This document shows, one piece after another, positions 1-47,214 of a DNA stretch of 47,214 nt (positions are counted from its first letter, which is position 1; each line of letters starts with the position of its first letter). Source of the stretch: Akkermansiaceae bacterium (lineage in GTDB: Bacteria; Verrucomicrobiota; Verrucomicrobiia; Verrucomicrobiales; Akkermansiaceae); the NCBI GenBank assembly GCA_903878115.1, contig CAIRGO010000151.1:1-47214 (forward strand), written 5' to 3'. The position numbers and the translations under genes are program-made. Under the pieces are notes generated by a model. The model ran no database searches and was not told where the DNA came from. It saw nothing but the letters and a program-made list of their open reading frames with translations.

Positions 1-207
1 CTCAAGAATCTAATCAAATCTAATATGCACGATCCAAGTAGTTTTGAACACGTCGAAACAAAGTATTGGACTATGAGTGATCACATTGTAGTCCTCACTA
101 GGTTCAGAGGTAAAAACGCTTTTGGAGCTATGGTTTTAAACTATGCAAAAGCAAAGTATGATTTAAATGGACGATTTATCGAATTATTGACTATGGCGGC
201 AGAATAG
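1..207 (+). CDS. C-terminal part of an unrecognised protein (5' end outside window)
   Basis: The frame is open from the first base of the window and stops at the TAG ending at 207, so about 68 C-terminal residues are visible. An ATG at 25 exists, but the frame continues upstream of it without a stop, so the real start probably lies outside. The visible part holds the stretches SSFEHVETKYW and RFRGKNAFGAMVLNYAKA, which resemble the end of small conserved proteins of unknown function that often carry a lipoprotein signal further upstream. No catalytic motif is visible. Coding character is supported by the conserved-looking sequence, not by length. Function unknown. Confidence 0.6.
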   Translation, partial: LKNLIKSNMHDPSSFEHVETKYWTMSDHIVVLTRFRGKNAFGAMVLNYAKAKYDLNGRFIELLTMAAE

Positions 208-302
208 AACGTGAATCGCAAAGCTATCAGGACTGCAATTTGGCGCATTGGGGACACTACCAAGCGCACAGCGGGAAGCAATGGTGAAACGCGCTTACAG
301 GG

Positions 303-389
303 CATCGTGGACGCAGCACGGACTCCCCCCGCACGGGTCTAAGTGACTCGAACACCTTTCCCCATCGTGACCAGTCTCGCACGGACTCC
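303..389. repeat. Imperfect direct repeat pair in non-coding DNA
   Basis: The 11-mer GCACGGACTCC occurs at 316-326 and again at 379-389. Both copies are preceded by a CATCGTG element (304-310 and 363-369), so the repeat unit is roughly 25 bases with small length differences. The stretch 208-596 has no convincing gene. It holds only these repeats and the inverted repeat at 475-579. The role is unknown. An attachment or recombination site near the tRNA gene is possible but unproven. Confidence 0.5.
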
Positions 390-474
390 GAGTGCATAAT
401 TTATTTTCCTCTACTTAACTAATTCTGTTCAGTGCATGAGTGCTAGCGGGAATTTTTGATTTTCTTTTGTTGCA

Positions 475-579
475 CTTTCAGGAATCAATCTGAATTAATT
501 GCGATATTTCCTGTCACTTTTCCTGTCAAATATGGTGCAAAACGGCACAATTTCGTGCATTTTCCTGCAATCCTGAAAG
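475..579. repeat. Inverted repeat framing short tandem motifs next to the tRNA
   Basis: CTTTCAGGA at 475-483 is the exact reverse complement of TCCTGAAAG at 571-579. Between the arms lie two tandem copies of TTTCCTGTCA (near 508-529), a further TTTTCCTGCA, and short GTGCA/TGCAC elements. Such clustered motifs beside a tRNA 3' end resemble protein-binding arms of a recombination site, but no core site can be defined from this window alone. Confidence 0.4.
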
Positions 580-596
580 CGACAAGCACCAAAGGA

Positions 597-632
597 AAAA
601 GCCCCTGATCCTCTATAGATCAACGGCTTTTA
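597..632 (-). terminator. Rho-independent terminator of the initiator tRNA gene
   Basis: Read on the minus strand, AAAAGCC pairs with GGCTTTT, and an inner TGATC/GATCA stem sits inside after a small mismatch. The stem ends in a T run. It lies immediately 3' of the tRNA-fMet gene, as expected for its terminator. Confidence 0.65.
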
Positions 633-633
633 T

Positions 634-710
<77 letters not shown>

Positions 711-804
711 ATTACCTTTGTGCGCCTTGCGGCGCGGGAAAGAAAAACTAGCAGTATTATGATTTTACGCAAGTATTTTTTTGTTAAATTTTCCTCTATT
801 TCTC

Positions 805-822
805 GATCGTGAATTCACGATC
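805..822. repeat. Perfect 18-bp palindrome
   Basis: GATCGTGAATTCACGATC reads the same on both strands, with no spacer. It lies between the two tRNA copies, just upstream of the promoter-like block of copy 1. It is followed on the plus strand by ATTAAAAAAG, so on that strand it would form a weak hairpin. It could be a regulator-binding site or a structural element. No regulator can be named. Confidence 0.7.
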
Positions 823-854
823 ATTAAAAAAGCCCAGATTCCTATGCCGCGCCT

Positions 855-879
855 GGCGCAGGTGAAGCAGGACTGCGCC
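855..879 (-). terminator. Hairpin 3' of the tRNA-like second copy (possible relic terminator)
   Basis: GGCGCAG (855-861) pairs with CTGCGCC (873-879). On the minus strand this lies directly 3' of the decayed tRNA copy and is followed further on by GGGCTTTTTT (around 829-838), which resembles the end of the working terminator at 597-632. It may therefore be a remnant or variant terminator. Confidence 0.4.
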
Positions 880-883
880 TAAT

Positions 884-964
884 GATTGCGGGATTATTTG
901 AACCTCTGATCCCGCTGAGCGGGATTATGAGCCTGACGAGCTTACCTAGCGGCTCCATCCCGCG
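884..964 (-). pseudogene. Decayed initiator-tRNA copy
   Basis: On the minus strand it begins CGCGGGATGG and keeps most of the D-arm and the 5' half of the anticodon arm including CAT. The 3' side of the anticodon stem and the T-arm are replaced by an inserted hairpin (ATCCCGC-TGA-GCGGGAT, 909-925). The 3' end again holds ATCCCGC before CAATC instead of CCA. It cannot fold as a normal tRNA. The acceptor sequence GCGGGAT and its complement thus occur several times and offer alternative pairings. It is either a dead tRNA gene or a small structured RNA. The upstream promoter-like block is still present. Confidence 0.75.
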
Positions 965-1144
965 ATCACCTTTATGCGCCTTGCGGCGCGGGAAGTAAAA
1001 ACGAGCAGCATTATGATTATTTGTAGGTATTTTTTTGTTTAAATTTTCTCGATCATACAAAAACAGATAGGTGCGGCACCCGATCCTCTCCAAGTGCACG
1101 CTTGACTTATCGATGCAAATACCTAAGTTATCGAAATATTCACG

Positions 1145-2062
1145 ATGCCTGAAGGAATTACAGATCCGCTAGAAGAAGATTTTTTTCGCTTCCTTGATAC
1201 AGAGCGAACATCTTCTGTATTGACCTTGCGCAATTATCGCGCAGCACTTTTGTCGTATCGGTCATTTCGCGGGGAAAAATTTACCAACTGGCGCGATGCC
1301 AGTGCTGATGATTTTCGCGCATGGTTATTTGCACTGATGAAACAGGATCTATCGCGCGCGACGATTCGTCTTCGATTTGCGGCGGTGCGTTCCTTTTATA
1401 AATTTCTCGTTCACCGTCGCGGGCTGGCCAAAAGTCCCGCCGCAGATTTGCAATTGCCAAAAGCCGAACGCAAATTGCCAGTGGTGTTAAACATTTCTCA
1501 GATGGAGGAATTGCTATCGTTGCCTAACAAAATGCAAGGAGAGAAGCCCAAAATCGCATGGTTAGCAGCGCGTGATACAGCGTTGTTAGAGTTATTCTAT
1601 TCCTGTGGCTTGCGGATTTCTGAATTGAGGATGTTAGATGTGAGAGACATCGATTTCATTAGCGAATCATGCCGGGTGATGGGCAAAGGATCAAAAGAGC
1701 GACTCATTCCCATCGGCGGTCCAGCGTTGGCAGCTTTACAACGCTACCGACAAGCCGCCGCCATTACCAACGGGCCAATTTTTCTGAGCTCGCGTAAAAC
1801 TCGGATCACCCAGCAAGCGATTGATTTATTGCTGAAAAAATATCTAAGCGCTTCATCAATCCCCTTCGCGATTTCACCGCACAAACTGCGCCACAGCTTT
1901 GCCACACACATGTTAGATGCAGGTGCCGACTTGCGGAGTGTGCAATCGTTGTTAGGTCACGCATCGCTTTCTACGACTCAAATCTATACCCATGTCACCC
2001 GCGAGCGTTTGCGTAAGGCATACGATACCGCCCATCCACGAGCCCAATCATCTGCTTTATGA
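1145..2062 (+). CDS. xerC: Tyrosine recombinase, XerC type
   Basis: The 305-residue product has the usual length of XerC/XerD, which resolve chromosome dimers at dif together with FtsK. An N-terminal SAM-like core-binding domain (about 8-95) is followed by the catalytic domain (about 110-290). The full catalytic set is visible: R157 in CGLRISEL, K181 in GKGSKERL, H246 and R249 in HKLRH, H272 in LLGHASLS, and the nucleophile Y281 in TQIYTHV. The C-terminal YDTAHPRA resembles XerC more than XerD. The stop overlaps the next start by four bases (ATGA), so the two genes are probably translated together. The gene sits about 430 bases from the duplicated tRNA-fMet region, so an integrase-like role cannot be excluded, though the family fit to Xer is strong. 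Confidence 0.88.
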   Translation: MPEGITDPLEEDFFRFLDTERTSSVLTLRNYRAALLSYRSFRGEKFTNWRDASADDFRAWLFALMKQDLSRATIRLRFAAVRSFYKFLVHRRGLAKSPAADLQLPKAERKLPVVLNISQMEELLSLPNKMQGEKPKIAWLAARDTALLELFYSCGLRISELRMLDVRDIDFISESCRVMGKGSKERLIPIGGPALAALQRYRQAAAITNGPIFLSSRKTRITQQAIDLLLKKYLSASSIPFAISPHKLRHSFATHMLDAGADLRSVQSLLGHASLSTTQIYTHVTRERLRKAYDTAHPRAQSSAL

Positions 2063-2739
2063 AAACATTACTCTTTTCACTTTGCTGTGTTGCAACGCCC
2101 ATTTTTGCGGCAGATGACGCGGCACTGATTAAGCAATTGCTGAGCGAAAATCTCGATCATCGGACCTTTGCCTTTGCGGATGTCGTGGCTGCGTCCACTG
2201 GCAAGACGGTCATTCCTCTCGACGAGAAGAATCCCGCTCACCTGCGCATTACAGCGGCAATTCGCAAAGCGTTAGACGCGGCTATGGTAGATTTATCACG
2301 CACTGAATCTCCGGTGCGGAAGCTGCGACGCATCAATGAGGCGTCACGTTTTTTTGAAGACCTATTGTTAGAAAAAATCAATCACACCGCTGGACTGATT
2401 TGCGAGATACCACCTAACAAAAATGGCGATCTACAGCGATCAGGTTACCCTGATCTGAAAATCACCGATAAGGAGACCGGAATAGTTGCCTATCTTGACC
2501 CGAAACTTGTGGAAGCGAAGTCGATCGGCTCCACCCTGCGCACCTTCTATTATGAGCCAAAACATGAGACTCTAAAAATCAATGACAATGCCATTCATCT
2601 GCTGTGTGGAATTGAACATGATGGAGTAGAAGGTGCATGGACATTCCAGAAATTTCTCTTGATCGATCTCTCCTCGCTACGAGTGCGCTTGAAAGCGGAA
2701 TTTCAGGCTTCCAATGCCGATCTTTATCCGCAAAAGTAA
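2059..2739 (+). CDS. Exported protein with PD-(D/E)xK nuclease-like signature
   Basis: The 226-residue protein begins with a signal peptide (MKTLLFSLCCVATPIFA, cleavage near residue 17). In the mature part P131-D132 in GYPDLKI and D147-P148-K149 in YLDPKL are spaced 15 residues apart, matching a PD-(D/E)xK active-site pattern. They are preceded by a helix rich in Glu (E100, E105) as in that nuclease fold. The C-terminal GIEHDGVEGAWTF and LRVRLKAEFQAS look conserved. The role is inferred only. It could be a secreted DNase or restriction-like nuclease, or a non-catalytic relative. Start overlaps xerC by four bases and the stop overlaps the next ATG by one base, implying a coupled operon. A cysteine pair in the signal region is not a clean lipobox. 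Confidence 0.6.
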   Translation: MKTLLFSLCCVATPIFAADDAALIKQLLSENLDHRTFAFADVVAASTGKTVIPLDEKNPAHLRITAAIRKALDAAMVDLSRTESPVRKLRRINEASRFFEDLLLEKINHTAGLICEIPPNKNGDLQRSGYPDLKITDKETGIVAYLDPKLVEAKSIGSTLRTFYYEPKHETLKINDNAIHLLCGIEHDGVEGAWTFQKFLLIDLSSLRVRLKAEFQASNADLYPQK

Positions 2740-2963
2740 TGGCGTCACACATGCACAATAGCATCACCACTACCGCAACGATTATTCGGCCTTACTCAGA
2801 TATTTTTGAGGCGACTTTACCTAACGGAAAAAAAACCTTGGCGCATTTTTCGCGGGCCACAGCCCACCTACGTGAACAGATTCAACCAGGAATGAAAGTC
2901 ACCGTTGAGATGACCACATTTGACTTTGACGTTGCCCGCATTATTTCGATTGTGGAAGACTAG
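2739..2963 (+). CDS. IF-1-like S1/OB-fold protein
   Basis: The 74-residue product starts at the ATG overlapping the previous stop (TAATG at 2737-2741). A longer in-frame ORF from 2637 would run deep inside the preceding gene and is less likely. The protein aligns by eye with bacterial initiation factor IF-1: FEATLPNGKKTLAHFS matches the FRVxLxNGHxVLAHIS region, and QPGMKVTVEMTTFD matches LPGDxVTVELSPYD, followed by ARI. IF-1 binds the 30S A site with IF-2 and IF-3. Divergence from the canonical sequence, notably AHLREQI in place of the basic RxxFIRI segment, suggests a second, specialised IF-1 paralogue and not the essential infA. Its position behind xerC and the nuclease-like gene is unusual. 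Confidence 0.7.
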   Translation: MASHMHNSITTTATIIRPYSDIFEATLPNGKKTLAHFSRATAHLREQIQPGMKVTVEMTTFDFDVARIISIVED

Positions 2964-2969
2964 TAACTC

Positions 2970-3692
2970 TTATCGAGGGCCCTTAGGCGCGAGCATCTTA
3001 GGCTCTTCAAAAATCAGTTTAGTGAGCGATACGGCCCGACCATTGCTAGGATTTAGCGCGCTGACATTCATCTGCTTCAGAGTATAGACGCTTGCTCCTG
3101 TTGCAGACTTGATGCTCATCACATCCGTTACTTCAAAACGTTTGAGGATTTTTCCCTCGCGATTGAATCCTTCAATTTTCATGAACGCTCCGTATTTTTG
3201 ATGGACCCACACATACATCACTTGATAGGCACCGCCCACACCAGGATTGTTGAGTCGAATCTTCCAGCAGTTGTGAGTGCCCACTCGCTCCTCACCTTCG
3301 AGGACAGGTTTTTTCCAATAGAAAAATCTCATTGCCAGGTCTTCAAAGGTAAGATCCGTGCCAGCGATTGGCAGAGCGATGCTACTCGTAGGAAAATCTT
3401 GTTGCTTGCCATTGACCATTTCCAGCAAACGACATTTATCGTCATTCATCTGCATGTGAAATTTTTTCCAATCCTTGCCTTCCCAGTACTGAAACTGGAT
3501 GTCAGTATTACGCAGAAATAGAGCGATATTCACTTTGGTCTTACTGTTAGACATCGTTCCAGTGAGATCCGCTTGTTGAAGAATGGCCGACATTTTTGCG
3601 CCGGCGATGATTTCTTCTGCAGTAGGTTGTTGAGCCTGACAAAGCGTGCTAAACCCAACGACTAGTGAGAGAACGGAGAGAAATGATTTCAT
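2970..3692 (-). CDS. LolA-like outer-membrane lipoprotein-sorting family protein
   Basis: The 240-residue protein has a signal peptide (MKSFLSVLSLVVGFSTLCQAQ) and then a single beta-rich domain. Features such as MSNSKTKVNIALFLRN, the central LTFEDLAMRFFYWKKP with EERVGTHNCWKIRL, and the C-terminal half VWVHQKYGAFMKIEGFN follow the pattern of the large secreted family annotated as outer-membrane lipoprotein-sorting (LolA/LolB-like, TP0789-like). Such proteins bind lipid or lipoprotein acyl chains in the periplasm. The cargo here is unknown. It lies downstream of aspS on the same strand with a 91-base gap and converges with the IF-1-like gene, leaving only six bases between the stops. Confidence 0.65.
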   Translation of the reverse strand: MKSFLSVLSLVVGFSTLCQAQQPTAEEIIAGAKMSAILQQADLTGTMSNSKTKVNIALFLRNTDIQFQYWEGKDWKKFHMQMNDDKCRLLEMVNGKQQDFPTSSIALPIAGTDLTFEDLAMRFFYWKKPVLEGEERVGTHNCWKIRLNNPGVGGAYQVMYVWVHQKYGAFMKIEGFNREGKILKRFEVTDVMSIKSATGASVYTLKQMNVSALNPSNGRAVSLTKLIFEEPKMLAPKGPR

Positions 3693-3783
3693 AGTGCTAG
3701 CGGCATACTAATGCATGCCAGCTATACGACAAGAAAACACTGAACTATATTCAAAATATCGCTCAGAATAAAACCATATCTAC

Positions 3784-5562
3784 TTATGGCTTCTTAGCAG
3801 TAGTCGTAATCCGGAGATCGCGCAATTGCTTCGGATCAACTTCAGCGGGTGATTGACTCATCAAGTCATTGCCCTTGTTGTTCTTAGGAAATGCGATCAC
3901 TTCACGAATCGACGATTCACCGCAAATGAGCATCACGAGACGATCCAAGCCTAATGCTAAGCCACCATGAGGTGGTGCACCAAAGCGAAACGCATCGAGG
4001 ATATGACCAAATTCTTCTGCAGCTTGCTCATCAGAAATGCCCAGCGCTTTGAACATCGCCGATTGCAATGGTGCTTCGTGAATCCGTATCGATCCACCAC
4101 CTAACTCGTTGCCATTGAGAACGCAGTCATAGGCATTGGCACGCAGATCGACGGATAGTTCGCCTTTGAGCAGCTTTTCCTCATCCTCTTTGATCGGGCG
4201 GGTAAATGGATGGTGCACCGCGACGTAACGTGCGCTTTCTTCATCAAAGGCTAACAGAGGAAATTCCGTCACCCAGAGGAAATTCAACTCAGCATTATTT
4301 TCTAACAACTTCTGCATTTCTGCGGATGCCAAACGCACACGTCCGAGGATTTCGCACACTTGTTCCCATGGTCCCGCGCCGAATAAAATCAAGTCACCCG
4401 TCTCGATGTTAAGTGCATCTTTCATCGCAGCCACCTCAGATTCGGCGAGGAACTTGGTAATCGGTGAACGCCAAGTATCGACAGTTTCGCCGCGCACTTG
4501 AATGTAAGCAAGGCCTTTAGCACCTGCTTGGATCGCAGTCTGCGTGAGGAATTCCACTTGTCCGGTGCTGATATTAGAAAAACCTTTGACGTTGATCGCC
4601 TTGATCACGCCACCATCGGCAAGAGCGCCAGAAAACACTTTGAATGTCGAAGCCGCAAAGACCTCGCCGAGATCGACAAGTTTGTTACCAAAACGACGAT
4701 CTGGTTTGTCTGATCCATAAAAATTCATCGCATCGCGCCAAGTCATACGATCAAACGACGCAGGGATCACGTCACCACGTGACTCTTTAAAAATGCGTCC
4801 TAACAATCCTTCGACCAAGCCAATGATGTCCTCTTGGCCGACGAAGGATGACTCGATATCGATCTGCGTGAACTCTGGTTGACGGTCAGCGCGCAGATCT
4901 TCGTCACGGAAGCATTTGGCGATTTGAAAATACTTCTCAATACCGCCGACCATGAGCAATTGTTTATATTGCTGCGGTGCTTGCGGCAATGCATAGAAAC
5001 TCCCCGGTTGCAGGCGGGAAGGAACCAAAAAGTCGCGTGCGCCTTCCGGAGTGGATTTAGATAGGATCGGAGTTTCGATTTCACAGAAGCCATGTTCATC
5101 GAGAAAATCTCGAGTGCTCTTGGTCACACGATGACGAGTGCGCAGATTCTTCGTCATCCGCGGGCGACGAATATCGAGGTAACGATACTTCATCCGCAAG
5201 TCTTCGTTCGATAGTTCCTTATCGAGTTGGAATGGCAAAACATCCGCTTTGTTGATGATGGTCAATGTCGTGGCATAAATCTCGATGGCACCGGTATCAA
5301 TTTTATCGTTCGCTTTTCCGTCCAAGCGCATGCCCACGCGGCCGACGATCTGAACGACGTCTTCTTCACGCAGTGTATGGGACAATTGCGCCACTTCTGC
5401 ATTTTCTTCTGGGCGGAAAACTACCTGCGTTACCCCCTCGCGGTCGCGCAGGTCGGCAAAGATCACGCCGCCATGGTCACGGGCCGAATTCACCCATCCG
5501 ATCAAGGTTACGGTTTGATCGATGTCAGAAAGGCGGAGTTGATTGCAATGATGTGTGCGCAT
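3784..5562 (-). CDS. aspS: Aspartyl-tRNA synthetase
   Basis: The 592-residue protein has full bacterial AspRS length. It charges tRNA-Asp with aspartate in the cytoplasm. An N-terminal OB anticodon-binding domain (MRTHHCNQLR to about 105, with GWVNSARDHGGVIFADLRDR) is followed by the class II core. The class II signatures are FRDEDLRADRQPEFTQID (motif 2) and GLALGLDRLVMLI (motif 3). Between them lies the GAD insertion (about residues 290-410) typical of bacterial enzymes. Whether it discriminates tRNA-Asp from tRNA-Asn cannot be told from sequence alone. There is no Shine-Dalgarno sequence upstream. The gene lies downstream of the Imm-5-like gene after 112 bases, with hisS further upstream on the same strand. 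Confidence 0.97.
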   Translation of the reverse strand: MRTHHCNQLRLSDIDQTVTLIGWVNSARDHGGVIFADLRDREGVTQVVFRPEENAEVAQLSHTLREEDVVQIVGRVGMRLDGKANDKIDTGAIEIYATTLTIINKADVLPFQLDKELSNEDLRMKYRYLDIRRPRMTKNLRTRHRVTKSTRDFLDEHGFCEIETPILSKSTPEGARDFLVPSRLQPGSFYALPQAPQQYKQLLMVGGIEKYFQIAKCFRDEDLRADRQPEFTQIDIESSFVGQEDIIGLVEGLLGRIFKESRGDVIPASFDRMTWRDAMNFYGSDKPDRRFGNKLVDLGEVFAASTFKVFSGALADGGVIKAINVKGFSNISTGQVEFLTQTAIQAGAKGLAYIQVRGETVDTWRSPITKFLAESEVAAMKDALNIETGDLILFGAGPWEQVCEILGRVRLASAEMQKLLENNAELNFLWVTEFPLLAFDEESARYVAVHHPFTRPIKEDEEKLLKGELSVDLRANAYDCVLNGNELGGGSIRIHEAPLQSAMFKALGISDEQAAEEFGHILDAFRFGAPPHGGLALGLDRLVMLICGESSIREVIAFPKNNKGNDLMSQSPAEVDPKQLRDLRITTTAKKP

Positions 5563-5674
5563 GATTCGTTTGGTGGACGGGTGTTAAAGACTGAATTCGA
5601 GAAAAAATCAATGGATTTTTGCTTTAAATCGAGGCATCGGGCAGAAATCGAAGCAAGTTGCTCGATAGACCAAG

Positions 5675-6136
5675 CTACTTCATCATTCGTGCCGCCATTC
5701 CCTGCTGCACAAGCTCACGAAGATGCGTAGGCAATTGCAACAATCGTTGCAATTTCTCCGTTTCCGCATCATCGCCAGAAGCCGCGCGAGCTTTCATGGC
5801 ATAATATACAGCACCGATGCAATGATCTGCGAAATGTGCGGTTGCCACAGCCTGAGCCGCCGCCCGCGCTGCTGCCACTGCGGCACGATCAGTTGCCAAT
5901 CGTGCAGCCGCATGCGCCGCCACAGAGGCCTTCATCGCCACACCCGTTTTCACCTCGCCTCTCGCCCAAGCACGAATCACATCTAACGCATGCTGCGGAC
6001 GACAATCGTCATGATGATCCTTGTAAAGAAAGAGAATTGTCTCAGCACAATCGGCAGCCCATAATGCAAGCAATCGATGATCTATCGGCGACAATTCACC
6101 ACCACGATGCAATGCGATGAATCGGCTATTTCTCAT
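5675..6136 (-). CDS. Imm-5-like putative immunity protein
   Basis: The start at 6136 (MRNSRFIALHRGG) gives 153 residues. A longer frame to 6196 would run into the preceding gene. The motif DHRLLALWAADCAE, the following HHDDCRPQHALDVIRAWARGE and the very alanine-rich helix AAVAAARAAAQAVATAHFADH are characteristic of the Imm-5-like family of putative immunity proteins, all-alpha and cytoplasmic. Members are proposed to neutralise toxins of contact-dependent or secreted systems, but biochemical proof is limited. No toxin gene is visible nearby, so it is an orphan here. The preceding small membrane-protein gene ends 16 bases before its start, suggesting one transcript. The pair lies between hisS and aspS. 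Confidence 0.7.
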   Translation of the reverse strand: MRNSRFIALHRGGELSPIDHRLLALWAADCAETILFLYKDHHDDCRPQHALDVIRAWARGEVKTGVAMKASVAAHAAARLATDRAAVAAARAAAQAVATAHFADHCIGAVYYAMKARAASGDDAETEKLQRLLQLPTHLRELVQQGMAARMMK

Positions 6137-6152
6137 GAATCTTTCACCGTGG

Positions 6153-6485
6153 TTAAGAATCCAAAAATTGACGAAGGAGGTAAAACAAGACTCCAAACGT
6201 GACAGAAATTACCACATACCAGATGACAATCCGCCAGGTGGTAGCGACGCTACATTCACAAACACGATCAATGAGAAAATAAAGCGCCACCATCTGAACA
6301 GGAAAACGAAGCAAATTGAATGGAACGAACACAAACCAAGCAAAGATCATGCTAATGACAGCTAAACCAAGTGTGCAGATAAAAGCTTCACGAAAACTTT
6401 GTTTATTGTCCAGTGAACGCGTAAAATACACGATCAAGACCCACAAAAGAGGCAACGAGGTTAAATGCGAAATGATGAAACTCAT
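6153..6485 (-). CDS. Small multi-pass membrane protein, unknown
   Basis: The 110-residue protein is strongly hydrophobic, with about four predicted membrane segments (roughly 2-20, 34-56, 58-72 and 82-105). No family is recognised. It is directly upstream of the Imm-5-like gene on the same strand with 16 bases between them, so the two are probably co-transcribed. Possible roles include a membrane partner of the immunity-like protein, but nothing in the sequence proves it. Length and hydrophobic pattern favour a real gene over a chance ORF. Confidence 0.55.
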   Translation of the reverse strand: MSFIISHLTSLPLLWVLIVYFTRSLDNKQSFREAFICTLGLAVISMIFAWFVFVPFNLLRFPVQMVALYFLIDRVCECSVATTWRIVIWYVVISVTFGVLFYLLRQFLDS

Positions 6486-6551
6486 GGTTATTTTACGAAT
6501 TGTTTAGGTCATGATGTTTGACTTGAATCGCGCTAACATCAATTTAGGCAT

Positions 6552-6568
6552 GGCACTTAAAAAGTGCC
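6552..6568 (-). terminator. Hairpin just downstream of hisS
   Basis: GGCACTT (6552-6558) pairs perfectly with AAGTGCC (6562-6568) across an AAA loop. It begins six bases beyond the hisS stop. There is no T run after it on the minus strand, so it may be a weak or Rho-assisted terminator or a 3' end stabiliser. Confidence 0.4.
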
Positions 6569-6574
6569 GCCACG

Positions 6575-7870
6575 TCAGGCTATCAAGGGACCATCAGGGC
6601 GGTGAATGCGGTTGATCATTTCTTCTACGATTGTTTCTGCTTGCACGGTGGCTTCACTGCGCGAGGCGAGGATTTTCAGTTTGAGTTGCGGGAAATCCTG
6701 ACCGATGACTAACGCAAACCGTGCGCCCGTTTGTTCGGCACGCAGCAGTTGCTTGTTAGACTTCATCGAGCCTAACGAAAAATCAACGGAAATTCCTGCT
6801 GTCCGCAGTTCAGTGATTAACATGAGGGCTCGATCACGCTGATCTTCTTGATCGATAACAACATAGACATCGCATCCAGCTTGATTGCGTTGCAGCCAAA
6901 CTTCCATTTGCATGAGCGCGTGCGGAGTTTCTTCGATCAAATTGCGAATGACATAGTCCCCCATTGCAAAACCAGTAGCTGGCAAGTCGATTTTCCCATC
7001 GGACATGGTAGACACTAATGTATCGTAACGGCCACCACCAGCCACGGCGCGCATGGAGGCACGGGCGTCAAACACTTCAAATACCAAACCAGTATAGTAG
7101 GCAAGGCCGCGAACGATGGAGAGATCCCAACGAATGAAATCCCCTAGTCCGCGAGCAGTTAGGTTAGCGAGCAACGCGATGAATTTTTCCGATGCATTTT
7201 CAGGATTGCCAATGAACTCCCTTACTTCGGCGAGGGAAAGTCCCAGCGCACCGAGTTTTTCTTCGAGCGCCTCTGGCTTATCGCGTTCGAGTTTATCAAC
7301 GATTTGCAAAAACGTCGCGAGCTGTGTCTCATCAAGGCCGCGCTGTTTTGCAAAATCGGCCCAGGCTTGTCGGTCTGAGACGCGCACTTGATAGTCAGAT
7401 TTTTCAAATCCAAAGGCACGCATGGTATCGATGGCGACGGCTAACAACTCCGCATCAGCACAAGCTTCACTCTCGCCGAGAATATCGACATTGAACTGAA
7501 AAAACTCACGTCCGCGACCTTTTTGCGGTTTTTCATAACGAAAACATTGCCCGATCTCAAACCACTTTAGCGGCTTCGGGAATTCGCGCTGATGGTCTGC
7601 CGCAATGCGCGCAAGCGAGGCAGTGACCTCTGGTCGAAGCGTGATATCGCGGCCACCTTGATCGGAAAATCGGAATAGCTGTGTGGAGAGTTCGCCACCT
7701 GATTTTTTCAAATACAATCCCGTGTCTTCTAACAAAGGAGTCTCGTATTCCACAAATCCATGACGCCGTGCGGTGGCACGCCAGGTTTCCTGAAGATACT
7801 GTCGCACCGCAAAATCACGCGGCAAAAAATCCCGAAAACCGGGCAACGATTGGAAAGCAGAAACAGCCAT
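6575..7870 (-). CDS. hisS: Histidyl-tRNA synthetase
   Basis: Starting at the ATG at 7870 (MAVSAFQSLPGFRDFLP) gives 431 residues, the normal size. The frame extends further upstream, but homology begins here. The enzyme attaches histidine to tRNA-His. Class II motifs are visible: LRPEVTASLAR and FRYEKPQKGRGREFFQFNVD (motif 2 region), the HisRS-specific RGLAYYTGLVFEVF, and AVAGGGRYDTLV with GFAMGDYVI (motif 3). The C-terminal anticodon-binding domain (about 320-420) contains SVDFSLGSMKSNKQLLRAE. It lies on the same strand as aspS, a pair often adjacent in bacteria, but here two small genes separate them. Confidence 0.96.
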   Translation of the reverse strand: MAVSAFQSLPGFRDFLPRDFAVRQYLQETWRATARRHGFVEYETPLLEDTGLYLKKSGGELSTQLFRFSDQGGRDITLRPEVTASLARIAADHQREFPKPLKWFEIGQCFRYEKPQKGRGREFFQFNVDILGESEACADAELLAVAIDTMRAFGFEKSDYQVRVSDRQAWADFAKQRGLDETQLATFLQIVDKLERDKPEALEEKLGALGLSLAEVREFIGNPENASEKFIALLANLTARGLGDFIRWDLSIVRGLAYYTGLVFEVFDARASMRAVAGGGRYDTLVSTMSDGKIDLPATGFAMGDYVIRNLIEETPHALMQMEVWLQRNQAGCDVYVVIDQEDQRDRALMLITELRTAGISVDFSLGSMKSNKQLLRAEQTGARFALVIGQDFPQLKLKILASRSEATVQAETIVEEMINRIHRPDGPLIA

Positions 7871-8035
7871 AGATGCGCGGAGAATGCCTGCGCATGAGAG
7901 GAATAGCAAGGTGGAAGTAGCATGCGTTGGGGAGTAACATAGCGATCAATAATCTATGAATTCATGGCTTCGCATGCGAAAAAATCACATTTCTCGCTTG
8001 TCATGCCAGGAAATCCCGCTATCACTCAGCGCGTC

Positions 8036-8143
8036 ATGACACGTCCACAAGTCGAATTCTGCGCGAAAATGCTGATCTTAGCTATCAGCGGCACCTTCAT
8101 TTGGGCACTTTACAAATTGTTTTTGTTGATGGGGATTTTATAA
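8036..8143 (+). CDS. Possible 35-residue single-span membrane peptide
   Basis: An ATG at 8036 opens a 35-codon frame ending in TAA at 8141-8143. The product begins MTRPQVEFCAKM, is followed by a hydrophobic segment (LILAISGTFIWALYKLFLL) and ends MGIL. The short polar N-terminus with one membrane span resembles small membrane peptides. It lies in the otherwise empty 327-base gap between hisS and the SRPBCC gene. There is no Shine-Dalgarno sequence, but that is true of most genes in the window. Short frames occur by chance, so confidence is low. Confidence 0.3.
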   Translation: MTRPQVEFCAKMLILAISGTFIWALYKLFLLMGIL

Positions 8144-8197
8144 TACTTCCGCATCTGATTTGCGCGCTGTTCATTCTATGTCATGGTGGCAAGCATC

Positions 8198-8659
8198 ATG
8201 AAAGTTCACGTTCTTCAACAGACTCAGCAACTGCCTATTTCATTAGATGAGGCATGGTCTTTTTTCGCTACTCCGCGCAATTTGGATCAAATCACTCCTA
8301 AAGATTTGGGGTTTCGCATCACCTATAGTTCATCTGAAAAAATGATGGAGGGGCAAATCATCACTTACAAAATTCGCATTGCCCCATTCATCCATCTACC
8401 CTGGGTGACGGAGATTACATCAGTGAAAGAGCCACTCTCTTTCATCGACAATCAAGTCAGCGGTCCTTACTCGCTGTGGCATCACCTCCATCAATTTACG
8501 CCAAATGCACAAGGTGTACTGATGACAGATTTGGTCCACTACGCTCTGCCCTTTGGGCCTTTTGGCAGTATTGCTCATGCGCTTTTCGTAAAAAATAAGG
8601 TCGCGAGTATTTTTGCGTATCGCAAGGAGTTACTGGCTGAATTATTTCGAAAAAAATAA
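8198..8659 (+). CDS. SRPBCC-family ligand-binding protein
   Basis: Starting at the second ATG (MKVHVLQQTQQLP) gives 153 residues. The protein shows the START/SRPBCC helix-grip pattern: an early strand, then SLDEAWSFFATPRNLDQITP, followed by GFRITY, strands with PWVTEITSVKEP and FIDNQVSGPYSLWHHLHQF, and a long C-terminal helix. The close resemblance is to uncharacterised cyclase/dehydrase-like SRPBCC proteins that bind hydrophobic ligands in the cytoplasm. The ligand is unknown. It precedes the M50-like protease gene by 98 bases on the same strand. Confidence 0.75.
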   Translation: MKVHVLQQTQQLPISLDEAWSFFATPRNLDQITPKDLGFRITYSSSEKMMEGQIITYKIRIAPFIHLPWVTEITSVKEPLSFIDNQVSGPYSLWHHLHQFTPNAQGVLMTDLVHYALPFGPFGSIAHALFVKNKVASIFAYRKELLAELFRKK

Positions 8660-8757
8660 GCTGATTCTATCAATGCTAGTGGCCAAAATCGGCTTGATTT
8701 CAAAAAATCGGCTTGATTATTTTAGCTATCTTGATTATAAGGATTGCCACGCGACCT

Positions 8758-9657
8758 ATGTCCCGCCGACGCAAACGAATGGAACTTCCGAAGTCGAAAT
8801 CCCGCAATAAACAGCGGGATTCTAGAGGCTTTATGGATCACATTCGCGAGGCGAACCTCAAGGCATCGATCAGCGCGAATCGACCGCTCAATGGCCGTTC
8901 TTTGAGGCACATCCAAGCATCGTTGGCGGAAACGCAAGAATATGATGACGCCACGATCAACGGGTGGACTCGTCTGCTACGATGGATTCTGGCGCTGATG
9001 TTGTTGCCGCTTTGCTATCTGACGTCAGCCACCTTTATCGGACAATTTTCCGACGAGGCCTTGCACAAGGGATTTTGGCATAGCAAAGAGTTTTGGTTTT
9101 TTGCCATCGGAGCATTGCTAATGAGTGGTTGGTTTTTTACCGGTCTCTGCCGACGTCTTTTCTTATTTCTCTATGTGCTAGGTCACGAGCTTACCCATGC
9201 GCTATTTGTTTACCTGCATCTTGGATGGGTTTCCGATTTCAAAGCATCGGCAGATGGTGGTTACATCGCTACCAATAAAACCAATATCCTCATTTCCCTA
9301 TCGCCGTATTTTTTCCCATTTTGGTCGATTGCTCTTCTCAGTATCTATGGAATCATTCAGCTGTGCACGACCTTGCCGCCATACTCCGAGGATATTTTGC
9401 TTGGACTCACCGGAGCAACTTGGACATTTCATCTGTTATGGACTCTATGGATGATTCCTAGAGACCAACCCGACTTGAAAGAAAATGATACATTTTTCTC
9501 ATTAGTCCTGATCTATCTGGCCAATATCATACTGCTCTCGGTGATGTTATGCTTCGCAGCTGAAACACTCACCTGGCATGAATTTTTTGCCTCTTGGTGC
9601 ATCAATGCAGAAAATTTATACGATCTCACGAGAGGCTACGTGCAGAGCGTCTCCTAA
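8758..9657 (+). CDS. M50-like membrane metalloprotease family protein
   Basis: The ATG at 8758 (MSRRRKRMELPK) is preferred over one 45 bases upstream because it begins a basic cytoplasmic N-terminus, giving 299 residues. After about 85 polar residues there are roughly six hydrophobic segments. The zinc motif H-E-x-x-H is present in YVLGHELTHALFVYL, placed in a membrane helix as in site-2-protease-like families. The following KASADGGYIATNKTNILISLSPY resembles the conserved stretch after HExxH in bacterial M50-like proteins. A classical NPDG motif is not seen, so a distant family branch is likely. Substrate unknown; intramembrane cleavage of a regulator would be typical. Confidence 0.6.
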   Translation: MSRRRKRMELPKSKSRNKQRDSRGFMDHIREANLKASISANRPLNGRSLRHIQASLAETQEYDDATINGWTRLLRWILALMLLPLCYLTSATFIGQFSDEALHKGFWHSKEFWFFAIGALLMSGWFFTGLCRRLFLFLYVLGHELTHALFVYLHLGWVSDFKASADGGYIATNKTNILISLSPYFFPFWSIALLSIYGIIQLCTTLPPYSEDILLGLTGATWTFHLLWTLWMIPRDQPDLKENDTFFSLVLIYLANIILLSVMLCFAAETLTWHEFFASWCINAENLYDLTRGYVQSVS

Positions 9658-9665
9658 TTACTGCA

Positions 9666-11315
9666 TCAAGGAGTTTTCGGAACCGGTGGAATCGGTGGTG
9701 CAGGAACTTTTTGTGGAGTAGGCGGTGCTATAGGAGTGGGAGTTTTCCCAGGATTGAGCAATCCACCACCTAAGGCGTCAAATACTCCTTCGATGGTCTT
9801 GCCAGCTCCTTCGATCACAGCGGCGCTACCCTTTTGTATATTATCGGTCGCTGATCCCACGGCTTCTGTTGATTTATCAATAATCGTTCCAACGGAGGGA
9901 ACATTTTCCGTTACCGCTTCTTGCGTGTACTTCAGCACCTTCAGTCCCGTCTGCGGAATGATTTCAAACATTCTTGCGCCCGCCGCGGCCATCAATCGAT
10001 CGCTCAGGTCTTCTTTCGGGTCAGACGTTGTTCCGCTTAATTTCATCGGTGCCCACATCAAGCCGCGTTCTCCTACGACAAATACATCTTCTTCCGCGCC
10101 AGGAATTTGCGCTAGGGTACCGGGGGCAAGACCAACGCGGAAATCACCATTGAGCAAATAATCGTCGGCCTGTGTATTTTTCGTGAAAACAATTTTTCCT
10201 TCCATGCGAGCCAATCCTTCAGAACCGATCTTCACATTGGTGAGCGTAATGCGATCGTTTTCGCAGACAAAATCAGCTTCTGCGTCATGAAGCATTAGAG
10301 TGCGGAAACGCAATGACTGCGAATATGCGGCTAGTTTGTCCAATACAGGGAGCGCTGTGAGCACTCCTTGTTTTATATCAAGGTGGCCTTTGATGGTAGG
10401 CGATGAAGATGAAGATGTAGAATGAATGGCAAAAGAAGATTCCACTTTGCCGGTAAGCCTTTGACGCCAATCCTCAGGAAGCACCTCTTTACAAAGGACA
10501 TCGCGCATGGTTCCTTCTAACGAATAGGAACCATTTGCCCAATCACATTCTCCACCCAATGTGAGGTGTCCATTTTCATAAATGCGAAACGTGGAATCGG
10601 TGAGAAAAACTACACCCGATTGATAAGTGATGCGCATTTGCTCCAATTTCATCGGTGGTGCCCAAGTGAACGGCAACTCGATTTTCCCACCGATGCCGGT
10701 AATTTTACACTGCGTAAAAGTATCTGTAGGAGACACTTCCCAACGCGTGCCACTAAGCTTGGCCTCGCCACTTTTCAAAATCACATCGATGTTTGAATCA
10801 TTGATGATCAGCGAATTGGTTTCAAATTTTTTCGGCAGCAACGAATCATACCATGGCGCTTTCACTTCTGCAGTGGGAGCTTGCACTATTACAGGAACGG
10901 GAGGCGCCGTGGTATCGAGCGTGAGCGATAGATTGGTGACACGGCTTGGAGAAACCAACCAAATGCCGCGGGTTACTCCACCGGCCTCGATGCCTGTTTT
11001 CACGCCTTCTAAAGAAATTCGCTTCGTTACCGACGGCCCATTTGCCTCAAACGAATCAGTATGCACTCGGAATCCATCCCAGCGCAATGGACTAAGCGTG
11101 GTCGTGGCATGCAGCCTTTCTTCTGCTTTCTCCACAATCACCTCGCGAAAACTGGAACTTGAAAGATACTGCCGCAACCACATATAACCACCCACAGCAA
11201 CCACAGCGGAAAGCAATAACAGGAAAATCACACCACGGAACACCCACGTCTGCGCGCTCGCTGATAATTTTGTTTTTTTCGACGATGATTGATTGCGTCT
11301 CGTACGGCGGCTCAT
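9666..11315 (-). CDS. AsmA-like envelope protein with one N-terminal membrane anchor
   Basis: The 549-residue protein starts with a basic stretch (MSRRTRRNQSSSKKTK) and one membrane helix (about 27-48), and the rest should be periplasmic. Repeated beta segments, for example LRFRTLMLHDAEADFVCEN followed by LARMEGKIVFTKN, match the pattern of AsmA/DUF748-type proteins, which act in phospholipid transport or outer-membrane homeostasis. The C-terminus contains a helical stretch with SVGTIIDKSTEAVGSATDNI and a tail of proline-rich PxPP repeats. It converges with the M50-like gene, leaving only eight bases between the stops. The family call rests on general pattern only. Confidence 0.5.
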   Translation of the reverse strand: MSRRTRRNQSSSKKTKLSASAQTWVFRGVIFLLLLSAVVAVGGYMWLRQYLSSSSFREVIVEKAEERLHATTTLSPLRWDGFRVHTDSFEANGPSVTKRISLEGVKTGIEAGGVTRGIWLVSPSRVTNLSLTLDTTAPPVPVIVQAPTAEVKAPWYDSLLPKKFETNSLIINDSNIDVILKSGEAKLSGTRWEVSPTDTFTQCKITGIGGKIELPFTWAPPMKLEQMRITYQSGVVFLTDSTFRIYENGHLTLGGECDWANGSYSLEGTMRDVLCKEVLPEDWRQRLTGKVESSFAIHSTSSSSSPTIKGHLDIKQGVLTALPVLDKLAAYSQSLRFRTLMLHDAEADFVCENDRITLTNVKIGSEGLARMEGKIVFTKNTQADDYLLNGDFRVGLAPGTLAQIPGAEEDVFVVGERGLMWAPMKLSGTTSDPKEDLSDRLMAAAGARMFEIIPQTGLKVLKYTQEAVTENVPSVGTIIDKSTEAVGSATDNIQKGSAAVIEGAGKTIEGVFDALGGGLLNPGKTPTPIAPPTPQKVPAPPIPPVPKTP

Positions 11316-11698
11316 GCAATAATCATAATCAATTATTTACTTTGTGCAAGCAGAGAGAAAAGAACGCTGGCATCAGTTTCGAAATAAATCATTGCTTCCA
11401 GCGCCGCCTTAGACTGTCGGCATGCAAGCCTAAACACTACGATAGATCGTTTGACTGACGACAAAACTGAATACGATTTTGTGGAGTGTCCCATTCAAAA
11501 AAATATCAGTCAATTAACATCAAGATTGCTTATGAGACATATTGCATGGTAGGCTCAGCCGTTACGCATCACAATGAACCAGTGACAAAGTACAACACAG
11601 AAAATTATGATCTCTACAAAAATAGTTCGACTATGCCAATGTGAGATGGTCAGTGTCGGGAAACAAGTAAAACAATTTATGCCAAAAAAAGCAAACGT
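11316..11698. other. Intergenic stretch, no gene seen
   Basis: These 383 bases separate the AsmA-like gene (leaving leftward) from the GH36-like gene (leaving rightward), so both promoters should lie here. The ORFs found are short and lack coding character. A TTGACT hexamer occurs near 11450, but no well-spaced -10 box was found for it. No stable hairpin was recognised. Confidence 0.4.
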
Positions 11699-14278
11699 AT
11701 GAAGAAGTCTCAAGAGACTACGACTAGGTCAATACGCGCTTTTGTTTGTTTATCGATATTGCTGGGCCTTTCGCCAGCAGCGACTCCCGCACCTCCATTG
11801 GATCCAGTGACGCGGAGTGTCTCGACGCTTGGAGCGGTTCAATACCCAGGCAAGCCTCCGGGTGTCGCGCTTGCTGGAATAAAAGGAGAGACCTTTACTC
11901 TGCAAAACGATGTGCTATCGGCCACATGGCGTGCTGATGGTGGCCGTTTTAGCTGCGTCGAGGTCACGAACAAACTGACAGGAGAGCACTTTCCTCAGAC
12001 GGACTCCGAGTTGTTCCGACTGGCCCTAAAGCCGATTGATGAGAAAAAAGATGTGCTGATGGTGGGAGTGCGACTGGAAAATGATAAGGTCACGGCGTTG
12101 GCGTCCAGAGATGGACTGAGTTGGACTGAACTCGCCACCTTTCCACGTTCAGAATTCCCGGGCGAACCGACGTTAGTTAGGCTGGGGAAGATGAATCTCA
12201 AGGCGCAGAACAAGGACGATCCCGGTGGTCCAGGTCCTATCGGCGAGGGCTCGATCAGCGAGCTTGCACCCACAACATCGGAGCTACCTGACGGACGCTT
12301 TCTCTTCAAAACGGGGGCCCACCAAGGAGCAACGAAGGAGTATCCTTTTCCCACGGGCAAACGACTGATCTCCTGCCGCATCGACAAGGGCAGCGATCAA
12401 GGGCTTTCGTTCGGACCAGCATTGGCACTAGTGTGGGAAGAGGGAAAGCGCTTTGTTCTAGTCGGAGTAAGGGACAAGAAGCCAGTTTTTAATGTTACCA
12501 CTGGAGCGGGCGAGTCGATACTGGCGAGGACTCCCGTGGTCGGGCCGTCCTTCGATCTGCCGGGGTCCTCATTCCGTCTGGCAGCGACACCTAAAGTGGT
12601 GGAGTTGGCTGCAAAGAGCGATGGCATCCGCGTGGCTGAACGAATCCGCGGCGTCGCGCTGGAGGCATATCTGATCTCCGAAAAAGGAATACGTGCGCGT
12701 TGGCGCGCGGAACTACGGAACGGATCTAACTACATCCGGCAAAATCTGCAACTCGCAGCTTCCACCGCCGCAGTGCAGCTTTATGGAGTGGAGTTACTTG
12801 ACCTGAAGATTCCGGATGCGCGGACAATCGGCACAGCCGCTGGTTGTCCAGTGGCGGCACATGATTTGTTCCTTGGGGTGGAAATGCCAGGAGCACAAAA
12901 CTCTCTCGACGGGGAAAAAGTTCGCATCGGCTTCAGTAGTAAACTTGAACTTTCGGCGTCCGGTGCCTACTCGTTCGGCTCAGTGATGGGTGTGGTTCCC
13001 ACTGACCAGCTTCGACGTGGGTTTCTCTATTATCTAGAAAGGGAGCGCGCACGGCCCTCGAAGCCCTTTCTGCATTATAACTGTTGGTATGATCTTGGCT
13101 TCTCGGTGGATGCGGAAAAGATGATCGACGTAGTGCGAAACTTCGATGAGGAAATGGTCAAAAAGCGCGGCGTGCCAGTGCTTTCCTATCTTGTAGATGA
13201 TGGTTGGGACGATCCAGGCAAGGGCCTGTGGATCGAGCATGAGCGGAAGTTTCCGGGCGGCTTCGTAGATCTGAAGAAAAAAATGGCTCAGTCAAAATCG
13301 CACCTCAGTGTATGGATTTCACCGCTGGGCGGTTACGGCGGTGCCGAACAGCGCACGGCGACGGCGAGAAAAATGGGACTGATTCCAGAGGGAAGTGAAT
13401 TGGATCTCGCCCAACCTGCCTACAAGAAGTGGTTCCAGGAAAGATGCCTTCAACTCATGCGAGATGGAGGTACGAACGCTTTCAAATGGGACCGAGCAGG
13501 CGAAGGAGTGAGTCCACATTTTATGGCGCTTCTCGATGTGGCTCGGAGTCTTCGCGCTGCCGATCCTGAGGTTTTCATCAATGTCACCGTGGGCACTTGG
13601 CCTTCACCATTCTGGCTCAATCACGTGGACACGACTTGGCGAATGAATAGCGCCGATGTCGGCTGGGCCGGGAAAGGTGATGACCGTGAACAGTGGCTGA
13701 CATTCCGAGACGGCTATTGCCACTCGCTATTCGTAGCTCCGTCTCCGTTGTATCCGTTAAATTCAGTGATGCACCATGGGATCGTCCACGGCCGTTGCTT
13801 CCAAGGCGAGAGAGTGGGAAAAAGTGGCCCCAACCTGAAGAACGAAGCTCGCTCCTACTTCGGCAACGGCAGCATGCTACAGGAACTCTATATCACCCCT
13901 TCCATGATGACTCCCGAGGCATGGGACTACGTCGCTGAGGCGGCCAAGTGGGCGCACGCCAACACCGATGTGCTGGTAGATAGCCACTGGACTGGAGGCG
14001 ATCCACTGAAATTGGAACCATATGGCTACGCCGCTTGGAACAACCGCAAGGGCACTCTGATGCTGAGAAATCCAGACAGCGAAGCGAAACAGATGATCCT
14101 AGAGGCTGGCAAGGTCTTCGAACTTCCTGCTAACGCACCCGTTCATTACAAGTTGAGCTCGCCATACCCCGACCAACGGGTCAAATCGCTTGAGCTGGAA
14201 AAAGGCAAACCGCAGACACTTACCTTGGAACCATTTGAAGTGCTAGTCTTTGATGCGCTGCCGGAAAGTGGCAAATGA
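11699..14278 (+). CDS. Secreted GH36-like (alpha-galactosidase superfamily) glycoside hydrolase
   Basis: The 859-residue protein has a signal peptide (basic start, then FVCLSILLGLSPAATPAP). A large N-terminal beta-sandwich part (to about 440) is followed by a TIM-barrel-like region: FLHYNCWYDLGFSVDAEKM, VPVLSYLVDDGWDD, HLSVWISPLGGYGG, and AFKWDRAG. This order matches clan GH-D enzymes, with D598 in KWDRAG as the likely nucleophile (KWD in GH36). The acid/base is probably an Asp in the following WRMNSADVGW segment. A C-terminal beta domain follows. Members cleave alpha-linked galactose or N-acetylgalactosamine, but this subgroup is poorly characterised. Sampled lines reach about 55-63% GC (for example 12361-12420 and 12541-12600), higher than neighbouring genes, hinting at transfer. 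Confidence 0.65.
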   Translation: MKKSQETTTRSIRAFVCLSILLGLSPAATPAPPLDPVTRSVSTLGAVQYPGKPPGVALAGIKGETFTLQNDVLSATWRADGGRFSCVEVTNKLTGEHFPQTDSELFRLALKPIDEKKDVLMVGVRLENDKVTALASRDGLSWTELATFPRSEFPGEPTLVRLGKMNLKAQNKDDPGGPGPIGEGSISELAPTTSELPDGRFLFKTGAHQGATKEYPFPTGKRLISCRIDKGSDQGLSFGPALALVWEEGKRFVLVGVRDKKPVFNVTTGAGESILARTPVVGPSFDLPGSSFRLAATPKVVELAAKSDGIRVAERIRGVALEAYLISEKGIRARWRAELRNGSNYIRQNLQLAASTAAVQLYGVELLDLKIPDARTIGTAAGCPVAAHDLFLGVEMPGAQNSLDGEKVRIGFSSKLELSASGAYSFGSVMGVVPTDQLRRGFLYYLERERARPSKPFLHYNCWYDLGFSVDAEKMIDVVRNFDEEMVKKRGVPVLSYLVDDGWDDPGKGLWIEHERKFPGGFVDLKKKMAQSKSHLSVWISPLGGYGGAEQRTATARKMGLIPEGSELDLAQPAYKKWFQERCLQLMRDGGTNAFKWDRAGEGVSPHFMALLDVARSLRAADPEVFINVTVGTWPSPFWLNHVDTTWRMNSADVGWAGKGDDREQWLTFRDGYCHSLFVAPSPLYPLNSVMHHGIVHGRCFQGERVGKSGPNLKNEARSYFGNGSMLQELYITPSMMTPEAWDYVAEAAKWAHANTDVLVDSHWTGGDPLKLEPYGYAAWNNRKGTLMLRNPDSEAKQMILEAGKVFELPANAPVHYKLSSPYPDQRVKSLELEKGKPQTLTLEPFEVLVFDALPESGK

Positions 14279-14398
14279 TGGTTCAAAGGTTCTAAAATAA
14301 CTTTTTACGGAGGCAATTGCCAATCGGTTCAAGCTCAGCTGCACTATTTGAATTCATGCTTGGCACAAGGGTCATTACCCATTACAAATGCCGCTCAC

Positions 14399-15712
14399 AT
14401 GGCCACCGAATTCGAACAAACACTTGCTACATTCGCCACACTTGAAGGTACATCACTGCACACTGGTGCAAAAGTATCTCTGACCATTCGTCCAGCTCCT
14501 GAGGGACACGGCTTTAAATTTCGCCGTGTCGATCTTCCAGATCAGCCATTTATCGATGCAGATGTGGATAAAGTAAAAACCGTAGAGCGCGCTACCACCT
14601 TGGCAGAAGGGTCCGTGAAAGTGCACACTGTCGAGCATGTGATTTCAGCTCTCACGGGAATGGGCGTGGATAATGCCATCATTGAAATGGATGCCAATGA
14701 ACCACCGATCGGCGATGGATCTTCTGCACCTTTTGTCGAACTGATCAAAAAAGCCGGAATTGTGGCTCAGTCATCTCCACGCAAGACTTGGGAAGTCCGC
14801 GAGCCAATGCACCTAGAAACAAGCGGCGGCAGCATCATCACCATCGTCCCAAGTAAAACCTTCCGCGTATCTGTCACCAACGTCGGACCAGATGGCAGAT
14901 TTACTCAATATTTTTCGAGCGAAGTTACACCCGAGCTTTATGAAAAAGAAATAGCACCCGCGCGCACGTTTGTTTACTATGAAGACGTAAAACCCTTGTT
15001 AGAAAAAGGATTGATCAAAGGTGGTTCACTCGAAAATGCCGTGGTTGTTCGCGGCGACGAAGTAATGTCTAAAGAAGCTCTGCGCTATTCAAATGAATTT
15101 GCGCGTCACAAAGCGCTCGATCTCATCGGCGATCTGATGTTATCTGGCAAACGCATCCTCGGTCACGTCATCGCGGTGAAACCTGGCCATGGACCAAACA
15201 CCGAAATGGCAGCAAAAGTGAAACGCGAATACACCAAAATGCGTTCTTTGGTTCCACCGATCAATATTCCTAAAGGCGAAGCAGTATTGGACATTCATGA
15301 CGTTCTGAAAATTTTACCGCACCGTTATCCATTTTTGCTAGTGGATCGAATCATTGATTTCGAAGGTGATACCAAATGCACAGGCGTGAAAAACGTGACC
15401 ATCAACGAGCCGTTTTTCCCGGGTCATTTCCCCGGTCATCCGGTGATGCCAGGCGTACTTCAACTCGAAGCGATGGCACAAGTCTCATCGGTGCTGATGC
15501 TGCGCAAGCCAGAAAACCAAGGGAAAATTGGTTACTTCATGAGTGCCGATGAAGTTAAGTGGAGACGTCCGGTATTGCCTGGCGACACACTATTTATCGA
15601 AGCCGAAGTGATCAAAATTCGTGGCTCGATCGGACAAACCCGCGCTCGCTGTCTCGTGAATGGCGAAGTCGTTTCTGAAGGCGTGTTGAAATTTGCACTC
15701 GTCGCAAGTTAA
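14399..15712 (+). CDS. lpxC-fabZ: LpxC-FabZ fusion: UDP-acyl-GlcNAc deacetylase / hydroxyacyl-ACP dehydratase
   Basis: The ATG at 14399 gives 437 residues; the frame opens earlier with TTG, but homology begins at MATEFEQTLATFATLEG. Residues 1 to about 280 are LpxC, the committed step of lipid A synthesis. The zinc ligands are visible as H80 in HTVEH and H237/D241 in HKALD. Residues from about 290 are FabZ: LKILPHRYPFLLVDR, then catalytic H343 in PGHFPGHPVMPG and E357 in LEAMA. Such fusions are known in Bacteroidetes and Verrucomicrobia and couple lipid A and fatty-acid synthesis at the shared hydroxyacyl-ACP pool. The transporter gene follows after 21 bases. No Shine-Dalgarno sequence is seen. 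Confidence 0.96.
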   Translation: MATEFEQTLATFATLEGTSLHTGAKVSLTIRPAPEGHGFKFRRVDLPDQPFIDADVDKVKTVERATTLAEGSVKVHTVEHVISALTGMGVDNAIIEMDANEPPIGDGSSAPFVELIKKAGIVAQSSPRKTWEVREPMHLETSGGSIITIVPSKTFRVSVTNVGPDGRFTQYFSSEVTPELYEKEIAPARTFVYYEDVKPLLEKGLIKGGSLENAVVVRGDEVMSKEALRYSNEFARHKALDLIGDLMLSGKRILGHVIAVKPGHGPNTEMAAKVKREYTKMRSLVPPINIPKGEAVLDIHDVLKILPHRYPFLLVDRIIDFEGDTKCTGVKNVTINEPFFPGHFPGHPVMPGVLQLEAMAQVSSVLMLRKPENQGKIGYFMSADEVKWRRPVLPGDTLFIEAEVIKIRGSIGQTRARCLVNGEVVSEGVLKFALVAS

Positions 15713-15733
15713 TTTCCCCATCAACAACGATAG

Positions 15734-16594
15734 ATGCTGGTGCTATCTCCCACGGTGCAGATGCACTTATTGGTTTTTGTCTTTGCCGTGACCGGTGTAT
15801 TAGGTCACTGGCTGACCTTATCTGCAACTAGCCTCGTCGCGTGGCGCACCTTCCTTGCGATGATCGCGATGGCGCTGTGGATCATGATTCGCAAAAAAGC
15901 CTCCATATGGATCTCGCCGAAATTAGTCATGCAACTGATCGGCACTGGACTCATCGTAGGCAGCCACTGGGTAATGTTTTACGCAAGCATCAAGGTGGCC
16001 AACCTCTCGATTTGCCTCGCTGGCATGGCCTCCATTTCTTTTTTTACCGCTTTCACTGATCCGATCATCAATCGTCGAAAAATTAGCAGAAATGAAGTTT
16101 TGTTAGGCATGTTAGTGGCCTGCGGATTGGCGTTAATTGCGGGGTTTGAAAGAACTCATTTGCTTGGATTAGCCATCGCCATTGGCGGCGGATTTCTTGC
16201 TGCCATTTTTCCGACTCTCAATCGTAAATTCATTCTAACAGGACTACCTGCCGACACGATTTTCACTTGGGAAATGTTAGGAGCCTGTGTAGCCGCATTA
16301 CTATTTCATCCATTCTTTTTTAGTTATGCAACTCTGATCGAATGGCATGGTTTGGACTGGCTATGGATGGCGATTCTCGTGTTACTTTGCACGGTATTTG
16401 CGATCGCTTATCACATTCGACTGCTGTCAAAACTCACTGCATACGCCAGCAATCTAGCGATGAACTTTGAGCCCGTTCACGGCATTATCTTTGGAGCTAT
16501 TCTATTTCATGATTATCAATCACTGCAGCCCACATTTTATCTGGGAGCTTTCACCATTTTTCTGGCGAATTTTTTACACCTAAGACATTCGTAG
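15734..16594 (+). CDS. DMT/EamA-family transporter
   Basis: The 286-residue membrane protein has about nine to ten hydrophobic helices in two related halves, as in the drug/metabolite transporter superfamily. The first half contains SLVAWRTFLAMIAMALW and GSHWVMFYASIKVANLS, and the second half ends with MNFEPVHGIIFGAILFHD, matching the EamA pattern near the last helices (a conserved Glu-Pro followed by a small-residue helix). Substrate unknown; this family exports or imports metabolites such as amino acids or nucleobases. It starts 21 bases after lpxC-fabZ, so co-transcription is likely, and it converges with the DUF1080 gene. Confidence 0.82.
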   Translation: MLVLSPTVQMHLLVFVFAVTGVLGHWLTLSATSLVAWRTFLAMIAMALWIMIRKKASIWISPKLVMQLIGTGLIVGSHWVMFYASIKVANLSICLAGMASISFFTAFTDPIINRRKISRNEVLLGMLVACGLALIAGFERTHLLGLAIAIGGGFLAAIFPTLNRKFILTGLPADTIFTWEMLGACVAALLFHPFFFSYATLIEWHGLDWLWMAILVLLCTVFAIAYHIRLLSKLTAYASNLAMNFEPVHGIIFGAILFHDYQSLQPTFYLGAFTIFLANFLHLRHS

Positions 16595-16598
16595 TGCT

Positions 16599-17177
16599 TT
16601 ATAAACTTTTGATTTTCAGATTGCGGAACATCACCTGCATCACAACTCCAGGATGGACTTGTAAACCCAATGGGCCTTTGTCTAACGCTTCATCAGTTGT
16701 GTAATCGAGCACCTGTTTCCCATTCAAAACCACGATGTATTTTTTACCTTTGACGGTAATTTTGATTTGATTCCATTCTCCCACTTTGAGCAATTGATCA
16801 ACCCCTACCGCGCCCACAGGATAAATACCTTTTTTACCAATATATGGCGAGCAGGTCATATCGCGCTTGAGTGAACCCGAGATGCCCAATTGGATTTGTT
16901 CGCTTTCATTTTTGAGAAAAAATCCTGAATCGATTTTGTCAGAAAATTGAAATTCTGCTTCGAAAACAAAATCACCATACGATTCATTCGTCCACAAGAT
17001 CGACCCCTGTTTTTTCTCGTTATTTTTTCCAAGGATGGCCCCATCCACAACTGACCAACATTCTGCGGGACCTTTTACCTGCCATCCATCGAGCGTCTTA
17101 CCATCAAAAATTGGTTTTGTTTCATCTGCATGAGCAAGCAGACAACTAAGAACCAAAAAATACAGGAGCTTTTTCAT
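16599..17177 (-). CDS. Secreted DUF1080 (3-keto-disaccharide hydrolase family) protein
   Basis: Starting at 17177 (MKKLLYFLVLSCLLAHADE, a clear signal peptide) gives 192 residues. The mature protein shows the DUF1080 pattern of a concanavalin-like sandwich: IFDGKTLDGW, FVFEAEFQFS, DSGFFLKN, WNQIKITVKGKKYIVVLNGK and GPLGLQVHPGVVMQVMFRNLKIK. Related proteins hydrolyse 3-keto-disaccharides made by glycoside 3-oxidoreductases, while many remain uncharacterised. The family is greatly expanded in PVC bacteria. It lies 26 bases downstream of cimA on the same strand, and a second, distinct DUF1080 gene is at 20762-21421. Confidence 0.85.
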   Translation of the reverse strand: MKKLLYFLVLSCLLAHADETKPIFDGKTLDGWQVKGPAECWSVVDGAILGKNNEKKQGSILWTNESYGDFVFEAEFQFSDKIDSGFFLKNESEQIQLGISGSLKRDMTCSPYIGKKGIYPVGAVGVDQLLKVGEWNQIKITVKGKKYIVVLNGKQVLDYTTDEALDKGPLGLQVHPGVVMQVMFRNLKIKSL

Positions 17178-17203
17178 AGACCAGTATAACGTGCCGACAA
17201 GGT

Positions 17204-18790
17204 TCAAACTTTCGCATCACGTTGCTTTTGCAAAAATAAATCAAGCCCGTCGACCAATGCGATCCAACTTGCCTCGATGATGTTTTCTGAGACACCCACG
17301 GTTCCCCAGTTTGTTTCACCGTCGGAACAGACAATCAGCACTCGCGTTTTTGATGCTGTCGCATCGTGTCCATCGAGAATACGTACTTTATAATCCACCA
17401 AGGTTACTAGATCGATCTCAGGATAAAAATTCGCCAATGATTTGCGTAATGCTTTGTCCAGAGCATTGACTACACCATTACCTTCGGCGACCGTATACTC
17501 AGATTTTTCATCGACAAATACCTTAACAGTGGCCTCACACACTGGTTGGTGACCATCGCGATACTGGCGAAAACTCGTGTGATATTCTTTCAGCTCAAAC
17601 GGTTTTTGGTAGTGTCCGATTTCACGACGAATCAACAACTCTAACGAGCCGCCGGCTGCTTCAAATGAATATCCTTGATTCTCCATTTCCTTAACAACTT
17701 GCAACAAACGTTTTGCCGAGTCTGAACCTTTTTCCAGCGGCAAGCCCATTTGTTCTGCTTTGATAAGAATGTTGGTTTGTCCTGCTAACTCAGAGACCAA
17801 AATGTTTTGTGTATTACCGACTTCTTCTGGACGGATGTGCTCATAACTACGGGCGAGTTTTTGCACCGCATTTACGTGCATCCCACCTTTATGCGCAAAC
17901 GCCGTACGACCAATAAATGCCGCTCGCACAAAGTGGGGATTGTTAGAAACATCATCGACAAAATAGGACAAATCTTGCAGTTTTGTTAGATGGGGTGTGA
18001 CTATGATTCCCATTTTTAATTGCAAGATCGGGATCACCGATGTGAGATTGCAATTGCCCGTGCGCTCCCCATAACCATTGATGGTGCCCTGGACTTGTAT
18101 GGCGCCAGCCTGCACGGCCGCAACCGCATTCGCGACTGCTAACTCGCAATCATTATGCGTATGAATACCAATCGGCACGTTGGTGATTTTCTCTCTCACC
18201 AATCGACAGATTTCGCTGACCTCATGCGGAAGAGTGCCACCGTTTGTATCACAAAGAACTAATACATCTGCACCACCATCAGCGGCGGCTTGCAGAGTCG
18301 CCATCGCATGGAGCTGATTATCCTTGAAGCCATCAAAAAAATGTTCTGCGTCATAGATCACCTCACGTCCGTGTTTTTTTAAATACGCCACAGTGTCGTG
18401 AATCATCGCTTGGTTTTCTTCCACCGTTGTTCGCAATACTTCGGTCACATGGAGTTCCCAACTTTTTCCAAAAATTGTCACCACTGGTGTTTTGGCGTTG
18501 AGTAGCAAAGCAACCTGCGCGTCATTTTCCACAGGTGTATCAGCCCGACGCGTCGATCCAAACGCAGCGAGCTTCGCATGCTTCAAGCGTAATTTTTTGG
18601 CTTCTTGAAAAAATTCAACATCTTTCGGGTTGGAACCTGGCCAACCACCTTCGATGTAATCGACGCCAAATTGATCCAAACGCTCAGCAATTCGTAGCTT
18701 GTCTAGTCCAGAAAGTTGAAATCCTTCACCCTGCGTGCCATCACGTAAGGTGGTGTCATAGATAAAAACTGATTTGGTTGGAGTAGGCAT
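17204..18790 (-). CDS. cimA: (R)-citramalate synthase
   Basis: The 528-residue protein condenses pyruvate and acetyl-CoA to citramalate, giving a threonine-independent route to 2-oxobutyrate and isoleucine. The HMGL-like barrel begins with the signature FIYDTTLRDGTQGEGFQLS, and the metal/substrate segment IGIHTHNDCELAVANAVAA follows. The C-terminal part (about 385-520) is a LeuA-type dimerisation/allosteric domain (EATVKVFVDEKSEYTVAEGNGVVNA region, residues given only in part). Length and the GEG motif favour CimA over LeuA, which usually has GEQ in DGEQ. Feedback inhibition by isoleucine is usual in the family. Upstream lies tRNA-Arg, downstream a DUF1080 gene. Confidence 0.9.
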   Translation of the reverse strand: MPTPTKSVFIYDTTLRDGTQGEGFQLSGLDKLRIAERLDQFGVDYIEGGWPGSNPKDVEFFQEAKKLRLKHAKLAAFGSTRRADTPVENDAQVALLLNAKTPVVTIFGKSWELHVTEVLRTTVEENQAMIHDTVAYLKKHGREVIYDAEHFFDGFKDNQLHAMATLQAAADGGADVLVLCDTNGGTLPHEVSEICRLVREKITNVPIGIHTHNDCELAVANAVAAVQAGAIQVQGTINGYGERTGNCNLTSVIPILQLKMGIIVTPHLTKLQDLSYFVDDVSNNPHFVRAAFIGRTAFAHKGGMHVNAVQKLARSYEHIRPEEVGNTQNILVSELAGQTNILIKAEQMGLPLEKGSDSAKRLLQVVKEMENQGYSFEAAGGSLELLIRREIGHYQKPFELKEYHTSFRQYRDGHQPVCEATVKVFVDEKSEYTVAEGNGVVNALDKALRKSLANFYPEIDLVTLVDYKVRILDGHDATASKTRVLIVCSDGETNWGTVGVSENIIEASWIALVDGLDLFLQKQRDAKV

Positions 18791-18848
18791 CGCGCGGAGA
18801 AACTAGCCGCATGACCATGATTAATCCAGCAAAAAGCGCGGCATGAAG

Positions 18849-18920
18849 TGCTCCCGGCGGGAATCGAACCCTCATTTGCCCTTTAGGAGAGGGCCGTTCT
18901 ATCCATTGAACTACGGGAGC
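18849..18920 (-). tRNA. tRNA-Arg (CCT)
   Basis: On the minus strand GCTCCCG pairs with CGGGAGC as the acceptor stem, with A as discriminator and no encoded CCA. The anticodon stem GCCCT/AGGGC encloses CTCCTAA, giving the anticodon CCT. The T-arm contains GGGTTCGATTCCC. It is 72 nt long and lies 58 bases upstream of the cimA start, on the same strand. Confidence 0.94.
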
Positions 18921-18979
18921 GAGCGAGCGATTGATACGCTCGTTTGCGAAAAGACACAAGCGTTTTCCCGATAAAACAA

Positions 18980-19738
18980 TTATGGTCTTACTGGGATCCC
19001 TCGCTCAGCAAAGTATTGTTTCGCTTCGCCAACTGTGTGCTTGCCGAAGTGAAAAATAGATGCCGCGAGCACAGCATCAGCGTGTCCATTTTCTAACACA
19101 TCGACCATGTGTTGCAAATTTCCTGCGCCACCACTAGCAATCACAGGGATTCCCACGGCTTGCGAAATCGCTGCTGTAAGCTCGATATCGTAGCCGTTTT
19201 GCGTACCGTCAGCATCCATACTGGTGAGCAAAATTTCTCCCCCACCCCGTGCATAAATTTCCTTCGCCCATGCTACGGCATCGAGACCTACCGGAGTTCG
19301 TCCGCCGTGAGTATACACCCCCCATTTCCCGGGACCTTCGCGTTTGGCATCGATCGCGACGACAATGCACTGACTACCAAATGCTTTTGCTCCGTCATCG
19401 ATCAATGACGGTTGTTTCACCGCCGCGGTATTGATGCCCACCTTATCGGCACCAGCCAGCAACATCATTCGCATGTCATCCACGGTACGGATGCCACCAC
19501 CCACGGTAAGCGGAATAAAACAATGCTCCGCAGTTCGACGAACTACATCGGCCATCGTAGCACGATTGTCCGACGAAGCGGTAATATCCAAAAACACCAA
19601 TTCATCTGCCTTTTGAGCATTATAGGCCATCGCGCACTCGACCGGATCACCTGCATCGATGAGATCGACGAAATTGACACCCTTGACCACACGGCCACCA
19701 GTGACATCCAGACAGGGTATGATTCGTTTTGCCAACAC
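18980..19738 (-). CDS. hisF: Imidazole glycerol phosphate synthase cyclase subunit HisF
   Basis: A GTG at 19738 (product starting [15 protein letters not shown]) gives 252 residues, the normal HisF size. The frame continues to 19858, but that extension has no HisF homology. HisF forms a (beta/alpha)8 barrel and, with HisH, makes imidazole glycerol phosphate and AICAR in histidine synthesis. Both catalytic aspartates are visible: the one in PCLDV and the one in VVAIDAKRE. Phosphate-binding motifs LTVGGGIRT and IASGGAGN are present, as is GADKVGIN. It stands alone here, with no other his genes in the window, so the pathway is dispersed. Confidence 0.93.
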
Positions 19739-19979
19739 GCCGCAAATGCAATGCCAAAGCCCGCAAGATGGCAAGACCTCATTTTCGATCCTAAGAAAAA
19801 ACATTGGCACAAGACTTTGCGCACCGCATCCATGATAATCGCCACTATGTTCCGCCACAGATCAATAATTACCTATACATCTTAGCAAAGCAAAGAAGCC
19901 ACCTCATCAGCATAATGTTTTTTTAAAGCGGTGAGTGTGGAGTGATCCGTGTTTTTAAGTTTACCTTTCTGATCGGATA

Positions 19980-20558
19980 TTAATTGGGTAGTAGCTCTAC
20001 AGGGATGTTTTGAGGATCAATTGTTTTTGGGCGGTTCCGGGATATCCAGAGACAGGCCCGCGTAAGACAGAATAAAATGACCAGAAGTTTGACGATCATC
20101 AACCAGCCAATAACACTCCACATGTAAAACATCACCACCAACATCAGCAGCAAACTACTGGATAGAATCAAACTGCTAAGAAACCAATTCGCCCACGAGG
20201 TGCCCGCAATCAATACAAATTGAGGTTGCTGAGAGGCTACTCGCGACACCAAGTTTTCAATAAAATCCTTGTAAGCCTCACTTCGATTTTCAAAGTTTGC
20301 GATACTAACAAAATGATGATTCTGAAGGTGCCAGACCTTACCATTGCGCAGGCGGATCCGACAACGACACAGCTGCTCGCAAAAACGTGTCGGCGCGTAC
20401 TGCAAACGAATGTCAGCCACTTCTGAGAGCGGAGTCGACTCGTAAAATTCTGTAGCCGACCATTCGAGTGAATCCGGCCGTAGAACCCATCGATTTTCCT
20501 TTTCGAGCAGCGATGGGCGAAACGAATACACCAATTCCAACGGCGGTGGCTCTGACAT
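19980..20558 (-). CDS. Two-TM membrane protein, unknown
   Basis: Starting at MSEPPPLELVYSF (20558) gives 192 residues. The first about 115 residues are soluble and beta-rich, with LEWSATEFYESTPLSEVADIR and CRCRIRLRNGKVWHLQNHHF. This has the look of a PH-like domain of membrane-associated bacterial proteins. Two adjacent membrane helices follow (about 122-145 and 147-170). The tail is basic and polar. No specific family can be named. It lies on the minus strand, with its 3' end toward hisF. Confidence 0.5.
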   Translation of the reverse strand: MSEPPPLELVYSFRPSLLEKENRWVLRPDSLEWSATEFYESTPLSEVADIRLQYAPTRFCEQLCRCRIRLRNGKVWHLQNHHFVSIANFENRSEAYKDFIENLVSRVASQQPQFVLIAGTSWANWFLSSLILSSSLLLMLVVMFYMWSVIGWLMIVKLLVILFCLTRACLWISRNRPKTIDPQNIPVELLPN

Positions 20559-20646
20559 ACTTCTTGCCAGCAATTTCCTCGAACTGCGACAAGACTAAAG
20601 GTTTGCAACAGGTGATTCACCGAGGGTAATTGCGCTCTATTTACTT

Positions 20647-20664
20647 CTGTAAAAAAAATTACAG
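20647..20664. repeat. Short inverted repeat upstream of the second DUF1080 gene
   Basis: CTGTAA (20647-20652) is the inverse of TTACAG (20659-20664) with six A residues between. It lies in the 203-base divergent gap between the two-TM protein and the DUF1080 gene. It could be an operator. No regulator is recognised. Confidence 0.35.
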
Positions 20665-20761
20665 GTGAATCGCATCCTCACACCCTAGGTTTTTTTATGA
20701 TTGCCCTCAAAATAGATATGAGTTGATTACAGCTCCTATTCACCCTACAATGATCGGCACC

Positions 20762-21421
20762 ATGAAACGAAACCTCTTTCTCCTAGCGACAATTTCCCTA
20801 TTTTCATTTTCCGCTACTGCTGAAACAACTGGCGACAAAGAAAGTGGTTTCACTCCCTTGTTCGATGGCAAAACGACCGCTGGCTGGACGAATCCCTACA
20901 AATGGGGTGAAGTTAAAGTAGTGGATGGAGAAATTCATCTTATCAGCAATCAAAAATTTTTCCTCGTAACCGAAAAGAAATACCACGATTTCATCTTTGA
21001 AGGAGAAATTTTACTTCCTGCTGGACAAGCGAATAGTGGCTTTATGTTTCGCGCCCATGCTGAACCTAACAAAGTTTTTGGTTATCAAGCAGAAGTTGAC
21101 GGAGATCCGAAACGCGGATGGTCTGGCGGACTCTATGACGAAGGCAGACGCCAGTGGTTTGCCAGTCCGATTAAGGGCAACAAAGAAAACGAGGCAGCGT
21201 TTCGCAAACGTGCAGGTGAGACATTCAAGCGCAATGACTGGAACACCTATCGAATCACCTGCAAAGGCAAAAGCATCAAAATCGAAGTCAACGGAGTAGT
21301 AACAACCGAAATTGAAGATGAAACTGATGCCGAAGGATACCTCGGCATTCAGCATCACGGTGAAAAAGGACAAACCTATAAGTTTCGCAACCTACGAATC
21401 AAAGAGCTACCAGCGAAATAA
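20762..21421 (+). CDS. Secreted DUF1080 family protein (second copy type)
   Basis: The ATG at 20762 starts a signal peptide (MKRNLFLLATISLFSFSATA), giving 219 residues. The DUF1080 pattern is clear: FTPLFDGKTTAGWTNPYKWG, FIFEGEILLPAGQANSGFMF, YQAEVDGDPKRGWSGGLYDE, WNTYRITCKGKSIKIEVNG and YLGIQHHGEKGQTYKFRNLR. The conserved WSGGLYDEGRR and HHGEKG stretches are typical of the larger DUF1080 branch. Expected to act on sugars in the periplasm or outside. It is not a recent duplicate of the gene at 16599-17177, as similarity is limited to family motifs. The gene converges with the Dabb lipoprotein gene. Confidence 0.87.
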   Translation: MKRNLFLLATISLFSFSATAETTGDKESGFTPLFDGKTTAGWTNPYKWGEVKVVDGEIHLISNQKFFLVTEKKYHDFIFEGEILLPAGQANSGFMFRAHAEPNKVFGYQAEVDGDPKRGWSGGLYDEGRRQWFASPIKGNKENEAAFRKRAGETFKRNDWNTYRITCKGKSIKIEVNGVVTTEIEDETDAEGYLGIQHHGEKGQTYKFRNLRIKELPAK

Positions 21422-21438
21422 TTTTACGACGAAGAGTC

Positions 21439-21819
21439 TCAGCGCGTAAAATCATACACTTGCACTTTTTTCGTGAGAGGAAGTAATACCTCGTTCACTT
21501 CCTTCATGTGACGAGGATCTTTCTCGTAGGCATGTAGGGCTTCTACATTGGTAAAGCGGACTAGCAAGGCCATATCAAACGAGTCATCCACCACCGGACG
21601 TTCACTTGCTACTGCTGTTCCGTAGTCCAAAGAAATAATGCCATCAATGACCCGTAAGCGGTCCATGGCCTCCGTGATCTTCTTACGGTCAGCCTGATTA
21701 CCGGCATTTTTTTGCCAAAACATTACCACATGATCAACCGTGCCTGATTTGGCAGGGGGAGCAATAGTGGCACAAGAACTGAATAATGCGGCAAAACCAA
21801 GAGCGAAGTATTTTTTCAT
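21439..21819 (-). CDS. Dabb-domain lipoprotein
   Basis: Starting at 21819 (MKKYFALGFAALFSSCATI) gives 126 residues with a lipoprotein signal and a plausible lipobox FSSC. The mature part has the stress-responsive alpha/beta barrel (Dabb) pattern: VDHVVMFWQKNAG, then IISLDYGTAV, FDMALLVRFTNVEALHAYEKDPRHMKE (shown in part), and a C-terminal VQVYDFTR strand. Dabb proteins form ferredoxin-like dimers, and the function of exported members is unknown. It follows rlpA on the same strand with 57 bases between, so a shared transcript is possible. Confidence 0.82.
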   Translation of the reverse strand: MKKYFALGFAALFSSCATIAPPAKSGTVDHVVMFWQKNAGNQADRKKITEAMDRLRVIDGIISLDYGTAVASERPVVDDSFDMALLVRFTNVEALHAYEKDPRHMKEVNEVLLPLTKKVQVYDFTR

Positions 21820-21876
21820 AAATGTATTATGATTACCGCGTTTGCTCAGAGAACATTTCACGAAAGATGTGTCATG

Positions 21877-22365
21877 TTACCAAAATCCACGTTTGCGCTT
21901 TCTTTTGTAGGAACCATCGCCCACCGACAGCACCTCTACGCGCACCGTTGCCAAACCACGTTCCTTCATGCCAATACTCCCCGCTGCCCGTGGTGATAGA
22001 TCGATAATCCGCCCCGAAATAAATGGACCGCGATCATTCACTCTCACTTTTACGGATTTCCCGTTAGATAAATTGGTGACTTTTACCAAACAAGGCAGCG
22101 GCAATGTTTTATGGGCCGCAATCAGATGCCACGGCATCACTTTTTCCCCCAGTGACGTATTGCCAAATACAAGTCCAAAAAATTTCGATTCATCAAACCA
22201 AGAAGCCCCGCCCACTTCTGAATAATTCAACGCCTGCTGCACCGACATCGGTTGATAACTCTGACCTCGCACTGTATAGGAACGAGTCATATAACCATCA
22301 GCACCACCCGGCCGAGCGCAAGAAAATAGCAAACACGGAACAATCATAAGCGCGAGAATCTTCAT
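21877..22365 (-). CDS. rlpA: RlpA-like septal lytic transglycosylase family lipoprotein
   Basis: The 162-residue protein has a lipoprotein signal (MKILALMIVPCLLFSCA) and a double-psi beta-barrel. Motifs are GGASWFDESKFFG, then the conserved AAHKTLPLPCLVKVTNL, SVKVRVNDRGPF and RIIDLSPRAA. RlpA cleaves or binds denuded glycan strands during septation. The usual residue pattern HKTLP and VNDRGP is intact. There is no C-terminal SPOR domain: the protein ends in a short basic tail (KRKRKRGFW), so septal targeting through SPOR is absent. Confidence 0.9.
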   Translation of the reverse strand: MKILALMIVPCLLFSCARPGGADGYMTRSYTVRGQSYQPMSVQQALNYSEVGGASWFDESKFFGLVFGNTSLGEKVMPWHLIAAHKTLPLPCLVKVTNLSNGKSVKVRVNDRGPFISGRIIDLSPRAAGSIGMKERGLATVRVEVLSVGDGSYKRKRKRGFW

Positions 22366-22421
22366 GAAGAAAATTTACCACATCATAAAAAAAATCGTAT
22401 AATAAAATCACAGACGTCTCA

Positions 22422-22450
22422 TTGAAAAAATATTTGGGTGAAGATACGAT
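22422..22450 (+). promoter_or_regulatory. Possible sigma-70 promoter for the K+ channel gene
   Basis: TTGAAA at 22422-22427 and TACGAT at 22445-22450 are separated by 17 bases. It points toward the channel gene, which starts about 160 bases downstream. The match to consensus is fair, but such boxes also occur by chance in A/T-rich gaps. Confidence 0.35.
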
Positions 22451-22608
22451 GAGAACGATAGAACCTCGCCAACTGCCCTGCAGATGATATTGCTCGTTCA
22501 TCACCGCACTATGACCTCATCGACAAAAAGTGATCCTTAAAAGTGCTGCTTTAGATTGCGAAACAACTGAGTTTTATTTTGAGTTGGTATGCAAATTGCA
22601 TTGTATAG

Positions 22609-23643
22609 ATGCCTCTGCAAATGACCAACCCTACGCGCAATCTCATCTACGGCCTTTGTGGGATGATCTTCACCTTTATCGTAGGGGTGGGTGGTTATCG
22701 CTGGGCGGGCTGGGATTGGTCAGATGCCTTTTACATGGTGGTAATTTCGGTTTTTTCCGTCGGCTACGGTGAAGTGCGGCCGATTCAGGATGAAGGTCTC
22801 CGGGGATTGACGATGCTGGTGATCGTTCTGGGATGTTTCAGTGTGATTTTCGTGAGCGGCTCTCTAGTCCAAGTTCTATTGGAAGGGCAACTCCGACGAG
22901 TATTAGGATATCGACGTATGAATGCCGAAATTAAAAAACTAAACAAACATGCCATCATTTGTGGCTTTGGTCGGATCGGAAGAATGGTGGCCGCAGATTT
23001 GAAATCCGGGCAAAAGTCGTTCATCATTGTGGACAAAGATCCGCGTCGATTGGAAGCAGCCCGCGATGCCGGCTATCTCACGCTGGAAGGTGAAGCCACC
23101 GAAGAATCGGTACTTTTGGAAGCTGGCGTGACGCGGGCTGCTGTATTGGCGACGGTTCTTCCCTCTGATGCGAGCAACGTCTTCATCACACTCAGTTCTA
23201 GGGATTTGAATCCTGATTTGATGATCATTGCTCGTGGCGAAGACCCATCCACTGAGCGCAAATTGGTGCAAGCAGGTGCCAATCGCGTAGTGCTTCCAGC
23301 CCACATCGGTGCGGAAAGAATTGCCCATCTCATCCTTTTTCCTGAGGCCACGGAATTGATTGACGATGCGGAGAAATCGCATCATCTGAAAGAGGAACTT
23401 GGTGATTTGGGTTTAGGATTGGAAGAGGCGATCATCTCACGATATTCCATTTTTTCCGGAAAAACTGTGGGAGAGCTTGAATCAATGCATTCAGGAAAGG
23501 TGATTGTAGTCGCTCTACATCTGAAAAGCGGAGGCACCCAACTGCGACCAAATCGTGCCACGATCCTCCACGCTGGGGACGGAGTTGTAGCCGTCAGCCG
23601 AGACTCCGAACTGACAAGACTGCTAGAATTAGTCCCCCAATGA
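22609..23643 (+). CDS. Potassium channel with RCK (TrkA-N/TrkA-C) domains
   Basis: The 344-residue protein has two membrane helices (about 12-32 and 65-88) around a pore loop with the filter region FSVGYGEVRP. The usual K+ filter is TVGYGD, so Ser and Glu replace Thr and Asp. An RCK_N Rossmann domain begins HAIICGFGRIGRMVAADL with an acidic residue in VDKDPRR after the second strand, as in NAD-binding types. An RCK_C domain follows from about residue 260. The general plan is that of MthK/Kch-like ligand-gated K+ channels of the inner membrane. It may be gated by nucleotides or Ca2+; the ligand is unknown. Confidence 0.88.
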   Translation: MPLQMTNPTRNLIYGLCGMIFTFIVGVGGYRWAGWDWSDAFYMVVISVFSVGYGEVRPIQDEGLRGLTMLVIVLGCFSVIFVSGSLVQVLLEGQLRRVLGYRRMNAEIKKLNKHAIICGFGRIGRMVAADLKSGQKSFIIVDKDPRRLEAARDAGYLTLEGEATEESVLLEAGVTRAAVLATVLPSDASNVFITLSSRDLNPDLMIIARGEDPSTERKLVQAGANRVVLPAHIGAERIAHLILFPEATELIDDAEKSHHLKEELGDLGLGLEEAIISRYSIFSGKTVGELESMHSGKVIVVALHLKSGGTQLRPNRATILHAGDGVVAVSRDSELTRLLELVPQ

Positions 23644-23679
23644 TTTTTTCAGAATAGAAACTTTTCACCGGCTCGCAGA

Positions 23680-24921
23680 TTACCTCTGGGTCTTGTAGAT
23701 GCATGACTTGCCACTGACGAGATAAGAGCACAAGCAGACTAAGGCGAAGGCTGCGGCGTAGTGTGGGCCGAATAATTCAACGCCGAGGATCGCGCAGGTT
23801 AATGGAGCGTTTGCGGCTCCTGCAAATACGGCAATCATACCCATGCCAGCAAAAAGGGCTACTGATTGATCCATACTTGTACCTAACAAATTTCCTAGCG
23901 TGGCACCGATAAAGAATAAGGGCGTCACTTCACCGCCCTTAAAACCACAACCTAGGGTGATTACGGTAAAGAGGATTTTCCAAAACCAACTCCACGGGGT
24001 CGCGCCACCTTGAGTGAAACTCGAGAGAATCGATACGCCGCCATCGGCAGAAGTCACACCCAGCCCTAGGTAATCGCGCGAACCAATCGCCCAAGCGAGC
24101 ATGATCACTAACACCCCACCGATGAATGGGCGCAGCAGCGGTTTGTCAGTGATCTTTACGTAGATCTGATTACTCGTATGAGTCATCCATACAAACAAGC
24201 GGCTAACAAGCCCACATGCGATTCCCGCGATGATCACGCAGCAAATTTTCCAGCCAGACCATTGATGAAATCCATCAAAAGAAAGTCCACTATGGCGATA
24301 ATTGGTGTGATCAATGCCCCAGGCAAGACAGGTGAAATGCCCGACCATGGCAGCCAATAAAGTGGCGAGAAAATAACGCCATTGCCAACTCCCACGAATG
24401 GGGATTTCTATCGCAAAAATCGCAGCCGCCCACGGGGTGCCGAATACGGAGGCAAATCCAGCAGCAATGCCCGACATTAGCAGGATACGATGAAAATGTC
24501 TCGGCACTAGGAAATGACGTGATAGCCATGCAGCGAGACTCCCCGCCATCTGCACCGCAGTGCCCTCGCGCCCAGCAGATCCTCCAAACAAATGAGTGAT
24601 CAGCGTACCAATCAGCACCATGGGCGCCATCCGCAGTGGCACTTTTCCTTCCAATTCATGAATCTCCTCGAGCAGCAAATGACTCCCCTGCCCGGCATTT
24701 TCACCCCATTTTCGATAGAACCATACCAACACGACACCAGCGACAGGAAGCAGATAAAGCAGAGACGGGTATTGATGATGAACGGCTAGCGTGGCATCTA
24801 ACAACGACAAAAATAGAGCGCTCGCTGCTCCCGCGATAATTGACACGAGAATGATCAATAACAGCAGCCACGTATAACTTAGGAATGAACTGTGAGCATA
24901 ACGATGAGCGGGCACTTGCAT
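23680..24921 (-). CDS. CLC family protein, probably fluoride/proton antiporter type
   Basis: The ATG at 24921 gives 413 residues; the longer frame overlaps kdsD. The protein has the CLC membrane fold with about ten helices. Signature segments are HLFGGSAGREGTAVQM (gating Glu in GREGT), SVFGTPWAAAIFAIEI and GCGFKGGEVTPLFFIGATLG. The canonical GSGIP motif is replaced by GQGSH, so the central serine arrangement is altered. GREGT and GFKGGEVTP are features I associate with CLC-F fluoride exporters. The subgroup assignment is an inference from motif memory. No fluoride riboswitch can fit in the 11-base gap behind kdsD. Probable co-transcription with kdsD. Confidence 0.8.
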   Translation of the reverse strand: MQVPAHRYAHSSFLSYTWLLLLIILVSIIAGAASALFLSLLDATLAVHHQYPSLLYLLPVAGVVLVWFYRKWGENAGQGSHLLLEEIHELEGKVPLRMAPMVLIGTLITHLFGGSAGREGTAVQMAGSLAAWLSRHFLVPRHFHRILLMSGIAAGFASVFGTPWAAAIFAIEIPIRGSWQWRYFLATLLAAMVGHFTCLAWGIDHTNYRHSGLSFDGFHQWSGWKICCVIIAGIACGLVSRLFVWMTHTSNQIYVKITDKPLLRPFIGGVLVIMLAWAIGSRDYLGLGVTSADGGVSILSSFTQGGATPWSWFWKILFTVITLGCGFKGGEVTPLFFIGATLGNLLGTSMDQSVALFAGMGMIAVFAGAANAPLTCAILGVELFGPHYAAAFALVCLCSYLVSGKSCIYKTQR

Positions 24922-24932
24922 GGAACAAAGTC

Positions 24933-25904
24933 TCACATAATCCGCATACGAGCCAGATCCTGTGTATCCACAAGACCCACAGGGCAACCGCAATCATCCA
25001 GCACCACAACATCATCAATACGATGCGAACCAATCGTATTGACAGCCTGTACTGCGAGCGATGACGCCAGCACTGTGATTGGTTTACGAGTCATATACTC
25101 CGCTACAAAATGAGAACCGAGCTGCGAATCTTTTTGAAATGATCTAACAAAATCACCATGGGTAAACACGCCCGCCAGCTTGCCATCATCTTCTAGGATG
25201 ACACAGGCACCAGATCGAGCTTTGGTCATCGCAATCAATGCCTCGCTGACAGTTGCCGCAAGAGTCACCACCGCAAAGGAATCACCGCTGCGCATAATAT
25301 CAGAAACCTTAGTCAACAATGCCCGCCCCAGAGCACCTCCTGGATGGAAGCGAGCAAAGTCTTCTTCCGTAAATCCACGTGCATCTAACAATGCCATCGC
25401 CAGCGCATCGCCCATAACCAACATCGCAGTTGAAGAAGAAGTAGGCGCCAAATTTAGAGGGCAGGCTTCACGCTCTACAGAAGTATCAAGCACCACATCC
25501 GAGTATTCGGCTAAAGTAGAATTCATTTTTCCCGTGAGTGAAATCACTACCCCAGCAGAGCGTTTGAGAAAAGGAAGTAAATGAAGTAATTCCGCCGTCT
25601 CTCCCGAGTATGATAAGGCGATGACAGCATCTCCATCGGACAACAAGCCGAGGTCGCCGTGGAGGGCATTCTGCGAATTGAGAACGACCGCTGTGGCCCC
25701 CGTGGAGTTCAGCGTGGCTGCGATTTTATAACCAATATTGCCAGATTTTCCCACTCCGACTACGACAATTTTCCCGCGCTGATCAAGCGTCGATTGAAGC
25801 AAGGTGATTGCCAGAGTAAAAGAATCATCGAGCCGATCAGACAATGCACGCAGAGCATCACTTTCCATCGCGATGACACGTCTAGCTAAATCGATCGAAT
25901 TCAT
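24933..25904 (-). CDS. kdsD: Arabinose-5-phosphate isomerase (SIS + 2 CBS domains)
   Basis: The 323-residue protein interconverts ribulose 5-phosphate and arabinose 5-phosphate, the first step of KDO synthesis for LPS. An SIS domain (to about 185) contains GKIVVVGVGKSGNIGYKIAA, the phosphate-binding segment ALSYSGETAELLHLL and the family motif ARFHPGGALGRAL. Two CBS domains follow (about 205-260 and 270-322), with SDIMRSGD and AEYMTRKP starts. It is consistent with the lpxC-fabZ gene in the same window: this organism makes a KDO-bearing LPS. The exb operon terminator lies just upstream of its start. The CLC gene follows after 11 bases. Confidence 0.93.
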   Translation of the reverse strand: MNSIDLARRVIAMESDALRALSDRLDDSFTLAITLLQSTLDQRGKIVVVGVGKSGNIGYKIAATLNSTGATAVVLNSQNALHGDLGLLSDGDAVIALSYSGETAELLHLLPFLKRSAGVVISLTGKMNSTLAEYSDVVLDTSVEREACPLNLAPTSSSTAMLVMGDALAMALLDARGFTEEDFARFHPGGALGRALLTKVSDIMRSGDSFAVVTLAATVSEALIAMTKARSGACVILEDDGKLAGVFTHGDFVRSFQKDSQLGSHFVAEYMTRKPITVLASSLAVQAVNTIGSHRIDDVVVLDDCGCPVGLVDTQDLARMRIM

Positions 25905-25910
25905 TTTCTA

Positions 25911-25942
25911 TAAAAACCAATGCCGCCATGATCGGCGGCATT
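25911..25942 (-). terminator. Rho-independent terminator of the exb-TPR operon
   Basis: AATGCCGCC (25919-25927) pairs perfectly with GGCGGCATT (25934-25942) around a 6-base loop. On the minus strand the stem is followed by GGTTTTTAT. It lies 16 bases beyond the last TPR gene stop and just before the kdsD start, so the kdsD transcript needs its own promoter or read-through. Confidence 0.88.
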
Positions 25943-25958
25943 GATGAAGGTAATAATC

Positions 25959-26993
25959 TTATTTTCCTTTGCCAGTAGGTTTTTTCTCGTCCGGCTTCTT
26001 ATCATCCGGCTTAGGATCGGCTGGATCAGGTTTAGCAACATCTGGTTTGTATTTCAGCAATAGATTAAATTGACTAGGCAATGCTTTACCACCGCCAAGA
26101 GTGAATTGATACAAAGCTGCCACCGCTCCCGCTTCTTGAAGATGCAAGTATCCCGAAGAGCTTTTGTTTTCATCTGGTGTGCCCCATAATTTCATCGCCA
26201 ATTGAACGCCAGGATTAGCAAGGTGAATGCGCATGATAGCCTGAGCTGATTGCTCAGTGATTTCTTCCGTAGCACCAGCATCTGCTAGCATAGCAATATT
26301 GTAGGTATTCAATGCCGCTGATTCATTCTTCAATGCTTCATAGGCCTGGGCTACGCAGAAAGCTACCTGAGCACGTTGATAAGAAGGCAATTTCTCTTGC
26401 AAACGCTCCTTACCAAGAGCAACCAAACGCTCCCACGACTTGGTACGAACAGCGTCCCAAAATACGTAGATTTCCAATTGGCGTAACTGGTGCTCGCGAG
26501 TGAGACCTTCTTTGCGGAAACCTTCTAACGATTTAGCAAGTCCTTCCAAATCACCAAGTCTACGCATGCACTCTAGTTCATAGAAAGAGCCGAGAGTTGA
26601 ATAATTATTAGGCAATGAAGCAAGAGATTTGTATGCCGTTTTGCTCTGAGCAAACAGATCCTTGGCTTCGGCATATTTGCGAGCCTGATACAACTCCATC
26701 GCATCACGATAAATTTTCGGCTCGAAAATGTAGAGTCGCTCGACTTCGGAAAGATTGATATCTTTCGTATCAATGGCTTGTGCCGTTTCCTTATAACGAA
26801 CTTGGGCAATCGTGCCAGCTATGAGGAAGATTTTCTCAGCAGGTTGATCCTTAAAGATCAGCATGCCAGTTGGCATCTCTGGACCAGTAGCTACCGGAGG
26901 CGCCGCGGGTGCAGCAGGTGCCGCTGGAGTTTGAGAAAACCCTTGAATGGTTAGGAAAGGTAGAATCGCAAGAGCGGAAAAAAATTGTTTCAT
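25959..26993 (-). CDS. Secreted TPR-like protein of the exb operon
   Basis: The 344-residue protein has a signal peptide (MKQFFSALAILPFLTIQGFSQ) followed by a Pro/Ala linker. A beta-rich part (about 44-65, TGMLIFKDQP) precedes helical repeats with TPR-like pairs (YRDAMELYQARKYAEAKDLF and others) to about 275. The C-terminus is a polar tail rich in Pro, Asp and Lys. Such proteins follow Exb genes in many verrucomicrobial genomes (from general knowledge), with unknown function, probably periplasmic scaffolding. It follows the large TPR gene after 30 bases and precedes the operon terminator. Confidence 0.75.
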   Translation of the reverse strand: MKQFFSALAILPFLTIQGFSQTPAAPAAPAAPPVATGPEMPTGMLIFKDQPAEKIFLIAGTIAQVRYKETAQAIDTKDINLSEVERLYIFEPKIYRDAMELYQARKYAEAKDLFAQSKTAYKSLASLPNNYSTLGSFYELECMRRLGDLEGLAKSLEGFRKEGLTREHQLRQLEIYVFWDAVRTKSWERLVALGKERLQEKLPSYQRAQVAFCVAQAYEALKNESAALNTYNIAMLADAGATEEITEQSAQAIMRIHLANPGVQLAMKLWGTPDENKSSSGYLHLQEAGAVAALYQFTLGGGKALPSQFNLLLKYKPDVAKPDPADPKPDDKKPDEKKPTGKGK

Positions 26994-27023
26994 AAAATAG
27001 TTTCGTTAGATGTTAGTGAATGA

Positions 27024-30017
27024 TTATTTTTCAGCCGCTTCTTTCTTCTGTTGTGCCGCAGACTTAATGCCTGGGCGAGCTTCATACTCTTTTACTTGTT
27101 GTTCGATCGATGACCACAATTCTTTCTCTTCCTGACTCATTTTGTCATAGATTCGACGGGTAAATTCAATGTATTGTTGGCCGCCATTGTAGGCACCTTG
27201 TTGATCGCCTACTTTATCACCTACCGAAGGAGTATTGCGTTCCCACATCAATTCCATCCAACGTTTTACCGCAGGCGCTGACACCGAAATTAAACCCATT
27301 TGGCCACCCGTGTAGAGCTGAGCATAGGCTGCGAGGGCGTCGTTGATCGAACCTGTTTTTTCATAGGATTGCGCGAGTAGCAGACCAACCGCTCCGGTAT
27401 AAGCTGTGAAATTGTTCGTTTTCTTATCGAAATACATCTTCGCTGCTTCGTTCACTTTGCTCCATTCACCCTTAGCTGCGAGGAATTCCACTTTGCGAAA
27501 GAGTGCTTTTTCGCGTTGTTTTTTCTCCTCTGATTTTTCGTAAACTTCCGTCAAATCTTTGATGGCAGCATCAAGATCAGCAGGAGCTTTAGAACGACCT
27601 AACACATCAGCGCGACCGAACATGGCTTCGAACTTGAAGCCGCCTTTTTCACGCGCCAATGCTTCCGTATAATACGTCAGCGCCTCGCGAGGAGAACCAG
27701 TTCTTTCGCGAATGAAATCGCCCACCCGAACGAGAATGAACGAGGTGAGTTCTTTCGGAGCGAAATCGTTTTTGAGTTCTTGGAAGAGAACTTTGATCAT
27801 CGATTCGCCCTTGGCTTTTTCTGCGTCGTCTTTTGACTTCTTAATCACTTCTTCATACACACCGATCACCGCCATGCGCAACAGCGCACGTGCTACTTTG
27901 TCTTTGGCCTGGATTTTAGGGAAATCGTAGTAATGAATCTTCAGTTCTTCTGGTGTATGTTTGGTCAAATAGAAATCAGTGTAAGAGCCGATTGCTTCTT
28001 CAAGACCGTAGGCATTGGGATCACCCGCCATTTCAGCGATCACGTCACGGATGCGGTCAAGACCTTCGTCACCGCGGCCAACGGCATCAAGTGCATAAAT
28101 TCCCGCAACAGAAGCTTGGGTGCGATATGGTGAGCCAACAGCGTATTCTTTCCAGAATTTATCAATCCATGGCACCGCGTCTTTGATCTTAGGATTTGGT
28201 TCTTTAGGGCTACCTTTTTCGCCTAACATAGCGAGGAGCAGATAAACTGCTTCACCAGCAACCATTTTATTTCCTCGGCGTTCTGCAAGTTCCAGACCTT
28301 TTTTGTAATAGGTTTCTGCTTCGTCTCTGCGTTTTTCCGATAGATGCACATTTCCTTTTAGGTTAAATGCCAGATCGAGCACTTCGGTTTGAGGAAATTC
28401 TTTTTCCAAGCGATCCAGTTTTTCCATCGCAGGAACATATTCATTGTCTGCGTAATGACAAGTGGCACGGTCAAACAGAGCAAATGGCAAATATGGATTC
28501 TTGCCGGCTTCAGGAAACTCTTTGAGGAAAGCGTCAAGTAATACTGCCGCTTTGTCCCACACTTGCAGTTTTGCTAAGTTTGAAGCTTGGAAGAACAGCG
28601 CAGCTTGGCGAAACTTGGATTGCTTATAGTCACTCGCATGTTGATCAAGCAGCGGTTGTGCTTTGTCGTATTGTCCAGTGTAGTAGTATGAGCCACCAAG
28701 GCAATGAAGGCAGATATCGTGTTGATCAGAGGGCTTCTCTAATTTATCGATGATCACGGTAGCAACTTCGATGCATTTTTCATACTCACCTTCGTAGAAT
28801 AGCGAGGTCAACATCATCCGGCGAACAGCAGGAACGTGTTCCGAATTAGGAAATACTTTTAAGAAGACTTGACCATATTTTTCCGTGATCAGCACCTCAC
28901 CTACCAGCGAACTGGTGCGGACTAGTTGGAATAGATTATTTTCGCGCTTCTCATGCTTAGGGTAGCAAATTTCTAGGGTTTCATAAGCGGCAAAAGCACC
29001 GCGAGCATTGCCATTTACTTCATGAATGTAAGCAAGAGCCAGCAACTGTGTGCACTCAGGATTTTTTGTTTCGCGACTCGCTCCCACAATCGCAGCTTCT
29101 GCTGCTTTGAGTTTTTCAGCGACGATCGTGCGTGAGCCATCTTCCATCCCTTTACGACTGCCAAGTGAATCGAGTCGTGATTTAAGGTCTTCCAGAGTGA
29201 CTTCTGTGGCTGAAACCATTTGATATAGAGTAATCGCTGCACGCTCCATCTGTGCACCGTATGCATCGGCAGCCAGCTTCAAGAAGAGACGATTGAATTC
29301 CTGCATTTCAAATGGCTCGATGATAATATCAGCGCGATTCTTGGCGATGAAATCCAACAATGACTGTTCCGTGCGTTTTTCGATAACCGCTGTGACAAAT
29401 GCCTGGAAGCTCGCGACAATACCAGCATCAGGAGTAGGGAAAACCTCCTTGTTTTTGATGGCAATCTCCAGGTTTTCCATGCCCTCAGGAAGTTTGCCTA
29501 ATTTAAAGTAGCAGATCGAGAGGTTGATATGAAAAGCACCTCGTGAGTATAGATCCTTACCGCGTTCCTTGCTGCGCTCTTCGAGGAATTTTTTATACTG
29601 ACGAATGGCTAGGTCAAATTGCTCCGCGCCGAGAGCTGCGTCAGCCCATTTGAGCAAAGCCATTTTATGATAAATGTTGCCACCGCCATCTTTATCAGGG
29701 GCGTAGTCGCGATAGCATGTTTCAAACGATTTCATCGCGGCATCGAACTGATTCAACTTTGCCTCGCAGACGCCACGACGGTACCAGATGACCCCGAACT
29801 GTGATCCATACAATGTTTTAGCATTTTTCACCCTGTCAGTCGCATCAGTAAGCATGGCCAGAGCTTCCGCCCACTTGCCGGCATTCATCGCAGTGAGTGA
29901 GTTGGTCACCGCTGTGCCAACATCGACACCACCTTGTGCATGAACGAGTGGTGAAGCAAATAGCATCATAGCGGCAGCAGCGAAGAAAAATTTGTTTAAT
30001 TTTGATGAGATTTTCAT
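27024..30017 (-). CDS. Large secreted TPR-repeat protein of the exb operon
   Basis: Starting at 30017 (MKISSKLNKFFFAAAAMM) gives 997 residues with a signal peptide cut near VHAQ. The rest is a nearly continuous run of tetratricopeptide-like helix pairs (for example FDAAMKSFETCYRDYAPDKD, YDKAQPLLDQHASDYKQSKF, RDEAETYYKKGLELAERRGN). This is an alpha-solenoid expected to bind partner proteins in the periplasm. The longer frame to 30113 lacks a signal at its start. It lies behind two exbD genes in the same direction and is probably the effector or scaffold of the energised complex. No catalytic domain is seen. Confidence 0.82.
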   Translation of the reverse strand: MKISSKLNKFFFAAAAMMLFASPLVHAQGGVDVGTAVTNSLTAMNAGKWAEALAMLTDATDRVKNAKTLYGSQFGVIWYRRGVCEAKLNQFDAAMKSFETCYRDYAPDKDGGGNIYHKMALLKWADAALGAEQFDLAIRQYKKFLEERSKERGKDLYSRGAFHINLSICYFKLGKLPEGMENLEIAIKNKEVFPTPDAGIVASFQAFVTAVIEKRTEQSLLDFIAKNRADIIIEPFEMQEFNRLFLKLAADAYGAQMERAAITLYQMVSATEVTLEDLKSRLDSLGSRKGMEDGSRTIVAEKLKAAEAAIVGASRETKNPECTQLLALAYIHEVNGNARGAFAAYETLEICYPKHEKRENNLFQLVRTSSLVGEVLITEKYGQVFLKVFPNSEHVPAVRRMMLTSLFYEGEYEKCIEVATVIIDKLEKPSDQHDICLHCLGGSYYYTGQYDKAQPLLDQHASDYKQSKFRQAALFFQASNLAKLQVWDKAAVLLDAFLKEFPEAGKNPYLPFALFDRATCHYADNEYVPAMEKLDRLEKEFPQTEVLDLAFNLKGNVHLSEKRRDEAETYYKKGLELAERRGNKMVAGEAVYLLLAMLGEKGSPKEPNPKIKDAVPWIDKFWKEYAVGSPYRTQASVAGIYALDAVGRGDEGLDRIRDVIAEMAGDPNAYGLEEAIGSYTDFYLTKHTPEELKIHYYDFPKIQAKDKVARALLRMAVIGVYEEVIKKSKDDAEKAKGESMIKVLFQELKNDFAPKELTSFILVRVGDFIRERTGSPREALTYYTEALAREKGGFKFEAMFGRADVLGRSKAPADLDAAIKDLTEVYEKSEEKKQREKALFRKVEFLAAKGEWSKVNEAAKMYFDKKTNNFTAYTGAVGLLLAQSYEKTGSINDALAAYAQLYTGGQMGLISVSAPAVKRWMELMWERNTPSVGDKVGDQQGAYNGGQQYIEFTRRIYDKMSQEEKELWSSIEQQVKEYEARPGIKSAAQQKKEAAEK

Positions 30018-30062
30018 GGTATCAAAGGATGTGAATTGGATAAAAAAGGAAGACAAAAAACA

Positions 30063-30106
30063 ACCGGGGCGCATTATCCGCAGGGGCGCGGACGGGCGGC
30101 CCCGGT
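30063..30106 (-). other. GC-rich hairpin between exbD and the large TPR gene
   Basis: ACCGGGG (30063-30069) pairs with CCCCGGT (30100-30106), and an inner TCCGC/GCGGA stem fits inside. It has no T run on the minus strand. It sits in the 109-base space between the second exbD and the large TPR gene and may stabilise or stop part of the mRNA. Confidence 0.5.
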
Positions 30107-30126
30107 CAATCAAAGTAGAGAATCAA

Positions 30127-30591
30127 TTAGTCAACTAAGTCAGTAAAGGTAACGGAGCTAATATTGGCACCAACAAGAGCATTGAGAACGTCAATCACGC
30201 GTTGCTGGTTCGCACCGCCGTCCACCCACATTTGCACCAAAGGTTTTTTATCACCAGAGTTAGCACCCGCTACATAGAGACGCAGAAGATCGGAGAGCAT
30301 CGGCACGGCACGTGAGTCAACATCGGTATCGAGCATTTGCTGGCTGGAGCCTGCACCAGCGTAAATCGCGCCGTTGGCATCGATTTTAATGAAAAGTGGT
30401 TCGATATCTGGCATGTCGGCATCGCTAGGTGCAGCGGCAGGAAGTGCCAGAGGAACATCCACTTCTTTTTTCTGAATAGTAGTAGCAACGATGAAGTAAA
30501 TCAACAGTAGGAAACAAACGTCAATGAGTGACGAAATGTCGAGTTGCGGATCTGGTTCCTCATCTGCTTGATATTTTCTGTGGCGAGCCAT
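30127..30591 (-). CDS. exbD: ExbD/TolR family protein (second in operon)
   Basis: The 154-residue protein has a short cytoplasmic N-terminus, one membrane helix and a periplasmic domain. The helix carries the family's functional aspartate, D24 in DISSLIDVCFLLLIYF, which is part of the proton path with ExbB. The periplasmic part contains the usual beta/alpha pattern (EPLFIKIDANGAIYAG and GGANQQRVIDVLNAL). It differs clearly from the first exbD and probably forms a heterodimer or a separate complex with the same ExbB. It lies 21 bases downstream of exbD number one. Confidence 0.9.
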   Translation of the reverse strand: MARHRKYQADEEPDPQLDISSLIDVCFLLLIYFIVATTIQKKEVDVPLALPAAAPSDADMPDIEPLFIKIDANGAIYAGAGSSQQMLDTDVDSRAVPMLSDLLRLYVAGANSGDKKPLVQMWVDGGANQQRVIDVLNALVGANISSVTFTDLVD

Positions 30592-30612
30592 ATAGGTGTT
30601 TTTTCTAAAGGT

Positions 30613-31059
30613 TTATTTGTCAGTTACAAAGGTAGCGAACATGACCAAATCCACACCTGCTTTGGCAGAGTTGGCGATCACTTTGCGGGAGTGTTTGAAC
30701 ACAGCACTTTTATCGCCGCGTAGATGTAATTTTGATTTAAAGCCGCGCAAGTCATTTGCTTCTTTGGTGCGTTTAACTAAATCAAAAATGTCTTCGTCAG
30801 AGGCTAAAACAATCCCTGTTTCAGTGGTATAACTACCATCCTCATAAACGTTGACCACAATCCGTCCATTTTTGTCTTCCTGCTTTTTACCGAAGCCCGC
30901 GATCGGAGGTCTGATTTTGGGGTCCTGCTTCACAATGGCCACGTTGGAGTTAACAACGAAGAAAATGAGCAGAAGGAAGACCATGTCGATCATCGGCGAC
31001 ATATCCAGAGCACAATTATCATCCGAGGCCGCATTGGCATCACGCAATTTTGACGACAT
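30613..31059 (-). CDS. exbD: ExbD/TolR family protein (first in operon)
   Basis: The 148-residue protein shows one N-terminal membrane helix with the conserved aspartate D25 in LDMSPMIDMVFLLLIFF. The periplasmic part has IVVNVYEDGSYTTETG and HLRGDKSAVFKHSRKVI, matching the ExbD periplasmic fold. It is the closest of the two to classical ExbD. With ExbB it converts proton motive force into mechanical motion. A strong hairpin in the 81-base gap separates it from exbB. Confidence 0.9.
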   Translation of the reverse strand: MSSKLRDANAASDDNCALDMSPMIDMVFLLLIFFVVNSNVAIVKQDPKIRPPIAGFGKKQEDKNGRIVVNVYEDGSYTTETGIVLASDEDIFDLVKRTKEANDLRGFKSKLHLRGDKSAVFKHSRKVIANSAKAGVDLVMFATFVTDK

Positions 31060-31098
31060 AAAAGTATGGTTTTAATTTGTGAGACATTGAGCAATCTC

Positions 31099-31123
31099 GC
31101 TGCTGAAACCTGAATTCAGCAGC
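31099..31123 (-). other. Strong hairpin between exbB and exbD
   Basis: GCTGCTGAA (31099-31107) pairs perfectly with TTCAGCAGC (31115-31123) with a seven-base loop. No T run follows on the minus strand, so it is likelier a stability or processing element than a terminator. Confidence 0.6.
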
Positions 31124-31140
31124 AGCATGCTCACAGATGG

Positions 31141-31941
31141 TTAAACGGCGATGCCTTCTGGAATCTTAGCATAAATTGTATCAGCATTCACTGTGGCAGT
31201 GGCAGCGTTGAGCATTTCCTCTGCAGCATGGATCGAATCGGTAGTCAATTGGCTCAATTTATTTTTAAAGAAGAAGAACATACTGATGCAGGGAATCGCA
31301 TTAACTAGACCCCAGAGAGTCGTCAACAACGCAACCGAAATGTCACCAGCCAACTGGGAAGGGTCAGCGGAGCCGGTTTCACCGAGTGTACCGAAGCAAC
31401 CTACCATCCCGATAACCGTTCCAAGCAGTCCTAACATCGGCGAAGCTTGAGCACAAAGTGAGATGTAGTTGATCAAGGTCATCGATTTACGTGTCTCATT
31501 GGTGCTGAAGTCTGCCATGGCATCTTCTACTTGGTCACGTCCGAGATCTTCCGGACGGGTGGCGTCGATATTAGCAAACGAATAGGCAATCAAACGACCC
31601 AAGTAGCTAGGATGTGATGCTGCCAACTCAATAGCGGAGCGAACGCGCACGTTTTGCATGTGATCCATGAGGGCATTCTTCAAATCATCGGGGCAATACT
31701 TGGCTTTCGTCAAGTTCATGAACAAGAAAATCGTGAGACCTATAAAGGCCACGATCGCGGCACCGATGAACAACATCGTTGGACCACCATCAATTACCCA
31801 TTTTTGAAGTAGGCTCTTTTTCGCTCCTACAACTTTCACAGCATCTGCAGCTTGTGCAAACAAGCAAGGCATGGTGATCAAAGTAGTGGTGAGGATAGTG
31901 GCTACGAATTTGTTTCGTGAAGTAGCAAGTTTATCAATCAT
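31141..31941 (-). CDS. exbB: ExbB/TolQ/MotA-type proton channel subunit
   Basis: The 266-residue protein has an N-terminal cleavable-looking signal segment (KFVATILTTTLITMPCLFAQA), as seen in longer ExbB proteins. It then has three membrane helices (about 54-76, 155-182 and 198-222). The hallmark SPMLGLLGTVIGMV (167-180) and the following LLTTLWGLVNAIP are family signatures. ExbB pentamers around ExbD use the proton gradient. No TonB gene and no TonB-dependent receptor are in this operon; the partners are the TPR proteins. The gene is divergent from uxaC across 220 bases that should hold both promoters. Confidence 0.93.
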   Translation of the reverse strand: MIDKLATSRNKFVATILTTTLITMPCLFAQAADAVKVVGAKKSLLQKWVIDGGPTMLFIGAAIVAFIGLTIFLFMNLTKAKYCPDDLKNALMDHMQNVRVRSAIELAASHPSYLGRLIAYSFANIDATRPEDLGRDQVEDAMADFSTNETRKSMTLINYISLCAQASPMLGLLGTVIGMVGCFGTLGETGSADPSQLAGDISVALLTTLWGLVNAIPCISMFFFFKNKLSQLTTDSIHAAEEMLNAATATVNADTIYAKIPEGIAV

Positions 31942-32043
31942 AGGATTATTTTTTGGTGGTTAATGTGTGCGCGATGTTTCTTTGTCATTTTAAGGCATTC
32001 GGCAAGAAAGAATTTTGAATATTTTCACATCGTGATTTCTTTA

Positions 32044-32075
32044 TTGACAAATTACTAACGTATATTGCGTATATT
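32044..32075 (+). promoter_or_regulatory. Divergent control region with -35-like box and direct repeats
   Basis: TTGACA at 32044-32049 is a consensus -35 box, but no good -10 box lies exactly 17 bases away; TATATT at 32070-32075 would give 20. CGTATATT occurs twice in tandem (32059-32066 and 32068-32075, 9-base period), which could be a regulator-binding site between exbB and uxaC. This is suggestive only. Confidence 0.3.
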
Positions 32076-32161
32076 ACTTTGATAAATTTTTCGAAATATA
32101 CGACCTAATGTGCGCGTATGGTCTTGATTTGTTGGAATAGACGAGTCACATTTTTTGCCCG

Positions 32162-33559
32162 ATGAACTACCTGCACGACCATTTTTTTCTCCACAGTGCC
32201 ACCGCCCAACGCCTGTTTCACGAAGTTGCGAAAAACGCACCGATCTACGATTACCACTGTCATCTGTCACCTCAGGAAATTGCGAGCAACCATCGATGGT
32301 CGAATATCTCCGAGCTTTGGTTAGGCGGCGATCACTATAAATGGCGATTGATGCGCGCCAATGGAATCGCTGAAAAATTCATTACTGGCGATGCTAGTCC
32401 GCGGGAAAAGTTCCAAGCGTGGGCGGAGACAGTTCCGCAGACATTACGCAATCCCATGCATCACTGGGTGCACCTAGAGCTGCGCCGATATTTTGGCATT
32501 GAAGAATTACTCTCCCCTGCCAGCGCGGAATCGATTTGGCAACGATGCAACCAATGGCTCGCAGAATCATCATTTTCTGTGCACGGGATATTAGAGCAAT
32601 TTGACGTGCGCATGGTCGGAACCACAGATGATCCTGCGGATCCTTTGGCTGACCATCGATTGATTGCTCAATCATCACTTACCACCAAGGTGCTACCGAC
32701 GTTTCGACCTGACAAAGCATTTGCGCTAGATAACCCGACTGCTTATCGCGCATGGTTGAAGAAATTAGAGAATACAGCACAGTGTGAAATCAACTCGCTT
32801 CCTGATTTATGCGCGGCACTGCGTCAGCGCCACGATGATTTCCATGCTGCTGGGGCGCGCATGTCCGATCATGGATTGGATCGCTGCCCGGCAATTCACT
32901 GTGATGAAGCAGATGCCGCAGCCATTTTTTTACGTGTTTTTGCGGGCGAAAGAGTCAACGCCGAAGATAAGGAAAAATTCATCTTTTTCCTGATGGTATT
33001 CTTTGGTCAACTCGATGCAGAAAAAGGTTGGACCAAACAACTTCACCTAGGGCCTTTCCGCAATGTCAATTCACGCATGGCTTCCCTCTTAGGTCCGGAT
33101 AGTGGATTCGACACCATCGGCGATACGGCACAAGGAGCAGGTCTGGTTTGCTATCTGGATGCACTCGCATCACGCGACAGTTTACCCAACATCATTCTTT
33201 ATAATATTAATCCGCGCGATAATTATTTATTCTCAGCGATGACCGGCGCATTTCAGGATGGAACAGTGGCGGGGAAAATACAATTTGGCTCCGGTTGGTG
33301 GTTTCTCGATCAAAAGGATGGCATGGAGCTACAGTTAAATGCTCTCTGCTCAACCGGCTTGCTTTCTCGTTTCATCGGCATGCTCACGGATTCGCGTAGC
33401 TTTCTATCATTCCCTCGTCATGAGTATTTCCGTCGCATCTTATGCAACATGATTGGCAACGAAGCTGAACGAGGCGAACTCCCTGATGACTTTGACACGC
33501 TCGCTGAATTAGTAAGCAATGTTTGTTCGGGAAATGCTCAGCGCATTTTATCTCGTTAA
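32162..33559 (+). CDS. uxaC: Glucuronate (uronate) isomerase
   Basis: The 465-residue protein has the usual UxaC length and converts D-glucuronate to fructuronate or galacturonate to tagaturonate, the first step of uronate catabolism. Family marks are the amidohydrolase-like metal site YDYHCHLSPQEIA near residue 28, WLGGDHYKWRLMRANG, GTTDDPADPL, and a C-terminal FIGMLTDSRSFLSFPRHEYF. It suggests use of pectin or uronate-containing polysaccharides, but no other uxa/uxu genes are present in the window. The CAP-domain gene starts 27 bases downstream. No Shine-Dalgarno sequence. Confidence 0.95.
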   Translation: MNYLHDHFFLHSATAQRLFHEVAKNAPIYDYHCHLSPQEIASNHRWSNISELWLGGDHYKWRLMRANGIAEKFITGDASPREKFQAWAETVPQTLRNPMHHWVHLELRRYFGIEELLSPASAESIWQRCNQWLAESSFSVHGILEQFDVRMVGTTDDPADPLADHRLIAQSSLTTKVLPTFRPDKAFALDNPTAYRAWLKKLENTAQCEINSLPDLCAALRQRHDDFHAAGARMSDHGLDRCPAIHCDEADAAAIFLRVFAGERVNAEDKEKFIFFLMVFFGQLDAEKGWTKQLHLGPFRNVNSRMASLLGPDSGFDTIGDTAQGAGLVCYLDALASRDSLPNIILYNINPRDNYLFSAMTGAFQDGTVAGKIQFGSGWWFLDQKDGMELQLNALCSTGLLSRFIGMLTDSRSFLSFPRHEYFRRILCNMIGNEAERGELPDDFDTLAELVSNVCSGNAQRILSR

Positions 33560-33586
33560 CCTTTATGACAACTATACGTATCTAAC

Positions 33587-34597
33587 ATGAAACGTTTGAT
33601 TATACTCGTTCTCTTACTAAGCACAACGCTCCATGCTGCGCCCACGGCATCTGATGAAATTCTCGCAGCGCTTCAAACTTGTATCGAGAAAGGAAAATCT
33701 GCCGAGCCATTGACAGCGCAATTGGAACACATGGAATCGGCCGAGTTAAAAAAGTTAGCGATTGAAATAGAAAAAGCCTGGCCTCGCATTCGCGATCAAT
33801 ACCTCTCCGCATTAAAAGGCGCCGCAAAAACCATGAGTTCAGGCCCCGCGAAAAATGCGAATCAAGAGCGCATTCGCACACTCCGTGCGCAATTCCAACA
33901 AGTGTATGCGTTAGAAGAAGGACCAATGAAACCACTGCTGCATAGCAAAAGCATGCCCGCAGTCGCAGAATTGCAAAAACTACTTCTACCTAGCGTAGAT
34001 ACGGTCATTCAATCAGGCGGCGCTTCGCTAGCTATGCTGCGCAAAGGAGCTAATACATTAGGCGGCTTCCGTGACGAGGTTCTGAATGCCGAGCTTTCGA
34101 CAACGCCGTCCGATGCAATGGCGACTCTTTCCTCTGCCGAAAAAAATGCCGCAGAAGAAATTTCAGGACTCGATCGCGATGGTTTGAAAATTCTATTAGC
34201 AAACGAAAAAATTGCCAAAGAGCAAGAAATCCCAGCTGCTGAAGCGAAGGGAATCGCGGAATGCAATTTATGGCGATTATTGTTAGGGATGCAGGCATGT
34301 GTGCTCGACCCGAAACTTTGTGAGGCAGCACGCGGGCATTCTGCTGACATGGCGGAGAAAGGATTCTTTGCTCATGAAAGCCCCATTCCGGGCAAAACAA
34401 GTCCATGGGATCGGGCCGCTATGGCCGGCACTTCAGCGTCAGGCGAAAATATTTACATGGGCTCCACCGATCCTCATGGTGCCAATGAAGGCTGGTTTTT
34501 CTCTCCTGGCCACCATAAAAACATGTTCAGTCCTGGGCAGGCACGTATTGGTCTTGGCAATTCGGGAGTGCATTGGACGCAGATGTTCGGAAGATAA
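33587..34597 (+). CDS. Secreted CAP (SCP/PR1-like) domain protein
   Basis: The 336-residue protein has a signal peptide (MKRLIILVLLLSTTLHAA). The first about 210 residues are helical, without a recognised family. The C-terminal domain (about 220-336) has CAP-superfamily motifs: CEAARGHSADMAEKGFFAHE with its His, then GENIYMG, GWFFSPGHHKNMFSP and IGLG. CAP proteins in bacteria are extracellular and of mostly unknown role, some binding lipids or acting as proteases. It starts 27 bases after uxaC and may share its transcript, though function gives no clear link. Confidence 0.85.
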   Translation: MKRLIILVLLLSTTLHAAPTASDEILAALQTCIEKGKSAEPLTAQLEHMESAELKKLAIEIEKAWPRIRDQYLSALKGAAKTMSSGPAKNANQERIRTLRAQFQQVYALEEGPMKPLLHSKSMPAVAELQKLLLPSVDTVIQSGGASLAMLRKGANTLGGFRDEVLNAELSTTPSDAMATLSSAEKNAAEEISGLDRDGLKILLANEKIAKEQEIPAAEAKGIAECNLWRLLLGMQACVLDPKLCEAARGHSADMAEKGFFAHESPIPGKTSPWDRAAMAGTSASGENIYMGSTDPHGANEGWFFSPGHHKNMFSPGQARIGLGNSGVHWTQMFGR

Positions 34598-34610
34598 TCA
34601 CCGTGTCTGG

Positions 34611-35126
34611 TTATTCTGTTAGATCAACCTGATCGCCCTCGACAATCTCACATAAGAAGGCAGGAATTTCTTCCCGACAGGTTTTCCGATAGTTTTCCCA
34701 ATCGTTCATTTTTGCGACATCACGCTCTTCGCCACGCGCTGCAATTCGTTGCTTGCGAGTAGATGCAGGACAACGCACAAACCAAATTTTTATCATCATT
34801 CCTGTTCTTTGGGCGATTTTATCGGGCCAACTTACATCGCCACACTCGCGAGTGAATGGCCCTGCAACGACCACTGGCAAATGCTCGCCATTGATCACTG
34901 CTACATCCCACAGAGTTTCATACACTGTATCTCGATAGACTTTTTTATACGCCGGTGAGTCACGATCATTGACGTCCATTCCCGCGAGTTGTAAGCCTGC
35001 CATAATCAAACGCTGGGTTACTTGATCACTATCTAACAACACCGCCGACAAATCTTTCGCGAGCTTTTTGGCGAAAGTTGTTTTGCCTGCTCCGGGTGCT
35101 CCACAAACGACATGTAATTGCTGCAT
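34611..35126 (-). CDS. P-loop AAA-type small kinase
   Basis: The 171-residue protein has a Walker A motif in VCGAPGAGKTTFAKKLA at residues about 8-16, and a kinase-like layout with LLDSDQVTQRL following. The middle contains VVVAGPFTRECGD and the arginine-rich PASTRKQRIAARGEERD lid. This matches small predicted ATP-dependent kinases of the AAA_33/zeta-like group, cytoplasmic, with unknown substrate. It is transcribed opposite to both neighbours, converging with the CAP gene and divergent from the KH gene. Confidence 0.78.
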   Translation of the reverse strand: MQQLHVVCGAPGAGKTTFAKKLAKDLSAVLLDSDQVTQRLIMAGLQLAGMDVNDRDSPAYKKVYRDTVYETLWDVAVINGEHLPVVVAGPFTRECGDVSWPDKIAQRTGMMIKIWFVRCPASTRKQRIAARGEERDVAKMNDWENYRKTCREEIPAFLCEIVEGDQVDLTE

Positions 35127-35217
35127 GCATTAGTGTTTCCCCATTTCAAAAAACATTCCAAACAAAATCGTGCATTTCACCCTTGCGGGAAATCGTCTTC
35201 TGTAGCATCTTAATGGC

Positions 35218-35523
35218 ATGCAGACAATCGCCAATCAACTACGTTCCTTTTTACAGTACTATGCGGTGCAATTGATCGAACATCCCGACCAAGCACAACT
35301 GCGCGTGGCAGAACTAGGACCTAACAGACTACGCTTTCGTTTGATCCTCAACTCCAGCGATGTAGCACTGCTCATTGGCAGAAATGGCTTCACCGCATCC
35401 GCCATCCGTAGCGTTATGAAAGCCGCGGCTGATCGCGAAGGTGTGCAGTTCACTTTGCAAATCCACTCACACGAAGAAGAAACAGAACGCGCTGCCCGCG
35501 AAGATCGATCGATCCATGAGTGA
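35218..35523 (+). CDS. khpA: KhpA-like KH-domain RNA-binding protein
   Basis: The 101-residue protein begins with a helix followed by the KhpA-type LIEHPDQAQLRVAELG. Its type II KH domain contains the GxxG loop in LIGRNGFTASAIRSVMKAA. KhpA binds RNA and in some bacteria pairs with KhpB/Jag to control envelope and division proteins. The GRNG loop is intact. The last about 20 residues are acidic/basic and likely disordered. A terminator follows at 35551-35578. Assignment to KhpA is on pattern and size. Confidence 0.78.
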   Translation: MQTIANQLRSFLQYYAVQLIEHPDQAQLRVAELGPNRLRFRLILNSSDVALLIGRNGFTASAIRSVMKAAADREGVQFTLQIHSHEEETERAAREDRSIHE

Positions 35524-35550
35524 GCGGAAAACTTGCTACATTCAAAGAAA

Positions 35551-35578
35551 AAACCACACTCGCAAAAGTGTGGTTTTT
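35551..35578 (+). terminator. Rho-independent terminator after khpA
   Basis: AAACCACACT (35551-35560) pairs perfectly with AGTGTGGTTT (35567-35576) with a six-base loop, followed by TTAT. The preceding A run makes it nearly symmetrical, so it may also end transcription of the tRNA-Leu gene read from the other side. Confidence 0.85.
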
Positions 35579-35587
35579 ATTTACCCG

Positions 35588-35667
35588 TAGCGGCTGAGGG
35601 ACTCGAACCCTCACACGTAAGTACTCGATTTTGAGTCGAGCGCGTCTACCAATTCCGCCAAACCGCC
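35588..35667 (-). tRNA. tRNA-Leu (CAA)
   Basis: On the minus strand GGCGGTT pairs with AGCCGCT (a G-T pair at the end), followed by the class II TGGCGGAATTGGTAGACGC D-arm of tRNA-Leu. The anticodon stem CTCGA/TCGAG encloses CTCAAAA, giving anticodon CAA. A shortish variable arm (TACTTACGTG) and the T-arm GGGTTCGAGTCCC follow. CCA is not encoded. Confidence 0.93.
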
Positions 35668-35812
35668 ATTCGGGGTGCGAGAGCGAACACGATCCAGCGA
35701 ACTTTTTCAATAGAAAAGATCATTTTATCGTAAAAAATTTTAAGCAAAAGAATTTTACCACTGCTTTATGCTTGGCACTTGCGCCTTGCCTATTTCTGCT
35801 CATACTCTCGTT

Positions 35813-37207
35813 GTGAACTATTCTCTCGTTACCACCACCATTTTGCTTGCGCTCAGCAGCTGCACATTGGTTGGCCCAGATCATCAGGCTCCAGAGATGG
35901 ATTTGCCAGCATCATTCTCTCATCAAGGAGTTTCATGGAAACGCACCAGCGATCCAAAAGTCTATGCAAATTCGCGCTGGTGGAAAGTATTTGGCGATAG
36001 CACTCTTACTTCATTAGTCAATGATGCAGAAGCGCAAAACCTCACAATTAAAGCAGCTGCAGCCCGTCTCGCAGAGGCCCGCGCGATGAGTCGATCAGCA
36101 CGCGCCGCTCTACTGCCATCGCTGGACTTCCGTGCTGATGCGAGCCGCACTGACATGATTAACCGTTTTGGCCCAGGCGGAGGCGGTCTACTGATGAACT
36201 TTTATCAATTGCCACTTGAGTTATCGTACGAAGTGAATTTATGGGGGAAAGTAACTCGTCAAATCGAGGGTGCCAATGCTCGGGAAGCCGCGTCACAAGC
36301 TTCCATTGCAGCTACCACACTAAGTCTAACCGCTGACACCGCGCAGACCTACTGGGCATTGCGGGGCCTTGATGCAGAGCGCGCAATTGTAAAGGAAAGC
36401 ATTGCCTTACGCAAAGAAACACTATCTCTCGTAGATGCTCGTTTCCAAGCTGGCACAGTGAGCGAACTCGATGTATCACGCGCAAAAACAGAAGTGGCAA
36501 CTGCCGAGTCCGAATTGATTGGCATGGACCGTCAGCGCTCTGAACTGGTGAACGCACTCGCTCTGCTCACGGGTCGTGCTGCTACAGGATTTCAGGTGGC
36601 AGTCGATGCTTCACTGCCTTCCGCTCCCCGCATTCCCGCCGGTGTTCCGGCTGACCTTTTACTCAGAAGACCTGATATTTTTGTGGTAGAGAGAAATGTA
36701 GCCGCAGCGAATGCCGAAATCGGAGTAGCGCAGGCTGCTTTTTATCCAAATCTTCGCTTACGTGCTAGTGGCGGTGTTGAGGGGATCGATCTATCTGATC
36801 TGATCAGCACAGATAACATCGTATGGTCGTTAGGGTCATCACTCACCTACCCGATCCTTGGTCAAAAAAATCTGCGCGCGCGCAGAGATGCCGCCGTGGC
36901 AAATCATCAAGCTGTCTCGGCGGAGTATAAGCAAAGCGTGCTAGTGGCACTGCGCGAAACCGAAGACAGTCTGAAAGGTCTAGATTTCTTAGCGCGTCAA
37001 GAAGATGCGCAAAACTCCGCAGTTGCCGCCGCGCATCGAACGCTTGATCTATCGAAGGAGCGTTTTGAAGCAGGTTTGGTTAGTTTTCTAGAAGTGGTGG
37101 AAACGGAGCGCACATTGCTCGCCACCAAACGCCTAGCAACATCGTTGCGCGCCCAAAGATTAGCCGTAACCGTAAACCTGATCAAAGCCCTAGGCGGATC
37201 ATGGTAA
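35813..37207 (+). CDS. TolC-type outer-membrane efflux lipoprotein (NodT family)
   Basis: The GTG at 35813 gives a lipoprotein signal of about 17 residues ending in a lipobox (LLALSSCTLVGPD), 464 residues in all. The ATG at 35768 is possible but its signal would be long. The family pattern is strong: VGPDHQAP, SRWWKVFGDSTLTSLVNDA and two related helical halves with LPLELSYEVNLWGKVTRQIE and RRPDIFVVERNVAAANAEIG. Such proteins form the trimeric outer-membrane duct of RND pumps. No RND or adaptor gene lies next to it here, so its partner must be elsewhere. The alpha/beta hydrolase-like gene follows after 16 bases. Confidence 0.9.
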   Translation: MNYSLVTTTILLALSSCTLVGPDHQAPEMDLPASFSHQGVSWKRTSDPKVYANSRWWKVFGDSTLTSLVNDAEAQNLTIKAAAARLAEARAMSRSARAALLPSLDFRADASRTDMINRFGPGGGGLLMNFYQLPLELSYEVNLWGKVTRQIEGANAREAASQASIAATTLSLTADTAQTYWALRGLDAERAIVKESIALRKETLSLVDARFQAGTVSELDVSRAKTEVATAESELIGMDRQRSELVNALALLTGRAATGFQVAVDASLPSAPRIPAGVPADLLLRRPDIFVVERNVAAANAEIGVAQAAFYPNLRLRASGGVEGIDLSDLISTDNIVWSLGSSLTYPILGQKNLRARRDAAVANHQAVSAEYKQSVLVALRETEDSLKGLDFLARQEDAQNSAVAAAHRTLDLSKERFEAGLVSFLEVVETERTLLATKRLATSLRAQRLAVTVNLIKALGGSW

Positions 37208-37223
37208 CTCTATCAATTTTTTC

Positions 37224-38069
37224 ATGAGCTTGTTCATCAATACACCATCATTCGGAGAAACTCGAGACCGCGAGTTATTAAAGGATTCCTCTACTTTCAT
37301 TTATAAACAAACCGAACAAGGGCCACTGCATGCCCACGTTTTTTTACCCACCAATCACCAAACTGATGCTGCTGGTACGCTGCTAATTTTCTTTCACGGT
37401 GGATTCTGGGATATGCCTGCATCAACGCAATTTGCGACTCAATGCATTCATTTTGCCGCGAACAATTGTGTCTGTATCGCTGCCGAAACTCGCGTGAGTT
37501 CACGCCATCAGAGCACGCCAGTGGATGCCATCGAGGATGCACAATCACTGATCGTCTCTGCGAAAAAAAATGCACAGATTCTGGGAATTGATCCGAAAAA
37601 AATCGTGCTCGTCGGCGCTGCTGGTGGGGCATTTCTTGCACTGCAAGCAGCCATGGCTCCTAAGGTTCTCAAAGAGGACGAGGTAGATGCGCGGCCCGCC
37701 GCTCTGGTATTGCTCAGCGCACTGGTGGACACCACGCCGAGCACAGACTATGCCGCACGTTTTTCATCACCCAGTGAAGCCAAAGAACTTAGCCCCTCCA
37801 AGCTAATCCGCAAAAAACTGGCTCCGATGCTCTTCCTTCATGGCAAAAAAGATCCCATCACTCCGCTGGCAGCAGTCGTATCATTTCGCCGATGGATGAA
37901 ATGGAAAAACAATCGCATCGAGCTAGTCGAATTCGAAGGTGCCGATCATCGCTTTTTTAATTTTACCACTAGCCATATCTACCATGATCTTTCGATCAAG
38001 GCGATTGAACGTTTCCTCTCTGAACTAGCGTTATACAACATTCAGAAGGAAACATTTCAGAATGGTTGA
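37224..38069 (+). CDS. Alpha/beta hydrolase fold protein with a lost nucleophile serine
   Basis: The 281-residue protein has the esterase/lipase fold: LLIFFHGGFWDMP (oxyanion HGG), the long lid region, and a nucleophile elbow VLVGAAGGAFLALQAAM. In active relatives of the BD-FAE/acetyl-esterase group the elbow is GxSxG. Here it is G131-A132-A133-G134-G135, so A133 (codon GCT, 37620-37622) replaces Ser. The acid in HGKKDPITPL and the His in EGADHRFFNF are retained. It is likely non-catalytic by the usual mechanism. It starts 16 bases after the efflux gene, so they may be co-transcribed. No signal peptide is seen. Confidence 0.8.
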   Translation: MSLFINTPSFGETRDRELLKDSSTFIYKQTEQGPLHAHVFLPTNHQTDAAGTLLIFFHGGFWDMPASTQFATQCIHFAANNCVCIAAETRVSSRHQSTPVDAIEDAQSLIVSAKKNAQILGIDPKKIVLVGAAGGAFLALQAAMAPKVLKEDEVDARPAALVLLSALVDTTPSTDYAARFSSPSEAKELSPSKLIRKKLAPMLFLHGKKDPITPLAAVVSFRRWMKWKNNRIELVEFEGADHRFFNFTTSHIYHDLSIKAIERFLSELALYNIQKETFQNG

Positions 38070-38080
38070 AAGCGAATTCG

Positions 38081-41000
38081 TTAGTGTTTCCCTAACAAAA
38101 ACGCTAACAAGTCTTTCATCTCTTCCTCATTGAGGCGATTGATCAATCCACCGGGCATCGGTGATGAAGGTGAGCGTTTGGAAGATTTCACATCCGTCTT
38201 CGCGATCATTGTTTGTTCCTGTAAGTTAAAAGGGTTAGCGGCAACAATGAGCTTGCCATCTTTTTCATCCAGCACTCTGCCTTGCACGAAGGAACCATCA
38301 TTTTTCTCGATCAGATCAAAAGCGTATTGATCAGAAATCACTTTGCTTGGTTCGATGATTGCTTCCGCTACATCTTTTGCCGTGAAGCGACCACCAAGCG
38401 CATTGAGTTGAGGGCCAGCCGCTCCTCCTTGATCTCCTACTACGTGGCAGGCTGCGCAAAGTGAGGCGCGGAACATATCACTACCTTTCTTGACATCTCG
38501 ACTCTCAAGTCCACCAGCGGCGAGTTTCTCGATTTCAGCCACCGTCCATGTGCGACCAGGGCCTTTTACTTCAGGCAGATCTTTGAAGTAATCGATCTGT
38601 TGTGTGACTGCACCTTTTCCATAACGGGCACGTTCTTCTTCCGTAGCATTTTCCAATGCAGAAGCCCGAGTGGCATTGATATAGCCCACGTAGGAATTAC
38701 CCCCACTGCGCTTCGCGGCTTCGCCAAGCCATGTGAAAAATCGCTCGCGCTCGCCAGCTTGCCATGGTCCTTTAACCTGACGCAGACAATAGGCGTAGAA
38801 GGTATTTTGCAAAGGAGGAAATTTTTCTAACAACTTCTTCACGGTGGCACCATATCTTCCATTGCGCGTGGCTAGCTCAGCCCAATCAGGAATGGGTGAC
38901 GGGCCAGCTTGATCCATTTGTGTAAGTGTGCGAGCTACGATGTTTGGTGCTTGAAGATAGCTAAGCAAACGGCAGAGTTCGCGATTCAAGTCTTCGTCTT
39001 TCGAAGGAAAGAGAGCATCAATTTTAGCAAAAATTTTCGCTGTTTCCGCTGGTTTTGGCACACCCGTGCGCATGAAGATTAAACCAACATTACGCAGCCA
39101 AGTGAGTTGCTGTTCTTTGCTCAATTTTGCCCACTCCATTTTATCGAGCTTATCCAAACAAGCCGCGCGATGTTCTACAAGATTGAGACGCGCCAAGGCC
39201 ATCACGCCGTGTAGAACACGCCATGGATCATTTTCTGTGGCCAATTTTCCACTCCATGAGGCAACTGGCAATTTTTCTAATGCTACGCGCGCCGAGTAGC
39301 GCATGGTGCGATCGTTAGAAGCTAAGTGTTCCCAAACTAATGGCAATGCTTTCACATCACCGCTTAAGGTAACTTCCTCTAGCTGTCTGCGAATCTTAGC
39401 CTCTTCAGATACAGGCAAGGGTTGCACCGCTGCCGTAGATTCTTTGCCAGTGTATATTACCCGCCACATCGATGATTTAGTGCGACGCCCACCCGTAAGA
39501 AAATACATATTGCCGTCGTCGCCAATGATCGCATCGGTAAGCGGCAATCCTTCGCCGGCGACGAATTCTTCTTTCTCCGCGACAAAGCCTGCACCTACGG
39601 GCTTTAGATGAATCGCATACATCGTAGCAAATGTCCAATCGAGCGCAAAAATCGCACGCTGATATTTTTCAGGGAATTTTGCCCCTTTGCCAGAAACCAC
39701 ACCAGTCGGCGAACCAGGACCGATATCGACAGCAGCTGACATACTATCTTCATAGTAAGAAGGCCATTTTCCTGAGCCATTCCGCCAGCCGTATTCACTG
39801 CCCTGAAGCGCATGACAAATGCGTGTAGGACGATACCAAGGCGAACCGAGATCCCACTCCATATCAGCATCGTAGGCAAATAAATCTCCTTCTAGATTAA
39901 AGCCGATATCAAAAGCATTACGATAACCCATGCTCACTAACTGCCAATTCTTCCCATCAGGAGTAAAGCGAGAAATCCAGCCACCAGGAGCCATGCGATC
40001 ACGAGCATGACCGCCTGGATCAGATTGGCGAGGCAGCAATTGATCTTCCGCCCATGCGGTGTTTGGCATGCTGTTATCCATCTGCGCTAGGTCAGTATGA
40101 TTCCCCGCGATAAAGTAAATCCATTTCCCATCTGGCGATGCCACAAATGAGTGCGGTCCGTGTTCGCCGCTACCTTTCATCGCTTTTAATAAAACTGGCT
40201 CGTCAAAAGTGCCGTCTTTATTTTCATCAGTGAGACGATACACTCCTTGTGGGAACGTAGATTTTTCATTCACCGCCACATACAATGCCCCTTGAAACCA
40301 AAGCAATCCGTGGGCACCACCGATCGTAGTTTTCGCAGGCAATACCTGAGCAGTCTGATTTGCCTGACCAGCTACGGGTGGCTTTACGTAATAAATTTTC
40401 CCATACTGGTCAGAGCAAATAAAATTGCCATTTTCAGCACGCGTAATCGAAACCCAACTACCCTGATCATTGGGAATATCATACAGTTTTTCCAGACGAA
40501 AGCCGGGAGCTACTTTGAATTTATCCGTCATGTCTTGCACCATTGTCGGCGCCGAAGCGTTTTCCGTAGTAGAAATGTTTTGCGTAGTGGAAGAGTTTTC
40601 CGAAATCAAATCACCCCACGGTTTGCTGCCCATTTTTGCCAAAATCACAGCTTTGCTCCAAGCGCTAGAATCAAAGGCAGGCAATTCCCAACCGGTGGGA
40701 GCTTCTGATTGGCATAACCATGTGTCATCGCTATTGACCTTCATTATCTTGCCATCGTCTAACGACATCTGCAAATGAAACGCGAACGCCGCTGAACCGC
40801 CGTCATTAGTCGCTTCCACAGCGATCACATTGCGAGCGCCCACTTTGAGAAATTTCTTAATGTCATTCTGCAAAACATTTTCCCATTGATTGCTTTTACC
40901 CACTAATTGGCCATTGATCCAAAGACGGTGCGAATTGTCACAGCTGGAGGAAGTTTTCGCAGAAACAACATTGGCCGGCACCTCAAAATCTCTGCGGAAA

Positions 41001-41119
41001 AGAACTCGCTCCTTGGCACCAGCTTCTTTGCTTTTCCAGATCCACGACAAACCTGCGGAATGAAGTGGAGTAACCAACAACGCAATTAAGCTAAAAATAA
41101 AAGATATGAAACGTATCAT
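38081..41119 (-). CDS. PVC-type beta-propeller/HEAT/cytochrome c protein
   Basis: Starting at 41119 (MIRFISFIFSLIALLVTPLHSA) gives 1012 residues with a signal peptide. Domains in order: an N-terminal jelly-roll sugar-binding-like domain (to about 190, with WIWKSKEAG and DDTWLCQSEAP), a PQQ-dehydrogenase-like beta-propeller (about 205-560), a HEAT-like helical part, and a C-terminal c-type cytochrome with the haem motif CAACH followed by a PVC-type tail. Such proteins are expanded in Planctomycetes and Verrucomicrobia and are proposed to oxidise sugars in the periplasm with electrons to the haem. Substrate unknown. It is downstream of a PEP-CTERM gene on the same strand but separated by a terminator. 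Confidence 0.87.
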   Translation of the reverse strand: MIRFISFIFSLIALLVTPLHSAGLSWIWKSKEAGAKERVLFRRDFEVPANVVSAKTSSSCDNSHRLWINGQLVGKSNQWENVLQNDIKKFLKVGARNVIAVEATNDGGSAAFAFHLQMSLDDGKIMKVNSDDTWLCQSEAPTGWELPAFDSSAWSKAVILAKMGSKPWGDLISENSSTTQNISTTENASAPTMVQDMTDKFKVAPGFRLEKLYDIPNDQGSWVSITRAENGNFICSDQYGKIYYVKPPVAGQANQTAQVLPAKTTIGGAHGLLWFQGALYVAVNEKSTFPQGVYRLTDENKDGTFDEPVLLKAMKGSGEHGPHSFVASPDGKWIYFIAGNHTDLAQMDNSMPNTAWAEDQLLPRQSDPGGHARDRMAPGGWISRFTPDGKNWQLVSMGYRNAFDIGFNLEGDLFAYDADMEWDLGSPWYRPTRICHALQGSEYGWRNGSGKWPSYYEDSMSAAVDIGPGSPTGVVSGKGAKFPEKYQRAIFALDWTFATMYAIHLKPVGAGFVAEKEEFVAGEGLPLTDAIIGDDGNMYFLTGGRRTKSSMWRVIYTGKESTAAVQPLPVSEEAKIRRQLEEVTLSGDVKALPLVWEHLASNDRTMRYSARVALEKLPVASWSGKLATENDPWRVLHGVMALARLNLVEHRAACLDKLDKMEWAKLSKEQQLTWLRNVGLIFMRTGVPKPAETAKIFAKIDALFPSKDEDLNRELCRLLSYLQAPNIVARTLTQMDQAGPSPIPDWAELATRNGRYGATVKKLLEKFPPLQNTFYAYCLRQVKGPWQAGERERFFTWLGEAAKRSGGNSYVGYINATRASALENATEEERARYGKGAVTQQIDYFKDLPEVKGPGRTWTVAEIEKLAAGGLESRDVKKGSDMFRASLCAACHVVGDQGGAAGPQLNALGGRFTAKDVAEAIIEPSKVISDQYAFDLIEKNDGSFVQGRVLDEKDGKLIVAANPFNLQEQTMIAKTDVKSSKRSPSSPMPGGLINRLNEEEMKDLLAFLLGKH

Positions 41120-41204
41120 CGGTGAAAATACGTTGATCGTGTAGCGATCTTTCACCGCTGAGTAAATAAATCCATCATGGTGAAACTCGGCAAGCTATGA
41201 GCAC

Positions 41205-41236
41205 AAAAAAACCGACGGAACCCGCCGGTTTTTTTT
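41205..41236 (-). terminator. Rho-independent terminator of the PEP-CTERM gene
   Basis: On the minus strand a stem forms between ACCGGCGG and CCGTCGGT with one mismatch and a three-base loop, followed by a run of seven T (forward A run 41205-41211). It lies 24 bases beyond the stop of the gene at 41260. Confidence 0.82.
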
Positions 41237-41259
41237 GATAAGCTTCGCTATTACGTCAA

Positions 41260-41895
41260 TCAACGACGGCGGCGTAACAACAGTATCGATCCTAAAGCAC
41301 CCAGCAATGAAGTTGAGGCTTCGGGGACGACGGTGAATGAGGCTGAAAATGGCGAAACAGCCGCCCATGAGGTAGAACCTGGCTGGGTACTGTTTATATT
41401 CGCCAGACGCTCAAAATTAGAACCACCCTCCCAAGCACCAGCTTTATGCACGATATCGATAGAATAGGTTCCATTCGACAGACCGCTTAAAAGATTTACC
41501 GTGCCAGTCCATTCGCCTTTTTCATTATTGCCACCGATGGAAACGCCGTTACCTCCATTACCGTTGTTGGCAACGAGAAATGCATAATCCACCGGATTGG
41601 TGGATACGCTCGCACTTGACAATCGAATTCGATAAGCAAAAGCAAACTCGAAAGTAGAATGCCCACCATCAGCAAAAGCAAGTGTCTCAAACTGAGTGAG
41701 ATTCAGCGTGCCTCCAGCTTGGTAAGAACCCAAACTCAGCGCATTAAAAGTGGTTTCGCCACCACCATAAGAACTGGAACTTTTATACTTGGTTCCAGCA
41801 ACAGTTAAATAGCCACCGAAGATCCCAGTCGCAGCAAATGTAGAACTGGTGGAGAGTAGGGCAATAGCCAAAGGGATTAGTTTTAATACTTTCAT
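41260..41895 (-). CDS. PEP-CTERM-like exported protein
   Basis: Starting at 41895 (MKVLKLIPLAIALLSTSSTFAAT) gives 211 residues with a signal peptide. The central part is glycine-, serine- and threonine-rich (SYGGGETTFNALSLG, NNGNGGNGVSIGGNN), without a known fold. The C-terminus VVPEASTSLLGALGSILLLRRRR shows the three parts of a PEP-CTERM sorting signal: a PEP-like motif (here PEA), a short hydrophobic helix and a basic cluster. An exosortase would cleave and anchor it at the surface; no exosortase gene is in this window. A terminator follows. Confidence 0.72.
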   Translation of the reverse strand: MKVLKLIPLAIALLSTSSTFAATGIFGGYLTVAGTKYKSSSSYGGGETTFNALSLGSYQAGGTLNLTQFETLAFADGGHSTFEFAFAYRIRLSSASVSTNPVDYAFLVANNGNGGNGVSIGGNNEKGEWTGTVNLLSGLSNGTYSIDIVHKAGAWEGGSNFERLANINSTQPGSTSWAAVSPFSASFTVVPEASTSLLGALGSILLLRRRR

Positions 41896-42017
41896 TGTTT
41901 CATGGATTTGGTTGAGGGTTAACCGTGTAATGTCGGGGGACATCGTCGTCACGGCAAAATTTTTCTACGTGAACTCACATAGAATGCAATCTAAAAAAGT
42001 GGGAAATTTGTATTTTT

Positions 42018-42830
42018 TTAGTCTTTGGGAATATTTTTGGCAATTTGCCATTCATTCTCCATTTGATCGAGGGTGGCGGCATTCAAGGACAATCCCTGGC
42101 GCTTGAGTAGAGCTTCCATGTGGGCGAAGCGCGTTTCAAATTTGTGATTGGCCGTGGCCATCAGTAGTTCTGGGTCAAGATTCCTAAACCGCATCAGATT
42201 GACCAAACTAAAAAGCACATCACCGAGTTCTTCATTGGCTTTTTCCTGATCACCCGCTTCGATTTCTACTTCTAGCTCAGAAATTTCCTCGCGAATTTTT
42301 GCCAACACACCAGCTTCATCAGGCCAATCGAAGCCAACTTTGGCGGCTTTCTTTTGCAATTTTGCCGATCTCAGTAACGCAGGCAAACCTTTCCCAACTC
42401 CATGCAAATAAGGTTTCTCTTCGTCGCCCTTTTCGGATCGCTTGATCGCATCCCATTGCGCTAAGACGGATTCTGTGTCATTGACTTTCGATTCCGCAAA
42501 AACATGGGGGTGACGTCGCACCAATTTCTCTGAGATTCCTCGCGCCACATCATCGAGCGAGAATTGCTGCGTTTCTTGTGCTAATTCCGAATGAAATACC
42601 ACTTGCAGCAGCAGATCCCCCAGTTCTTCTTGAAGATGGGTCATGTCATTTTCCTGAATGGCATCGACACATTCGTAGGCCTCTTCGATCAAATTACTAA
42701 TCAGTGAGACGTGCGTTTGCTCTGCATCCCAGGGACAACCGCCGGGGGCACGCAGTCGATGCATGATGGCGCGTAAGCGTTCAATTTGTCGCTCGGGAGC
42801 TACACAATTCATCATTTCATGATCATCCAT
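42018..42830 (-). CDS. mazG: Nucleoside triphosphate pyrophosphohydrolase MazG
   Basis: The 270-residue protein hydrolyses NTPs and dNTPs to monophosphates, cleaning the nucleotide pool. It has two MazG all-alpha domains, each with the metal motif EExxE...ExxD. The N-terminal one is APGGCPWDAEQTHVSLISNL followed by EEAYE and EELGD. The second has EISELEVEIEAGD and EELGDVLFSLVNLM, giving the second active set. Length matches the E. coli protein. It lies on the minus strand 39 bases downstream of the GH13 gene. The next gene downstream is the PEP-CTERM protein. Confidence 0.95.
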   Translation of the reverse strand: MDDHEMMNCVAPERQIERLRAIMHRLRAPGGCPWDAEQTHVSLISNLIEEAYECVDAIQENDMTHLQEELGDLLLQVVFHSELAQETQQFSLDDVARGISEKLVRRHPHVFAESKVNDTESVLAQWDAIKRSEKGDEEKPYLHGVGKGLPALLRSAKLQKKAAKVGFDWPDEAGVLAKIREEISELEVEIEAGDQEKANEELGDVLFSLVNLMRFRNLDPELLMATANHKFETRFAHMEALLKRQGLSLNAATLDQMENEWQIAKNIPKD

Positions 42831-42869
42831 GGCAAGATGATGGATGACGCTGCGAAATAATCAAGAAAA

Positions 42870-44720
42870 TCACTCACTAGAAATTTCTAACATCAATGAT
42901 GAGCAGGGCTCTAAACGCGAGATCAACAATCCCTTCTGCATCAATTCCGACTGCACGCTGCTGCCCGTCCAATTGCTATCGAGACGATCAGAAAAATGCA
43001 ATTGATCCTTTGCTTTTAACCAACCTAACGCGTCTTCAGGAATGACAATCCGTACATTTTCTAAAGCTTGTGTAGCGTTGAAATTGACCACAACCAGAAA
43101 TGATTGCCCGAGAGTAGGGTCAGATCGTAAAAAGGCATACAGCCAATGGCCACTTGCCGATTCCCCTTCCAGACGACCGTAATCAGAGTTATCTTTATTG
43201 GCGTGATTCAGCCCATAAAACTCCCCTTTTTCAAATGCGGGCTGCGCGATTACTTTTAACAATTTGCCATACCACGAGTACAGATTTTTTTGTGGTTCGG
43301 ATAATTTTCCGCCATCATATTTTCCGCCGTTTACCCATTTTGTGAACGCAGGCATCGACCAATAATCAAAGATCGTAGTGCGGCCATCATCGCCGCCAAA
43401 TCCTTCACTGCCCTCGGCAGGCTCTCCGACTTCTTGCCCGTTATAGACCATCACCGGTCCGCGCCCCATGGCAAAAAGTGTGGCGCAGACTGGTTTGCCC
43501 ACTTGCATGCCCACATTGCCCCATTCCTTGCTGGTGGCTAGGCGCACCTCGTCATGATTTTCGCCGTAGCGCAGTGATTGATGAAACCGCGCACCAGTAA
43601 AGGTCAATGGATCAAGGTCATTACTCCATTTCCCTTCATCATACAATCCCATCAAAACATCATAGGTAGGATCGTCATATACCGCATCAAAACCACGAGC
43701 TAACAACTCATCTAACACATGTGCCTCACATAACTTTGCGGGGTCGTTATCGTAGGCTTCCGCCATGAAAAACACGTCTTTGTTGCGAGCGCGAGCTTGC
43801 TTGATCGACCATGCCCAGAACTCCATCGGCACCATGTGCGCCATATCGACACGGAATCCACCCACTCCCATGCCTTGCCAATACTGCAAGATTGCATCCA
43901 TCATACGCCAGGTTTTTGGCACGTCGGTCAGAGCAGCATCCGCGGCAGGTAAGTGTGAAGTATCTCTGCCAGTTGTATAATCATGCCCATAATTGAGCTT
44001 CACTGTTTCATACCAATCATTGATCGATGGTGCCCATGAAATCACATTGTTGCCAGTCACGCGACCAAACGTTTCCTCACCAGAAAATCTCCCATTGCAT
44101 CCTTCCTTCCCTTCCGTAGGCAAACGCAACGGCGGCCCATTGCCTGCATCGGAAGTACGAAGATAGAAAAAATTATTTTCTCTCGCAAAAAAACTATGCT
44201 GATCGTCGCCCACCCCGAAGCTCAACTCAGGCTTCACATCAGATTGATAAGAGCGGGCCACATGATTCGGCACAAAGTCGATGATGGTCTTCAATCCAAA
44301 CGCCTGACAGCGTGCCAGCAATGCTTTGAATTCCTCCATGCGCTTTTCAGGCTTCGAAGCGTAGTCTGGGCACACATCGAAATAATCCTTGATCGCATAA
44401 GGGCTACCCGCGATGCCTTTTAAGATATCCGCATCATCCGCTGGGCGCGAATCATACGCCGTGCCCGATGCCTGCTCAAGCACTCCCGTCAGCCATACAT
44501 GAGTAAATCCCATCTCACACAGAGAAGTGAGTGCAGCATCGTTGATGTCGTTAAATTTCCCACAACCATTTTCCGCCAGAGTGCCATTGGGCTTTCTCGT
44601 TTCATTGGTATTCCCAAAGGTACGAACAAATAATTGATAGATTCGCGGACGCGATGATTCAACAGCATGCATAGTAGAGGAAAAGACAAGTGAGAGAATA
44701 AAAATGGGAAGAAATTTCAT
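42870..44720 (-). CDS. Secreted GH13 alpha-amylase family enzyme
   Basis: Starting at 44720 (MKFLPIFILSLVFSSTMHA) gives 616 residues with a signal peptide. The four GH13 regions are visible: DFVPNH (148-153), GFRVDMAHM with nucleophile D292, FFMAEAYDN with acid/base E321, and GENHDEVR with D390. A C-terminal beta domain follows. It should cleave alpha-1,4 glucans such as starch or glycogen in the periplasm or outside. Exact specificity cannot be read, and the insert with GCNGRFSGEETFGRVTGNN is unusual for classical amylases. RecQ is upstream on the same strand. Confidence 0.92.
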   Translation of the reverse strand: MKFLPIFILSLVFSSTMHAVESSRPRIYQLFVRTFGNTNETRKPNGTLAENGCGKFNDINDAALTSLCEMGFTHVWLTGVLEQASGTAYDSRPADDADILKGIAGSPYAIKDYFDVCPDYASKPEKRMEEFKALLARCQAFGLKTIIDFVPNHVARSYQSDVKPELSFGVGDDQHSFFARENNFFYLRTSDAGNGPPLRLPTEGKEGCNGRFSGEETFGRVTGNNVISWAPSINDWYETVKLNYGHDYTTGRDTSHLPAADAALTDVPKTWRMMDAILQYWQGMGVGGFRVDMAHMVPMEFWAWSIKQARARNKDVFFMAEAYDNDPAKLCEAHVLDELLARGFDAVYDDPTYDVLMGLYDEGKWSNDLDPLTFTGARFHQSLRYGENHDEVRLATSKEWGNVGMQVGKPVCATLFAMGRGPVMVYNGQEVGEPAEGSEGFGGDDGRTTIFDYWSMPAFTKWVNGGKYDGGKLSEPQKNLYSWYGKLLKVIAQPAFEKGEFYGLNHANKDNSDYGRLEGESASGHWLYAFLRSDPTLGQSFLVVVNFNATQALENVRIVIPEDALGWLKAKDQLHFSDRLDSNWTGSSVQSELMQKGLLISRLEPCSSLMLEISSE

Positions 44721-44848
44721 GGAATGAAACGATGGGATCTTCACGCGGGGGGCGTTGGCATAGAAACTATCAGTCCTTGACAGCATCACAAGGGGAAAAT
44801 GCGTGACTCCATGCGATCGAATCATCTTTGATCATCTACTCGCGGAGA

Positions 44849-46966
44849 TTACTTTTGCATCGCCGACCAGGTGCTGATGGCATCAAGAAATGGCCTTGCA
44901 TAGCGTTGTGCTTTGGCGGGACCAACGCCAGGCACATGCAAAATTTCATCGGTATTTTTCGGCCGATAGCGAGCCAGTGCTTCTAACGTTTTGTTGTTAA
45001 ATACGACATACCCAGGGACATTTTCTGCTTTGGCAATCTGCGTGCGTAAATCACGAAGCAAGGAATACAATTGCGTGTCGAAGCCAGCGTCGCTAAGCTC
45101 GCTGATGGCCACCGCGCTTTTTTCCTTTGGCCAGACAAGTCGCAACGGCACAGCATCACGCATCGCTTTGTCGCCCTTGGCAGTGAGTGAAATCACCGGA
45201 TAATCACCGACTTCTGTATGCAGCATTCCGGCATCGGACAGCGCTCGCATCATGCTATTTACATAACCAGTGCCTTTATCTTTGAGAATGCCGTAGGTGG
45301 TGAGCTTTTGCAGACCAGCACTGAGAATGTCTTGAGATTTGCTGCCCGTGAGCATTTGCACGATTTTTCCGCGACCATACTTGCCTTCCCAACCAGAAGG
45401 CGTTTTGCGCGACATCCGTGCCACACCACTGAGGATTTTTTTTACGATCATGCTTTCTTCCTCATTGGCCAATCGAGCTTCGCCACCTCCCGCATCGCGG
45501 CACACATCACAGTTTCCGCAGGTATCCGCATGTAGCTCGCCAAAGTATTCTAAAATCCATTGTTGTCGGCATGTGCGTGCATAACAAATCTCAATCATGC
45601 CACGAAGTTTTTCACGATCACGTCGATCTTTCTCCTCGATGGCTTTGACATCAAGTTCTAAGCCCCGCGCAAAAACATCTGGCTTAAGCAGACGAGTTCC
45701 GCGCATGCGTTTTCCAGGCAAATCAAATCGCTCAATGTAGCCCGCACGTCCTAATGCAGCGAGACCACTGCCAACTGCCATCGAGTTTTTTATATCAGCG
45801 CCCTCAGCGATATCATCAAGCGTCCGCTGTATTTCAAAATTTTGATCTGCCGAATTCAGAAGATATTGATAGATCTCACGAATTACCGTGACTGAGGGAT
45901 TGGCTCCATCGATGAAAAATTCCTGCGTTCTCGTATCTGCATAATTGAATAATAATTCGCAATAAGCACTCTCTCCATCGCGCCCTGCACGACCTGCTTC
46001 TTGGTAGTAGGCCTCGATGCTGCCGGGGATTTCATAATGAATCACAAAACGCACATCGGAGCGATCAATACCCATGCCAAAGGCATTCGTGGCCACCGCG
46101 ACATCGGCTTTTTTGCTAATAAAAACATTTTGCGCGCGTTCGCGATCCTCATCGCTCATGCCGCCATGATATGCCACACACTTCAAGCCCCAACTGGCAA
46201 GAGTCTCGGAAACCGCTTCCACCTTTTTGCGAGTTGCACAATAGACAATCCCAGTGCGATGCGTAGTGATCACAGCTTTCAGTCGCTCCTCCTTGGTCTG
46301 AGCGCTTTCCGCTGGAGTAATATTAAGAGAGAGATTCGGACGAGAAAATCCACTCACTTGCTCGAAAGGATCGCGCAATTGAAGCACCTTGATAATATCC
46401 TCCCGCACAATCGGCGTGGCGGTAGCAGTGAGTGCCACGCACTGCGGATGACCAATTTTTTCTAACGCTTTTCCAAGACGTAAGTAATCGGGTCGAAAAT
46501 CATGGCCCCATTGACTCAAGCAATGCGCCTCATCAACGGCGAATAAATCTATCGTAATTCCCTGTAAAGCATTGAGAAAACTTTCCGCACGAAAGCGCTC
46601 CGGAGCGACATAGACCAATTTCCAACGCCCCTCACGAATTCCTTGAAGGCGTTCTTTTTGTTCCTCCCAACTTTGGGTCGAATTGATCATCGTCGCCGCT
46701 ACTCCCTTGGCAACCAGAGCATCGACCTGATCTTTCATCAACGCGATCAACGGACTAACCACTAAGCTTACCCCGCCAAGACATAAAGCAGGGAGTTGAT
46801 AACAAAGCGACTTGCCGCCGCCAGTAGGCATTACAACCAAGCCATCGTGCCCAGAGACAATATGCTGGATCACTTCCTCTTGGCCTTCGAGAAACTCATC
46901 GAAGCCAAAGTATTTTTTCAACGCCTCATGCGGGGTATGGATAATTTGTCGAGATGCCGCACTCAT
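44849..46966 (-). CDS. recQ: RecQ family ATP-dependent DNA helicase
   Basis: The ATG at 46966 ([20 protein letters not shown]) gives 705 residues, slightly longer than E. coli RecQ. Helicase motifs are in order: Walker [13 protein letters not shown], motif [17 protein letters not shown] (DEAH type with the RecQ loop), motif III LTATATP, and motif [14 protein letters not shown]. The zinc-binding region CGNCDVC follows, then a winged-helix part and an HRDC domain at the end ([13 protein letters not shown] and [10 protein letters not shown]). It unwinds DNA in recombination and repair. It may start further upstream at 47008, but the shorter start is closer to the family. Confidence 0.93.
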
Positions 46967-47102
46967 AAACTGCTGCGCAAATGAACAACAAGTAGATTTT
47001 TTTGTCAATCATTTCGTAGGAAAAAAAATGCGTGATCTGTAAGCGTCCTATGAAGCACCTTTTGTCGTTAGTCTCGTAGGTGGTCACTTATGACGTTTAT
47101 GA

Positions 47103-47214
47103 CTACGCGATTTTTTTGTGGCCTTCTTTACGCATGCGCTCGGCGTAGGCTTTGGGCGTGTAGCTTGTGAAGGTCTGAGCTGTCACTTTCACACGGGGCA
47201 GCTCTTCGAAGATC
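47103..47214 (-). CDS. C-terminal part of an unrecognised protein (5' end outside window)
   Basis: On the minus strand a frame is open from the window end to a TAG at 47103-47105, giving 36 residues: it begins IFEELPRVKVTAQTF and ends RMRKEGHKKIA. The frame is rich in codons used elsewhere in this genome and the sequence looks coding, but the family is not recognised. It stops 94 bases before the longest recQ frame on the same strand. It is too short to be certain. Confidence 0.5.
   Translation of the reverse strand, partial: IFEELPRVKVTAQTFTSYTPKAYAERMRKEGHKKIA

Follow-up and report, generated by a model that had tools for sequence, protein, structure and literature searches.

The second copy of the initiator tRNA gene in the stretch of Akkermansiaceae DNA analysed here (47,214 nucleotides, below called the window) is most likely what remains of a very small mobile element resident in tRNA genes, now without its nuclease gene. 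In complete elements of relatives, a GIY-YIG gene of about 90 residues lies between two versions of the tRNA region, one of them intact and functional and the other disabled by a conserved hairpin, which replaces part or all of the anticodon arm. At the window locus such a gene would once have been present; neither a gene nor a recognisable remnant of one is found there. The feature as it stands today is degraded and probably has no present function.

The window locus

The following features are present at the locus:
634 to 710, minus strand: intact initiator tRNA gene (ARAGORN; Rfam RF00005, 64.8 bits)
711 to 883, minus strand: stretch separating the copy from the intact tRNA; it contains the upstream block of the intact gene and no nuclease gene
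about 884 to 964, minus strand: decayed initiator tRNA gene copy marked by the hairpin (aligned with the intact gene; no tRNA call)
896 to 904, minus strand: retained T-loop GGTTCAAAT (direct reading and alignment)
909 to 925, minus strand: hairpin ATCCCGC-TCA-GCGGGAT, which replaces the 3' strand of the anticodon stem and the variable loop (direct reading; relatives have the same structure at this tRNA position)
925 to 933, minus strand: GGCTCATAA, the anticodon-loop end of the tRNA 5' half (direct reading)
965 to 1055, minus strand: second version of the upstream block, its promoter motifs altered (aligned with the ten intact genes from the genus)

The initial annotation had described a second copy of the initiator tRNA and its upstream block about 254 bases from the intact gene, with the 5' half kept. 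This was borne out. The copy represents the 5' part of the gene and lies on the upstream side of the intact one with respect to transcription; together with its preceding block it (about 884-1055, minus strand) matches that locus with 88% identity over 124 query bases (E 5.6e-37). Reading of the sequence likewise confirmed the retained anticodon CAT, the palindrome ATCCCGCTGAGCGGGAT at 909-925 and the repeated heptamer GCGGGAT/ATCCCGC, found at 957-963 (5' acceptor strand), within the palindrome, and at 888-894 close to the 3' end. The statement that the T-arm had been replaced has to be corrected. In the alignment the T-loop remains and the palindrome occupies the place of CCTGAAGGT, which is the 3' strand of the anticodon stem plus the variable loop, while the loss in the T-arm is limited to the 3' strand of its stem. 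Furthermore, the D-arm of the copy is altered relative to the intact gene, including an inserted A. The 5' strand of the T-stem reads AGAGG in the copy, GTAGG in the intact gene of the window and again AGAGG in the tRNAs of three congeners (G003, G005 and G006). Since this strand matches the congeners and not the window's own gene, the 3' part of the copy may be foreign.

A working second tRNA was considered and rejected, because neither ARAGORN nor Rfam (at the gathering threshold) places a tRNA call at the copy; these calls, the alignment and the folding agree that it lacks a tRNA fold in which anticodon arm and T-arm are paired. Initiator tRNAs usually have a third G-C pair in the anticodon stem, and in the intact initiator tRNA (634-710) the stem TCAGG/CCTGA has an A-U pair where this third G-C pair is expected. 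The copy is adjoined by a plus-strand ORF of 305 aa (window 1145-2062) that resembles a Xer-type tyrosine recombinase by eye.

The window locus thus contains a tRNA copy in which a hairpin replaces the 3' strand of the anticodon arm (909-925, by pattern match) and, alongside, an intact tRNA of the same isotype (634-710). No nuclease gene lies between the two, and for this reason the locus is regarded as a relic and not as a complete element. A nuclease-profile search of the whole window genome at E<=1e-6 gave a sole match on another contig (C329) and none in 711-883. A GIY-YIG ORF on that contig (G000:C329:928-1158, locus L096) encodes 100 aa and had no adjoining tRNA or hairpin when tested.

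Recurrence of the hairpin at the same tRNA position

The pattern GGCWCATWRTCCCGC-N0-14-GCGGGATC was scanned over 386 genomes of the order with the reversed pattern as control. The chimera of anticodon loop and hairpin (GGCTCATAA-TCCCGC-n-GCGGGA-TC) was found at 23 places in 20 of the 386 genomes, the window included, and the reversed control gave none. At 10 of the 23 places an intact GIY-YIG ORF of 92-126 residues (stop to stop), carrying the GIY-YIG motif, directly precedes the hairpin and terminates at the TAA of the tRNA repeat. The ORF ends in GGC TCA TAA nine times and in GGC ACA TAA once, and in relatives with the nuclease gene its stop codon lies inside GGCTCATAA. A C-terminal remnant of the nuclease is recognised by eye at four further places (in G034 also by profile). 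Neither an ORF nor a remnant directly precedes the hairpin at the other nine, the window among them; two of these (G020 and G347) do have a nuclease gene, on a different contig end or some 500 bp ahead. An intact Met-cat tRNA is present in the 3-kb stretch at 16 of the 23 places, and in G082 two identical units 356 bp apart are followed by the start of a third ORF.

In the window genome itself the bare palindrome (TCCCGC-n2-6-GCGGGA) occurs at seven places and the control at none, so that it is somewhat over-represented. The one of the other six places that was inspected (C213) has no tRNA-like flank by eye, and once the anticodon part is added to the pattern the window place alone remains in its genome.

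The conservation of the hairpin was analysed on nuclease-linked copies, for which 101 scored loci gave 53 segments and 42 distinct copies. L123 and L146, with a normal anticodon arm at the matched place, and the odd segment L156/L221 were left out. Read at a fixed offset, the stem pairs at all six positions in 37 of the 42 copies, and two of the five others (L126, L157) look merely shifted by eye. At two stem positions changes are found on both sides, that is, as paired changes, and the loops comprise 36 different strings, a few of which are offset artefacts. Some copies (in L172, L130, L177, L156, L255 and L261) have a second hairpin in or beside the T-loop.

Because other genomes have the hairpin at this tRNA position too, mostly with a GIY-YIG nuclease gene next to it, it is not a product of chance decay. 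The description of the window feature as a decayed tRNA copy therefore stands, and the view of its hairpin as an accident of that decay does not.

Arrangement of the elements in relatives

In the commonest order the intact tRNA comes first; a minority of loci has the hairpin copy first, together with a 5' half and an upstream region of its own. In L123 and L146 the upstream region and the 5' half are followed by the hairpin copy, the nuclease gene and the intact tRNA, whereas L160 has the order hairpin copy, intact tRNA, nuclease gene. In G369 a hairpin copy and then the intact tRNA extend to the contig end, with a more decayed hairpin copy further upstream. The window has this hairpin-first order without the nuclease gene.

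The distribution is patchy. Within the genus, a complete element is present in G002 across two contig ends, a truncated nuclease start (E 3.5e-13) in G006, a hairpin copy in G009 and a decayed hairpin copy, 15 kb from the tRNA gene, in G001. In G003, G004, G005, G007 and G008 the searched surroundings of the tRNA gene showed no trace of an element. Comparison of occupied with empty flanks gave one locus each way, L057/L110 fitting and L060/L179 being opposite, with the terminator region itself repeated in many loci. In L135, L139, L140 and L152 the beginning of the nuclease ORF, or the leader, reappears after the hairpin copy, which points to decayed tandem arrays.

These data bear on a first alternative, in which the initiator tRNA gene was simply duplicated in tandem and the copy then decayed at random, the palindrome being created by a local template-switch mutation with no mobile element involved. 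The copy clearly arose by tandem duplication and its motifs are degraded, and the hairpin arms correspond to the acceptor sequence of this very gene. However, the order has 19 other genomes with the same hairpin at the corresponding tRNA position, the hairpin is also found in relatives with a different acceptor, and the hairpin-first order is shared with L123, L146, L160 and G369. The recurrence of the hairpin by itself already largely refutes this explanation, and we consider it unlikely.

The GIY-YIG nuclease and its link to tRNA-Met(cat)

The Pfam GIY-YIG domain (PF01541) was matched in the two proteins of relatives that were tested (E 5.7e-12 and 3.7e-12), which places the nuclease of the relatives in a homing-endonuclease superfamily. 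A profile built from nine such proteins (A1) has invariant Y, Y, R, H and E columns, which we take to be the catalytic residues. The search with A1 gave 80 named loci (80 kept of 85), and tRNA context was scored, with no hairpin required, for all 80 and for 14 of 16 newly fetched loci (L230 and L231 left out).

Close relatives (E<=1e-25) account for 61 of the 80 named loci, 54 of them with at least 450 bp of upstream sequence. A tRNA-Met(cat) on the same strand lies within 700 bp upstream in 39 of these 54 and a tRNA of another isotype in none; ARAGORN finds no tRNA within this distance in the remaining 15. A hairpin with T-loop is present in 39 of 57 close relatives. Among the 50 with both flanks, the tRNA 3' end is repeated downstream in 29 (control stretch, 3), and 26 combine tRNA, repeat and hairpin. 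Of the 19 weaker loci, 15 could be scored for an upstream tRNA and 13 have one (6 Met, 6 Asp, 1 Ala). A scan of the phylum yielded matches at E<=1e-15 in 17 of 387 genomes, and the 14 newly fetched loci show Met-cat in 11 of 14 and the repeat in 8 of 12, with 0 for the control. Genomes with Met-type loci come, among others, from Verrucomicrobiota, Lentisphaerota, Kiritimatiellota, Planctomycetota and, in one case, Abawacabacteria.

Over 30 bases, the repeat downstream is identical to the tRNA 3' end of the same genome in 16 of the 80 named loci, although these ends vary from genome to genome. This points to a duplication of host sequence at insertion or to later conversion.

The nuclease genes are under purifying selection, with dN/dS of 0.08-0.35 in 22 pairs, some of them overlapping. 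No family match was obtained in NCBIfam. PADLOC reported partial PDC-S14 matches in eight of nine members (best E 1.5e-5); these were read as reflecting the common GIY-YIG domain. No relatives of the nuclease were found in viral contigs or in the plasmids searched, and a phage search gave one weak match (33.8% identity, E 6e-6). The nearest solved structures by sequence are the UPF0213 GIY-YIG proteins with PDB entries 1zg2 and 1ywl (E 2e-8 and 4.4e-5), which are labelled as hypothetical proteins only.

Other tRNA isotypes

A second profile (A2), run on nine Bacteroidota genomes chosen for their matches in the earlier A1 search, identified 36 places, 30 of which were examined. An upstream tRNA (Asp, Ala, Val, Asn, Leu or Phe) is present at 22 of the 30, and one genome alone (G733) has four isotypes. 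A hairpin followed by the T-loop occurs at 12; 11 of these places belong to Asp, Ala or Val, and at the twelfth no tRNA is recognised. Hairpin copies at Asn, Leu or Phe were absent among the 30.

On a tree of 76 proteins (quick method, 87 columns) the isotype changes six times, which is the minimum for seven states. Shuffled isotypes required 27.9 changes on average and were as low in 0 of 200 trials, a figure that is too favourable because eight Bacteroidota places were entered twice and the Met group coincides in part with phylum. Met (46 rows) and Asp (17 rows) are each confined to one side of a supported branch. The tRNA isotype follows the clade of the nuclease protein.

Promoter motifs and RNA folding

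The upstream promoter-like block had been described as conserved, which the alignment of ten genes contradicts. CTTGC precedes all ten intact genes of the genus (nine congeners plus the window gene) and is CCTAC in the copy, near 1023-1027. CTAG in the -10 region of the intact window gene is CTCG in the copy (1002-1005). With the promoter elements assigned by eye, the motifs of the copy thus look degraded. A stem GCGCC-GCAA-GGCGC just before the tRNA (window 711-740 and 965-992) is common to both copies and, in varied form, to most congeners.

A switch between RNA folds through the repeated acceptor sequence had also been suggested. By eye, most of the printed hairpin copies have no 5' strand of the acceptor, and in L123/L146 this strand is CTGCAGG, so that the partner strand is absent or different in relatives. 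Conserved alternative pairing between hairpin and acceptor was accordingly not seen in the relatives in this comparison by eye, as distinct from a formal covariation test. Since the pairing of the hairpin arm with the acceptor depends on the acceptor sequence of this genus, the idea of an RNA switch finds no support. In computational folding, the check proposed at the outset, the copy RNA folds better than shuffled sequences (z -2.76, 3 of 200 as good), much as the intact tRNA does (z -2.17, 7 of 200).

A hairpin copy that works as a small RNA, either as such a switch or as a tRNA-like decoy against a tRNA-cutting GIY-YIG protein, would fit this better-than-shuffled folding as well as a stem conserved by pairing with free loops, and an enzyme that cuts tRNA would likewise be compatible with a separate nuclease clade for each isotype. 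Nevertheless, the degraded promoter motifs of the window, the different or missing switch partner and the lack of the 5' half, and hence of a tRNA-like shape, in most printed copies (by eye) make this improbable, somewhat more so than plain duplication.

Comparison with known systems

A direct repeat of the tRNA 3' end with preserved tRNA function is characteristic of integrase-borne islands at tRNA genes, and the elements described here share both properties. They differ in that the unit spans a few hundred bases, has a GIY-YIG gene and contains a hairpin in the repeat. That the window copy is an attachment-site repeat left after the loss of such an island is the least probable of the explanations considered: the repeated 3' halves of the initiator tRNA that G018, G021, G023, G037 and G054 have at distances of 5-72 kb from the gene do resemble such sites, but those of G018, G023, G037 and G054 have a normal anticodon-stem strand and no hairpin, the window copy has the 5' half and the promoter region, a nuclease gene lies between the repeats in relatives, and hairpin copies border GIY-YIG genes with no integrase in the unit itself.

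A group I intron in the cyanobacterial tRNA(fMet), studied by Bonocora and Shub in 2001, reportedly carries an endonuclease for the anticodon region. Here too a mobile nuclease gene would be aimed at the anticodon region of the initiator tRNA. That intron is self-splicing, in contrast to the window, in which no Rfam intron is present and the copy does not provide two complete exons around an intron. Since the hairpin copy has no 3' anticodon-stem strand, splicing could not restore the tRNA.

SegB is a free-standing GIY-YIG homing endonuclease of T-even phages (PMC13096335, PMC2988022). The former report states that SegB cleavage peaks within tRNA genes, with the motif RAWTSGAAC at 23 of 83 sites, proposes recombination between the segB 3' end and a tRNA gene via common microhomology, and notes that free-standing GIY-YIG enzymes cut donor alleles inefficiently (PMC13096335). 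By our reading, the reverse complement of RAWTSGAAC is a tRNA T-loop sequence. Both systems place a GIY-YIG nuclease gene among tRNA genes, and SegB cuts within them. In contrast to SegB, which is phage-borne and is said to favour no particular isotypes, the nucleases described here are chromosomal, about 90 residues long and isotype-specific by clade. Furthermore, a hairpin-marked tRNA copy is part of the unit here.

Proposed mechanism and significance

In the proposed mechanism, the nuclease would recognise the gene of one tRNA isotype and cut DNA that is free of the element. Recombination via the tRNA sequence on either side of the hairpin would then insert the element and keep one working tRNA. 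A crossover on the T-arm side would give the common order, and a crossover on the side of the 5' half would give the order seen in the window. The hairpin may protect the spare copy from cleavage or prevent it from working as a tRNA. The sequences themselves show the arrangement, the nuclease family, selection on its gene, the agreement of isotype with protein clade, the patchy occurrence and the decay in the window; cutting, homing-like mobility and this role of the hairpin are what we infer from them. In occupied genomes the hairpin alters one tRNA copy and an intact tRNA sequence remains; since this intact gene is presumably cuttable, immunity of the classical homing type is left unexplained.

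More broadly, these loci could represent a widespread and undescribed class of minimal mobile elements (about 300-360 bp), consisting of a GIY-YIG nuclease of about 90 residues and a hairpin-marked tRNA copy, which colonise bacterial tRNA genes isotype by isotype. Here, the hairpin copy would serve as the recombination site and the nuclease clade would set the tRNA gene that is entered. We consider this wider proposal about as likely as not. Minimal elements of tRNA genes are apparently undescribed: neither hairpin-marked tRNA copies nor such elements were found described in searches of the open-licence part of PubMed Central.

The interest of the window relic is the element family that was reached from it. 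If the proposal is true, many small GIY-YIG ORFs beside tRNA genes of Verrucomicrobiota and Bacteroidota would be enzymes of mobile elements and not stray repair genes. The elements would rank with the smallest mobile elements that encode a protein, each adapted to a single tRNA isotype, and would provide a natural series for how a nuclease of about 90 residues reads a tRNA gene. They would also serve as a model for the survival of a cell with a selfish element in its initiator tRNA and would account for broken tRNA copies like that of the window.
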